Positions 1 to 34,303 of a stretch of 34,303 nt of DNA are shown one piece after another. The position numbers and the translations under genes were made by a program. The notes below the pieces were generated by a model. It worked only from the letters and a program-made list of their open reading frames with translations. It was not told where the DNA came from and searched no databases. Origin of the DNA: Synechococcus sp. UW140 (GTDB lineage: Bacteria; Cyanobacteriota; Cyanobacteriia; PCC-6307; Cyanobiaceae). Every line of letters begins with the position of its first letter. The first letter of the stretch is position 1. The stretch is taken from assembly GCA_945877115.1 (NCBI GenBank), contig CAMCQR010000022.1:1-34303 (forward strand), read 5' to 3'.

Positions 1-810
1 ATAGTCCATGGTGGCCTGCTCGGCTGGGGCGTTGAAGATTTTTTCGGTTGGGGCATATTCGACGAGATAACCCACCTTTCCCGAGCCCCCTTCAACGGCT
101 TCAGCATTGTAAAAAGCGGTCATATCCGCCACTCGCACGGCTTGCTGCATGTTGTGTGTAACAATAATAATCGTATAGTTTCTCTTCAGCTCATGCATAG
201 TTTCTTCAATTTTGAGGGTGGAGATCGGATCAAGGGCTGAGCAGGGCTCATCCATCAAAATCACCTCCGGTTCCGTGGCGATGGCACGGGCGATGCAGAG
301 GCGCTGCTGTTGGCCGCCCGAGAGCGAGAAGCCACTTTCACGCAATTTATCCTTGCATTCATCCCAAACCGCCGCCTTGCGCAGGGAGCGCTCCACCAAC
401 TCATCCATATCGCCGCGATAACCATTGATTTTGGCACCAAAGGCAATGTTCTCGTAGATGCTCTTGGGGAAGGGATTGGGCTTCTGGAAAACCATACCGA
501 TCCGGCGCCTCACCTCAACAGGATCGACGCGCTGGTCGTAGAGATCCTGGCCATCAAAAACCACCCGGCCCTTCAAGCTGCAACCCGGAATCAAATCATT
601 CATGCGGTTCAGGGCCCGCAGCACGGTGGACTTGCCACAACCTGAAGGTCCAATGAACGCCGTGACCTTGCCGTGGGGAATGTCAAGAAACACATTCTTG
701 ACGGCCTCAAAGCTTCCATAGGAGATGGAGACATTCTGCAAAGACATGCAGATACTGCCCGCGGAGGGGGAGAGGCTGTGGCCGCCGAGAGGTGAGGTCG
801 ATGCTGTCAT
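1..810 (-). CDS. pstB: Phosphate ABC transporter ATPase PstB (3' end outside window)
   Basis: ATP-hydrolysing subunit of the high-affinity PstSCAB phosphate importer, acting on the cytoplasmic face of the inner membrane. The reading frame starts at the ATG on the minus strand at 808-810 and is still open at base 1. It therefore lacks only the last few residues expected for the family, since the visible end (ATMDY) lies just before the usual C-terminal GRFG. The translation shows Walker [10 protein letters not shown] (about residues 54-62), the ABC signature LSGGQQQR, Walker [14 protein letters not shown] and the switch histidine in THNMQQA, all typical of PstB rather than other importers. It is the last gene of pstC-pstA-pstB, 49 bases after pstA, and should be co-transcribed from the Pho-box promoter upstream of pstC. 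No key residue is missing. Confidence 0.96.
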
Positions 811-859
811 GGTCTTAGAAGGAAGGATGGGAAACGGGCAGGATGAAGGACGGGAATTT

Positions 860-1777
860 TTAGGTTTTGGATCTTGCCGCAATCCTACGAGCTACCAAGT
901 TCGCCAGGAGAATCATCATCACCAGAACGAAAGAAGCGGCCCAGGCCAGCTGGTTTTGGGCCTCGTAGGGCATGATGGCGAAGTTGAATATCAGCACCGA
1001 CATTGTGGCGATGGGATTGAAGACTCCCTCCGGCCAAAAAGGTGAAAATAGGGCTGTGAAAATCAGTGGGGCCGTTTCGCCTGCGGCTCGGGCGATGGCG
1101 AGCACCATACCTGTGGCAATCGGGGTTAGGGCCGCAGGCAAAGTGATGCGGGTGATGGTGACAAAACGGGAGGCACCGACCCCATAGGCCCCCAGGCGCA
1201 AGTCATTAGAAACCAGTCTGAGGCCCTCATCGGTGGTCTTGATGACCGTCGGCAACATCAATACTGCAAGGGCAATGCCACCGGCTAGGGCGCTATAGCT
1301 TTGGTTGAAGAAAACCCTGGTCGCCACAATGGCGCCGTAAACAAAAACGCCGCTAATGATGGATGGCACCCCGGCCAAGACATCGTTGCCAAAGCGAACG
1401 AACTGCGCAAACCAGCCTTTGCGGGAATATTCGGCCAAATAGATGCCCCCTCCCACCCCCACCGGGATGGCGATCAGGGAGGCCAACAGGGTGACCAGCA
1501 GGGTGCCCAGAATGGCATTGCCGATGCCACCGCCGCTCAGGCCAGGGGCGGGGGGCAACTGGGTGAACAGTCCCGGCCGCAGCAGACTACCGCCCTTGAA
1601 CAACACATAGGCCAGCACCAAAAACAGGGGCAGTACAGCTATGGTGGCGAAGACACCAGCGATGCCGTTGAACAACACATTGAAACGGTTGCGGGGCAGG
1701 CTGGATTTGAAGAATAATGTGCCACGTTTGAATCCAGAGACGGATTGAGTGACAGGGTTAGCAGCAGGAAAAGCCAT
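860..1777 (-). CDS. pstA: Phosphate ABC transporter permease PstA
   Basis: Second membrane subunit of the Pst phosphate importer, 305 residues, a normal length for PstA. After a polar N-terminus of about 35 residues there are six hydrophobic segments, and the permease-type cytoplasmic loop is visible as [19 protein letters not shown] followed by LPAALTPI. The C-terminal part ([11 protein letters not shown]) is also typical of PstA. The start ATG at 1775-1777 lies 9 bases after the pstC stop, which supports co-translation within one operon. The downstream gene is pstB. Base composition is visibly less GC-rich than in the dnaK3 region, as in the whole pst block. Confidence 0.95.
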
Positions 1778-1786
1778 GTTATTTAA

Positions 1787-2740
1787 TCAGTAACGGAGAC
1801 TCAAACGACGAACGACCCACTGGGCCAGAATGTTGACAACAAAAGTCAGCAACATCAAAATCAGGGCCGCATACATCAGAGCCGACACCTGGATGCCATC
1901 GGCCTCACCAAATTGATTGGCCAGCATCGAAGAAATCGTATTTCCAGGTGCCAATAATGAAAGGTTGAAATTAAGGGCATTACCAATGATCATCGTTACT
2001 GCCATTGTTTCGCCCATCGCCCTGCCTAACGCCAGCATCACACCTCCAGTGATCGCCGAGATCGCCGCGGGCAGAATAATGTTGAAAATCGCTCCCCACC
2101 GGGTCGTACCAATGCCGTAGGCCCCTTGACGCAACTCGATGGGCACCTGATTCAGGGCATCTCTAGAGATGGCTGTGATGATTGGCAAAATCATTACTAC
2201 AAGAATCAAAATCGCTGGAGCCATGCCGGGGCCCTGGGGCACCGTCGAAAAGAAGGGCAACCAGCCCAGGGTGTCGTGTAAAAACCCCAGGGCAGGACGG
2301 ATCGCAGGCTCCATCACAAAAATGGCCCACAAGCCGAGCACCACCGAAGGGATGGCCGCCAGCAGCTCCACCATCATCCCGATCAAGTCGCGCAGGCGAA
2401 TCGGAAGCAAATCCTCGGTGATGAAGATCGCCGTTCCGATGCCGAGGGGGACCGCAAGTAGCAAGGCCAGCAGGGAGGACACAAGGGTGCCGTAGATAGC
2501 GGTGAATGCCCCATAGCGTTCATTCACCGGATCCCAGGCCGAAGTGGTGAGAAATTTCAACCCGAATGTGCTGATTGCCTCCCGGGCTCCGAGAAAGACA
2601 GTGGCAAAAATAGCCAGCAAAATAAAAGCCACCATGGCCGCCATTAAAATGGTGGACTGGCGAAAACCGTTGTCGATCAACTTTTCGAGTGGGGGCCTGC
2701 GACGCAAGGCAAAGGCTTCGGCCTTGGTAGAGCTGGTCAT
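1787..2740 (-). CDS. pstC: Phosphate ABC transporter permease PstC
   Basis: First membrane subunit of the Pst phosphate importer, 317 residues. It has a hydrophobic segment around residues 30-55 and the PstC-type periplasmic part with the motif TSAWDPVNERYGAFTAIYGT. The permease loop ELRQGAYGIGTTRWGAIFNI leads into LPAAISAI, and GRAMGETMAV follows. The ATG at 2738-2740 is the start; no strong Shine-Dalgarno sequence precedes it. It heads the pstC-pstA-pstB unit. The phosphate-binding protein gene pstS is not in this window, so the solute-binding subunit must be encoded elsewhere. A Pho-box-like direct repeat lies about 96 bases upstream, so phosphate-starvation control by a PhoB/SphR-type regulator is likely. 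Confidence 0.95.
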   Translation of the reverse strand: MTSSTKAEAFALRRRPPLEKLIDNGFRQSTILMAAMVAFILLAIFATVFLGAREAISTFGLKFLTTSAWDPVNERYGAFTAIYGTLVSSLLALLLAVPLGIGTAIFITEDLLPIRLRDLIGMMVELLAAIPSVVLGLWAIFVMEPAIRPALGFLHDTLGWLPFFSTVPQGPGMAPAILILVVMILPIITAISRDALNQVPIELRQGAYGIGTTRWGAIFNIILPAAISAITGGVMLALGRAMGETMAVTMIIGNALNFNLSLLAPGNTISSMLANQFGEADGIQVSALMYAALILMLLTFVVNILAQWVVRRLSLRY

Positions 2741-2835
2741 GGGGCGCCCATCAGAAGGATTTTAGAAGCAATCACACTGATTCGTATGTAAAAGCAATTT
2801 CTGGCCACAAATCTAGGCAGGACCCCCTCCCTGGC

Positions 2836-2854
2836 CGTTTAAGGTTGGTTTAAC
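2836..2854 (-). promoter_or_regulatory. Candidate Pho box upstream of pstC
   Basis: Read on the minus strand the sequence is GTTAAACC-AAC-CTTAAACG: two 8-base near-identical direct repeats with a 3-base spacer, giving an 11-base period. Cyanobacterial Pho boxes recognised by the PhoB-like regulator SphR have this CTTAACCT-N3-CTTAACCT architecture. It lies in the divergent pstC / dnaK3 gap, about 96 bases before the pstC ATG and 55 bases before the dnaK3 ATG. A possible -10 (TAGATT at 2810-2815 on the minus strand) follows at 20 bases. The repeat is seen directly; regulator binding is inferred. Confidence 0.6.
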
Positions 2855-2908
2855 GCCTGCAGCTGCCCAGTAGCGTTGCGCTTGCTGACGGGTTACACCA
2901 AGAAGGGC

Positions 2909-5323
2909 ATGGGCCGCATCGTCGGAATCGACTTGGGCACCACCAACTCAGTGGTGGCCGTTCTGGAGGGCGGCAGGCCCCAGGTCATCGCCAATGCCGA
3001 GGGAGGCCGCACCACCCCCTCGGTGGTGGGTTTCAACCGGGACCAGGAGCTGTTGGTGGGCCAGCTGGGCCGGCGCCAGCTGGTGCTGAATCCCCGCAAT
3101 ACCTTCGCCAACCTCAAGCGCTTCGTGGGCCGGGGCTGGGACGAACTGGAAGAGGGCAGCCTGGCGGTGCCCTACACGGTGCGGGCCAACGACCAGGGCA
3201 ACGTGCGCGTGGTCTGCCCTGTCACCGAAAGGGAATACGCCCCCGAAGAATTGGTGGCCAGCCTGCTGCGCAAGCTCATCGACGATGCCAGCACCTACCT
3301 GGGTGAACCGGTGGAGGCCGCGGTGATCACGGTCCCGGCCTATTTCAACGACGCCCAACGCCAGGCCACCCGCGACGCCGGTCGCCTGGCCGGCATCACC
3401 GTCGAGCGCATCCTCAACGAGCCCACGGCGGCTGCCCTTGCCTACGGCTTTGATCGCAGCGCCGTCAAGCGGGTCCTGGTCTTTGATCTAGGTGGCGGCA
3501 CCTTTGATGTATCGGTGCTGCGCATCGCCAACGGTGTGTTTGACGTCAAGGCCACCAGCGGCGACACCCAGCTGGGTGGCAACGACTGGGATCGGCGCAT
3601 CGTGGATTGGTTGGCCGAGGCGTTTCAAACCCAGCACAACATCGACCTGCGCCGCGACCGTCAGGCCCTGCAGCGCCTGACCGAGGCCGCCGAGAAGGCC
3701 AAAATCGAACTCTCCGGGGTGCGCAGCACCCCGATCTCCCTGCCGTTCATCGCCACCGGGGCCGAAGGGCCCCTCCATATCGAAACCAGCTTGGAGCGCA
3801 GCACCTTTGAAGCGCTCTGCCCCGATCTCCTAGACCGCCTGCTGCGGCCGGTGCAGCAGGCCCTGAGGGATGCCAATCTAAGCGCCGATTCCATTGAGGA
3901 TGTGGTGCTGGTGGGGGGCGGCACCCGCATGCCGATGGTGCAGGAAATGGTGCGCACCCTGGTGCCGCGGGAGCCCTGCCAATCCGTCAATCCCGATGAG
4001 GTGGTGGCGATCGGCGCCGCCGTCCAGGCCGGCATCCTCACCGGCGAACTGCGGGATTTGATGCTCAATGACGTCACGCCCCTCTCCCTCGGATTGGAAA
4101 CCATCGGTGGCCTGATGAAGGTGCTGATTCCGCGCAATACGGCGATTCCGGTCCGCAAATCCGATGTCTTCAGCACCTCGGAGGCCAACCAGTCCTCGGT
4201 GGAAATCCATGTGTTGCAGGGCGAACGCCAGATGGGGGAAGACAACAAATCCCTCGGTCGCTTCCGCCTCTCCGGCATCCCTCCAGCCCCCCGCGGCGTT
4301 CCCCAGGTGCAGGTGTCTTTTGACATCGATGCCAATGGCCTGTTGCAGGTTTCAGCCACCGACCGCACCACCGGCCGCCAACAGAGCGTCAGCATCCAGG
4401 GCGGCTCCAACCTCAGCGAAGACGAAATCCAAAAATTGCTGGAGGAGGCCGAACTGAAATCCGTGGAGGACCGACGCAAACGGGCCTCCGTCGATCGCCG
4501 CAATCGGGCCCTGACCCTGCTGGCCCAAGCCGAACGTCGGCTTCGGGATGCGGCCCTGGAGCTGGGTCCCTACGGCGCCGAACGCCAACAGCGGGCGGTC
4601 GAACTGGCGCTCCGGGAGGTTCAGGATCTGTTGCGCCAGGAGGAGCCCCCCGACCTTGAACTGGCGGTCAGCGGCCTGCAGGAAGCCCTGTTTGGGCTCA
4701 ACCGCCGCCTGATGGGTGAACGCCGGCCGGAGGGCGGTCCCCTCCAGGGTCTGAAAAACACCCTGGGCTCCATCAAAGATGAACTGTTTGCCGATGACGA
4801 CTGGGACGATTGGGACCGGGACGGGCGCTCCGATCCCTGGGGCACTCCGATGCGCCCCCCCTCCTTTGGGACGGACCGTTTCCGCTCCCCTGGTGCCAAT
4901 GCCTGGGACACCCCCGCCGCCAACCGCGACTGGCGCGAGCCGGCGCGCTGGGATCGGGATCGGGACCCCCTGGATGCCCCCGAGCGGCAGGGCTGGCGCC
5001 GCGATGCCGACGATCGGGATTTCCCCGGCCAGGACCGTTCCGGCCGAGACCCAAGGGAGCAGGACCCTAGGAGCCAAGTCCTCCGGGACCGGGACCCGAG
5101 GATCCTGGACTCCTGGGACTCAGCCCCGAGGGACCGAAACCCACGGGAGCGAGACCCCAGGGATCAGGACCCAAGGGACCTCGACCGCAGCGACCGTCCC
5201 TTGGGAACCCGCCGGGATCGGCCCCGCAGCGACGAAGACTGGGATCGGCAAACCCAGGAGCCACCCCCCGAAATCCGGCGCCGTCCCCCGGGGCCCCAGG
5301 ATCCCTGGAACGATGGCCCCTAA
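2909..5323 (+). CDS. dnaK3: Hsp70 chaperone, DnaK3-type, with long charged C-terminal tail
   Basis: ATP-dependent Hsp70 chaperone, 804 residues from the ATG at 2909. That start gives the conserved opening MGRIVGIDLGTTNS and is preceded by a partial AAGAAGG ribosome site. A TTG 33 bases upstream would only add an unlikely leader. The ATPase domain (about residues 1-385) shows the phosphate-1 motif at the N-terminus, LVFDLGGGTFDVSVL and VVLVGGGTRMPMVQ. The substrate domain follows (VTPLSLGLETIGG; GIPPAPRGVPQVQVSFDID), then a helical lid to about 620. From about residue 628 there is a tail of about 175 residues rich in Asp, Arg, Pro and Trp, with repeated RDPR/QDPR units. Long tails distinguish cyanobacterial DnaK3 from DnaK1 and DnaK2; Synechocystis DnaK3 is membrane-associated. 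The dnaJ gene starts 27 bases downstream, suggesting a dedicated co-chaperone pair. Confidence 0.9.
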   Translation: MGRIVGIDLGTTNSVVAVLEGGRPQVIANAEGGRTTPSVVGFNRDQELLVGQLGRRQLVLNPRNTFANLKRFVGRGWDELEEGSLAVPYTVRANDQGNVRVVCPVTEREYAPEELVASLLRKLIDDASTYLGEPVEAAVITVPAYFNDAQRQATRDAGRLAGITVERILNEPTAAALAYGFDRSAVKRVLVFDLGGGTFDVSVLRIANGVFDVKATSGDTQLGGNDWDRRIVDWLAEAFQTQHNIDLRRDRQALQRLTEAAEKAKIELSGVRSTPISLPFIATGAEGPLHIETSLERSTFEALCPDLLDRLLRPVQQALRDANLSADSIEDVVLVGGGTRMPMVQEMVRTLVPREPCQSVNPDEVVAIGAAVQAGILTGELRDLMLNDVTPLSLGLETIGGLMKVLIPRNTAIPVRKSDVFSTSEANQSSVEIHVLQGERQMGEDNKSLGRFRLSGIPPAPRGVPQVQVSFDIDANGLLQVSATDRTTGRQQSVSIQGGSNLSEDEIQKLLEEAELKSVEDRRKRASVDRRNRALTLLAQAERRLRDAALELGPYGAERQQRAVELALREVQDLLRQEEPPDLELAVSGLQEALFGLNRRLMGERRPEGGPLQGLKNTLGSIKDELFADDDWDDWDRDGRSDPWGTPMRPPSFGTDRFRSPGANAWDTPAANRDWREPARWDRDRDPLDAPERQGWRRDADDRDFPGQDRSGRDPREQDPRSQVLRDRDPRILDSWDSAPRDRNPRERDPRDQDPRDLDRSDRPLGTRRDRPRSDEDWDRQTQEPPPEIRRRPPGPQDPWNDGP
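5040..5205 (+). repeat. Degenerate tandem repeat encoding the D/R-rich DnaK3 tail
   Basis: A run of degenerate units of about 9-15 bases built on GGGACC / GACCCAAGGGA. It encodes RDPR, QDPR, DRDPR, DRNPR, ERDPR and DQDPR in succession at the end of dnaK3. The reading frame stays open through it, so it is coding low-complexity sequence. Such repeats expand and contract easily, so tail length probably varies between relatives. Confidence 0.7.
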
Positions 5324-5350
5324 ATGCCATGACGTCACTTCGCTGGGTTG

Positions 5351-6325
5351 ATGGCCGTCACTGTTGATTACTGGCAGGTGCTGGATGTGGCCCCTGGCGC
5401 CGATGGGGTCCTGCTCAAGCAGGCGTTTCGGGAGCAAGCCCGCCGCTGGCATCCCGATCTCAATGGCAACGATCCCGTCGCCGAAGAACGCTTCAAGCTG
5501 GTCAATGAGGCCTATGCGGTTCTCTCGGACCCCCTGAGGCGTCGGGTCTGGGAGGCCGGCGAAGGCCTCAACGATGGTCCCACCGATCGAGACGCCCCTT
5601 TTGCCAACGGTTTTCCTGAGTTTCAGGATTACCTCGACACCCTCTTCGGCACCCGACCGGGCCCATCGGACCGGGAGGACCCCGCCCCCGAATCGCCCCC
5701 GGTCGATGCCGGGGAAGATGGTGACGACCCTCCCCGCAGTTGGTTGCCCCGCTGGGGGCCCTTCGGCGCCGCTGCGGTCACGCCCTCCCCGGCCCCACCC
5801 CCGCCGGTACGGGCCAGTACGGACCAGGAAAGTGTCGTCGCGCTTTCGCCCGAACAGGCCCTCGCCGGCGAGCGGGTCGAGCTCGACCTACCCGATGGCA
5901 CCGTGGTGGAGGTGTGGACGCCGCCCCGGGCCGGCGATGGCTGGCGTCTGCGCCTGGAGGGCGTGGCCCCTGGCGGCAGGGACCACTTTCTGCAACTGCG
6001 CGTACGCACCCCCGAAGGGCTCAGGGTCGAGGGCCTGCGGGTCCATTACAGCCTCGAACTCTCGGCGCCGGAAGCCGTCCTGGGCTGCCATGCCGTGGTG
6101 CCCACCCTGGACGGGCCCGTGCGCCTGAGGGTTCCTGCCGGCTCCAGCAGCGGCCGACTGCTGCGGCTGCGTGCCCGGGGCCTGCGCCAGGGCGACGAGG
6201 TCGGCGATCAGATCGTCGAACTGCGCATCGTTGTCCCCGCCAGCCTCGGCGAGGCCGAACAGGCCCTCTATCGCCGACTGCTGGAACTTCAGACGGAAGC
6301 GGAAGCCGAAGCGGCGGAGGCTTAG
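5351..6325 (+). CDS. dnaJ: DnaJ-type co-chaperone without zinc finger
   Basis: Hsp40 co-chaperone, 324 residues. An N-terminal J domain (about residues 5-72) contains the HPD tripeptide at 34-36 (RRWHPDLNG), which stimulates the ATPase of Hsp70. A proline- and aspartate-rich linker (about 75-150) follows, then a DnaJ C-terminal substrate-binding region (about 155-315; for example LSPEQALAGERVELDLPDG and VGDQIVELRIVVP). There are no CxxCxGxG zinc repeats, so it is CbpA-like in layout. The ATG at 5351 is chosen; a TTG immediately before it is not needed. It lies 27 bases after dnaK3 and is the obvious partner of that chaperone. Some cyanobacterial annotations call this gene dnaJ3. Confidence 0.9.
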   Translation: MAVTVDYWQVLDVAPGADGVLLKQAFREQARRWHPDLNGNDPVAEERFKLVNEAYAVLSDPLRRRVWEAGEGLNDGPTDRDAPFANGFPEFQDYLDTLFGTRPGPSDREDPAPESPPVDAGEDGDDPPRSWLPRWGPFGAAAVTPSPAPPPPVRASTDQESVVALSPEQALAGERVELDLPDGTVVEVWTPPRAGDGWRLRLEGVAPGGRDHFLQLRVRTPEGLRVEGLRVHYSLELSAPEAVLGCHAVVPTLDGPVRLRVPAGSSSGRLLRLRARGLRQGDEVGDQIVELRIVVPASLGEAEQALYRRLLELQTEAEAEAAEA

Positions 6326-6400
6326 GCCGGTACGGCACAAATGGGAAACTGAAGCCGCAGAAAGACCGATTCCGCCGTGCCCGTAATAGACCCCTCGGCG

Positions 6401-6811
6401 ATGCCCGTGCATGTGCTGCTCTTTGATCCCGGCAGCGATCAGGAGGGCATCCACTCGATCGAAGTCAACGGCCAAACGGTCGTGCTGCTGTTTGAGGCGG
6501 CTGATGATGCCGAGCGTTACGCCGGCTTGCTGGAGGCCCAGGACTTTCCGGTGCCCTGCGTTGAAACCCTCGAGCGTGGCGAAGTCGAACTGTTTTGCGA
6601 ACAGGCTGGCTATGAAGCCAGGTTCGTTCCCGCCGGCTTCATGCCCAGCAGCGAGGAGGATCGGCTCCTGATCGCACCGCCTGTCAAAAACATGGATGTG
6701 GAACGCTGGAAAGAACAGAACGCCGCCGCCGCAGATCCACCGCCACCGGACGGGTCCTCCGAGGATCCCGAAGTCGAAGCCTTTCGCCGCCGCCTGGAGG
6801 GCCTGCTGTGA
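6401..6811 (+). CDS. DUF3110 family protein
   Basis: Small soluble acidic protein, 136 residues from the ATG at 6401; a GTG at 6377 in the same frame would add eight residues. The core matches what I recognise as the cyanobacterial and plastid DUF3110 family: an opening VHVLLFDPG, then EGIHSIEV, VVLLFEAADDAERYAGLLEAQDFP and, later, FCEQAGYEARFVPAG. The end is proline- and acid-rich and probably disordered. No biochemical function is known to me. Its TGA overlaps the GTG of murQ by four bases (GTGA at 6808-6811), so murQ is probably translationally coupled to it. It follows dnaK3-dnaJ at a short distance and could be part of the same transcript. Confidence 0.85.
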   Translation: MPVHVLLFDPGSDQEGIHSIEVNGQTVVLLFEAADDAERYAGLLEAQDFPVPCVETLERGEVELFCEQAGYEARFVPAGFMPSSEEDRLLIAPPVKNMDVERWKEQNAAAADPPPPDGSSEDPEVEAFRRRLEGLL

Positions 6812-7728
6812 GCCGCCCCGATTCCGACCGGGGCCACCTGCTCACCGAGCAGGCCCACCCCCTCAGCGAAAGCCTCGATGAACTCAGCACCGCCGAGATG
6901 GTGGCGCTCTTCTGCCAGAACGATCTGGAACCCCAACGGGCGGTGGTCGCCGCTGCCCCCCAACTGACGGCGGCGGTGGACGCGATCAGCGAACGGCTAC
7001 GCCAGGGGGGACGCCTTTTTTATCTGGGTGCCGGCACCTCCGGCCGTCTCGGCGTGCTGGATGCGGCCGAATGCCCACCCACCTTCTGCACCCCGCCCGA
7101 ACTGGTCCAGGGGGTGCTGGCCGGTGGCGCCCCGGCCCTGCTGCGCAGCTCCGAGGGGCTGGAAGATCGCTTTGAGGCGGGAGCAGCCGACCTGGAGGAA
7201 CGGGGCTTTACGGCCGCCGATGCCCTGGTGGGCATCGCCGCGGGCGGCACCACCCCCTATGTGCTGGGCGGCCTGACCCATGCACGCCAGCTGGGGGCCC
7301 TGGCCATCGCCCTGGCCTGTGTGGCCGCCGACCAAGTTCCCATGCCCTGTGACATTGATATCCGACTGCTGACCGGACCCGAGCTACTGACCGGTTCCAC
7401 CCGACTCAAGGCGGGCACGGCCACCAAGATGGCGCTCAACATTCTTTCCACGGGAGTGATGGTGCGCCTGGGCAAGGTCCACGGCAACCGCATGGTGGAT
7501 GTGGCCGTCACCAACGCCAAATTGGAGGATCGGGCCCTGCGCATCCTGGTGGACCTGGGCGGTATCTCCCGCCAAGTGGCCGCCGACCAGCTGGCGGCCG
7601 CCGATGGTTCGGTGAAGCTGGCCCTGATGATGACCCTCAGCGGCCTGGGGGCCAAGGAGGCTGGAGAACTCCTCGCCGACCACGGCTCCTCCCTGCGGGC
7701 GGCCTTGGCCAGGGAAGCCGGGGGGTAG
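6808..7728 (+). CDS. murQ: N-acetylmuramic acid 6-phosphate etherase
   Basis: Cleaves the lactyl ether of N-acetylmuramic acid 6-phosphate to give N-acetylglucosamine 6-phosphate and D-lactate, a cytoplasmic step of peptidoglycan recycling. The 306-residue product has the normal family length and starts at GTG within the stop of the previous gene. It shows the opening LLTEQAHPLSESLDEL, the SIS-fold sugar-phosphate loop GAGTSGRLGVLD and the catalytic glutamate in AAECPPTF (E88). Further on are EGLEDRFEAG, with the aspartate equivalent to the second essential acid (about D120), and GIAAGGTTPYV. The late part, with NILSTGVMVRLGKVHGNRMVD, is also family-typical. No muramic acid kinase or transporter gene is nearby. 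Confidence 0.95.
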   Translation: MSRPDSDRGHLLTEQAHPLSESLDELSTAEMVALFCQNDLEPQRAVVAAAPQLTAAVDAISERLRQGGRLFYLGAGTSGRLGVLDAAECPPTFCTPPELVQGVLAGGAPALLRSSEGLEDRFEAGAADLEERGFTAADALVGIAAGGTTPYVLGGLTHARQLGALAIALACVAADQVPMPCDIDIRLLTGPELLTGSTRLKAGTATKMALNILSTGVMVRLGKVHGNRMVDVAVTNAKLEDRALRILVDLGGISRQVAADQLAAADGSVKLALMMTLSGLGAKEAGELLADHGSSLRAALAREAGG

Positions 7729-7748
7729 TCGTTTGCTGGTTAAAATTT

Positions 7749-7766
7749 TGATGCTGAATCGCATCA
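7749..7766 (-). terminator. Weak hairpin between convergent murQ and mtnP
   Basis: The arms TGATGC (7749-7754) and GCATCA (7761-7766) form a 6-base stem with a 6-base loop. On the minus strand the stem is followed by AAATTTTAA, a poor U-tract. It lies between the convergent ends of murQ and mtnP, where a terminator is expected. The stem is short, so this is only a candidate. Confidence 0.3.
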
Positions 7767-7799
7767 CAATCCAACCATCTCCAGCCCCCAACTGCCGCT

Positions 7800-8711
7800 T
7801 CAACCCGTGAAAGCGCCCCAATAGGGAGTGGTGAGCAGATCCACCTTGCGGCGCGTCTCGGCCGGGACACTCTCCACTGACGTCATCAAGGCATGGCGCA
7901 GGGCCTGGTGGGCCTTACTGACCGGCCGCTGGTTCCCCACCCGCTGCGCCGCAACCCGCACGATCTCCTGGGCCAGGGCGGCGTTGGCGCGCAGATTGTC
8001 GATCACCATCTCGACCGTCACCGAGGCATGTTCGGTGTGCCAGCAGTCGTAGTCGGTCACCATGGCCAGGGTGGCGTAAGCGATTTCGGCCTCCCGAGCC
8101 AGCCGGGCCTCCGTGTGGTTGGTCATGCCGATCACAGAGCAGCCCCAGGAGCGATATAACTCGGATTCGGCCCGGGTGGAGAAGGCCGGGCCTTCCATGC
8201 AGAGATAGGTGCCGCCCCGATGCAGGTGCCGCCCCTCAGGCATGAGGCTGTCGCCCACATCTTCGAGGATGCGACTGAGGGCAGCGCAATAGGGATCGGC
8301 CACGGTCACGTGGGCGACGACCCCTTCACCGAAAAAGGTCAGCGGGCGTTGGTGGGTGCGGTCGATGAATTGATTGGGCACCACCATGTCGAGGGGTCGG
8401 TATTGCTCCTGCAGGGAACCCACCGCCGAAACCGACAGAATCCAACGCACATTCAGGGAGCGCAGGGCCCAGATATTGGCCCTATAGGGCACCTCGGTGG
8501 GGGTGAAGGTGTGGTGGCGGCCGTGGCGGGCCAGAAACACCACCTCCAGATCGCCGATGCGACCGATGCGCAGACTGTCGGAGGGACGGCCATAGGGGGT
8601 GTCCAGCTCCAGCTCCCGCCCGTCTTCAATGCCATCCATGGCATAGAGGCCACTGCCTCCGAGGATGCCGAGGCGGGCGGTGGCAAGGTCGGCACTGGCA
8701 CTACTGGCCAT
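7800..8711 (-). CDS. mtnP: S-methyl-5'-thioadenosine phosphorylase
   Basis: Phosphorolyses 5'-methylthioadenosine to adenine and 5-methylthioribose 1-phosphate in methionine salvage and polyamine by-product recycling. Starting at the ATG at 8709-8711 it has 303 residues; an upstream in-frame start at 8756 would add a 15-residue leader with no family support. The nucleoside phosphorylase fold is shown by GILGGSGLY (phosphate loop), FLARHGRHH and YRANIWALRSL. The MTA-type substrate region follows: MTNHTEARLAREAE and VTDYDCWH, where the TDYD acids mark adenine-nucleoside specificity rather than guanine-type phosphorylases. The gene stands alone on the minus strand, convergent with murQ, and no other salvage gene is adjacent. 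Confidence 0.93.
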   Translation of the reverse strand: MASSASADLATARLGILGGSGLYAMDGIEDGRELELDTPYGRPSDSLRIGRIGDLEVVFLARHGRHHTFTPTEVPYRANIWALRSLNVRWILSVSAVGSLQEQYRPLDMVVPNQFIDRTHQRPLTFFGEGVVAHVTVADPYCAALSRILEDVGDSLMPEGRHLHRGGTYLCMEGPAFSTRAESELYRSWGCSVIGMTNHTEARLAREAEIAYATLAMVTDYDCWHTEHASVTVEMVIDNLRANAALAQEIVRVAAQRVGNQRPVSKAHQALRHALMTSVESVPAETRRKVDLLTTPYWGAFTG

Positions 8712-8789
8712 GGAAAAGCACAAGCAAAGTGGTGCCTCTCTACTGCAAGGCGCCATGGGATGGGAAGGGGAATCATCAAGCCGGCGCGA

Positions 8790-9587
8790 TCAGCCCTGTT
8801 CGAGCCGTTGGGCGGAAACCACAATCCACAGCCGCCGTTCCTTGCCACCCCCCTGGGCGGGACCCAGACCGGTGTAGATGGCCACCAGGCCGTTGGGACC
8901 GGTTTTGCAGAGGCCTGGGCGGTAGCCATAGCGGGCTCCGTGGTTGGCCAGGCTGGTGGCCGAACGCAGACCGATAGCCCTGGAAGCCAGGCTGCTGGGC
9001 ATGGGGGTTTCGGACGCCAGGCTCTTCAGCTGGGCCTGGTTCAACAGTTCCGCCGCTGGGGGGAGTCGCTGGCCCTGCCCTGGCTGGGGGACGGGGGAAT
9101 CCCCAGCCGCAATCGGGCGATCGCCTAGCGACCGGGCAGGTGCTGGGGACGGGACGGGAGCAAGGCGTTTCTCCAGGGCCTCAAGCCGGGCGAGGATGGC
9201 CTCCATGGCCGTCTCCGGCTGGGGTGGCAAAGCTGCCGGCGCAGGCTCCTGGGACGGGGCCTTAGGCCGGCGAAAAAACAGCATGGAGAGCACCCCCACC
9301 GGAAAGACACCGATCAGCTCCCAGCCCAGGCTGCCGTGGCCGTTGAGAAAGGTCTGGAGCTGCTGGGCGGGATGCTGGGGCTGACCGGTAGCCCCCTCCC
9401 CGCTTCTGGGCTCGTAGAACTGCGGGAACTCCTTCTTCAAAAACGAATCGGAAAACACGGGGCGTGGGCTGCCCCCTTCGGCGGCGGCAGGGGAATCGCC
9501 GCCGCCCGATTCGGCAGGGGACGCGCCAGGGGGCGGTTTGGGTGGTTCCACGTTGATGTGGATCACGAGGTACTCCCAGCTGTCCAT
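8790..9587 (-). CDS. Proline-rich hypothetical protein with split DUF4177-like domain
   Basis: I do not recognise a named gene. The 265-residue product opens with [12 protein letters not shown], and after a proline/serine-rich insert of about 60 residues continues with [18 protein letters not shown] and LSMLFFRRP. These two blocks look like the first strand and the helix-strand end of the small DUF4177 fold (xWEYKVV ... LNxxGxxGWELV ... FKR), with the insert between them. The middle is a predicted helical stretch ([18 protein letters not shown]) followed by more Pro/Ala-rich sequence. The last 70 residues ([26 protein letters not shown]) look folded again. There is no signal peptide, so a cytoplasmic location is likely. 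It is transcribed away from the cyclophilin gene. The function is unknown. Confidence 0.75.
9117..9124. repeat. HIP1 octameric palindrome GCGATCGC
   Basis: One copy of the Highly Iterated Palindrome typical of many cyanobacterial genomes, inside the proline-rich hypothetical gene. It is a taxonomic hint rather than a regulatory call. Confidence 0.8.
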
Positions 9588-9673
9588 GGCCGATGGCGCG
9601 ACGGGTCCCGCACCTCTCTAGGCCAGGGGTCCGCCCATGGGCTGGCAGGATTGGGGTCCCCAATCCCAGCACC

Positions 9674-10114
9674 ATGACCACCGCCCTGATGGACACCGAA
9701 GCGGGCCCGATCAAGCTGGAGCTATTCGATGGAGAGGCCCCCGGCACCGTGGCCAACTTCGTCAAGCTCGCCAACGAAGGTTTCTATGACGGGCTCAGCT
9801 TCCATCGTGTCATCGATGGCTTTATGGCCCAGGGAGGCTGTCCCAACAGCCGCGAAGGCTCAAGGGGACAGGCCGGCACAGGCGGTCCTGGCTACACGAT
9901 CCCCTGCGAAATCAATAGCCACAAGCATCAGGCCGGCAGCCTGTCGATGGCCCACGCCGGCAAGAACACCGGCGGCAGTCAGTTTTTTCTGTGCCATGGG
10001 GCCCAATCCCACCTCGATGGCCAGCACACGGTTTTTGGCCAGACGGGGGATATGGATGTGGTGCTGAAGCTACGGAATGGCAGCCGAATCAAAAGCGTTA
10101 AGATTGAAGCATAA
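9674..10114 (+). CDS. ppiB: Cyclophilin-type peptidyl-prolyl cis-trans isomerase
   Basis: Catalyses cis-trans isomerisation of prolyl bonds. The product has 146 residues from the ATG at 9674; an open frame extends 81 bases further upstream to 9593 but encodes no family sequence. The short bacterial cyclophilin core is complete: [29 protein letters not shown] (in pieces FHRVI and FMAQGG with the catalytic arginine), [28 protein letters not shown] and [10 protein letters not shown]. There is no signal peptide, so it is cytoplasmic. It ends inside a 9-base-pair hairpin at 10092-10120. Its neighbours are a divergent hypothetical gene and the convergent ribBA. Confidence 0.93.
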
Positions 10115-10274
10115 CGCTTTGATGATTGGCCTTGGCATCAAAAGTTCAAAGTCACTCCAATCATGAGCGGCCTTGAACTTGATGCCCAAAGGTTCAACAA
10201 TTTCCTGAGTCTGCTGCAAAGCACCCCAAGTTGGTCCCAATCAGTTCGGTGAGGGTCACATCGTTCCTTGGGGT
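10092..10274. repeat. Three successive inverted repeats between ppiB and ribBA
   Basis: This 3'-to-3' gap holds three inverted repeats. The first is AAAGCGTTA / TAACGCTTT (10092-10100 and 10112-10120), a perfect 9-base stem that overlaps the ppiB stop. The second is GGCATCAAAAGTTCAA / TTGAACTTGATGCC (10134-10149 and 10173-10186), a perfect match except for a 2-base bulge. The third is ACCCCAAG / CTTGGGGT (10223-10230 and 10267-10274) around a 36-base loop. None is followed by a clear U-tract. They may be terminators or a structured transcript. No open reading frame of note lies here. Confidence 0.55.
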
Positions 10275-10311
10275 CAATCGTTTGGCGCGGCCATAAAGCA
10301 TTATCTCAAAC

Positions 10312-12054
10312 TTAAGCCCAGCGGATGAAAGATCCGGCCTTGAGGTTCAGCAAGGGGCAAACCGCCGCTTCAGGGGTGGATCCCAGGTCGGCGAGCCCGC
10401 GGCGCTCCGGTTCGAGATCCCCACTGGGATGCCCCCGGCGTTGGACATCGGGCGCCAGCAGCAGCGCTACGGAAGTCGTGTCTGACCATTGGGCCATCGC
10501 TTCCAGGGATCCGGCCAGGTCGGCGGCCGTGAGTTGTCGGTATTCGTGGGCCGCCAGCAACAGGGCGATCCGCGGCTGCTCCAGCAGGGCCAGCAGGCGC
10601 GGATGCTCTTCGTGATTGAGCAGTAACTGCCGCTGCTGGGCCCACTGGCGCAGGGCCTCAAGGCGCGCCGCCAGGGCCGAGGGAGCGACGGGCCCGTCCC
10701 AGGCCAGTACGGCGCTGAGGCCCTGCGGTGTGTCCTGCTTGAGGGGATCAACCGGGCCGGCGGCAGCCGTGGGCTCCCCCATCAGATGGCCCAGTTTCAC
10801 CCGTTTGACCTGCAGGTAGGCCGCGTTGTGGTCACCGGGATCCATCACCAGGGGCACCCGATCGACGACTTCAAGGCCGTAACCACCCAAACCGGCAATC
10901 TTGCGGGGATTGTTGGTGATCAGCCGCAGGCGCTGGATGCCCAGATCGCTGAGGATCTGGGCCCCGACGCCGTAATTGCGCAAATCAGCAGCAAAGCCAA
11001 GGTGCTCATTGGCTTCTACGGTGTCCAGGCCGCCATCCTGCAGGCTATAGGCCTTGAGTTTGTTCACCAGGCCGATTCCGCGACCCTCCTGGCGCAGGTA
11101 GACCACCACCCCTTCTCCGGCCTCTTCAATCAGGCGCAGGGCCGCCTCCAGCTGGGGCCGACAATCGCAGCGCAGGGAGCCGAAGGCATCGCCGGTGAGA
11201 CATTCGGAATGGACACGCACCAGCACGGGCGCTGGAGCTTGCTCGGGATGGCCCTTGACGATGGCCACATGCTCGCTGCCATCCAGTTCATTGCGGTAGC
11301 CGATCGCCCGGAAACTACCGAAAGCACTGGGCATGTTGGCTTCGGCCTGGCGGCGCACGAAGCGCTCGGTATCGAGGCGATAGCGAATCAGATCGGCAAT
11401 GGAGATCAACCGCAGACCATGGCGCCTGGCATAGGCCACCAGCTGGGGCAAGCGGGCCATGGAGCCGTCATGGTTCTGGATTTCGCAGATCACACCCGCC
11501 GGGTACAGGCCCGCCAGACGGGCCAGATCCACGGCCGCTTCGGTGTGGCCGGCCCGCTTGAGGACCCCGCCTTCACGGGCCCGCAGGGGAAAGATGTGGC
11601 CGGGGCGGCGCAGGTCGGCTGGACGCGTGTCTGGATGGATAGCCACCTGGATGGTCCGGGCCCGGTCCTCGGCGGAAATGCCTGTGCTGACACCATTTTC
11701 GGGACCGGCATCCACACTGACGGTGAAGGCGGTCTGGTTGCTATCGGTGTTGCGATCCACCATCAGCGGCAGATCCAGGGCATCCAGGCGCTGGGCCTCC
11801 ATCGCCAGGCAGATCAGGCCCCGAGCTTCGGTGGCCATGAAATTGATCTGCTGGGGCGTCGCAAACTGGGCAGCACAGATCAGGTCGCCTTCGTTCTCCC
11901 GATTCTCATCGTCCACCACCACGACCGACTCCCCATTGCGGATGGCCGCCAGGGCATCGGCAATGCCATCGAAACGGATGGACGGAACACTGAAATCAGG
12001 AGCTGGTCGGGCGGGGGCGGGGTCTTCCGTCCGTTCCACTGGGGTGAGGGTCAA
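10312..12054 (-). CDS. ribBA: Bifunctional 3,4-dihydroxy-2-butanone 4-phosphate synthase / GTP cyclohydrolase II
   Basis: Catalyses both entry reactions of riboflavin synthesis, from ribulose 5-phosphate and from GTP. The N-terminal RibB domain (about residues 25-225) has [20 protein letters not shown] and the [13 protein letters not shown] region. The RibA domain (about 228-425) has the zinc site [25 protein letters not shown] and TNNPRKI. A further stretch of about 155 residues (426-580) is not part of either enzyme. It is Ala/Leu/Arg-rich and probably helical, starting after [10 protein letters not shown]. The start is uncertain: TTG at 12054 gives 580 residues, and GTG at 12039 gives 575. 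It is divergent from argC. Confidence 0.93.
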
Positions 12055-12185
12055 CTGGGGTGAAGGCCAGGAGATCTGGTCAAATCACCACCAAAGATTA
12101 GACGCTGGCTGGCCCCCACCACGCCTCCTAACCGTGGCAGGCGCCCTGGGCAGGACCATTACGATCCTCGTCTTTACTCCTTGGC

Positions 12186-13253
12186 ATGGCGGCAGACAAA
12201 CGCATCGCAGTCATCGGCGCGAGCGGTTATGGCGGCCTGCAGACGTTGCGCCTGTTGGCGGACCATCCCCATTTCTCGGTCACCTTTCTGGGGGGAGAAC
12301 GCAGCAGTGGTCGCCGCTGGAGTGAGATCACCCCGTTCCTGCCCCTGGAGGGGGATCCGGTGGTGCGGCCCCCGGAGCCGGAGGCGATTGCGGCCGTGGC
12401 CGACCTGGCCGTGCTCAGCCTGCCCAACGGTCTCGCCGCCCGGCTCGTGCCCGAGCTCCTGCAGCGGGGGGTCAAGGTGGTCGATCTCTCCGCCGATTAC
12501 CGCTATCGCTCCCTGGCGCAATGGCAGGAGGTCTATGCGAGTGAAGCCAGGGAAACCCCGCGCCAGGACAACGATCTCTGCCAAGAAGCGGTCTATGGGC
12601 TTGTGGAGTGGCAGGAGGAGCAGATCCGCACCGCCCGGCTTGTGGCCGCTCCCGGCTGCTTTCCCACCGCCAGCCTGCTGGCCCTGCTGCCCTTCCTGAA
12701 CCAGGGGCTGATTGAACCGGCCGGCATCATCATCGACGCCAAAACCGGCACCTCCGGCGGCGGCCGGGCCGCCAAGGAACATCTGCTGCTGGCGGAGGCG
12801 GCGGAGGCCGTGGCGCCCTACGGCGTCGTGGGCCATCGCCACACCAGCGAAATCGAGCAGGTGGCCTCCCAGGTGGTCGGCCACCCGGTGGCCCTCCAGT
12901 TCAGCCCCCATCTGATGCCGATGGTGCGGGGCTTGCTCGCCACCGTCTACGCCCGCCTGGGGGATCCGGGGCTGACGGCGGACGATTGCACCACGCTGCT
13001 GAACGCCGCCTATCGCAACAGTTCCAGCGTGGAGGTGTTGCCGGTGGGCACCTATCCCTCCACCAAGTGGGTGCGCAACACCAACCGCGCCCTGCTGTCG
13101 GTGCAGGTGGATCGGCGCACCGGCCAACTGATCGTGATGAGCGCCATCGACAACCTGATCAAGGGCCAGGCCGGCCAGGGCGTCCAATGCCTCAACCTGA
13201 TGGCAGGGCTGCCGGCCAGCACGGGATTACCGCTATTGCCGTTCTATCCGTAA
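12186..13253 (+). CDS. argC: N-acetyl-gamma-glutamyl-phosphate reductase
   Basis: NADPH-dependent reduction of N-acetylglutamyl 5-phosphate to the semialdehyde, the third step of arginine synthesis. The product has 355 residues, a normal length. It shows the Rossmann opening IAVIGASGYGG, VDLSADYRYR, the catalytic cysteine in APGCFPT (C158), KTGTSGGGR, and the histidine motif GHRHTSEIEQ (H217/H219). Near the end are TKWVRNTNRALLSV and IDNLIKGQAGQ, typical of the bacterial type 1 enzyme. The ATG at 12186 is the start. The last 21 bases overlap the 3' end of the convergent purN gene, a tail-to-tail overlap with both frames intact. Confidence 0.96.
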   Translation: MAADKRIAVIGASGYGGLQTLRLLADHPHFSVTFLGGERSSGRRWSEITPFLPLEGDPVVRPPEPEAIAAVADLAVLSLPNGLAARLVPELLQRGVKVVDLSADYRYRSLAQWQEVYASEARETPRQDNDLCQEAVYGLVEWQEEQIRTARLVAAPGCFPTASLLALLPFLNQGLIEPAGIIIDAKTGTSGGGRAAKEHLLLAEAAEAVAPYGVVGHRHTSEIEQVASQVVGHPVALQFSPHLMPMVRGLLATVYARLGDPGLTADDCTTLLNAAYRNSSSVEVLPVGTYPSTKWVRNTNRALLSVQVDRRTGQLIVMSAIDNLIKGQAGQGVQCLNLMAGLPASTGLPLLPFYP

Positions 13254-13919
13254 AGACCCCAGCCGGGCGGCGACCAGGGCCACGGCCAAGGGCAGGATGC
13301 GGTGTTCCTGGACCTGGATCCGGGCCGCCAGGCTGGCCCTGGTATCTACCGCCAGCACCGGCACCGCGGCCTGCACCAGAATCGGGCCGGCATCCACCTC
13401 GGCGGCCACCAGGTGGGCGGTGCAACCGCTGAGGCTCACGCCGGCGGCCAGGGCTTGGCCCACCGCATCGAGGCCCCGAAAGCTGGGCAACAGGGAAGGA
13501 TGGATGTTCACCAACCGTTGCGGGAACGCCCCGACCAACACCGGGGTGACGATGCGCATCCAGCCCGCCATCACCACCAGGTCCACCCCCTTGGCTTGGA
13601 AGGCGGTGATGAGGGCGCGATCGAGATCCTCCCGGCTGGGGTGAAGCTGGTGATCGAGAAGCTGGGTGGGGATCCCGAGTCGCTCGGCCCGCCCCTGGGC
13701 GCCGCAATCGGCGCGGTTGACCACCAGCAACTCCACGCTGGCCGCCAAGGGCCCCTGGCGGCAGGCCCTGACCAGGGCCTCAAAATTGCTGCCGGCCCCG
13801 GAGGCCATCACCCCCAGCCTGAGCGGCCGCTGGTGCTGGCTACTGGCTTGGGGCCAAGGCTGTGGCAGTGGCCACTGAAAGGCCTGCTCCGATTGGCTAT
13901 TTTTGTCTGCACCCGGCAT
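13233..13919 (-). CDS. purN: Phosphoribosylglycinamide formyltransferase
   Basis: Transfers a formyl group from 10-formyltetrahydrofolate to GAR in purine synthesis. From the ATG at 13917-13919 the product is 228 residues. A further upstream start (13991) would run into the opposite ycf35-like gene. The folate/GAR fold is clear: LGVMASGAGSNFEAL, VVMAGWMRIVTPVLV, the catalytic set in NIHPSLLPSFRG (Asn, His) and HLVAAEVDAGPILVQ with the aspartate. The N-terminal leader of about 32 polar residues (Gln/Pro/Ser-rich) before the first strand is longer than in E. coli PurN. The gene is convergent with argC and divergent from the ycf35-like gene, whose start is 18 bases away. Confidence 0.94.
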   Translation of the reverse strand: MPGADKNSQSEQAFQWPLPQPWPQASSQHQRPLRLGVMASGAGSNFEALVRACRQGPLAASVELLVVNRADCGAQGRAERLGIPTQLLDHQLHPSREDLDRALITAFQAKGVDLVVMAGWMRIVTPVLVGAFPQRLVNIHPSLLPSFRGLDAVGQALAAGVSLSGCTAHLVAAEVDAGPILVQAAVPVLAVDTRASLAARIQVQEHRILPLAVALVAARLGSLRIERQ

Positions 13920-13937
13920 GCGAAGGACATCAAGCCC

Positions 13938-14282
13938 ATGTCCCATCTTTCTATCCTGCCAACCGTTCTCCGGGATGCCGACATCCTGCACCAGGCTCTC
14001 GGTTCCCTCGGCCTAACGGGCGAACCAGGGGGCGAGTTGCTCGGCTTTGCCGGCCAACGCCTGCCGGTAGCGATCTCCGTGCAACTGCAGGGGGGCCAGA
14101 GGCTGGGCTGGCAATGGTCTGCCGATGGCTCCCTCGCCCTGGTGGGAGACCTGCAGCAATTGAGCCGCTCCCACACCCTCCAAACCCTTCTGGGCCGAAT
14201 CACCCGGGCCTATGCCGCTCGCCAGGCCCTGCAGGATGCCTCGAAGAGCCTGCCCACGGCCCTGCTCGAAGTCCATGGTTGA
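13938..14282 (+). CDS. ycf35: DUF1257 (Ycf35-like) protein
   Basis: Soluble protein of 114 residues. It begins MSHLSILPTVLRDADILHQA, which is the characteristic opening of the DUF1257/Ycf35 family of cyanobacteria and red-algal plastids (MSHFS..T.I.D...L..AL). The following pattern also fits the family: a short two-lobed sheet region with LGWQWSADGSLALVGD, then a helical end ITRAYAARQALQDA. Its molecular role is not established as far as I know. The ATG at 13938 is used; the same frame is open for a long way upstream, but that sequence is antisense to purN. Its last 8 bases overlap the start of the M61 peptidase gene, so the two are probably co-translated. Confidence 0.8.
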   Translation: MSHLSILPTVLRDADILHQALGSLGLTGEPGGELLGFAGQRLPVAISVQLQGGQRLGWQWSADGSLALVGDLQQLSRSHTLQTLLGRITRAYAARQALQDASKSLPTALLEVHG

Positions 14283-16008
14283 GGCCGCCGCAGCGGCCCC
14301 GCGGCTCAGGCTGGATCTGCGTCAACCCAGTCGCCATCTGGTGTTGGCCCAACTCGATTTCACACCCGCGCACACCCAGCTCGACCTCCGCCTTCCGGCC
14401 TGGACCCCAGGCTCCTACCTGATCCGCGATTACGTCCGAACGCTCGAAGATCTGGGCCTGATGCAGGGGGACCGGCCGATCCCCTTGCAGCGCCTTGGCC
14501 CCGCCCACTGGCGGGCCCGATTGAACGATCTGGCACCGGTCAACCTCCGCTATCGCCTGCTGGCCGTTGAATCGAGCGTGCGCACCAGCCTGCTGCAGTC
14601 GGATCACGGCTTTGTTGTGCTGGCCCAGGTGGCCCTGCAGATCGATGGCCAACGCTGGCATCCCCACGCCCTGGAATTACGGCTGCCCCCGGATTGGCAG
14701 GCTTTCGTCCCCCTGCCCGAGGACGGCCAGGGAGGCTGGCTGGCCCGCGATTACGACCAACTGGTGGACAGCCCGGTGGAGGTCGGAGAGCTGACGGCCC
14801 GCCCCTTCGCCGTCGCCGGGGTCCCCCATCGTTGGGTCACCTGGGGGCAGGACCCCGCCATTGATGCCCCCCGCTGGTTGGAGGAGGTGGCAGCGGTATG
14901 TCAGGCCTGCTGCCAACTGATGGGTATGGCCGCCCCGCCGGCGCAGACCTATCTCCTGGTGCTGCACCTACTGGAACAGGGTTATGGCGGCCTGGAACAC
15001 GACAACAGTTGCGTACTGGTCTTTGGCCGCCGTGCCCTGGCGACACCCGAGGGCAGGCGCAAGCTGCTGCAGCTGGTGGCCCACGAATATCTCCACCAAT
15101 GGAATGGACGGCGTTTACGGCCAGCCCCCCTCTGGCCGATTGACTACGACGGGCCAGTGATCGTGCCCACCCTGTGGTTCGTGGAGGGAATCACCAGTTA
15201 CTACGACCTCTTTTTGCCCCAGCTCGCCGGTCTCAGCAACGAATCCGAGCTGCTGGCCGACCTGGGCGATGATCTTTGTCGTTATTTCCGCACCCCAGGC
15301 CGGTTTGTGCAGAGCCTGCGCGAGAGCAGTGAGGAAGCCTGGGTCAAGCTCTACCGGCAGGATGCCTATTCCAGTGACAATCAGGTCAGCTACTACATCA
15401 AGGGCACTGTGCTGGCCCTGATTCTCGATCTGCACCTCCGGCGCCACGGATCGGCCCTCAGCTCTGTGCTGCGTCAGTTGTGGGCCAGCCATGGTCGTTG
15501 GGGGCGGGGATACGGAGAGGCGGATTTGCTGGCGGCCTTCTCAGACCATGCGGCAGATCTGTCCACCCTTTTGCCCTTTTGGCTGGAAAGTCGTCAAGAT
15601 CCTCCCGTTGAGAACTACCTCGAGGATGTGGGGTTAAACCTGATTGCCATACCCGCCTCCCATCCATGCGCGGGGTGGCAGGTGGAAAGCCCAGGTTCTG
15701 CCGGATTGAGAATCAAACAGGTGGTGCGTGATGGACCCGCCGAGGTTGCTGGGCTTCAAGTAGGCGATGAGCTCTTGGCGGTCGAAGGCATGCGCGTCAT
15801 GGTGGAAAAGGAACTCACCAGCCTGTTGGTCCAAAGGGCCAGAGAGGGGAATCCCCTGGCGATTCTGTTTTGTCGGGATGGTTTGGTGCAGCACACCTGC
15901 CTTAGGCCCTCGGCCCCTGCGGTGATTCGTTATCGGCTCAACTCCGATCCAGCGGCCTCGCCAGCCATGCTCCAACGTCGGCGCGAATGGCTTGCCCTGG
16001 TGCCATGA
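14275..16008 (+). CDS. M61 family zinc aminopeptidase with C-terminal PDZ domain
   Basis: Predicted metallopeptidase related to Sphingomonas glycyl aminopeptidase, 577 residues. The N-terminal beta domain (about 10-170) includes PAWTPGSYLIRDY, a hallmark of the family. The catalytic gluzincin domain has YGGLEHDNS (about 238) and the zinc motif HEYLHQWNGRR (H270, E271, H274, then WN), with the third ligand E304 in WFVEGITSYYD. All catalytic residues are present. A PDZ domain near residues 480-560 carries DGPAEVAGLQVGDELLAVEG. No signal peptide is apparent, which points to a cytoplasmic enzyme. The ATG at 14275 overlaps the preceding ycf35-like gene by 8 bases, and its stop overlaps the next gene (ATGA), so three genes form a tight unit. 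Confidence 0.92.
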   Translation: MVEAAAAAPRLRLDLRQPSRHLVLAQLDFTPAHTQLDLRLPAWTPGSYLIRDYVRTLEDLGLMQGDRPIPLQRLGPAHWRARLNDLAPVNLRYRLLAVESSVRTSLLQSDHGFVVLAQVALQIDGQRWHPHALELRLPPDWQAFVPLPEDGQGGWLARDYDQLVDSPVEVGELTARPFAVAGVPHRWVTWGQDPAIDAPRWLEEVAAVCQACCQLMGMAAPPAQTYLLVLHLLEQGYGGLEHDNSCVLVFGRRALATPEGRRKLLQLVAHEYLHQWNGRRLRPAPLWPIDYDGPVIVPTLWFVEGITSYYDLFLPQLAGLSNESELLADLGDDLCRYFRTPGRFVQSLRESSEEAWVKLYRQDAYSSDNQVSYYIKGTVLALILDLHLRRHGSALSSVLRQLWASHGRWGRGYGEADLLAAFSDHAADLSTLLPFWLESRQDPPVENYLEDVGLNLIAIPASHPCAGWQVESPGSAGLRIKQVVRDGPAEVAGLQVGDELLAVEGMRVMVEKELTSLLVQRAREGNPLAILFCRDGLVQHTCLRPSAPAVIRYRLNSDPAASPAMLQRRREWLALVP

Positions 16009-16877
16009 CCCCCCGGACGCCCCCTCTGCTGATCGCCCTGGCGGGCGCCAGCCTTGTCTGTACCGGCCTGGCGCTCTGGCTGGCCCGGGGACTGATGACA
16101 TCCCCCAGCCCCAGTGGCCAGAACCCTTCCTTATTGGAAATTTTGGATGACGTACGGCGCGGCCAGCCCGCCCCGCCAGGTTCCCCGAAGCCGGCGCCCC
16201 AGCCACCCGCCCAAACCGCCTGGCGCTCCCCCCTGACCGATGCCTGCGTCGCCCCTGAACCGGCCATGGGCCAACGGCTACGCGATCTTTCCGCCCAGTT
16301 GAACAAGCGAGTGAATCGCATCCGCATCCACCCCTCCAATTTTAGTGAGCGCCAAAAAAAGGATGCCTTCGGCAATCGCATCGACCCCAACCCACGGGTG
16401 ATCGTGCTGCATGAAACCGTTTACGGGTTGGGTTCAGCGATCAATACCTTCATCACACCCCACCCCCATGATGATGGCCAGGTGAGCTACCACGTGCTCA
16501 TTGGCGAGGATGGCCGCATCATTCAAGCCCTTGACCCTGCCAAGCGGGCCTTTGGAGCTGGCTATTCGGCTTTCGCTGGCGAATGGGTCATCACCAACCG
16601 CAAGGTGGGGGGCTCCATCAACAATTTCGCCCTCCATCTAAGCCTTGAAACCCCCCTAGACGGAGAGGACGATGCCCCGGGGCACAGTGGCTACACCCAG
16701 GCCCAATACGACGCCATGGCCCTGGTCTTAGCCGACTGGATGCGTCGCTATCGCATCCCGCCTGAGAACATCACAACCCACCGCTATGTGGACCTCGGTG
16801 GTGAAAGGGCCGATCCTCGCAGCTTTCAGTGGAACGAACTCAAAGAACGGCTGATTGCCCTGGATGTTCTTTGCTAG
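16005..16877 (+). CDS. Membrane-anchored N-acetylmuramoyl-L-alanine amidase (Amidase_2/PGRP)
   Basis: Predicted zinc amidase that cuts between muramic acid and the stem peptide of peptidoglycan. From the ATG at 16005, which overlaps the upstream stop as ATGA, it has 290 residues; an in-frame ATG at 15987 would add six. An N-terminal hydrophobic segment (about residues 5-30, LLIALAGASLVCTGLALWLA) should anchor it, followed by a Pro-rich linker. The amidase domain has VIVLHETVYG with the first zinc histidine, VSYHVLIGEDGRIIQ, and THRYVDLGGERADPRSFQW, which supplies the second histidine and the late catalytic position. The catalytic face should be periplasmic. The next gene, convergent by 5 bases, is also a wall-lytic type. 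Confidence 0.88.
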   Translation: MTPRTPPLLIALAGASLVCTGLALWLARGLMTSPSPSGQNPSLLEILDDVRRGQPAPPGSPKPAPQPPAQTAWRSPLTDACVAPEPAMGQRLRDLSAQLNKRVNRIRIHPSNFSERQKKDAFGNRIDPNPRVIVLHETVYGLGSAINTFITPHPHDDGQVSYHVLIGEDGRIIQALDPAKRAFGAGYSAFAGEWVITNRKVGGSINNFALHLSLETPLDGEDDAPGHSGYTQAQYDAMALVLADWMRRYRIPPENITTHRYVDLGGERADPRSFQWNELKERLIALDVLC

Positions 16878-16882
16878 AGCAA

Positions 16883-17818
16883 TCAGATCAGGGCACTGAT
16901 CGGCGAAGAACGCCTGCCATAGATGAGGGCATGCAAGGCCGGGTCCTGCATATAACGAAGGATCCGGCCAGGATAATCAAGCTTGCCATTGTGTAAGTAG
17001 GCCAAGGTGGCCAGGGCCTTGGCATCAGCAGACGAATCACTGGCCATCAACACCCGGCCGCGCGGCAGGCCTAGGGCCCGGCTGAGGCGGGCAAATTTAC
17101 CGACCAGAAGTTCCACATTGCGATCAGGGTCCAACAACTCCAGGCGCGCTTCCGTAATTTGCTCGGGACTGACGGACGCGGGAAGCTGGCCCTGCTTGAC
17201 CATCTCTTCAAATCCCAACTGAGCCGGACCCTGGGTATTGAACAGCCCAGATCGTACAGCGATTGGATTATCTTCCCCGGGTTTGGCATGCTGCAGCTCG
17301 TCGTAGAGCACCGCCGCCACCAGCATCGGATTGATCTCCTGCCTGCGGCTGTGGGTGATGATCAACGGCCGCAGATCCTCCAGCCGCCCCAGGGTGTGGT
17401 TACGCAGGGGCTGAAATTGGTCGAGGCCTTCGGTGAACAGCTGGGCTAGGGCCGGCTGGGGGCCGTGGACGCCGAAACGCCGATTCAGTTCGCGAAGTTC
17501 TTCCTTGGAAAAGTCGATCGGGTCGGGCCTCATGCCCTCACTACTGGGCAAACGGGCCGAAAGGGGGCCGAGGATCTCCGCCGCCCGTGGGGACTGCATC
17601 TGGCTAGCTCGCCAGGCCTGCAACGGGCTGCGAAACAGGGCCTGACCCGCCAGTGCCAGCAGTGCCAGACCCATCAGGGCCCTCGGCCGCGTACGGGACA
17701 GGCGGGTAGGGCGGCGGGCACCCCGGGGGCCAACCCCCGATCCCCAAGCTCTCCCTTGGCCCTTCAGGCTGGATCCGCTCGGGAACAATGGGGCGGAATC
17801 GGCGATGGTGTTAACCAT
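16883..17818 (-). CDS. Lysozyme-fold (lytic transglycosylase-like) anchored protein
   Basis: Protein of 311 residues with no firm family name from me. A basic N-terminus (about 1-47) precedes one hydrophobic segment, LMGLALLALAGQALF (about 48-62), so the rest is probably periplasmic. The C-terminal half follows the order of an SLT-type lysozyme fold. INPMLVAAVLYDELQH has a candidate catalytic Glu174, GLFNTQGPAQLG stands where SLT enzymes have GLMQL, LLDPDRNVELLVGKFARL matches the 'NI..G..YL' helix, and ALATLAYLHNG matches 'ALAAYNAG'. This ordering is seen in the sequence; the peptidoglycan-cleaving activity is inferred. Its neighbour is an amidase gene ending 5 bases away on the other strand. 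Confidence 0.65.
   Translation of the reverse strand: MVNTIADSAPLFPSGSSLKGQGRAWGSGVGPRGARRPTRLSRTRPRALMGLALLALAGQALFRSPLQAWRASQMQSPRAAEILGPLSARLPSSEGMRPDPIDFSKEELRELNRRFGVHGPQPALAQLFTEGLDQFQPLRNHTLGRLEDLRPLIITHSRRQEINPMLVAAVLYDELQHAKPGEDNPIAVRSGLFNTQGPAQLGFEEMVKQGQLPASVSPEQITEARLELLDPDRNVELLVGKFARLSRALGLPRGRVLMASDSSADAKALATLAYLHNGKLDYPGRILRYMQDPALHALIYGRRSSPISALI
16886..16901. terminator. Short perfect hairpin at the convergent gene junction
   Basis: GATCAG (16886-16891) and CTGATC (16896-16901) enclose the 4-base loop GGCA. It sits on the last codons of the lysozyme-fold gene and just after the amidase gene stop. There is no U-tract on either strand, so termination activity is uncertain. 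Confidence 0.3.
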
Positions 17819-17959
17819 TCTTAAGGCTTTATCGCATCGGTCCAGGGTCGGTTGACACGGTCGTGTGTCTGTCCCCCCACTCAGTGCGTTTCGGTCGCTT
17901 GCCGTTCGACCCGTTGCCTGGATACGGTTCGACGGCTAGCCAAGCTGTCCTGAGGGGCC

Positions 17960-19564
17960 ATGACATCGCTTCCGACGTTGGATGGCCATGACCCCGGGGG
18001 GCTCTGGCAGCGTTTCTGTCAGTTGTTGTGGCATGACGCCTCCCTGGGCTTCTGGCTGGATGCCAGCCGCATGGGGCTGGAGCAATCCCATTTCGAGAGC
18101 CTTGCCGGCCCCATGGCCGGGGCCTTTGCCGCCATGGCGCGCCTGGAGGGGGGTGCCATCGCCAATGCCGATGAGGGCCGCCAGGTCGGTCATTACTGGC
18201 TGCGGGATCCCCAGCTGGCCCCCGATGCCGCCGCCGGGGCCCGCATCGCCGCCGAGGTCGACCAGCTGGAGGCCTTCGGCGCCCAGGTGCGATCGGGAGC
18301 CATCGTCTCCCCTGCCGGCATCCCCTTCAGCGATGTGCTCTGGATCGGCATCGGCGGTTCCGGCCTCGGCCCCCTGTTGATCCTCCGGGCCCTGCAACAA
18401 CCCCACCGGGGATTGCCCTTCCATCTTTTCGACAACGTCGACCCCCAGGGATTCGCCACCACCCTCGAATCCCTGGGCGAGCGCCTGCGTACCACCTTGG
18501 TGGTGGTCGTCAGCAAATCGGGCGGCACGCCCGAACCCCGCATCGGCATGCAGCAGGCCCGGGCCCGCCTGGAGGCCCTCGGCGGCACCTGGGCGGCCCA
18601 GGCCGTGGCCATCACCACCGCCGGCAGCCAATTGGACCAGCAGGCCCAGGGAGAAGGCTGGCTGGCCCGCTTCGACCTGCCCGATTGGGTGGGGGGACGC
18701 ACGAGCATCACGGGTGCCGTCGGGCTGCTGCCGGCGGCCCTCATCGATGCCGATCTGCGGGGCTTTCTGGCCGGCGCGGCGGCCATGGATCGCCTCACCC
18801 GCGTGCCGGAATTGGGCGCCAATCCGGCCGCCCTGCTGGCCGCCTGCTGGTATGCGGCCGGCGACGGCCGGGGCTTACGCGACATGGTGGTTCTGCCCTA
18901 TCGCGACCGCCTCGAGGTGTTCAGTCGCTATCTCCAACAGCTGGTGATGGAATCCATCGGCAAGAAACTGAATCGCGACGGGGCGATTGTTCACCAGGGT
19001 CTGGCCGTGTATGGCAACAAGGGATCCACCGATCAACACGCCTATGTCCAGCAACTGCGCGACGGTCTGGACAACTTCTTTGTGGTCTTCATCGAGGTCC
19101 TGGAGGATCCGGATTCGATTCAACCCCTCAACAAGGAACATCCGGGTGACGCCCTGGCCGGCTTCCTGCAGGGCACCCGCTCGGCCCTCAGCGAAGGCGA
19201 TCGGCAGAACCTGACCATCAGCATCGAACGCTTTGACGCCCGTGCCCTTGGCGCCCTGATCGCCCTGTTCGAGCGGGCCGTGGGCCTGTATGGCGAACTG
19301 GTCAATATCAATGCCTATCACCAACCGGGCGTGGAGGCCGGCAAGAAGGCCGCCACCGAAGTCCTGGACCTGCAGAGCCGGCTGGAGGGGCTGCTCGCCG
19401 ACGGCCAGGAGCGCAGCCTGGATGGGATGGCGGATGCCCTGGGACTGGCCAGCCCGGAACCGCTCTTCTGGATCCTGCGCCATCTCTGCCACAACCACCG
19501 GGGTATCAAGGCCAGCGGGGATTGGGGCCATCCGCAGGAACTGCGGTTTCACGCAGCCGGATAG
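17960..19564 (+). CDS. pgi: Glucose-6-phosphate isomerase
   Basis: Interconverts glucose 6-phosphate and fructose 6-phosphate in the cytoplasm. The product is 534 residues, close to the usual cyanobacterial length. It shows the SIS-fold phosphate site VLWIGIGGSGLGP and VVVSKSGGTPEP, followed by GRTSITGAVGLLPA. The catalytic glutamate is in LVMESIGKKLNRDG, the histidine in STDQHAYVQQLRDG, and the lysine in GVEAGKKAATEVL. All are conserved. The ATG at 17960 is preceded by CTGAGGGGCC, a weak ribosome site. The 141-base gap shared with the divergent lysozyme-fold gene holds a TTGACA at 17852-17857 without a matching -10. The guanidine operon begins just downstream. Confidence 0.96.
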   Translation: MTSLPTLDGHDPGGLWQRFCQLLWHDASLGFWLDASRMGLEQSHFESLAGPMAGAFAAMARLEGGAIANADEGRQVGHYWLRDPQLAPDAAAGARIAAEVDQLEAFGAQVRSGAIVSPAGIPFSDVLWIGIGGSGLGPLLILRALQQPHRGLPFHLFDNVDPQGFATTLESLGERLRTTLVVVVSKSGGTPEPRIGMQQARARLEALGGTWAAQAVAITTAGSQLDQQAQGEGWLARFDLPDWVGGRTSITGAVGLLPAALIDADLRGFLAGAAAMDRLTRVPELGANPAALLAACWYAAGDGRGLRDMVVLPYRDRLEVFSRYLQQLVMESIGKKLNRDGAIVHQGLAVYGNKGSTDQHAYVQQLRDGLDNFFVVFIEVLEDPDSIQPLNKEHPGDALAGFLQGTRSALSEGDRQNLTISIERFDARALGALIALFERAVGLYGELVNINAYHQPGVEAGKKAATEVLDLQSRLEGLLADGQERSLDGMADALGLASPEPLFWILRHLCHNHRGIKASGDWGHPQELRFHAAG

Positions 19565-19626
19565 GCCAGGAGGGGCACCCAAGGAAAAGGGGCCAACGGC
19601 GTTTGGGCGAGGTCGGCGGCCCTTGT

Positions 19627-19668
19627 GTAGTCATTGATGCCAAAAACCCTAATCATTTCCTGTATGAT
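19627..19668 (+). promoter_or_regulatory. Candidate promoter with NtcA-like box for the guanidine operon
   Basis: GTA (19627-19629), eight bases, then TGC (19638-19640) gives one mismatch to the NtcA consensus GTA-N8-TAC. After 22 bases comes TATGAT (19663-19668), a good -10. The cyanobacterial NtcA-activated promoter layout is GTAN8TAC-N20-24-TAN3T, so the spacing fits. Transcription would start near 19675, just before the riboswitch. No usual -35 is present at the right distance. The -10 is fairly convincing; NtcA control is inference. Confidence 0.45.
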
Positions 19669-19684
19669 GCCGGGGCGGAAAAGA

Positions 19685-19782
19685 TTTCTAGGGTTCCGAT
19701 TTCGATGGTTCCATCGGAATGCTGGTCCAAGAGAAATCCACCGGCTCTTGCTGGTGACACGGAGGGATAAAAGCCCGGGAGG
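19685..19782 (+). promoter_or_regulatory. Guanidine-I (ykkC) riboswitch aptamer
   Basis: The RNA carries the conserved guanidine-I signature in order: CTAGGGTTCCG (19688-19698), CTGGTCCAAGAG (19722-19733), ACACGGAGGGATAAAAGCCC (19757-19776) and GGGAGG (19777-19782). The stems are visible: TTCCGAT/ATCGGAA (19694-19700 with 19713-19719), CACCGGC/GCTGGTG (19739-19745 with 19750-19756, one G-U pair), and GGG/CCC closing the ATAAAAG loop (19764-19776). The family binds guanidinium and usually turns on exporters or guanidine-degrading genes. Here it sits directly upstream of a guanidine hydrolase gene, which fits exactly. Confidence 0.95.
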
Positions 19783-19803
19783 CCGCTTCATCAACAACCT
19801 CCC
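19777..19803 (+). promoter_or_regulatory. Expression platform hairpin competing with the aptamer
   Basis: GGGAGG at the 3' edge of the aptamer (19777-19782) is exactly complementary to CCTCCC (19798-19803), which ends two bases before the gdmH ATG (19806). No U-tract follows, so a classic terminator is unlikely. The inference is that, without guanidine, this hairpin blocks ribosome access at the start. With guanidine, GGGAG is held in the closing P1 stem (with TTTCT at 19685-19689) and translation proceeds, giving an on-switch. Confidence 0.55.
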
Positions 19804-19805
19804 CC

Positions 19806-21029
19806 ATGACTTCTGCACCGGAGCCCCCGTCTGCCGTCCCCTTTGATCGTTTGCCTCCATCCGGCCCGGCTGATGTTCCCCAGAACACCGAGGCCGCCAG
19901 GGCTCTTGCCATGGAGCAACGCCTACCGTTGACCGGCTGGCAACAGGAGGTTGACCAAGGCCTGCGTTACGGCCTTGAGGCGGCGGAAAGCATTGTCGAT
20001 CGTCGCATCTCCACCTTCTCGCGGGGGGAACTGCCCCATTACGCGGGGATCAATACCTTCATGAAAGCCCCGTACATCGAAGATGTCCACCGTGTCGGTG
20101 AATTCGATGTGGCCATTCTTGGTGTACCCCACGATAGTGGTACCACCTACCGCCCAGGCACCCGCTTTGGGCCCCAGGGAATCCGGCGAATTTCTGCTTT
20201 ATACACCCCCTATAACTATGAAATGGGAGTCGATCTACGGGAGCAGATCCGACTCTGTGATGTGGGAGACATCTTTACGATTCCCGCTAACAATGAAAAA
20301 AGCTTTGATCAAATATCCAAGGGAGTCGCCCATGTTTTTGCCAGTGGGGCTTTCCCCATCATCCTCGGTGGTGATCATTCCATCGGCTTCCCGACCCTAC
20401 GGGGAGTATGCCGCCATCTAGGCGATAAAAAGGTCGGTATTATTCACTTTGACCGCCATGTCGACACCCAGGAAATTGACCTGGATGAGCGGATGCACAC
20501 GACCCCCTGGTTCCATGCAACCAACATGGCCAATGCCCCTGCCAAAAATCTGGTCCAACTCGGCATTGGGGGTTGGCAAGTTCCCCGGGAAGGGGTCAAG
20601 GTCTGCCGTGAGCGCGGAACCAACATCCTCACAGTCACGGATATCTGTGATATGGGCTTAGAAGCGGCAGCACGCTTTGCCATCGACCGGGCTACCGATG
20701 GCACTGATTGTGTTTATATCTCCTTTGACATTGACTGTATTGATGCCGGCTTCGTACCAGGTACTGGATGGCCTGAACCGGGCGGACTGCTGCCCAGAGA
20801 AGCCTTGAAGCTGTTGGAACTGATTGTGCGCAATGTGAATGTTTGCGGGCTTGAAGTGGTGGAAGTTTCCCCTCCCTATGACGTCAGTGACATGACCTCT
20901 CTCATGGCCACACGGGTCATCTGCGACACGATGGCCCATCTCGTGGTGAGTGGACAATTGCCCAGAAAGTCGCCCCCAGCTTGGATCCATAAGGAAGCCA
21001 ACATGGAAGTTGATCAAAAGTGGAGGTAG
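19806..21029 (+). CDS. gdmH: Nickel-dependent guanidine hydrolase, arginase family
   Basis: Predicted to hydrolyse free guanidine to urea and ammonium in the cytoplasm. The 407-residue product is a ureohydrolase with both metal sites intact: GGDHS (H191), FDRHVD (D216, H218, D220) and SFDIDCID (D308, D310). Three features place it with Synechocystis GdmH (Sll1077) rather than agmatinase or arginase. First, it has an N-terminal extension of about 90 residues before DVAILGVPHDSG. Second, it has the unusual FDRHVDTQ (most relatives have FDAHxD). Third, it has a tryptophan (W322) in PGTGWPEPGG, where agmatinases have Thr; a pocket-narrowing Trp is described for GdmH. The riboswitch upstream and the hypA/hypB pair downstream support guanidine as substrate and nickel as metal. 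The start is the first ATG after the riboswitch hairpin. Confidence 0.93.
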   Translation: MTSAPEPPSAVPFDRLPPSGPADVPQNTEAARALAMEQRLPLTGWQQEVDQGLRYGLEAAESIVDRRISTFSRGELPHYAGINTFMKAPYIEDVHRVGEFDVAILGVPHDSGTTYRPGTRFGPQGIRRISALYTPYNYEMGVDLREQIRLCDVGDIFTIPANNEKSFDQISKGVAHVFASGAFPIILGGDHSIGFPTLRGVCRHLGDKKVGIIHFDRHVDTQEIDLDERMHTTPWFHATNMANAPAKNLVQLGIGGWQVPREGVKVCRERGTNILTVTDICDMGLEAAARFAIDRATDGTDCVYISFDIDCIDAGFVPGTGWPEPGGLLPREALKLLELIVRNVNVCGLEVVEVSPPYDVSDMTSLMATRVICDTMAHLVVSGQLPRKSPPAWIHKEANMEVDQKWR

Positions 21030-21034
21030 CCCTC

Positions 21035-21391
21035 ATGCATGAAATCGACATGACCCGTGCCCTGCTGGCATCCCTGCAGGAGTGGAAATTGAGCCACGCC
21101 CCTAGGGATCCCCAGGTAAACACGGTTCACCTTGAAGTTGGGGCCTTCACCTGTGTTGAACCCGATCAGTTGGTCTTCACCTGGGATGCGGCAATCAGCA
21201 ACAGCTGGCTGCAGGGGGCTCGCCTAGCCATCGATCCCGTTCCCTTGATGGGTCGCTGTGTTCGTTGCCAGAACCCTTATGAACCGAAGCCAAACCAGGG
21301 TTACCGCTCCCCCTGCTGCAGCCATCCTATGGAGGAAATAATCAGTGGTCGTGAACTGCGTATTCGCAGTGTTGATTACACCTTTGCCTGA
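21035..21391 (+). CDS. hypA: HypA-type nickel chaperone for the guanidine hydrolase
   Basis: Small nickel-binding accessory protein, 118 residues. It starts at the ATG at 21035 because HypA proteins need MHE at the N-terminus, where His2 binds nickel; an ideal GGAGG lies 8 bases before it (21022-21026). The zinc domain has C75-VR-C78 and then, after 15 residues, CCSH (C94, C95, H97), where standard HypA has a second CxxC. His97 may replace the last cysteine. The C-terminus [14 protein letters not shown] is family-typical. It starts 5 bases after the gdmH stop and 5 bases separate it from hypB, so it is part of the same operon. No hydrogenase gene is nearby, so a role in loading nickel into GdmH (the role named GhaA in Synechocystis, from memory) is more likely than hydrogenase maturation. 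Confidence 0.92.
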
Positions 21392-21396
21392 TTGTC

Positions 21397-22125
21397 ATGC
21401 ACATGCCCCTTGAAGACACCATCGGCCTCAATTTGCTGGCCGCCAATCAGCACCAAGCCGAACACAATCGCGAACAATTTGACGCCTGGCATCTGCTTTG
21501 TCTCAATCTCATGAGCAGTCCGGGCGCCGGTAAGACCTCCCTATTGGAGCGGTCACTGGCCCAGCTGGCCAACGAATTCTCCATGGCCGTGCTGGAAGGG
21601 GACATGACCACCCAGCTCGATGCCGAACGACTTGAAGCCGTGGGGATCCCGGTGATCCCCATCACCACAGGTCGAGCCTGTCATCTCGATGCCTCCATGG
21701 TGAGGGGTGGCATGAAGCTGCTGGCCGCCCGCCTTGATCCCGCCGAACTCGACCTGCTCTGGGTCGAAAATGTTGGCAATCTCGTCTGTCCGGCAGAATT
21801 TGAAGTGGGAGAGCATCGCAAAGTAGCCCTTTTGAGCGTCACGGAAGGGGAAGATAAACCCCTCAAATATCCAGTGATGTTCCGCGAGGCCGATTGTGTG
21901 TTGATCACAAAGATTGACCTACTTCCCTATCTATCCATCGATTTGGATCGCCTCGAAAACCATATTCGCCAGGTCAATCCTATCTGCACCATATTGCGAG
22001 TTTCTGCCAACACCGGAGCAGGTTTCGATGCCTGGCATGGCTGGCTGCATCAACAGCGCAACGCCCAGGCCCCTGGCTTCGCCCCCCGGGCCCCGCACTC
22101 CCTCCGGGAGCCCGCCGTCCTTTGA
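21397..22125 (+). CDS. hypB: HypB-type GTPase for nickel insertion
   Basis: G3E-type GTPase of 242 residues that hands nickel to its target enzyme with HypA. The P-loop [14 protein letters not shown] (about 40-53), [25 protein letters not shown] with the metal-binding C95-H96, [17 protein letters not shown] with C131, and TKIDLLPY are all HypB features. There is no histidine-rich N-terminal nickel store; the first 25 residues hold only scattered His ([15 protein letters not shown]). The C-terminus ends in a Pro/Arg-rich stretch. The ATG at 21397 is used; a second Met lies two codons later. It is located between hypA and the importer genes, consistent with a GdmH-specific nickel-loading pair rather than a hydrogenase set, since hypC-F are absent here. 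Confidence 0.93.
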
Positions 22126-22164
22126 GCCCCCTTCCCTTCTTCCCCAAGCCCTGCGCCGAACCCC

Positions 22165-23172
22165 ATGCCCCCCTCCCTCCGTTCCAGCCAGCGCAAACGG
22201 CTCTCGGCCTTGTTGGCCCTCAGCCTGATCACTGTTTCATTAGGCGGTTGTGGCAAGAGCGTGCCTGCAGATCCACCGGTCCGCATCGGCTACAGCGCCT
22301 GGCCGGGCTGGTTCCCTTGGAAAGTCAGTGAAGAAAAGGGGTTGTTTAGCGCCGCCGGGGTGCCGGTCAAATTGACCTGGTTTGATGGCTATCTCGATTC
22401 CATCAATGCCCTCAATGCCGGTCAGCTGGACTGCAACAGCCAGACCCTCAATGACACGCTCAGCTCCATGGCCGGTGGTGCCGATTTGCAAGTCGTGCTG
22501 ACGAACGATATTTCGACAGGAAACGACCAAATCATCGCGGCACCAGGCATCAAGAGCGTTCAGGACCTCAAGGGCAAAAAGATCGCTGTAGAAGAGGGAA
22601 CGGTCGATCATTATCTGTTATTGCTTGGCCTCAGTAAGGCACGACTTTCCCAGTCCGACATTACCTTTGTTCCCCTAGAGACCGGCGCGGCGGCGGCGGC
22701 CTTCGTGGCCGGCAAGGTGGATGCGGTGGGTGTCTTTGCTCCCTTCACGACCCAGGCCCTCAAACGGCCCGGCAGCAAAGTCCTATTCAGCTCGAAGGAT
22801 TTCCCCGGAGCCATCAGCGACCATTTGGTCTGTCGCCGCGACTTCGTCAGCCAGCATCCAGACAAGGTTCAAAAAATCGTCAACACCTGGTTTGCCACCC
22901 TCCAGGAGATCAAGGCCAACCCAGCCCCCTCCCTAGCCATCTTGTCCAAGCGGGCGGGGGTCAGCGAAGCCGATTACAAGCTTTACGACGCCGGAACGAC
23001 CATCTACAGCCTGGCCGAGAACCGTCAGGCTTTTCGTCCCGGCACCAGCATGACGGCCTTGCCCTACGCAGCCCAGCAGATCAGTGGCTTCCTCAAGGCG
23101 ATAGGGATGGCGAAGACTCCTCCGCAGCTTGAGGGCCTGTTCCAGCCCCAATTCGTGGACGCGGTAAAATGA
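22165..23172 (+). CDS. Lipoprotein solute-binding protein of a guanidine-linked ABC importer
   Basis: Periplasmic solute-binding protein of the SsuA/TauA/THI5 (NMT1-like) class, 335 residues. A signal peptide with a basic start (RSSQRKR) and hydrophobic core ends in the lipobox LGGC, so Cys29 is probably lipidated. The mature part begins with VRIGYSAWPGWFPWKVSEEKGLF, seen here as IGYSAWPGWFPW and EEKGLF, then LNAGQLDCNSQTLND, IKSVQDLKGKKIAVEEGTV and VDAVGVFAPF. These are standard positions for the two-lobe fold. Substrate specificity cannot be read from sequence; guanidine is inferred from its place in the riboswitch-controlled operon. It starts 39 bases after hypB, and its stop overlaps the permease start (ATGA). 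Confidence 0.88.
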   Translation: MPPSLRSSQRKRLSALLALSLITVSLGGCGKSVPADPPVRIGYSAWPGWFPWKVSEEKGLFSAAGVPVKLTWFDGYLDSINALNAGQLDCNSQTLNDTLSSMAGGADLQVVLTNDISTGNDQIIAAPGIKSVQDLKGKKIAVEEGTVDHYLLLLGLSKARLSQSDITFVPLETGAAAAAFVAGKVDAVGVFAPFTTQALKRPGSKVLFSSKDFPGAISDHLVCRRDFVSQHPDKVQKIVNTWFATLQEIKANPAPSLAILSKRAGVSEADYKLYDAGTTIYSLAENRQAFRPGTSMTALPYAAQQISGFLKAIGMAKTPPQLEGLFQPQFVDAVK

Positions 23173-23960
23173 CTTCTTTGGGTACATTCTCAGGCCGGGG
23201 CAGGAGACACCTGCTGGTCCATCCTTGGAGCCTGGGTCTACTTGGCATTCTGCTTGTTTTCGGCCTTTGGGCAACCATCTCTAGCCTGGGTGTCGTCGAT
23301 CAACTGTTTTTGCCAAGTCCGGCCGCAGTCTTTTTGGCCGGACAGGAGCAATTGGCCCAGGGTCAGCTGGTGGCCGATCTGGTGGCCAGCATCAGGCGAG
23401 TCTTTGGCGGTTTTGCCCTCTCGGCCCTGGTAGCCATCCCCCTGGGCATCGCCATGGGGGCCAATACCACCCTTTGCCGCCTGCTGGAGCCGCTGCTTGG
23501 AATTCTGCGATACATGCCCGCCCCAGCCTTCATCCCTCTGCTTATTATCTATTTCGGCGTCGATGAGCTGCCAAAGATTTTATTGATTTTCATTGGCACC
23601 CTATTTTTTAATACTTTAATGATTATGGATGCCGTTAAATTTGTACCCAGTGAATTAATTGAAACAGCCCTAACTCTAGGCGGCAAAAGAGCTGATTTAC
23701 TGACCCGAGTGATCGCACCTTACATTATTCCTCAAGCCTTAGATGCCTTTCGCGTGAACATGGCGGCTGCCTGGAATTTGGTGATTGTTGCCGAACTGGT
23801 GGCAGCGGAAGATGGCCTGGGCAAGCGCATCAGCTTGGCCCAACGCTTCCTACGCACAGATCAGATTTTTTTGGGCTTAATTGTCATTGGCATTATTGGA
23901 CTATTGATTGATCTTGGCTTTCGCATGCTAATGCGTAGACGTTGTAGTTGGGCCCAATAA
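23169..23960 (+). CDS. ABC importer permease, guanidine operon
   Basis: Integral membrane subunit of the SsuC/TauC/NrtB class, 263 residues with about six hydrophobic segments. The cytoplasmic coupling loop is seen as ELIETALTLGGKRADLLTRV followed by APYIIPQALDAFR, and AAAWNLVIVAELVAAEDGLG is the usual late motif of this class. The start ATG overlaps the upstream stop by four bases, so translation is coupled. The middle of the gene is unusually AT-rich for this window: 16 of 60 bases are G or C at 23581-23640, against 42 of 60 in pgi at 18601-18660. It should form the channel with the neighbouring ATPase and lipoprotein. Guanidine as cargo is inferred from context. Confidence 0.9.
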   Translation: MTSLGTFSGRGRRHLLVHPWSLGLLGILLVFGLWATISSLGVVDQLFLPSPAAVFLAGQEQLAQGQLVADLVASIRRVFGGFALSALVAIPLGIAMGANTTLCRLLEPLLGILRYMPAPAFIPLLIIYFGVDELPKILLIFIGTLFFNTLMIMDAVKFVPSELIETALTLGGKRADLLTRVIAPYIIPQALDAFRVNMAAAWNLVIVAELVAAEDGLGKRISLAQRFLRTDQIFLGLIVIGIIGLLIDLGFRMLMRRRCSWAQ

Positions 23961-23970
23961 AACACTTTTC

Positions 23971-24738
23971 ATGGACCTCATTCTCGACGGCGTTTGCAAA
24001 AGCTACCCCCAATCCAGGGGAAGTCTGGCCATTCTTGATGACATCAATTTCAGCATTCACACGGGCCAATTTGTGGCCCTCTTAGGAAGTTCTGGTTCTG
24101 GTAAGTCAACCGTCATGAGGCTAGTGGCTGGGCTTGAGTTTCCCAGCAATGGTCGAATCACTTTTGACGGTCTGCCGGTGGGCGGACCCGGATCGGACCG
24201 GGGGATGGTATTTCAAAAATACAGTCTTTATCCCTGGCTCACCGCCGCGCAAAATGTTGCCTTCGGCATGGAGCTCCAAGGCCTGCCCCGTTTGGAAGTG
24301 CGGGAACGTACGGCATACTTCCTTGAGGTGGTGGGTCTTCGTGATGCGGGCGGCCGTCTGCCCCGCGAGCTCTCCGGAGGGATGCAGCAGCGCATCGCCA
24401 TTGCCAGGGCCCTGGCGGCCCAACCCAAGTTGTTGTTATTGGACGAACCCTTTGGGGCCCTGGATCTGCAGATTCGTGAATCCATGCAGGAATTTCTCTA
24501 TCAGCTGTGGCAGCAGACAGGCCTTTCAGTCCTTCTGATCACTCACGATATTGACGAGGCCCTCCTGCTTGCCCAACAGATCCATGTCCTGGCGCCGCGG
24601 CCGGGTCGCATCGTCCGCAGTCTCATGGTGGACTTCGACCATGGCGACATGATGGCCCTGCGGCTGTCCACTCCATTCCTGGAGCGCCGCCAGGAGCTGG
24701 CCAACGGCCTACGACAGTTGGATGGAACGCTGACTTAA
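23971..24738 (+). CDS. ABC importer ATPase, guanidine operon
   Basis: ATP-binding subunit of 255 residues, of the SsuB/TauB/NrtD class. Visible are Walker A GSSGSGKST (39-47), the Q-loop VFQKYSLYPWLT, the signature LSGGMQQR (134-141), Walker B LLLLDEPFGALD and the switch histidine in THDIDEALLL (H192). All are intact. It begins 10 bases after the permease stop and is the last gene of the operon, followed by two small hairpins. It powers the importer whose binding protein and permease precede it. The class also transports nitrate, taurine and sulfonates, so only the operon context points to guanidine. Confidence 0.9.
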   Translation: MDLILDGVCKSYPQSRGSLAILDDINFSIHTGQFVALLGSSGSGKSTVMRLVAGLEFPSNGRITFDGLPVGGPGSDRGMVFQKYSLYPWLTAAQNVAFGMELQGLPRLEVRERTAYFLEVVGLRDAGGRLPRELSGGMQQRIAIARALAAQPKLLLLDEPFGALDLQIRESMQEFLYQLWQQTGLSVLLITHDIDEALLLAQQIHVLAPRPGRIVRSLMVDFDHGDMMALRLSTPFLERRQELANGLRQLDGTLT

Positions 24739-24773
24739 CAACCTTGCCATCAGGTTGGGCCTGCCGCAGGCCC
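24739..24773. terminator. Paired hairpins at the end of the guanidine operon
   Basis: CAACCT/AGGTTG (24739-24744 with 24752-24757) is followed at once by GGGCCTG/CAGGCCC (24757-24763 with 24767-24773), a 7-base perfect stem with a 3-base loop. They lie just after the ATPase stop and over the last codons of the convergent small gene. No U-tract follows on the plus strand. A role in ending convergent transcripts is plausible but unproven. Confidence 0.4.
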
Positions 24774-24938
24774 TGCGGGACTTTGGGGCTGGATCAGGAG
24801 ATCCGGGGGAATATTCAAGTAAACGGCTTCCTTGAACAGGGCCTGTTTGGCGGCCGCATTGCCTTCGGCCTGGGCGGCGGCGTAGCGGAGCTGCAAAGAG
24901 GCGATCAGGGCGGATCGTCGCGGATCATCGCTGGCCAT
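24750..24938 (-). CDS. Small hypothetical protein downstream of leuS
   Basis: Predicted 62-residue protein from the ATG at 24936-24938, beginning MASDDPRRSALIASLQLRYA and continuing with AAQAEGNAAAKQALFKEAVYLNIPPDLLIQP. It looks like a compact helical protein with an alanine-rich amphipathic stretch and no membrane segment. I do not recognise a family. The start is 7 bases after the leuS stop, so it is probably co-transcribed with leuS. The open frame extends a further 45 bases into leuS, but that start is less likely. Ala and Leu codon use matches the high-GC neighbours rather than the guanidine operon. Confidence 0.6.
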   Translation of the reverse strand: MASDDPRRSALIASLQLRYAAAQAEGNAAAKQALFKEAVYLNIPPDLLIQPQSPAGPAAGPT

Positions 24939-24945
24939 GGAGGGT

Positions 24946-27603
24946 TCAGGGCACCAGATTGACGAGTTTGCCTGGAACCACAATCACCCGCCGCGGCGGT
25001 TGGCCCTCCAACCATTTCTGGGCGATGTCGCTGGCGAGGGCCAGCCGTTCGAGGGTGGCGCTGTCGGCGTCGGCTGGCACATCCAACGAACCGCGCACCT
25101 TGCCCTTGACCTGGATCACCAGGGGGATCGTGTCCCGCACCAGCGCCGTGGGATCGGCCTCGGGCCAGCGCTGCCGGTGGATGCTGCCACCGCCATCGCT
25201 ATCGCCACCGCCATCCCCGTCGGCCCCGAGCTTCTGCCACAGCTCCTCGGCGAGGTGGGGCGCGAAGGGGGCCAACAGCAGCAGCAAACTGCGCAGGGCC
25301 TCCTGGGCCACCGCTGGGCTGGCCGCCTCGATCAAGCCGGCCATGGCATTCGAGAGTTTCATCAACTCCGAGATGGCCGTATTGAACTGCAGGTTGCCCT
25401 CCAAGTCGGCTTGCACGGCCGTAATCGCCATATGCACCGCCCGGCGCAGCTCCCGATCGGCCTCAGAGGCGGCAGGGGCTTGCACGGCGAGGGGCGCCAG
25501 GGTCAGCCCCCGCTGCACGCAGCTCTCAACCAACCTCCAGAGGCGTTGCAAAAAGCGAAACTGGCCTTCCACATCGGCATCGTCCCATTCCAGATCCTTT
25601 TCGGGCGGCGCCTTGAACAGGATGAACATGCGGGCCGTATCGGCGCCGTAGGTATCGATCACCCGGGCCGGATCGACGCCGTTGTATTTCGACTTGGACA
25701 TCTTGTCGTAGCTCACCTCCAACAACTCACCGCTTAGGGGATCCCGGGGATCGTTGGGGTCGCTGACATCGGCCGGGGCCACGTAGCGGCCGCTGTGGGG
25801 ATTGCGGTAGGTGATGCCTTGCACCATCCCCTGGGTGAGCAGGCGCTCAAAGGGTTCGCCGAATCCCAGCAATCCCCGATCCCGCAACACCTTGGTGAAG
25901 AAACGCGAATACAGCAAATGCAGAATGGCGTGCTCAATGCCGCCGACGTATTGATCCACCGGCAACCACTGGTCCACCGCCGCCCGCCGGAAGGGCAACG
26001 TGGTGCAGTGGGGATCGCTATAGCGCAGGTAATACCAGGACGAGCACATGAAGGTATCCATGGTGTCGGTCTCACGCCGGGCGGGACCCTGGCAGCTGGG
26101 GCAAGGCACGTTCACCCAGTCCTCCAGTTGGGCCAGGGGCGAGGCCCCCTTGCCACTGATGGCCCCATCCCGGGGCAACTGCACCGGCAACTGGTCTGCG
26201 GGCACCGGCACCACGCCGCAACGGGGGCAATGCACCACCGGAATCGGGCATCCCCAGTAGCGCTGCCTGGAAATCAACCAATCCCGCAGGCGGTACTGGC
26301 GGCGTGCCTGGCCCCAGCCCTCCGCCGTGGCGGCGGCCGTGATCGCCTGGCGGGCCGCCACCGAGGTGAGGCCGTTGAACCGATCCGAAGCGATCAGCAG
26401 CCCAGCCTCGGTCCAGGCTTCACCCAGGTAGGCCTCGGCATTGGAGCCCTCCGGGATGATCACCTGGCGCACGGGCAGCTCATGGCGGCGGGCGAACAGG
26501 AAGTCCCGTTGGTCATGGGCCGGAACCCCCATCACGGCGCCGGTGCCGTAGTCGGCCAGCACGTAATCCGCGATCCAGAGGGGAATCGGGGCGCCGCTGG
26601 CGGGGTTGATGACGGAACTTCCCAGGGGCACACCCCGTTTGGGCCGGTCGTCGGCGGTGCGGTCCTGCTCGCTCTGGCCGCTGACCAAATCGCAGAAGGC
26701 GGCCACCGCCAGGGCCTGCTGGGGGCTGGTGAGGCTCTCAACGCGGGGATGGTCGGGGGCCAGCACTAAATAGGTGGCTCCGTAGATGGTGTCCGCCCGG
26801 GTGGTGAAGACGCTGATGGGCTCCGCCGTTGCGGTACCGTCCGGCCCCACCACGCTGAAACGCAATTCAGCCCCTTCGGAGCGGCCGATCCAGTTGGCTT
26901 GCATGGTGCGCACCCGCTCCGGCCAGCCCGTCAGGGTGGGGAGGTCATCGACCAGGGCATCGGCATAGGCGGTGATCCGCAGGAACCACTGGCGCAACAA
27001 CCGTTTTTCCACCTTCGCACCGGAGCGCCAGGACCGCCCGTCCCCATCCACCTGTTCGTTGGCCAGCACGGTCTGGTCGATCGGATCCCAGTTGACCCTG
27101 GCCTCTTTCTGGTAAGCCAATCCGGCATCCAGGAACTGGAGGAACAGCCACTGGGTCCAGCGGTAGTAGTCGGGATGGCAGGTGGCGATCTCCCGCTTCC
27201 AGTCGATGGAAAGGCCAAGCCGTTGCAGCTGGCCCCGCATCTGCTCGATATTCTGCTCGGTCCAGTCCGCCGGATTCACGCCCCTTTCAATGGCGGCATT
27301 TTCCGCCGGCAATCCGAAGGCATCCCAGCCCATTGGGTGCAGGACGCGGCGGCCCCGCATGCGCTGCACGCGGGCATAGACATCCGTGATCACGTAGTTG
27401 CGCACATGGCCCATGTGCAGGCTCCCCGAGGGGTAGGGGAACATCGAGAGGGCATAGCAGGGTTCGCCCTCGCCCTCCTCCGGGGTGACGTCCAGATCCA
27501 GCTCACGCCAGCGCCGTTGCCAGCTCTCTTCGATCGCCTGGGGGAGGTAGCGAGAAGGGTCGCTCAAGGGGCTGGGCCAGCATGTCCAAGGCGATGGTGC
27601 CAC
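24946..27603 (-). CDS. leuS: Leucyl-tRNA synthetase
   Basis: Charges tRNA-Leu with leucine, class I. The product is 885 residues from GTG at 27603. A TTG at 27567 (giving [15 protein letters not shown] after Met) is an alternative, because the first 12 residues are unlike the family. HMGH is at about 63-66 in [14 protein letters not shown], and KMSKS is at about 634-638 in [11 protein letters not shown]. The zinc/CP1 region has [16 protein letters not shown], and the editing domain contains [19 protein letters not shown]. The [12 protein letters not shown] and [13 protein letters not shown] blocks complete a full-length enzyme. A small gene follows 7 bases after it. The gene upstream on this strand is hfq, 42 bases away. 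Confidence 0.96.
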
Positions 27604-27645
27604 AACCCCCTCACCAGCCGCCGCAACGGGGAGGGATGGCCAGGC

Positions 27646-27885
27646 TCAGCGCAGGCTGCGCACCAGCACCACCGATTCGCGGTTGATCAGCAGCAGGGAC
27701 TCCCCCATCGGTTCCCGCAGGGCCAGATAGTGGTTGTCCTGCCAGGCCAGGACACCCTCCAGGGATTGGCCGCTGCTGATCTCGATCTGCACCAGTTTGC
27801 GGTTGCGGATCAGTTCCTGGAAATGGCGAATACTCGGCAGGGAGGTGTCGAGTCGCGGATGTTTGGCCTCAAAGGCTTGCTGCAT
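27646..27885 (-). CDS. hfq: Cyanobacterial Hfq, Sm-like RNA-binding protein
   Basis: Short Sm-fold protein of 79 residues. The pattern fits the divergent cyanobacterial Hfq: SLPSIRHFQELIRNRKLVQI (helix 1 and strand 1), SGQSLEGVLAWQDNHYLAL (Sm1-like; EGxLxWQD is typical) and ESLLLINRESVVLVRSLR (Sm2, lacking the YKHA of enterobacterial Hfq). In Synechocystis this protein supports phototaxis by binding the pilus ATPase PilB1 and has weak RNA binding. Divergence from dapF with about 19 bases between start codons matches my memory of the Synechocystis neighbourhood (hfq beside dapF). The ATG at 27883-27885 is the start; a 10-base palindrome precedes it. Confidence 0.85.
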   Translation of the reverse strand: MQQAFEAKHPRLDTSLPSIRHFQELIRNRKLVQIEISSGQSLEGVLAWQDNHYLALREPMGESLLLINRESVVLVRSLR

Positions 27886-27890
27886 AGGAT

Positions 27891-27900
27891 TAGGGCCCTA
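27891..27900. promoter_or_regulatory. Palindrome between divergent hfq and dapF starts
   Basis: TAGGGCCCTA is a perfect 10-base palindrome centred in the 19-base gap between the hfq ATG and the dapF GTG. On either strand its AGGG stands upstream of a start codon, about 9 bases for dapF and a little farther for hfq, and could serve as a ribosome site. An operator role is also possible. Confidence 0.35.
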
Positions 27901-27904
27901 TCGC

Positions 27905-29032
27905 GTGAAACCGTTGGTGTCGTCTTCCCATGCTCCCCTGACCGGTTGGCTGGCCCAAGGTTTCAGCAAATACCAGGGTCTGGGCAACGACTTTCTGCTG
28001 ATCGATGCCCGAATGTTAAGCGAGGTCGGCAACTCGGAGCCGAATGCAGAAGCGGTTCGTCAGATCTGCGATCGTCGCTTCGGTGTGGGTGCCGACGGTC
28101 TGATCCTGGCCCTGCCGCCCCGGCAGGGGGGTGAGGTGAGGATGCGCATCTTCAATGCCGATGGCACCGAACCGGAGATGTGCGGCAATGGCATCCGTTG
28201 CCTGGCCCGATTTCTGGCCGACCGGGATGGCGAGGGTCCTGGGCGCCGCTGGTCGATCGAGACCCTGGCGGGAACCATCGTGCCCGAGCTGCAGGGTGAC
28301 GGCAGTGTGCGGGTGGACATGGGGCCGCCCTGCCTCAGCCCCGAAACGATCCCCACCACCCTGGCGGTGGGACCGGCCGGTTTGCCCCAGGGCGATCTGA
28401 TGGTGGCGGGTCAGACCCTGGCCGTGGCCGCCGCCGGCATGGGCAATCCCCATGTGGTGATTCCGGTGGCCGATCTCGATGCCGTTGACCTCGAAGGGCT
28501 GGGGCCCCTGCTGGAGCACCACGGGGCCTTTCCGGCCCGCACCAACGTCCATTTCGTCCAGGTCCTGGCGCCGGACCACCTGCGCATGCGGGTCTGGGAG
28601 CGGGGGGCGGGGCCGACCCTGGCCTGCGGCACCGGCGCCTGCGCCACCCTGGTGGCCTGCCATCGCCTCGGCCTGGCCGACCGCCGGGCCCGCCTCGACT
28701 TGCCCGGTGGCCCATTGGATATTGAGTGGGATGGGGCCAGCGGACCGGTCTTCATGACCGGCCCGGCGCAGGCGGTGTTCCATGGACGCCTCGCCGACCC
28801 AGAGCGGGCCGTCGCAGAGGACTCGCCCCAGGCCGCCGCCATCGACTGCTCCGTGGCCTGTGTCCAGGGCTGTATTCGGCCCGAGGCCTGCCCCAGCTCC
28901 GAGGCCCGGGCCCGGGTGCAACAACTGCTGGACATGCGATCCCTGGATGAGTTGGTGGCGATTGCCACCAACTCCCTAGAGGACCGGCTGATGGGCCGCC
29001 TGCCCCGGGATGGGGGGGGACAGGCGGGTTAA
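27905..29032 (+). CDS. dapF: Diaminopimelate epimerase with cysteine-rich C-terminal extension
   Basis: Interconverts LL- and meso-diaminopimelate for lysine and peptidoglycan synthesis. The catalytic pair is present: C93 in EMCGNGIRC and C241 in ACGTGACAT. Other marks are FSKYQGLGNDFLLID at the start, GMGNPHVV, and LPGGPLDIEW. The start is uncertain: GTG 27905 gives 375 residues, with TTG 27914 or GTG 27917 as options; no ATG precedes the conserved block. The epimerase should end near FHGRLADPE, yet about 75 more residues follow. They carry a cysteine cluster (CSVACVQGCIRPEAC) and a helical part (LDMRSLDELVAIATNSLEDR). This extension is unusual for DapF. The next gene overlaps by 23 bases. 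Confidence 0.92.
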   Translation: MKPLVSSSHAPLTGWLAQGFSKYQGLGNDFLLIDARMLSEVGNSEPNAEAVRQICDRRFGVGADGLILALPPRQGGEVRMRIFNADGTEPEMCGNGIRCLARFLADRDGEGPGRRWSIETLAGTIVPELQGDGSVRVDMGPPCLSPETIPTTLAVGPAGLPQGDLMVAGQTLAVAAAGMGNPHVVIPVADLDAVDLEGLGPLLEHHGAFPARTNVHFVQVLAPDHLRMRVWERGAGPTLACGTGACATLVACHRLGLADRRARLDLPGGPLDIEWDGASGPVFMTGPAQAVFHGRLADPERAVAEDSPQAAAIDCSVACVQGCIRPEACPSSEARARVQQLLDMRSLDELVAIATNSLEDRLMGRLPRDGGGQAG

Positions 29033-30266
29033 GGCCGTGGCCCCCGCAACCGGCGACTTCAACGCAATTACCGGGATCCCATGGGATCTGGCGCACTACC
29101 TGGACACCTGCGCCACCTCGCCCCCGAGCCAGGCAGCCCTAGCGGCCATGGCCGAGGCGGCGCCGCTGGTGTGGGCCAATCCCTCCAGCCTGCATGGCTT
29201 CGGGATGGCGGCGGCCGAAGCCCTGGAGCGCAGCCGCTGCAGCCTGGCCCACCATTTAGGGGCCCAACCCGATGAGGTGGTGTGGTGTTCGGGGGGCACG
29301 GAGGCCATTCAGATGGCCCTGCTGGGCCTGGCGGCTCGCCAGCCGGTGGGGCGCCTGTTGATTTCGGCGGTGGAACATCCGGCCACGGAGGCGGCCGCCG
29401 CCCAGCTGCAGCGCCAGGGCTGGCAGGTAGCTCGGCTGCCGGTGGATCGGACCGGCCTGGTGGATCTGGAGCGGCTGGAGGCGCTGCTGCAGCCGCCGAC
29501 GCGGCTGATGTCCCTGATCTGGGGGCAGAGCGAGGTGGGCAGCCTGCAACCCCTAGAAACAATTGGTGCCCAGTGCCGACGCGCCGGGGTGAGCCTGCAT
29601 GTGGACGCGGTGCAGGTGGTGGGCCATCGCCCCCTTGATTTCGCCTCCCTGCCCGTGGATCTGCTCAGCTGTGCCGCCCACAAACTGCAGGGCCCTCGGG
29701 GCATCGGCGCCCTGCTGGTGCGGCGGGGCCTCGACCTGGCGCCCTTGCTGGGGGGGGCCCAGGAGGCGGGCCGCCGCGGCGGCACCGAGGCGGTGCTGCT
29801 GGCCATCGGCTTTGCCGCGGCCCTGGCCGCAGCCCAGGCCCGCCTGCAGCGCCACGGCGGCCGCGATCCCCTGGCCGACCTGCGTGATGGTTTGTTGAAG
29901 ACCTTGAGGACCTTGCCGGGTCTGCGGCTGAGTGGGCCCCAACCCCATCCAGCCGCGCGACTGCCCCACCACCTCAGCCTGCTGGTGAGCACGGCGGCCG
30001 GCCGGCCCCTGGCGGGTCGGGCCCTGGTGCGGGCCCTCTGGCGCCAGGGCTACGCCGTCAGCAGCGGTTCGGCCTGCAGTGCCGCCAAGGGCGGGGCCAC
30101 CAAGGGCGGGGCCGCCAGCCCGATCCTGCTGGCCATGGGCTACGGGGCCGAGGAAGCCGCCAGCGGCCTGCGCCTCAGCCTGGGGCCCTGGCACCGGGCC
30201 GCCGACCTGGAGGCGCTGCCGGAGGCCCTGGAGCGGGCCCGGCAGGAGGTGGCCGCTGCCGGCTGA
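29010..30266 (+). CDS. Cysteine desulfurase (NifS/IscS-like)
   Basis: PLP enzyme that removes sulfur from cysteine for Fe-S cluster or other sulfur transfer. The product is 418 residues from the ATG at 29010, overlapping dapF; GTG 29037 is an alternative. It shows YLDTCATSPPS, the active-site loop WANPSSLHGFG, SGGTEAIQMALLG, SAVEHPATEAA with the cofactor-stacking histidine, and HVDAVQVVGH. The PLP lysine is K225 in CAAHKLQGPRG, and the catalytic cysteine is C356 in SSGSACSAA. All needed residues are present. The loop after the cysteine is lengthened by a 15-base tandem duplication. Whether it is IscS-, NifS- or SufS-like in role is not decided by sequence alone. Confidence 0.92.
   Translation: MGGDRRVKAVAPATGDFNAITGIPWDLAHYLDTCATSPPSQAALAAMAEAAPLVWANPSSLHGFGMAAAEALERSRCSLAHHLGAQPDEVVWCSGGTEAIQMALLGLAARQPVGRLLISAVEHPATEAAAAQLQRQGWQVARLPVDRTGLVDLERLEALLQPPTRLMSLIWGQSEVGSLQPLETIGAQCRRAGVSLHVDAVQVVGHRPLDFASLPVDLLSCAAHKLQGPRGIGALLVRRGLDLAPLLGGAQEAGRRGGTEAVLLAIGFAAALAAAQARLQRHGGRDPLADLRDGLLKTLRTLPGLRLSGPQPHPAARLPHHLSLLVSTAAGRPLAGRALVRALWRQGYAVSSGSACSAAKGGATKGGAASPILLAMGYGAEEAASGLRLSLGPWHRAADLEALPEALERARQEVAAAG
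30081..30110 (+). repeat. 15-base tandem duplication in the cysteine desulfurase loop
   Basis: GCCGCCAAGGGCGGG (30081-30095) is followed by GCCACCAAGGGCGGG (30096-30110), one mismatch. It is in frame and encodes AAKGG-ATKGG right after the catalytic cysteine (C356), where relatives have a shorter loop such as CSSGSLEPSP. Confidence 0.8.
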
Positions 30267-30312
30267 AGCCCATCGGGAGGCCGCTAGGGTCCGATTCTGA
30301 TCGGCTGTGCCC

Positions 30313-31017
30313 ATGCTGCCCCCGGATTTGCGTTCGGCCGAGGCCGAGACCCTCATGGCCGTGCGCTCGGCCCTGGCCGCCGAACCCCGCGGTCGCTGGA
30401 CGGTGGAATGGCGTTTTGAAGGCCTGCGGCTGCTGGCGCCGGCACTGCGGCTGGCGGGGGATCTGCTGACGGAGGCGGGCCAGGGGGGGCGCCTGCTGTT
30501 CGCAGACGAGGGCGCTGCGGCCCTGGCCCGACGCGATTCCGAAATCCTCGCCCCCCGGATCGCCAGTTTTGGCGATGAAAGGCGGCGCCAAGGCGAGGGC
30601 GGTGGCGAGGGCGGTGGCGAGGGTCTGCTGGTACTGGTGGCCCCCAGCCAGGCGGAATACGACCTGGTGGAAGCCCTGTGCGGGGCGCACCGCGGCGCGG
30701 TCGTGCTGATCAATCCGAACCTGGAGGATGCGGCGGTGGGCATCGGCAGCGTGGCGCGTCAACGCCGCAAAGGCTTTCTGGCCACCTGGCAGGCGGCCTA
30801 TGCCTTGCTGCCCGACTCCGAATCGACCCTGCGCCGCGCCCATCCGGGCGAGTGGGAGCTCTACCGCCTCGACCCGGACGGCTACCGCTGGGTGCGCAGT
30901 TTCGAGCGGCGGCCCGATGGCGAAAGCCGCGCCGAGGCCCTGGCCGGCGAGGGCGGCGTGGGACTGGGGGGCCAGTTGCGGGGCCTCAATGATCTGCTGG
31001 AGGGATTGCAGCGTTGA
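30313..31017 (+). CDS. DUF1995 family protein
   Basis: Soluble protein of 234 residues from the ATG at 30313; GTG 30307 would add two. It matches what I recognise as DUF1995, found in cyanobacteria and chloroplasts: LPPDLRSAEAETLMAVRSAL with VEWRFEGLRLL at the start, VLVAPSQAEYDLVEALC in the middle, VVLINPNLED, and YRLDPDGYRWV near the end. The fold is thought to be Rossmann-like, but no activity is established. A 12-base repeat (30592-30624) gives a GEGGGEGGGEG linker between the two halves. The gene follows the desulfurase by 46 bases and precedes the DUF4330 gene by 55. Confidence 0.82.
   Translation: MLPPDLRSAEAETLMAVRSALAAEPRGRWTVEWRFEGLRLLAPALRLAGDLLTEAGQGGRLLFADEGAAALARRDSEILAPRIASFGDERRRQGEGGGEGGGEGLLVLVAPSQAEYDLVEALCGAHRGAVVLINPNLEDAAVGIGSVARQRRKGFLATWQAAYALLPDSESTLRRAHPGEWELYRLDPDGYRWVRSFERRPDGESRAEALAGEGGVGLGGQLRGLNDLLEGLQR
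30592..30624 (+). repeat. 12-base repeat encoding a Gly/Glu linker
   Basis: GGCGAGGGCGGT occurs at 30592-30603 and 30604-30615, followed by a partial third copy GGCGAGGGT (30616-30624). In frame it encodes GEGG units in the DUF1995 protein, a likely flexible linker. Confidence 0.75.
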
Positions 31018-31072
31018 GGGGGCTGGTGGGGTGGGGCCAAGCTGACTACACTTCGCCCACCTTCTTTTGCCC

Positions 31073-31597
31073 ATGGCCAGCGAACTCCCGTCCAACCGCT
31101 CCTGGAGCCTGGTAGATCTGGCGGCTGGCGCTGCCGTCCTGCTGGCTGCAGTTGGGGTGCTCTGGAGTCCGAAGCTCAGTGGCGCCGTCGATCGCGCCAC
31201 GGGGGCCCTGCAACCCGTCACGGTTTCGGTGGATGTGCGTGGGGTGCCTTCCGCCAATGCGGCGAACCTGGTGCGTCAAGCCGAACAGGAAGGCAAGGTG
31301 GCGATTGTGATTCGCAACTCCCCCCACGGCACGGTCAAGATCAAGCAGGTGCAACCCCTGGAGCGGCGCTTATCAATTCTGACTCCCGACGGCCGTCTGG
31401 TGAGCTCCCCCGATCCCAACCAGAAGACCTTCGGCACCTTCGACGCCCGCTTCATTCTGGAAGCCCAGGGCCGCAAGACCGGCGGCGGGGTGGTGTTCGG
31501 CAACCAGACCATCAAGATTGGTGCCCCCGTCGAGCTGGAAGGAGCGAACTACCGCTTCAACGGCACCGTCACCGATATGAAACTTGGCTCCACCTGA
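31073..31597 (+). CDS. DUF4330 family membrane-anchored protein
   Basis: Protein of 174 residues with one N-terminal membrane segment (LVDLAAGAAVLLAAVGVLW, about 13-31) and a beta-rich remainder facing the periplasm or lumen. The pattern fits the cyanobacterial DUF4330 family: a short cytoplasmic start with SWSLVD, the anchor, WSPKLS, VTVSVDVRGV, VAIVIRNSPHGTVKIKQV, ARFILEAQGRKTGGGVVFGNQTIKIG and ANYRFNGTVTDM. The role is unknown to me. The ATG at 31073 is used; an upstream TTG (31067) would add two residues. It is 5 bases short of the next gene, a D-Ala-D-Ala carboxypeptidase, which suggests an envelope-related transcript. Confidence 0.82.
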   Translation: MASELPSNRSWSLVDLAAGAAVLLAAVGVLWSPKLSGAVDRATGALQPVTVSVDVRGVPSANAANLVRQAEQEGKVAIVIRNSPHGTVKIKQVQPLERRLSILTPDGRLVSSPDPNQKTFGTFDARFILEAQGRKTGGGVVFGNQTIKIGAPVELEGANYRFNGTVTDMKLGST

Positions 31598-31601
31598 TCC
31601 C

Positions 31602-32999
31602 ATGTCCTCCCGCCCCCCCTTCTCGATGCCTGTTGTTTTCTGGCGACGCCCTGGCTGCAGTGCCCGCTTGCTGATGGGTGGGTGGGCTCTAGCGACATTG
31701 GCGGCGCCCATGGCCGCTGCCGCCTATCCGGGACTGCCAGCCCCCACCAGTGTGAGGCGTCAAAGGTTGCCGGTGGCCGCCCTGCCGCCCCTGCCCTCGG
31801 GCCTCACCACCCCTGTGCTGCAAAGCCAGGTGAGCTGCCCGGCCCTGCAGGCGCGCCTGGAATCAATCCTGGCCGGAGAACGGGGGGTGTGGAGCGTGTC
31901 GATGGCCGACCGCAGCGGCCGCCTGCTGGCCGATGTCAACGGCCAGCAGCCCCGCTCGCCGGCCTCCAATCAAAAATTGGTGAGCACGGCCTTCGCCCTC
32001 GATCGCCTCGGCCCGGACTACCGGCTCAATACCCAGATGTGGAGGCTGCCGGACGGCACCTTCCGCATCCTGGGCCAGGGGGATCCGGACCTGGCCGTAC
32101 CCCATCTGCAACGCTTTGCCCGCCTGGCGATGAATTCGGGCGGTGGCCCCGGCATCCCCGGTTCGGTGGTCAAGCTGGAACTGGCTGAAGAACCTGCCCA
32201 GGCCTGGTGGCCCCAGGGCTGGAAAGTGGGTGATCGGGCCTATGCCTATGGCGCCCCGATCACCCGGCTGGCGATCACCAGCAATGCCATCGATGACGCG
32301 GTGAGCAATCCGGCGGCCCGCCTGCGCACCCTGCTGCAGCGCAGTGTGGCCCAGGAGGGCGGTGATGTACGCATCGCCATGGTGTCCCCCCAGTCCCCCT
32401 TGCCCCAAAACGCGGTACTGGTGCACCAGGAGCCCTCCACCTCGATGCTGGGTCTGTTGAGCCTGGCCAACACCGAAAGCCATAACTTCACTGCCGAAGT
32501 GTTGCTGCGCCAGGCGGCTGGTAGCTGGGATGAAGATCGGGCCGCCCGCATCGAAACCGGCTGGTTGATGCAGCAGAACTTGCCGATGCAGGGGGTGACC
32601 ATCTACGACGGCAGTGGCCTGGATCGTTCCAATCGGCTCACCAGCCGCTTCATTACGGCCCTGTTGCTGCGCATGGATAACCATCCCTACGGCCGTTATT
32701 ACCTGGGCTCGATGGCCATCGCCGGCCAGAGGGGCACCCTGCGCAACCTCTACAACGGCACCAGCCTCGATGGCCGCGTCTACGGCAAAACCGGCACCCT
32801 CACCGGGGTGCGGGCGATTTCCGGCCAGCTGTTGACCGCCGATGGCCCCCGCTATTTCAGCGCCATCGCCAATGGTGCCAGCACCCCGAACCAAACGATT
32901 GGTCGAATGCTGCGCCAGGCCCAGGACACCTCCCTCTGCGGCGGCGGCTATGGCGGCCAGGGGTTCTCAAACAGCGGCTACGGCGGCAACACCTACTAA
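31602..32999 (+). CDS. dacB: D-alanyl-D-alanine carboxypeptidase/endopeptidase (PBP4, S13 family)
   Basis: Penicillin-binding protein that trims or cuts peptidoglycan stem peptides in the periplasm. The product is 465 residues from the ATG at 31602, 5 bases after the DUF4330 gene. A signal-like hydrophobic region (GGWALATLAAPMAAAAYP, about 27-44) fits export. The S13 catalytic set is intact: S122-NQK (SxxK) in SPASNQKLVSTAFAL, S293-HN (SxN) in TESHNFTAEVLL, and K396-TG in YGKTGTLTG. Other family features include GDPDLAVPHLQRFA and IYDGSGLDRSNRLTSR. The C-terminus is Gly/Tyr-rich (GGGYGGQG, GYGGNTY). The gene is tail-to-tail with the oxidase gene, at a small duplication. Confidence 0.92.
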   Translation: MSSRPPFSMPVVFWRRPGCSARLLMGGWALATLAAPMAAAAYPGLPAPTSVRRQRLPVAALPPLPSGLTTPVLQSQVSCPALQARLESILAGERGVWSVSMADRSGRLLADVNGQQPRSPASNQKLVSTAFALDRLGPDYRLNTQMWRLPDGTFRILGQGDPDLAVPHLQRFARLAMNSGGGPGIPGSVVKLELAEEPAQAWWPQGWKVGDRAYAYGAPITRLAITSNAIDDAVSNPAARLRTLLQRSVAQEGGDVRIAMVSPQSPLPQNAVLVHQEPSTSMLGLLSLANTESHNFTAEVLLRQAAGSWDEDRAARIETGWLMQQNLPMQGVTIYDGSGLDRSNRLTSRFITALLLRMDNHPYGRYYLGSMAIAGQRGTLRNLYNGTSLDGRVYGKTGTLTGVRAISGQLLTADGPRYFSAIANGASTPNQTIGRMLRQAQDTSLCGGGYGGQGFSNSGYGGNTY

Positions 33000-33025
33000 T
33001 TGCGCTCCAACTAATTGCGTTCGAG
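32996..33025. repeat. 15-base tandem duplication at the convergent gene ends
   Basis: CTAATTGCGCTCCAA (32996-33010) and CTAATTGCGTTCGAG (33011-33025) are adjacent and match at 11 of 15 positions. On the minus strand both read LERN-stop, so the oxidase gene has a second, now untranslated, copy of its own last four codons and stop. The plus-strand dacB stop TAA lies inside the first unit. Confidence 0.7.
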
Positions 33026-34303
33026 CCAGCCCCGCAACTTGCCGGGGTTGAGTAGGCCGGCGGGATCGTTGCTGGCTTTTGCCGCCACCTGGCCGGCATC
33101 GACCAGGCCGAGGCCGCCGTCCTCCACATAAATGGTGTGGGGATCAAACAACTGGGCACCCAGGGATAGGCAATCAGCGATCAGGGCCTCCAGCTTTTCG
33201 ATGCCGTCAAAGCGCAACAGGGGCAGGCCCGCCAGGCGGTTTTCGCCTTGCGATCGCACCCCCTCCATGTGCCATAGCAGCAGCTCCGGTCCCCAGCGTT
33301 GGCGCAGGGCGGCCAGCATCGCTTCGGCCGGGCGGGGCAGCATCAGTTGCAGATAGGTCCAGCCGGGGGCCTGGCTGCGCCAATGCAGGGTGGTGTGGTT
33401 CCAGGTGAGCTCCCGCAGGGGCAGGCCGCGGCTGGCGTTTTCGGCCTGGTGCCACACCGAGGTGGCGCCCCGATGGCGCAGCCAGGGTTCGAGCAGGGGC
33501 GTGGCATCGGCGGCGGCCAGCAGCAGCAGGCGGTGCCCCGAGGCGGCCGGGGCGCCGCCGGGGGAGGGCAGCGATGCGGCCACCGGGGCCTCCAGCAAGC
33601 AGAGGCTGTTGATCAGCAGGGCCGTGGCCGGTAACTCCTCGGCCACCGCCACGGCCGCCTCCCAATCCTCAAAATCCACCACCCATTGCCACCAGGCCAC
33701 CGCTTCGGTGGTTGCCATCTGCAGGGCGGTGATCAGGCCATTGCAGCCATAGGCGTGGTTGAGGGGTTCGCAGGCCTCCCCCTCCAGCCAAAGGCGGCGC
33801 GGTTCCGGTTCCACGGTGATCACCTCCAAGCCCAGCAGCTGGCCCGGATCGCGCAACATCCCCCAACGCAGCGAGCCGATGCCGCTGGAGCCACCGCCGA
33901 TGAAGCCCCCCAGGCTGGCCGTGCGCCAGGTGCTGGGGGCCAGCCGCAATGAGCGCCCCTGCAGGCGCAATTCCTGGTCGAGATTGGCGAGGATGCAGCC
34001 CGCCTCAGCCACCATGACGCCGCTGGCTGGATCCACCTGCCGCAGGCGATTGAGGCCCATCAGATCGATCACCACGCCGCCGCAGAGGGGCACGCACTGG
34101 CCGTAGTTGCCGGTACCCGCACCCCTGGCGGTGAGGGGCACCCCATGGCGGGCGCAGGCCCCGGCCACCGCCATCACCTGCTCCACACTGCGGACCCGCA
34201 CCACCAACTGGGCGATGCGGCCCGCCAGCAGGGGCGTCAACACTGGCGAATAGTCGTGGCAATCGCGCGAATAGCGGACCCGATCCGCCGTGTCCCGCAG
34301 CAG
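33011..34303 (-). CDS. FAD-binding oxidoreductase (GlcD-like), N-terminus outside window
   Basis: Probable FAD-linked dehydrogenase of the vanillyl-alcohol oxidase/GlcD class. At least 430 residues are visible, and the frame stays open to base 34303, so the real start lies beyond the window. The GTG at 34243 is probably not the start, because the upstream codons (RYSRDCHDYSPV) match the usual 'DxSxYxxxP' lead-in. The FAD-binding domain has PLTARGAGTGNYGQ and VVIDLMGLNR, then APSTWRTASLGGFIGGGSSGIGSLRWGML with the flavin-contacting GG-G-SG segment. The C-terminal part is less conserved and ends NDPAGLLNPGKLRGWLERN, typical of this class. The substrate is unknown; glycolate or lactate would be only guesses. 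Confidence 0.85.
   Translation of the reverse strand: MLRDTADRVRYSRDCHDYSPVLTPLLAGRIAQLVVRVRSVEQVMAVAGACARHGVPLTARGAGTGNYGQCVPLCGGVVIDLMGLNRLRQVDPASGVMVAEAGCILANLDQELRLQGRSLRLAPSTWRTASLGGFIGGGSSGIGSLRWGMLRDPGQLLGLEVITVEPEPRRLWLEGEACEPLNHAYGCNGLITALQMATTEAVAWWQWVVDFEDWEAAVAVAEELPATALLINSLCLLEAPVAASLPSPGGAPAASGHRLLLLAAADATPLLEPWLRHRGATSVWHQAENASRGLPLRELTWNHTTLHWRSQAPGWTYLQLMLPRPAEAMLAALRQRWGPELLLWHMEGVRSQGENRLAGLPLLRFDGIEKLEALIADCLSLGAQLFDPHTIYVEDGGLGLVDAGQVAAKASNDPAGLLNPGKLRGWLERN
33251..33258. repeat. HIP1 octameric palindrome GCGATCGC
   Basis: Second HIP1 copy in the window, inside the oxidase gene. Together with the copy at 9117 it supports a cyanobacterial source. Confidence 0.8.

Follow-up and report, generated by a model that had tools for sequence, protein, structure and literature searches.

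Can a small-genome picocyanobacterium take up free guanidine and use it as a nitrogen compound, and which signals would call for the genes involved? These questions are raised by a locus of Synechococcus sp. UW140 in which an aptamer is followed by gdmH, hypA, hypB and a three-gene ABC importer at positions 19677–24738 of the window, the whole 34,303-nucleotide stretch of DNA that was analysed. The assembly comprises 2.71 Mb in 185 contigs and is 95.3% complete, and the G+C content of the window is 63.9%, in agreement with an earlier sequence-only reading that described a small-genome, high-GC host. The same reading proposed an operon for guanidine use, which is supported by the riboswitch, the GdmH match and its marker residues, the operon's own hypA and hypB and the importer genes. 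All six genes are present in 67 of 80 related loci, and many of the remaining loci are cut contigs. The locus as a whole is very probably an operon for guanidine assimilation, of the type known from Synechocystis GdmH.

The covariance model RF00442 identifies 19677–19783 (plus strand) as a Guanidine-I riboswitch, confirming the aptamer first recognized by inspection; guanidinium binding and switching are predicted from this class assignment. The match is full length (model positions 1–107; 86 bits against a gathering threshold of 63; E = 3e-14) and is the only one at the gathering threshold across the whole window. Aptamers are also detected by Rfam in the loci L026 and L031. In this riboswitch class, bound guanidinium allows expression of the downstream gene. 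A possible hairpin, GGGAGG:CCTCCC, lies between the aptamer end and the start codon (19777–19803, plus strand), but it is weak (−9.7 kcal/mol, z = −1.9) and not general in relatives: as a general start-site block it was rejected, with z ranging from −2.9 to +1.7 across the window and 43 picocyanobacterial loci. The fold of 19755–19812 was not better than its own shuffles (z = −0.1). At the other end of the operon, a GC-rich inverted repeat seen by eye at 24757–24773 (strand unassigned), within a short opposite-strand ORF, may mark the end of transcription.

The gene directly after the aptamer, gdmH (19806–21029, plus strand), encodes a 407-residue protein assigned as a guanidine hydrolase (guanidinase) by its Pfam Arginase match, its similarity to solved guanidinases and its marker residues. 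DRHVD at residues 216–220 and W322 in GTGWPEPGG bear out the GdmH marks read earlier in this arginase-family gene, and T114 is found in DSGTTYRPG. T114 and W322 correspond to Synechocystis T97 and W305, which are named as guanidinase specificity residues (PMC11410670). The Pfam match starts at residue 101, which gives an N-terminal extension of about 100 residues, close to the 90 or so estimated before. Carriage of gdmH by viruses was considered and set aside: pattern matches in viral contigs numbered zero, and the 10 matching phage records were all less than 60% identical, none covering 80%.

Two candidate nickel-handling genes follow on the plus strand, hypA (ghaA-like, nickel chaperone; 21035–21391) and hypB (ghaB-like, nickel-delivery GTPase; 21397–22125). 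The listed ORF of hypA starts from a GTG at 21020; in the genome search, Pfam matches the gene from 21035 on, the ATG of MHE. Since the hypA start is taken at 21035, gdmH and hypA are 5 bases apart, as are hypA and hypB, and the 5-base gaps described previously hold with this start. HypA reaches 85.9–86.5 bits with PF01155 (cut-off 28.9) and has the MHE start, and falls below the NCBIfam hypA model TIGR00100 (79.8 versus 88.1); HypB reaches 283 bits with TIGR00073 (cut-off 121) and contains the GTPase domain. Besides the operon copy the assembly has no HypA, and it yielded no NiFe hydrogenase, so that HypA and HypB have no other evident client. The importer genes are also on the plus strand and each exceeds its model cut-off: an SsuA-family binding protein with a lipobox-like start seen by eye (22165–23172, TIGR01728), a permease (23169–23960, BPD_transp_1) and an ATPase (23971–24738, ABC_tran). 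The three genes had been described as overlapping, which is true of the binding protein and permease (4 bases, 23169–23172, the sole true overlap in the importer) and not of the permease and ATPase, which are 10 bases apart; 39 bases separate hypB from the binding protein.

It is highly improbable that the enzyme belongs with the agmatinases, guanidinobutyrases or arginases and that its link to the riboswitch is incidental. The NCBIfam agmatinase model TIGR01230 is reached (177.3 bits, cut-off 174.3), but this marginal score is outweighed by 776 bits to Synechocystis GdmH (7esr/7oi1) and 575 bits to the Nitrospira inopinata guanidinase (9fek), against at most 171 bits to any other solved ureohydrolase; both the marker threonine and tryptophan are there, and a guanidine aptamer lies immediately 5′ of the gene. 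No guanidinase model turned up in the NCBIfam search of GdmH. The protein is a guanidinase by descent, and guanidine hydrolysis is predicted from this close homology. The importer might carry taurine, sulfonate, nitrate or urea instead, guanidine entering otherwise; it matches the SsuA family model, and among solved structures its binding protein comes nearest to those for aliphatic sulfonates, nitrate and taurine. We consider this unlikely, as the family name of such importers is often no guide to cargo and most related loci keep the importer inside the guanidine-controlled operon. In Synechocystis, moreover, a review has guanidine imported by the ABC transporter of the same operon (PMC12186494). 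Guanidinium is the cargo that we infer.

The operon had also been called self-contained. For the nitrogen yield this is doubtful: urease is required to use the urea that GdmH would release, and this 95%-complete, 185-contig assembly yielded neither urease alpha nor UreD. If urease were lacking, a single nitrogen out of three would be gained, and the operon might then serve guanidine detoxification rather than nutrition. We regard this as improbable: an importer would be useless for detoxification, and urease is present in 83 of 86 gdmH carriers and in the near relative G251, so that an assembly gap is likelier than a real loss, although another near relative, G253, is without it. Use of guanidine as a nitrogen compound remains our preferred reading, and freshwater picocyanobacteria are probably capable of it.

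A further layer of control is suggested 5′ of the aptamer. A putative NtcA-type box, GTAGTCATTGATGC, with one mismatch to GTA-N8-TAC, lies at 19627–19640 (plus strand), and a −10 element, TATGAT, follows 22 bases past it (19663–19668, plus strand), placing a predicted transcription start near 19675. NtcA-activated promoters have this 22-base spacing, with the box at about −41.5. The sequence-only reading began its stretch at 19627, the first base of the box, and did not mention the box. Of 44 picocyanobacterial loci, 43 carry GTA-N8-YAC, 22 bases and NANNNT at a distance of 47–51 bases 5′ of the aptamer, against 0.1 expected; this count is not a blind test, as the loose −10 was picked after the strict-scan sequences had been viewed. 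The element is kept in 28 of 29 loci after thinning, which still leaves the loci non-independent, and in none of 28 farther upstream. In loci chosen by a box at −50, without using the −10, its A and T are conserved in 20 of 20. A reverse-strand control was positive in 3 of 29, the box being near-palindromic.

The same conservation could come from the box of a different regulator or from an ordinary promoter. The published NtcA consensus is GTAN8TAC (PMC12282138), and 29 of the 43 elements have GTA-N8-CAC, only seven the perfect form; the window's box ends in TGC, the sole such case among the 43. Most −10 elements of picocyanobacterial loci are GANNNT or CANNNT rather than TANNNT, and the strict scan (TAN3T) found a site in five of 49 loci (0.5 expected). 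We judge this alternative doubtful, given the spacing and position, and the perfect form with TAN3T in three of five loci of other cyanobacteria (L050, L078 and L079). The window itself departs from the consensus of an NtcA-activated promoter by one box mismatch, with exact spacing and TATGAT, whereas the element of its relatives is mostly degenerate. Because this conserved NtcA-type promoter precedes the aptamer, expression of the guanidine operon probably requires nitrogen shortage besides guanidine. Ammonium represses sll1077–1082 in Synechocystis (PMC10094980). NtcA control of the operon studied here is not described in the excerpts of PMC12930504, PMC12282138, PMC10094980, PMC13192157, PMC8136909 and PMC13226834 covered by a partial search, and the link may already be reported.

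Under nitrogen shortage, the NtcA-activated promoter would most likely start the transcript, and guanidinium bound by the leader aptamer would allow its expression. The ABC importer would take in guanidinium, HypA and HypB would load GdmH with nickel, as inferred from Synechocystis GhaA/GhaB, and GdmH would convert guanidinium to urea and ammonium, the urea then being cleaved by urease. Relatives have extended this scheme. Type III glutamine synthetase occurs in 49 of 86 gdmH genomes and none of 165 others, and a Rieske oxygenase is added in relatives' operons, by a motif count that may miss divergent copies; the former is absent from the window's operon and the latter, by motif search, from the window. 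These additions offer a clue to the handling of the natural substrate or products. Among 32 fetched Prochlorococcus gdmH loci, no aptamer was found, and the search for an NtcA-type site gave no support (strict 0/32, 10.7 expected from simple shuffles; loose 1/32, 1.6 expected). A broader proposal, for and against which we see about equal weight, is that the picocyanobacterial operon is a two-input gate, started by NtcA under nitrogen shortage and released by guanidine, in which a short terminator-free leader replaces the terminator of other cyanobacteria. The gains would have been type III glutamine synthetase in freshwater lineages and the Rieske oxygenase in many picocyanobacteria, possibly to capture ammonium and to free guanidine from substituted guanidines, and Prochlorococcus would have dropped the sensor and kept the operon. 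The promoter, the operon additions and the sensor loss are all testable.

Among the closest known systems is sll1077–sll1082 of Synechocystis sp. PCC 6803, with a Guanidine-I riboswitch, gdmH, hypA, hypB, SsuA-family binding protein, permease and ATPase (PMC8390497, PMC10094980), and the resemblance pointed out earlier extends to an identical gene order (PMC8390497). The window's enzyme differs in having 27 N-terminal residues of its own; it aligns with the solved chain from residue 28 on. Its leader is without a terminator-like stem, in contrast to five non-picocyanobacterial loci that have one (the Synechocystis leader not among them). At the Nitrospira inopinata locus, too, there is a Guanidine-I riboswitch, and the guanidinase belongs to the same clade, but an APC permease takes the place of the ABC importer, and nickel chaperones are not nearby (PMC11410670). 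Occurrence in a picocyanobacterium, held before to be the notable part, is real but not new: Dore et al. (2023) printed a riboswitch–speB2–hypAB–TauABC-like cluster in Synechococcus/Cyanobium and the gene cluster in Prochlorococcus (PMC10119275). Their Pro-eCAG_004 and Syn-eCAG_001 contain the operon as in the window, riboswitch included for Synechococcus, with a Rieske gene 3′ in most genomes that the window lacks by motif. The words NtcA and glutamine synthetase are absent from the main text of PMC10119275, and glutamine synthetase in a guanidine operon is not described in the excerpts of PMC12930504. The guanidine gene set is already described in Synechocystis and in picocyanobacteria, and the fresher points are the conserved nitrogen-starvation-type promoter 5′ of the guanidine sensor and the genes that relatives have added.

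The operon in the window is a true and ordinary member of the published type. It opens with a Guanidine-I aptamer (RF00442; 19677-19783, + strand, 86 bits), which the sequence-only reading had placed before gdmH, and continues on the same strand with gdmH (19806-21029), hypA (21035-21391), hypB (21397-22125) and the binding-protein (22165-23172), permease (23169-23960) and ATPase (23971-24738) genes of an ABC importer. The 5-base gaps described around the hyp genes are both present (gdmH-hypA and hypA-hypB), and 39 bases separate hypB from the binding-protein gene. Of the overlaps reported within the importer, that between the binding-protein and permease genes holds (4 bases), whereas permease and ATPase are 10 bases apart. 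The upstream neighbour is pgi, on the same strand, and the downstream neighbour is leuS, which converges on the operon; no tRNA genes were found within the window. An ORF of 62 residues (24750-24938, - strand) lies between leuS and the operon end, converging on the ATPase gene.

The 407-residue product of gdmH was proposed to be a guanidine hydrolase, and the family search bears this out: it scores 776 bits against the solved Synechocystis guanidinase (residues 28-407) and 575 bits against that of Nitrospira inopinata, compared with 171 bits for the highest-scoring other ureohydrolase. Thr114 and Trp322 occupy the positions of Thr97 and Trp305, named as specificity residues of guanidinase in the available text of PMC11410670. 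Against this reading, the protein barely exceeds the cut-off of the NCBIfam agmatinase model (177.3 of 174.3). The assembly holds one second arginase-family match, a weak one (47 bits). For comparison, 80 loci were retained out of a larger number of matches found when named genomes were scanned. A tree of 55 proteins (the window and 54 of these loci), whose bootstrap had yet to converge, groups the window with freshwater picocyanobacteria but gives it no closest partner with good support.

The assembly was searched for two nickel enzymes, NiFe hydrogenase (large subunit) and urease. It yielded no NiFe hydrogenase large subunit, and its sole HypA match is that of the operon, which leaves GdmH as the one evident nickel client. 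Urease alpha is present in 83 of 86 gdmH carriers, the exceptions being the window's own genome (G000, 95% complete), G137 (85%) and G199 (72%); UreD was also not found in G000. Urease occurs in 14 of 19 congeners, G000 counted, and of two near relatives G251 has it and G253 does not. Its absence from G000 is more likely due to a gap in the assembly, which consists of 185 contigs. The second cysteine pair of HypA reads SPCC in the window, L003, L018, L027, L039 and L046, in place of the CPTC of the two other loci compared (L048 and L070), which may mean an altered zinc site in picocyanobacteria.

Upstream of the aptamer, an element of the form GTA-N8-(mostly C or T)AC, 22 bases, NANNNT is found in 43 of 44 picocyanobacterial loci, the window counted, starting 47-51 bases before the aptamer; dinucleotide shuffles predict 0.1 of 44. 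The remaining locus, L041, has a perfect box without the NANNNT -10. In a thinned set (29 loci, <60% identical) the element persists in 28 (0.09 expected), and it is found in 0 of 28 control stretches ~200 bases farther upstream. Among the thinned loci, 20 have the box at -50; all 20 keep the A and T of the -10, although the -10 played no part in choosing them. Of five loci belonging to other cyanobacteria, three (L050, L078 and L079) carry the perfect NtcA form. The window's NtcA-type box (19627-19640, + strand) is one position off, the only departure there among the picocyanobacterial loci, and its -10, TATGAT, is the nearest to consensus among them. The form of the element suggests NtcA as the factor acting there, and the repression of sll1077-1082 by ammonium in Synechocystis, as given in the available part of PMC10094980, fits such control.

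In the leaders of the window and 43 picocyanobacterial loci, 22-38 bases separate a conserved GGGAG from the first ATG in frame, and T runs never exceed 4. In all five loci of other cyanobacteria (L048, L050, L070, L078 and L079), by contrast, the same GGGAG pairs with a downstream CC(T)GGG-(C/T)TTT to form a stem resembling a terminator (-29.6 to -39.7 kcal/mol; z -7.6 in L050). Readout in picocyanobacteria is therefore probably translational. A hairpin proposed for such readout was not general among the picocyanobacterial loci.

The aptamer model matches 48 of the 80 loci, among the matches listed, and the remaining 32 are all Prochlorococcus (L046, L047, L049, L051-L069, L071-L077 and L080-L082); an Rfam search of five of these found no aptamer. 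All 32 keep gdmH, and the other operon genes are present in nearly all whose contig extends far enough. The complete six-gene set occurs in 67 of the 80 loci, among the matches listed. Across 251 genomes of the family Cyanobiaceae, gdmH (E 1e-100 or better) is found in 86, the aptamer in 83 and both in 82. G024, G074, G097 and G186 have gdmH with no aptamer match; G024, G097 and G186 are picocyanobacterial, with full-length gdmH and no aptamer over threshold. G044 has the aptamer and no gdmH at that threshold; the gene after its aptamer (L088) matches over only ~180 residues and is possibly a decaying copy.

The surroundings of pgi were read for 1.5 kb in 24 congener stretches (L098-L121). Ten have a leuS match whose end is no more than ~0.6 kb from pgi (50 bases or less in seven of these), one (L114) has gdmH next to pgi, and 13 have neither within 1.5 kb, including L098, where the contig ends. 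The pgi end lies upstream of the operon in L027, with leuS downstream, and in L028. Judged from these arrangements, the operon was probably inserted into a pgi-leuS gap, or relocated there, in the window and a few relatives. In the near relative G251, gdmH and pgi would be ~34 kb apart if L014 is its contig C47, as their equal lengths suggest.

Relatives also carry additional genes. In freshwater relatives the operon includes a type III glutamate-ammonia ligase (glutamine synthetase; 573 bits of 470), whose nearest solved chain is glutamate-methylamine ligase. In 28 of 80 loci, among the matches listed, it comes after hypB (L003:3975-5321 and 27 others; the L036 locus is truncated behind it); in L070 it occupies 10590-11939, between hypA and hypB, and L012 keeps a remnant (7460-7669). 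At E 1e-120 or better it occurs in 49 of the 251 genomes: 49 of 86 gdmH carriers against 0 of 165 others (Fisher 7e-29, an overstatement because the genomes are related). The window's genome has no close copy (best 40-42% over parts). A Rieske oxygenase alpha subunit, identified by motif, is encoded directly behind the ATPase gene at 56 of 68 loci, among the matches listed (for example L005:15342-16502 and L046:13957-14982); it combines Rieske and catalytic Ring_hydroxyl_A domains, its nearest solved structure is carnitine monooxygenase, and its motif is absent from the window.

The promoter pattern and these additions are the parts worth following. The sequence-only reading had taken occurrence in a picocyanobacterium to be the notable point, which was already in print: in the accessible text, Dore et al. 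2023 (PMC10119275) report the cluster from Synechococcus as well as Prochlorococcus; the riboswitch precedes it in Synechococcus, and in most Synechococcus/Cyanobium a Rieske gene lies downstream. Wang et al. 2021 (PMC8390497, in part) give the Synechocystis gene order and call such operons common. In view of both papers, the occurrence across the family is no surprise.
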